5,232 bases of DNA, taken from an uncultured Fusobacteriaceae bacterium. GTDB taxonomy: Bacteria; Fusobacteriota; Fusobacteriia; Fusobacteriales; Fusobacteriaceae. The translations under genes and the position numbers were made by a program. The stretch covers positions 1 through 5,232 of the forward strand of contig CAMTJB010000098.1 in NCBI GenBank assembly GCA_947072715.1, given 5' to 3'. The notes beneath the pieces were generated by a model. That model had not been told where the DNA came from, made no database searches, and saw only the letters and a list, made by a program, of their open reading frames with translations. Of the stretch, positions 1 through 5,232 are shown piece by piece; the first letter of the stretch is position 1; each line of letters starts with the position of its first letter.

Positions 1-266
1 TCTTTTGTCATTGGTAATTTTATTACAATATTTTTATGAATTTTTACTAACTCTAAAGCTTCTTCATACATTTTTTCAGCTTCTAAAGATATTACTTCAG
101 CAGATATAGGTCCATCTACTATTGTACAAATCTCTGCTACCACTTCTTGAAATACTCTTCCTTCCTTTACAATTAAAGATGGGTTTGTTGTTACTCCACA
201 AATTGCTCCTGTAGATGCTGCATCTCTAATTTCATTAACATTTGCTGTGTCTATAAATATTTTCAT
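1..266 (-). CDS. tal: Transaldolase / fructose-6-phosphate aldolase family protein (TalC-type), C-terminus cut by window edge
   Basis: Only the first 88 codons are visible; a full-length member has about 215 residues. The family has a single TIM-barrel domain and moves a dihydroxyacetone unit between sugar phosphates through a Schiff-base lysine in the cytoplasmic non-oxidative pentose phosphate pathway. Visible hallmarks are F-I-D-T-A-N with Asp6, G-V-T-T-N-P-S-L with Asn28, and V-I-K-L-P-M-T with the Schiff-base Lys83. At the position where E. coli FsaA has Gln59 (in F-A-Q-V) this protein has Glu57 (in S-A-E-V). Glu is usual in the true transaldolases of this short subfamily, so transaldolase is preferred over F6P aldolase. 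The ATG at 266 is preceded by an AG-rich ribosome binding site (GGGAGAGG at 271-278) that reaches the nuclease stop codon 13 bases upstream, so the two genes are probably co-transcribed. Family is near certain; substrate choice is inferred. Confidence 0.92.
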
Positions 267-279
267 ATAACCTCTCCCT

Positions 280-750
280 CTATTTTAATTTTGTGTTTCT
301 TCTGAATTCCCATGGTGGTGTTGGAGTTGAATTCCACAAACCTTTTTTATTCATAATTGCAAACTTTTGTGCCTCTTTATAATCATGCCTGTTCTTAGCA
401 TATCTCTCATAATACCAAGCATATCCTTGTTTAAGCATCTCTATATTTATATTTTTATCTTTTAAATAAACCTCTCCAACTACTCTGCCGTATTGATCTT
501 TATCTTTTACATTAATTTGTACTTCTTTTCCATATATTAAAGAGTTAAGATAATTTCTTGCTTCTACACCATATTCTTGTTTTGGTTTAACTTCTGGACA
601 ATCAATTCCATAAAATCTTATTTTAACTTTTTCACTATTCTTCGTAACTATTGTAATTGTATCTCCATCATATACTGATGTAACTTTTCCAGTTATTGCA
701 AAGATAATATTACATAAAAATAAAAATAGTATTAATATAATTTTCTTCAT
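280..750 (-). CDS. Secreted thermonuclease (SNase/micrococcal nuclease family)
   Basis: A 156-residue Ca2+-dependent nuclease of the staphylococcal nuclease fold, expected to cut DNA and RNA outside the cytoplasm. An N-terminal signal peptide is clear: M-K-K, a hydrophobic stretch over residues 4-18, and a likely cleavage after Ala18. Cys13 follows Leu rather than Gly/Ala/Ser, so there is no convincing lipobox. The catalytic set of staphylococcal nuclease is complete: D-G-D-T (Asp28, Asp30, Thr31), R-F-Y-G-I-D-C-P-E (Arg45, Asp50, Glu53, matching Arg35, Asp40, Glu43) and Q-Y-G-R (Arg89, matching Arg87). Length is normal for a single-domain SNase. The start is fixed by the signal peptide and by GGGGAAG just upstream. 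It has its own promoter candidate at 798-827 and runs into the transaldolase gene 13 bases downstream. A role in nucleic-acid scavenging or biofilm turnover is inference. Confidence 0.95.
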
Positions 751-797
751 TCACTTCCCCTATATCTACTCTCTTTTTGTGTGTTCACTCTATCTGT

Positions 798-827
798 ATA
801 ATAGCATATTTTTCAGTTTTTATACAA
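798..827 (-). promoter_or_regulatory. Candidate promoter of the nuclease gene, extended -10
   Basis: On the minus strand TTGTAT (822-827) lies 18 bases from TATTAT (798-803). A TGC directly before the -10 box makes an extended -10 element. Only three of six -35 positions match TTGACA. It lies about 48 bases upstream of the nuclease ATG, a sensible distance, and no other good candidate is seen between 751 and 872. Confidence 0.5.
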
Positions 828-872
828 AGGAATAATTAAAAATATTTTATCTCAAAAATACAGGATGTTATT

Positions 873-1229
873 TTATTTTTTCATAACTTTTTTTTCTATC
901 ATATCTTCCCATATATCAGGGGCATACCCCATTATTATCTGATTTCCTTTCCTTATAATAGGGGTTTTAAATAAAATTGGATTTTCTAATAAAAGTTCCT
1001 CTGTATCGTAGACCATATATTTTAAATTTCTTTTTGTATACTCTGTCCCTTCTATATCTAAAAGTTCCTCTATATCATATTTTGACTTTATTGCGTTTAG
1101 CTCACCTTTAGATGGACCCTTTTCCAAAATATTAATAAATTGATATTTTACTCCTCTTTCTTTAAAAAATCTTTCTGCTTTTTTACTATTATTACAACTT
1201 TTTTTCCCAAAAATTTGAATTACTACTAT
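873..1229 (-). CDS. ArsC/Spx-like thioredoxin-fold protein, apparent ATA start codon
   Basis: The coding frame runs 118 codons from an ATA at 1229 to TAA at 873, the normal size for the ArsC/Spx/YffB family. It begins V-V-I-Q-I-F-G-K-K-S-C-N-N-S, with the conserved N-terminal Cys12 in a CxxS motif, followed by K-K-A-E-R-F-F-K-E-R-G and later K-T-P-I-I with the fold's cis-proline at Pro90. There is no in-frame ATG, GTG or TTG between the upstream in-frame stop (1248-1250) and a TTG at codon 35 (1127). Starting at that TTG would remove the first strand and the catalytic cysteine. A good ribosome binding site (AGAGGTGA, 1237-1244) ends 7 bases before the ATA, exactly where an ATG would be expected. 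The arginines that bind arsenate in E. coli plasmid ArsC (Arg60, Arg94, Arg107) are not visible at the matching places, so an arsenate reductase role is doubtful; a thiol-redox or Spx/YffB-like role is possible. Monocistronic by context. Either a rare ATA start, a lost start codon (young pseudogene) or a sequence error. Confidence 0.75.
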   Translation of the reverse strand: MVVIQIFGKKSCNNSKKAERFFKERGVKYQFINILEKGPSKGELNAIKSKYDIEELLDIEGTEYTKRNLKYMVYDTEELLLENPILFKTPIIRKGNQIIMGYAPDIWEDMIEKKVMKK

Positions 1230-1236
1230 TTTAAAT

Positions 1237-1244
1237 TCACCTCT
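1237..1244 (-). promoter_or_regulatory. Ribosome binding site that places the ArsC-like start at ATA (1229)
   Basis: AGAGGTGA on the minus strand closely matches the anti-Shine-Dalgarno complement. Seven bases separate it from the ATA codon at 1227-1229. No canonical start codon lies in the right frame within its reach. A GTG inside this site (1237-1239) is in another frame and hits TAG after four codons. Confidence 0.7.
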
Positions 1245-1265
1245 TTTTTATTTATTATTTTTTAT

Positions 1266-1294
1266 ATTTTATCATCTTATATAAAAATAATAAA
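1266..1294 (-). promoter_or_regulatory. Candidate promoter of the ArsC-like gene, extended -10
   Basis: On the minus strand TAAAAT (1266-1271) is preceded by TGA, forming a TGn extended -10. Seventeen bases further upstream TTTATT (1289-1294) is a weak -35 match. It sits between the upstream operon's terminator and the ArsC-like gene, so the gene needs some promoter here. The region is very AT-rich and chance matches are likely. Confidence 0.35.
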
Positions 1295-1313
1295 GTATCA
1301 TCTACTATGTTTT

Positions 1314-1355
1314 AAATAAAAAAGCGATTCTAAGAACACTTTCTTAGAATCGCTT
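1314..1355 (-). terminator. Rho-independent terminator of the grdI-grdH-BCCT operon
   Basis: A perfect 15-bp inverted repeat (1322-1336 with 1341-1355) encloses a 4-base loop. On the minus strand it is followed by a T-rich run (six T including the stem end, then ATTT). The hairpin begins 4 bases after the transporter's TAA stop. It cleanly ends the betaine operon before the ArsC-like gene. Confidence 0.93.
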
Positions 1356-1359
1356 ATTT

Positions 1360-2838
1360 TTATTCTTTTTTCAATATCTTAACAAAAGATATTATACACA
1401 AAATCATCACTATAGCAAAAGGAAATGCTAAAGTTATTGAAGCTGTTTGTAACATTTGAAGTCCATTTGAACTTCCTAACATTAAACATAATGCAAATCC
1501 AGCTTGAAGAATTGCCCAAATTATTTTTTTGTTAGTAGATGGTTCTAAATCTCCATCAGAACTTAATATCCCTAGAACAAAAGTTGCAGAGTTCGCTGAT
1601 GTTATAAAAAATGTTGATAATAATATTATTGTAAATATATTAACCACTGTTCCTAATGGAAAACTTCTCATTATAATAAAGTAGGCTGTTGGTATAGATT
1701 TCATAGCTTCATCTATTACTTCTATTGGAGCATTTATAGCTATTCTTCCAAAAACTGAAAACCAAAAGAATGAAACTATCGCTGGAGCTAATAAAACCCC
1801 TGATACAAACTCTCTTATTGTTCTACCTTTTGAAATCTTAGCAATAAACATCCCTGTAAATGGTGCCCAAGCTATAAACCACGCCCAGTAAAAAAGAGTC
1901 CATGATCCATACCATTTATTATCTCCAAACGCCCCTATAGAGAAGCTATTAGACATAAAATTAGTAGCATAAATTCCAATTCCTTCTATGAATGTATTAA
2001 TAATATCTACTGTTGGTCCAAAGAAGAAACAAAACGTTAATAAAATAACTGCAAAATAAATATTAATATCTGAAATTATTTTTATCCCTTTTTCTAGAGG
2101 TGTTGATACAGAAGCGATTACGATTATTGTAGTAATCATAATAATCACTGCCTGAGTTTGCTTATTATTTGCTATACCAAATATATAATTTAATCCACTA
2201 TTGATCTGATAAGTTCCTAACCCCAAAGAAGTTGCTACTCCTGCTACAGTTGCAATTATTGTTAAAACATCAATACTCTTTCCTAAAAATGTTTTTTCAA
2301 AACCTTCTCCAAATAAAGGGATTAAAATAGAACTTATTAATCCTTTGTACGATTTTCTATATTGCATATATGCAAGGGACATTCCTATTATTGCATATGC
2401 CGCCCAAGGGTGCATTCCCCAATGTAGAAATGATTTATTAAAAGCAAACATTGCAGCTTCTCTAGTTTGCGGTTCTGCACCTAAAGGATTTAAATAATAA
2501 TTAATGGGCTCTGCAACCCCCCAGAATATCAATCCTACACCCATTCCTGCTGAAAAAAGCATTGCAAACCATGAAAACAAAGAATATTCAGGTTTTTCTC
2601 CATCTTTTCCTAAAGGTATATGCCCAAATCTACTAAAGTATGCTATCCATATTGAAAAAAATAGGAAGATTGCCATAGATAATACATAGAACCAACCAAA
2701 TTTTTGCGTAATTGTACTAAAAGCCCAATTAGCTGCACTACTAAAGTTATCTGGGGCTACAAGGCCCCAAACAACTACTAGTACAGATATTATAATAGAT
2801 GCTTTAAAAACTATTGTATTTCCTATTTTCTTATCCAT
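1360..2838 (-). CDS. BCCT-family betaine/carnitine/choline transporter, probably glycine betaine uptake
   Basis: A 492-residue inner-membrane secondary transporter with the expected 12-helix hydropathy pattern and only short hydrophilic ends. BCCT hallmarks are visible: G-M-G-V-G-L-I-F-W-G-V-A-E-P (98-111), the TM4 aromatic box Trp140, Trp145, Tyr148 (BetP Trp189, Trp194, Tyr197), and the signature W-T-L-F-Y-W-A-W-F (313-321). T-S-A-N-S at 413-417 matches the Thr/Ser pair of the BetP sodium site, suggesting Na+ coupling. Two features stand out: Phe321 replaces the second Trp of the usual W-A-W-W (BetP Trp374), and the C-terminal tail is too short to be the long osmosensing tail of BetP, which suits a nutritional importer. 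An ATG seven codons upstream (2859) overlaps the ribosome binding site, so the ATG at 2838 is chosen. It lies 30 bases downstream of grdH and ends in the terminator. Betaine as substrate is inferred from the operon; carnitine or choline cannot be excluded. Confidence 0.93.
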   Translation of the reverse strand: MDKKIGNTIVFKASIIISVLVVVWGLVAPDNFSSAANWAFSTITQKFGWFYVLSMAIFLFFSIWIAYFSRFGHIPLGKDGEKPEYSLFSWFAMLFSAGMGVGLIFWGVAEPINYYLNPLGAEPQTREAAMFAFNKSFLHWGMHPWAAYAIIGMSLAYMQYRKSYKGLISSILIPLFGEGFEKTFLGKSIDVLTIIATVAGVATSLGLGTYQINSGLNYIFGIANNKQTQAVIIMITTIIVIASVSTPLEKGIKIISDINIYFAVILLTFCFFFGPTVDIINTFIEGIGIYATNFMSNSFSIGAFGDNKWYGSWTLFYWAWFIAWAPFTGMFIAKISKGRTIREFVSGVLLAPAIVSFFWFSVFGRIAINAPIEVIDEAMKSIPTAYFIIMRSFPLGTVVNIFTIILLSTFFITSANSATFVLGILSSDGDLEPSTNKKIIWAILQAGFALCLMLGSSNGLQMLQTASITLAFPFAIVMILCIISFVKILKKE

Positions 2839-2843
2839 TAGAT

Positions 2844-2850
2844 CCTCCTT
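2844..2850 (-). promoter_or_regulatory. Strong Shine-Dalgarno that fixes the BCCT start
   Basis: AAGGAGG on the minus strand stands 5 bases before the ATG at 2836-2838. It lies inside the reading frame of the alternative upstream ATG (2859), which has no comparable site of its own. Confidence 0.85.
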
Positions 2851-2868
2851 ACTGCACATAAATAAGCA

Positions 2869-4185
2869 TTAAATTTTTACACTAAAAACTGTCTGCTCTT
2901 TTATTTCTTGAGTAAGAGAATCCAAAGCAACACCTACTCTATGATATCTTAACTTCCATTGTTCATCTAAAGATGTCTGTGGATTTCCTAATGGATAAGG
3001 GATTGATATAGTTGGAACGATTTTGTTAGCACCTACACTTTTTGCTACTGGTATTAAATTTGCCATTATAACTACAGGGAACCCTGCTTTTTCTATTACT
3101 TTTACCATCGTTGCCCCGCAACGAGTACAAGTTCCTCAAGTAGATGTCATTATAATTCCATCCACATTATGATCTCTTAGATGAACAACCATTTCTTCTG
3201 CCATTCTTGTAGCTTCTGCCTCTGTAGTTCCTGTTCCAACAGTTGTATAAAAATGAGTGTCAATTTTCCCTATCTTTCCTTCTTTTTCATATGCTCTAAG
3301 AGCATCTAGTGGTACACAAACATTTGGATCATTATCTGCTGCTGCTGGGTCATATCCAGCATGTATAGTTTTATATATACCTTTTTCTAATCTATCTAAG
3401 CCCGATATATCATACATTCCCCATCTTGTTGCTGAAGCTGATTGGATTCTATCTGGATTATTTACAGGAACAATACCTCCTGTTGTAACTAACGCTACTT
3501 TAGATTTTGATAAATCTTTTATAGGAGCCGCTATATCAACTCTCTCCATTTTAGGAATTGGCAACTCTGTTTCAAATTGTTCTCCTGATAGTTTTTTTAG
3601 TAGCATTTTAACCACACGCTTAGAAGCCTCTTCTCTCTCCTCAATTTGACCAGTTTGATGACGAATACTTCTTCCAAAGTATTGTTCCTCTTTTGCTGAA
3701 CCAAGTTGCTCCCCACAACATATTTTATTTACATAATCAGCCATAACTTTAGAGTTAGCTCTCATGCTAGCAGCACTTCCACCACCATTAAATATAACAA
3801 CATCTTTTTTAAACATTTCAACACCTGGATTTTCAATATGCATAGAACTAAAAACAGGAATATTATACTTTTCTTTTATTACTTTACATATTGTTCCACA
3901 TGCCACACCATATCTTCCAGCCTGAAAAGCAGGTCCTGCAAAGAAGAAATCAAATTCTTTTCCCTCTAACATTTTCATTATTTTTTCTATAGCTTCATCT
4001 GTTTTTGAACCCATAAAGTTATCTCCACAAATTACTGTATGGGTAATCTCTACATCTTTCAGTTGATTTTTTAATGCTAATCCAGAACCTATAACTCCCT
4101 CTCTGATTTCAGGTTCAAAATCAGCCATATTTTCTCCACCTATACCTGCAAAAAACTGATTTATATAAATAATCCCTTTTTTCAT
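2869..4185 (-). CDS. grdH: Betaine reductase component B beta subunit (GrdH), selenoprotein with in-frame TGA
   Basis: One 438-residue selenoprotein of the GrdB/GrdF/GrdH family, read through an in-frame TGA at 3136-3138 as selenocysteine 350. With GrdI it forms substrate-specific protein B of a Stickland-type reductase: it takes the substrate (here probably glycine betaine) and delivers a carboxymethyl group to the selenocysteine of GrdA, releasing the amine (trimethylamine). The sequence around the stop, M-T-S-T-U-G-T-C-T-R-C-G, gives the family's UxxCxxC motif (U350, C353, C356). The frame continues without shift to the typical C-terminal region (V-G-A-N-K-I-V-P-T, P-Y-P-L-G-N-P, ending near E-Q-T-V-F). 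Total length matches the family. A SECIS hairpin follows the TGA. The start at 4185 has an AAAGGGGG ribosome binding site, and grdI ends 13 bases upstream. Betaine over glycine or sarcosine is inferred from the GrdI partner and the BCCT gene downstream; another N-methylated substrate is possible. Confidence 0.94.
3098..3132 (-). promoter_or_regulatory. Bacterial SECIS element of grdH
   Basis: Starting 3 bases after the TGA, the mRNA can fold into a stem-loop. An outer ACUU/AAGU pairing (3129-3132 with 3098-3101) is followed by a G/A mismatch and UAC/GUA (3125-3127 with 3103-3105). After a 2-base UG bulge comes a perfect 7-bp apical stem (3118-3124 with 3108-3114) closed by a GGG loop (3115-3117). 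The loop begins 18 bases after the TGA and opens with G, both in line with known bacterial SECIS rules for SelB binding. The element lies within the coding sequence, as in other bacterial selenoprotein genes. Confidence 0.88.
3136..3138 (-). other. UGA selenocysteine codon (Sec350 of GrdH)
   Basis: The in-frame TGA lies between M-T-S-T and G-T-C-T-R-C-G, at the position where the GrdB/F/H family carries its catalytic selenocysteine. Conserved family sequence continues in the same frame on both sides. Confidence 0.95.
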
Positions 4186-4198
4186 ATAATCCCCCTTT

Positions 4199-5232
4199 CT
4201 AAAACTCTTCCATTAGTTTTTTAGACCAACCTATAACCATATCACCACAGAACATGCAGTTATTTTCAATTATAATAGAACCATCTTCTCTAACAGAAGG
4301 TCCTAACTTTTCATCACCTTCCCAACCTCCAGAGAGTCCATCTCTTCCAATTGATGCTAATTCTCCAATAACCTCTTTCATTGGTGGTAAATCTAGTAAC
4401 TGAGAAACATTTCCACAAGAAACTATTGCATCAGCTTTTATATCTAAAGCAACTAATGGCTGAGATTTTCCATCTCTTCCTGTACATTCATTTGTGATTC
4501 CTACTGTTTTTACCCCTACATCTTCTAGTGCAACATAACATGCTATGAAATCAGTATCTGGATTTCCATAACCTTCTTCAGCGAGTACTGCTCCATCAGC
4601 TCCTAAAGACTTTGCTATTTGTGCTACATATAAAGCTGATCTATTCTTTTGTTCTAATGAAACATTTAAGTTTGACATTATAACTCCTAAAAAGTTAATA
4701 GTTTTCCCATGTTCATTATAAAGTTCTTTTATTACAGGTGAATTTTGCATATCATAAGTAGCCCATTTAGATGATGAAGGCATAAAAGATCCTCCAACAA
4801 TTGCTCCATCCAATACTTCATTTGGATGCATAAATGTAGGAACCATTCTATTCATATCCCAACCATATAGCAAATCATTATATCCTAACTCTTCCATTTG
4901 CGATTGTGGCTGCATAACAAAAACTATATTCGGAAGTCCGTTTACTTCTTCTCCTCTCTTTGTTATTGCTGGCAATTCATAAATTTCAGTACTTTCAGGA
5001 ACAAGATTTTCCACTATTTTTCCTATATGTTCAGAAAGTTTCATTGCTGCCCATCTTATAGCTTTATTTTTTTTCTGTTGTTCGTGTCTTTCAAATTCTT
5101 CATCAGTATCTGCAACAAGACATATATTTATTAATTTAGAATAGTATGTATAATCTGCTCCTTTCCCTGACATGTCTACTATTCCATCTCCAAAACTTCC
5201 CCAATGTTTTCCTACTGCCATAACGCTCATAT
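4199..5232 (-). CDS. grdI: Betaine reductase component B alpha subunit (GrdI; GrdE/GrdG family), N-terminus beyond window
   Basis: The C-terminal 343 residues (counted from the first visible Met at 5230) of a GrdE/GrdG/GrdI protein; the frame is open to the window edge, and about 90 N-terminal residues are expected upstream, so that Met is internal. It partners GrdH in protein B of the reductase. Family landmarks include G-A-D-Y-T (24-28 of the visible part), D-G-A-I-V (141-145), E-E-G-Y-G-N-P-D-T-D (218-227) and T-N-E-C-T-G-R-D-G (246-254). GrdE and GrdG proproteins are self-cleaved at a cysteine after the G-A-I-V segment to give a pyruvoyl group. Here that stretch reads G-G-S-F-M-P-S-S-S-K with no cysteine, so cleavage is unlikely. 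This agrees with reported betaine protein B, isolated as two uncleaved subunits of about 45 and 48 kDa, and supports GrdI. A CxxC (C-M-F-C, 325-328) near the C-terminus is noteworthy. The grdH start lies 13 bases downstream, so the two are translated together. Confidence 0.88.
   Translation of the reverse strand, partial: MSVMAVGKHWGSFGDGIVDMSGKGADYTYYSKLINICLVADTDEEFERHEQQKKNKAIRWAAMKLSEHIGKIVENLVPESTEIYELPAITKRGEEVNGLPNIVFVMQPQSQMEELGYNDLLYGWDMNRMVPTFMHPNEVLDGAIVGGSFMPSSSKWATYDMQNSPVIKELYNEHGKTINFLGVIMSNLNVSLEQKNRSALYVAQIAKSLGADGAVLAEEGYGNPDTDFIACYVALEDVGVKTVGITNECTGRDGKSQPLVALDIKADAIVSCGNVSQLLDLPPMKEVIGELASIGRDGLSGGWEGDEKLGPSVREDGSIIIENNCMFCGDMVIGWSKKLMEEF

What the first reader, a model, noticed from the sequence alone, without database searches (positions are those of the whole stretch)
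2869..4185. Two apparent ORFs are one selenoprotein, GrdH, read through UGA
Seen: a 349-codon frame ends in TGA and the same frame continues without shift through G-T-C-T-R-C-G to a 79-codon tail; both halves look like GrdB/F/H proteins. Known: this family carries selenocysteine in a UxxCxxC motif. A standard gene caller would report a truncated gene plus a small hypothetical gene and miss the catalytic residue.
Basis: partly seen in the sequence, partly recalled or inferred. Interest (0 to 1): 0.8.

Follow-up and report, generated by a model that had tools for sequence, protein, structure and literature searches.

The report
Ordinary selenoprotein GrdH (betaine reductase)
The two apparent genes are one gene for a known selenium-containing enzyme subunit that breaks down betaine, in which a stop codon is read as selenocysteine; the reading is right, but the protein and its decoding are already well known.

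Summary
On the minus strand, 4185-2869 is one 438-residue frame with a single internal TGA (codon 350, 3138-3136) inside a UxxCxxC motif, ending in TAA. A SECIS_4 element (RF01990, 59.5 bits, gathering score 38) begins at the base after the TGA. The read-through product passes NCBI's GrdH cut-off (783 against 775 bits) and fails those of GrdB and GrdF. The 20 distinct family genes readable at the site all carry TGA, and the tail is under purifying selection. grdI lies upstream and a BCCT transporter downstream, a known betaine reductase layout. The window's own genome is not held; in the 11 genomes behind the fetched relatives, selA, selB and selD pass in 11 of 11 and tRNA-Sec in 9 of 11; both misses have contigs ending inside selB. 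GrdH as a selenoprotein, beside a BCCT transporter and in Fusobacteriia, is in print. New member of a known kind, low interest. A separate side lead, an ArsC-like gene without ATG, GTG or TTG start, may be worth more.

The parts
2869..4185 (-). grdH: betaine reductase selenoprotein B (beta subunit), 438 aa with Sec at 350
   Evidence: NF040795, 783 bits, cut-off 775; PF07355, 509.9 bits
3136..3138 (-). in-frame TGA decoded as selenocysteine (U350 of U-GT-C-TR-C)
   Evidence: same codon in 20 of 20 distinct family genes readable at the site
3098..3135 (-). bacterial SECIS element (Rfam SECIS_4, RF01990), begins at the base after the TGA, inside the coding sequence
   Evidence: 59.5 bits, E 1.1e-12, gathering score 38; 41-base stretch with the TGA folds at -11.3 kcal/mol, z -2.62
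4191..4198 (-). Shine-Dalgarno-like AAAGGGGG five bases before the grdH ATG
   Evidence: read from the sequence
4199..5232 (-). grdI (partial, runs off the window): glycine/sarcosine/betaine reductase component B subunit
   Evidence: PF09338 465.4 bits, profile positions 100-425 of 426; under the cut-off of the sarcosine GrdG model, 255.3 against 780; the name GrdI rests on its place next to grdH; a match lies before grdH in 11 of 11 loci
1360..2859 (-). BCCT-family betaine/carnitine/choline transporter, probably the betaine importer of this locus
   Evidence: PF02028 592.6 bits; TIGR00842 473.1 against 407.55; NF047988 glycine betaine BCCT 596.3, under its cut-off of 650; a match near grdH in 8 of the 11 loci
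1316..1355 (-). 15-bp perfect hairpin followed by a T run just after the transporter stop codon, terminator-like
   Evidence: read from the sequence; shows as a sub-threshold Rfam hairpin on both strands; no terminator scan was run

Best explanation
One gene, grdH, encodes the selenocysteine-containing subunit of the betaine-specific protein B of betaine reductase. The ribosome reaches UGA at codon 350; the SECIS hairpin that starts at the next base recruits SelB with Sec-tRNA, Sec is inserted, and translation runs on for 88 codons to TAA. With GrdI, the Sec in UxxCxxC would attack betaine bound on the partner subunit, release trimethylamine, and pass the two-carbon unit to the Sec of protein A and then to protein C as acetyl phosphate; the adjacent BCCT transporter would import betaine. 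Shown here: frame, single TGA, motif, SECIS match, family membership, conservation of TGA, purifying selection on the tail, neighbours, Sec machinery in relatives. Inferred: Sec insertion in this organism, betaine as the substrate, the catalytic steps (recalled knowledge of the family, partly supported by paper passages).
For: Single in-frame TGA and UxxCxxC. SECIS_4 at 3135-3098, and at the same place in 10 of the 11 loci; the contig of the eleventh (L010) ends before the site. GrdH model over its cut-off, GrdF 550.4 against 800 and GrdB 477.3 against 602.2 not. TGA at the site in 20 of 20 distinct genes read. Tail dN far below dS in the reading frame, mismatches by codon position 8/4/36 against L001. 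selA, selB, selD over cut-off in 11 of 11 genomes and tRNA-Sec in 9 of 11; the two misses have contigs that end inside selB. GrdA, itself with one TGA, in 7 of 8 GrdH-bearing genomes of the family, with a GrdA copy 3-4 kb from grdH in G062, G063 and G067. Sec at 352 of 440 listed for Clostridium sticklandii GrdH (PMC3091704, passages).
Against: The window's own genome is not held, so its sel genes are unseen. Three of 120 listed relatives have Trp at the site. tRNA-Sec is missing over the cut-off in G001, the genome of the closest genome-placed relative, in G003 and in G068, and G068 also lacks GrdA. The tRNA-Sec test is not strict: 5 of 14 control genomes pass its cut-off, whereas selA passes in 1 of 14. 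Covariation in the SECIS does not stand out: covariation score reached by 68 of 500 shuffles, one pair with two-sided changes. The GrdH score passes by only 8 bits. No protein or selenium-labelling data.
Confidence: 0.97

Rival explanations
1. UGA is read as tryptophan here (a code-4 organism), so the gene is a Trp form and not a selenoprotein.
For: Three database relatives carry Trp at exactly this site (P0003, P0004, P0005).
Against: The other genes of the window are open under table 11, with every Trp coded TGG; a SECIS lies directly after the TGA; TGA is the codon in 20 of 20 genes read, 11 of them in genomes with selA, selB and selD. One relative (L009) ends its grdH with a TGA in stop position. 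The three Trp proteins come from contigs of at most 1980, 2199 and 8311 bases and are most simply TGA translated by table 4; their DNA could not be fetched, so this is inference.
Confidence: 0.01
2. A broken gene: TGA is a nonsense mutation and the downstream piece is a relic or a separate small gene.
For: A standard gene call gives two ORFs.
Against: The tail has lower dN than the 100 codons before the TGA against all four relatives compared (0.073 against 0.167 with L001), and the same TGA is in 20 of 20 genes read.
Confidence: 0.01
3. A selenoprotein of the same family but with another substrate (sarcosine GrdF, glycine GrdB, or an uncharacterised one).
For: The paralogs share the motif; the GrdH cut-off is passed by only 8 bits; the transporter misses the betaine-specific cut-off (596.3 against 650).
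Against: GrdF and GrdB cut-offs are missed by about 250 and 125 bits; BCCT neighbour; relatives keep separate paralogs 47-51% identical to the window's protein, some beside grdA, as in G001, G002 and G010.
Confidence: 0.05

Closest known systems
GrdH, betaine reductase selenoprotein B (NCBIfam NF040795; KEGG K21579 as cited in PMC8547467)
   Same: Length, UxxCxxC with Sec near 350, SECIS after the UGA, component B partner and BCCT neighbours
   Different: Nothing of substance; 75% identical to the closest genome-placed relative (L001), 95% over the first 349 residues to an unnamed ENA protein (P0002)
GrdB (glycine) and GrdF (sarcosine) selenoproteins (TIGR01917, NF040794)
   Same: Same family, same place of the Sec codon
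   Different: Scores below their curated cut-offs
Rfam SECIS_4 (RF01990)
   Same: Full-length match right after the UGA; every SECIS_4 match in the 11 loci lies in a GrdB-family gene (10 at grdH, one in the L003 paralog)
   Different: No difference noted

Membership tests
GrdH (betaine reductase selenoprotein B) | Curated model score above cut-off over full length | tested here: met
   783 bits, cut-off 775, profile 1-435 of 435
GrdH (betaine reductase selenoprotein B) | Selenocysteine codon in UxxCxxC near residue 350 | tested here: met
   compare Sec 352 of 440 in C. sticklandii GrdH (PMC3091704, passages)
GrdH (betaine reductase selenoprotein B) | SECIS element directly 3' of the UGA | tested here: met
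GrdH (betaine reductase selenoprotein B) | Partner subunit GrdI next to it | tested here: met
   PF09338 gene at 4199-5232, partial at the window edge; no GrdI-specific model appeared, so the letter I is by position
GrdH (betaine reductase selenoprotein B) | Sec machinery (selA, selB, selC, selD) in the same genome | tested here: inconclusive
   Own genome not held; relatives 11/11, 11/11, 9/11, 11/11 over the cut-offs
GrdH (betaine reductase selenoprotein B) | Reduces betaine to trimethylamine and acetyl phosphate | not testable with these tools
   needs an enzyme assay
GrdF (sarcosine) | Curated model score above cut-off | tested here: not met
   550.4 against 800
GrdB (glycine) | Curated model score above cut-off | tested here: not met
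   477.3 against 602.2

The most novel reading that the evidence does not exclude
The UGA acts as a selenium gate: when selenium is scarce the 349-residue product accumulates and has a role of its own, so that trimethylamine formation from betaine in this Fusobacteriaceae-like organism is switched by selenium at the codon.
Probability: 0.03. Interest if true: 0.4.

Novelty: new member of a known kind. Interest (0 to 1): 0.12.

Why it matters
It corrects a gene call that automatic annotation splits (116 of 120 listed relatives are 345-362 aa long) and places a selenium-dependent betaine-to-trimethylamine enzyme in an organism close to Fusobacteriaceae. That is useful annotation, not a new principle: the family and its Sec residue (PMC3091704, PMC5029168), its clustering with a BCCT-type transporter gene and its presence in Fusobacteriia (PMC8547467) are in print (passages seen).

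Tried and rejected
Own-genome search for the family: not possible, no genome held. Covariation in the SECIS as independent proof: too few changes, not above the shuffles; the Rfam score carries that point instead. Solved structures by sequence: none at E up to 0.001. Structure prediction and fold search were not run, as they would not change the verdict. Papers that hold both 'Cetobacterium' and 'betaine reductase': 0 in the held library; the listings were seen as listings only, apart from the papers opened for passages. Plasmid collection: 6 records match, three over at least 80% of the gene, best Acetoanaerobium noterae at 69.0% over the whole gene; confirms the family only. One search translated the wrong strand and was repeated on the minus strand.

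Full report
OBSERVATION. The frame is on the minus strand (not stated in the finding). From the ATG at 4185 there are 349 sense codons, a TGA at 3138-3136, 88 further sense codons and a TAA ending at 2869.

WHAT IT IS. The read-through protein scores 783 bits with NCBI's curated betaine reductase GrdH model (cut-off 775), over the whole model, while the sarcosine GrdF (550.4 of 800) and glycine GrdB (477.3 of 602.2) models stay under their cut-offs. The two halves alone match adjoining parts of the same model, 1-346 and 357-435. Rfam's SECIS_4 matches from the very next base, 3135-3098, full length, 59.5 bits against a gathering score of 38. The 41-base stretch folds at -11.3 kcal/mol; 2 of 200 shuffles fold at least as well.

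RELATIVES. One scan of genome contigs gave 11 loci (the scan uses six short peptide patterns, so it finds close relatives only). Ten reach the site and these ten have TGA and a SECIS_4 there; in L010 the contig ends first. In 61 genomes of the family of G001, 13 matched, with 25 matches, 24 of them with an internal TGA and one of these with a further TAA; the cut-off gene of L010 is the one without. Over all loci fetched by then the motif could be read in 20 distinct genes (grdH and paralogs) and the codon is TGA in 20 of 20; L020 and L026 repeat L001 and L002 and were not counted twice. The pattern used there fixes the G[TS]C..C part and allows any residue at the Sec site, so Cys or Trp forms with that motif would have shown. 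For the matches that did not become loci the place of the TGA was not checked.

SELECTION. Between the window and L001 the 88 tail codons give dN 0.073 and dS 0.974, with mismatches 8, 4 and 36 at codon positions 1, 2 and 3; the 100 codons before the TGA give dN 0.167 and dS 0.680. L002, L021 and L023 agree (tail dN 0.125-0.144, dS 0.94-1.52). The tail is constrained in this frame. The covariation test of the SECIS is weak (93.8% of cells paired, but covariation score reached by 68 of 500 shuffles, and three of eight pairs broken in some sequence), as may be expected of a hairpin inside a conserved motif.

MACHINERY. No genome is held for the window. In the 11 genomes behind the loci, selA, selB and selD pass their cut-offs in 11 of 11, selD itself with an internal TGA in 10 of 11. 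Of the 14 control genomes 1, 2 and 2 pass (same calls). tRNA-Sec passes in 9 of 11 and in 4 of 5 further GrdH-bearing family genomes; this test is less strict, since 5 of 14 controls pass. The two misses, G001 and G003, have contigs that stop inside selB: the G001 match begins at base 5 of its contig, and the G003 contig ends at 5936 shortly after a partial selB match ending at 5781. In G002 the tRNA-Sec lies about 1.9 kb beyond selB, so a contig end is a sufficient, though unproven, reason. GrdA was found in 7 of 8 GrdH-bearing family genomes; G068 lacks both GrdA and tRNA-Sec.

NEIGHBOURS AND MECHANISM. Upstream is a component B subunit gene (PF09338, partial at the window edge), downstream a BCCT transporter. 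In the 11 loci a match to the upstream gene precedes grdH in 11 of 11, and a transporter match is near in 8 of 11: after grdH in seven, before grdI in L006, and none in L005, L007 and L010. In G062, G063 and G067 a grdA copy lies 3-4 kb from grdH. This is the grdHI plus opuD (BCCT) arrangement described for betaine reduction to trimethylamine and acetyl phosphate (PMC8547467, passages). Sec at 352 of 440 is listed for C. sticklandii GrdH (PMC3091704, passages). The catalytic scheme (carbonyl partner on the other component B subunit, transfer of the carboxymethyl group to the Sec of GrdA, acetyl phosphate from protein C) is recalled knowledge of the family and was not tested.

HOST. Inferred only: the nearest genome-placed GrdH is from an uncultured Fusobacteriaceae MAG (75%), and the named best relatives of the transporter are Fusobacteriaceae (73%) and uncultured Cetobacterium (69%).

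AGAINST THE READING. Three of the 120 listed database relatives (P0003-P0005; 4759 proteins passed in all, the rest not seen) have Trp where Sec should be. Their DNA cannot be reached here. They come from contigs of at most 8311 bases, and translation with table 4 is the likely cause. In the window itself every Trp in the other frames is TGG, so TGA as Trp is not the code of this organism.

NOVELTY. Glycine reductase complex selenoprotein B counts 261 selenoproteins in 146 organisms in a 2016 survey (PMC5029168, table passage). GrdH orthologs from Fusobacteriia were reported from a cold seep (PMC8547467, passage). New member of a known kind.

SIDE LEAD. Window 1250-873 (minus) holds an ArsC/Spx-like gene (PF03960, PF00462) with no ATG, GTG or TTG between the in-frame TAA and the conserved FGKKSC motif. 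The first plausible start is ATA at 1229-1227, eight bases after AGAGGTG. Of 31 relatives fetched from 30 of 61 family genomes, 4 (L040, L042, L044, L045) likewise have none and read GGAGGAG-ATTAAA-ATA-ATA-ATA or nearly so; one more (L046) has only a GTG that lies inside its Shine-Dalgarno-like stretch; 26 have ATG, 15 of them three codons and 11 two codons before the conserved Gln. In the four the first ATA stands where the 15 have ATG; in the window the ATA is one codon earlier. Conserved AUA and AUU starts with strong Shine-Dalgarno motifs that limit translation were reported for Staphylococcus aureus (PMC13009471, passages). A sequencing error is not excluded for the window alone. This deserves its own look.

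Noticed in passing
window 873-1250 (-); L040, L042, L044, L045, L046: ArsC/Spx-like gene with no ATG, GTG or TTG before its redox motif; ATA (1229-1227) after a good Shine-Dalgarno is the likely start. 4 of 31 Fusobacteriaceae-family relatives share the lack (L046 nearly so), 26 have ATG. Possible conserved AUA start that limits expression.
   Followed up: partly
P0003, P0004, P0005 (database proteins): Full-length GrdH relatives with Trp at the Sec site, from short contigs; probably TGA translated by table 4, DNA not seen.
   Followed up: partly
L006 (Mixta tenebrionis) and its genome G006: A grdH with SECIS_4 in a genome named as Mixta (Enterobacterales, recalled) that also holds a second tRNA-Sec match over the cut-off (C34:59096-59182) beside a second SelB-like match (C34:57930-59033, 280.5 bits), apart from the selA, selB and tRNA-Sec on C56.
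   Followed up: no
L009:11318-11320: The grdH of this Lachnospiraceae MAG has a TGA in stop position after its last codon while its internal TGA is the Sec codon: apparently both readings of UGA in one message.
   Followed up: no
genome G010 (Propionigenium maris): Two tRNA-Sec matches above the cut-off on one contig, C7:46259-46348 and C7:75537-75626.
   Followed up: no
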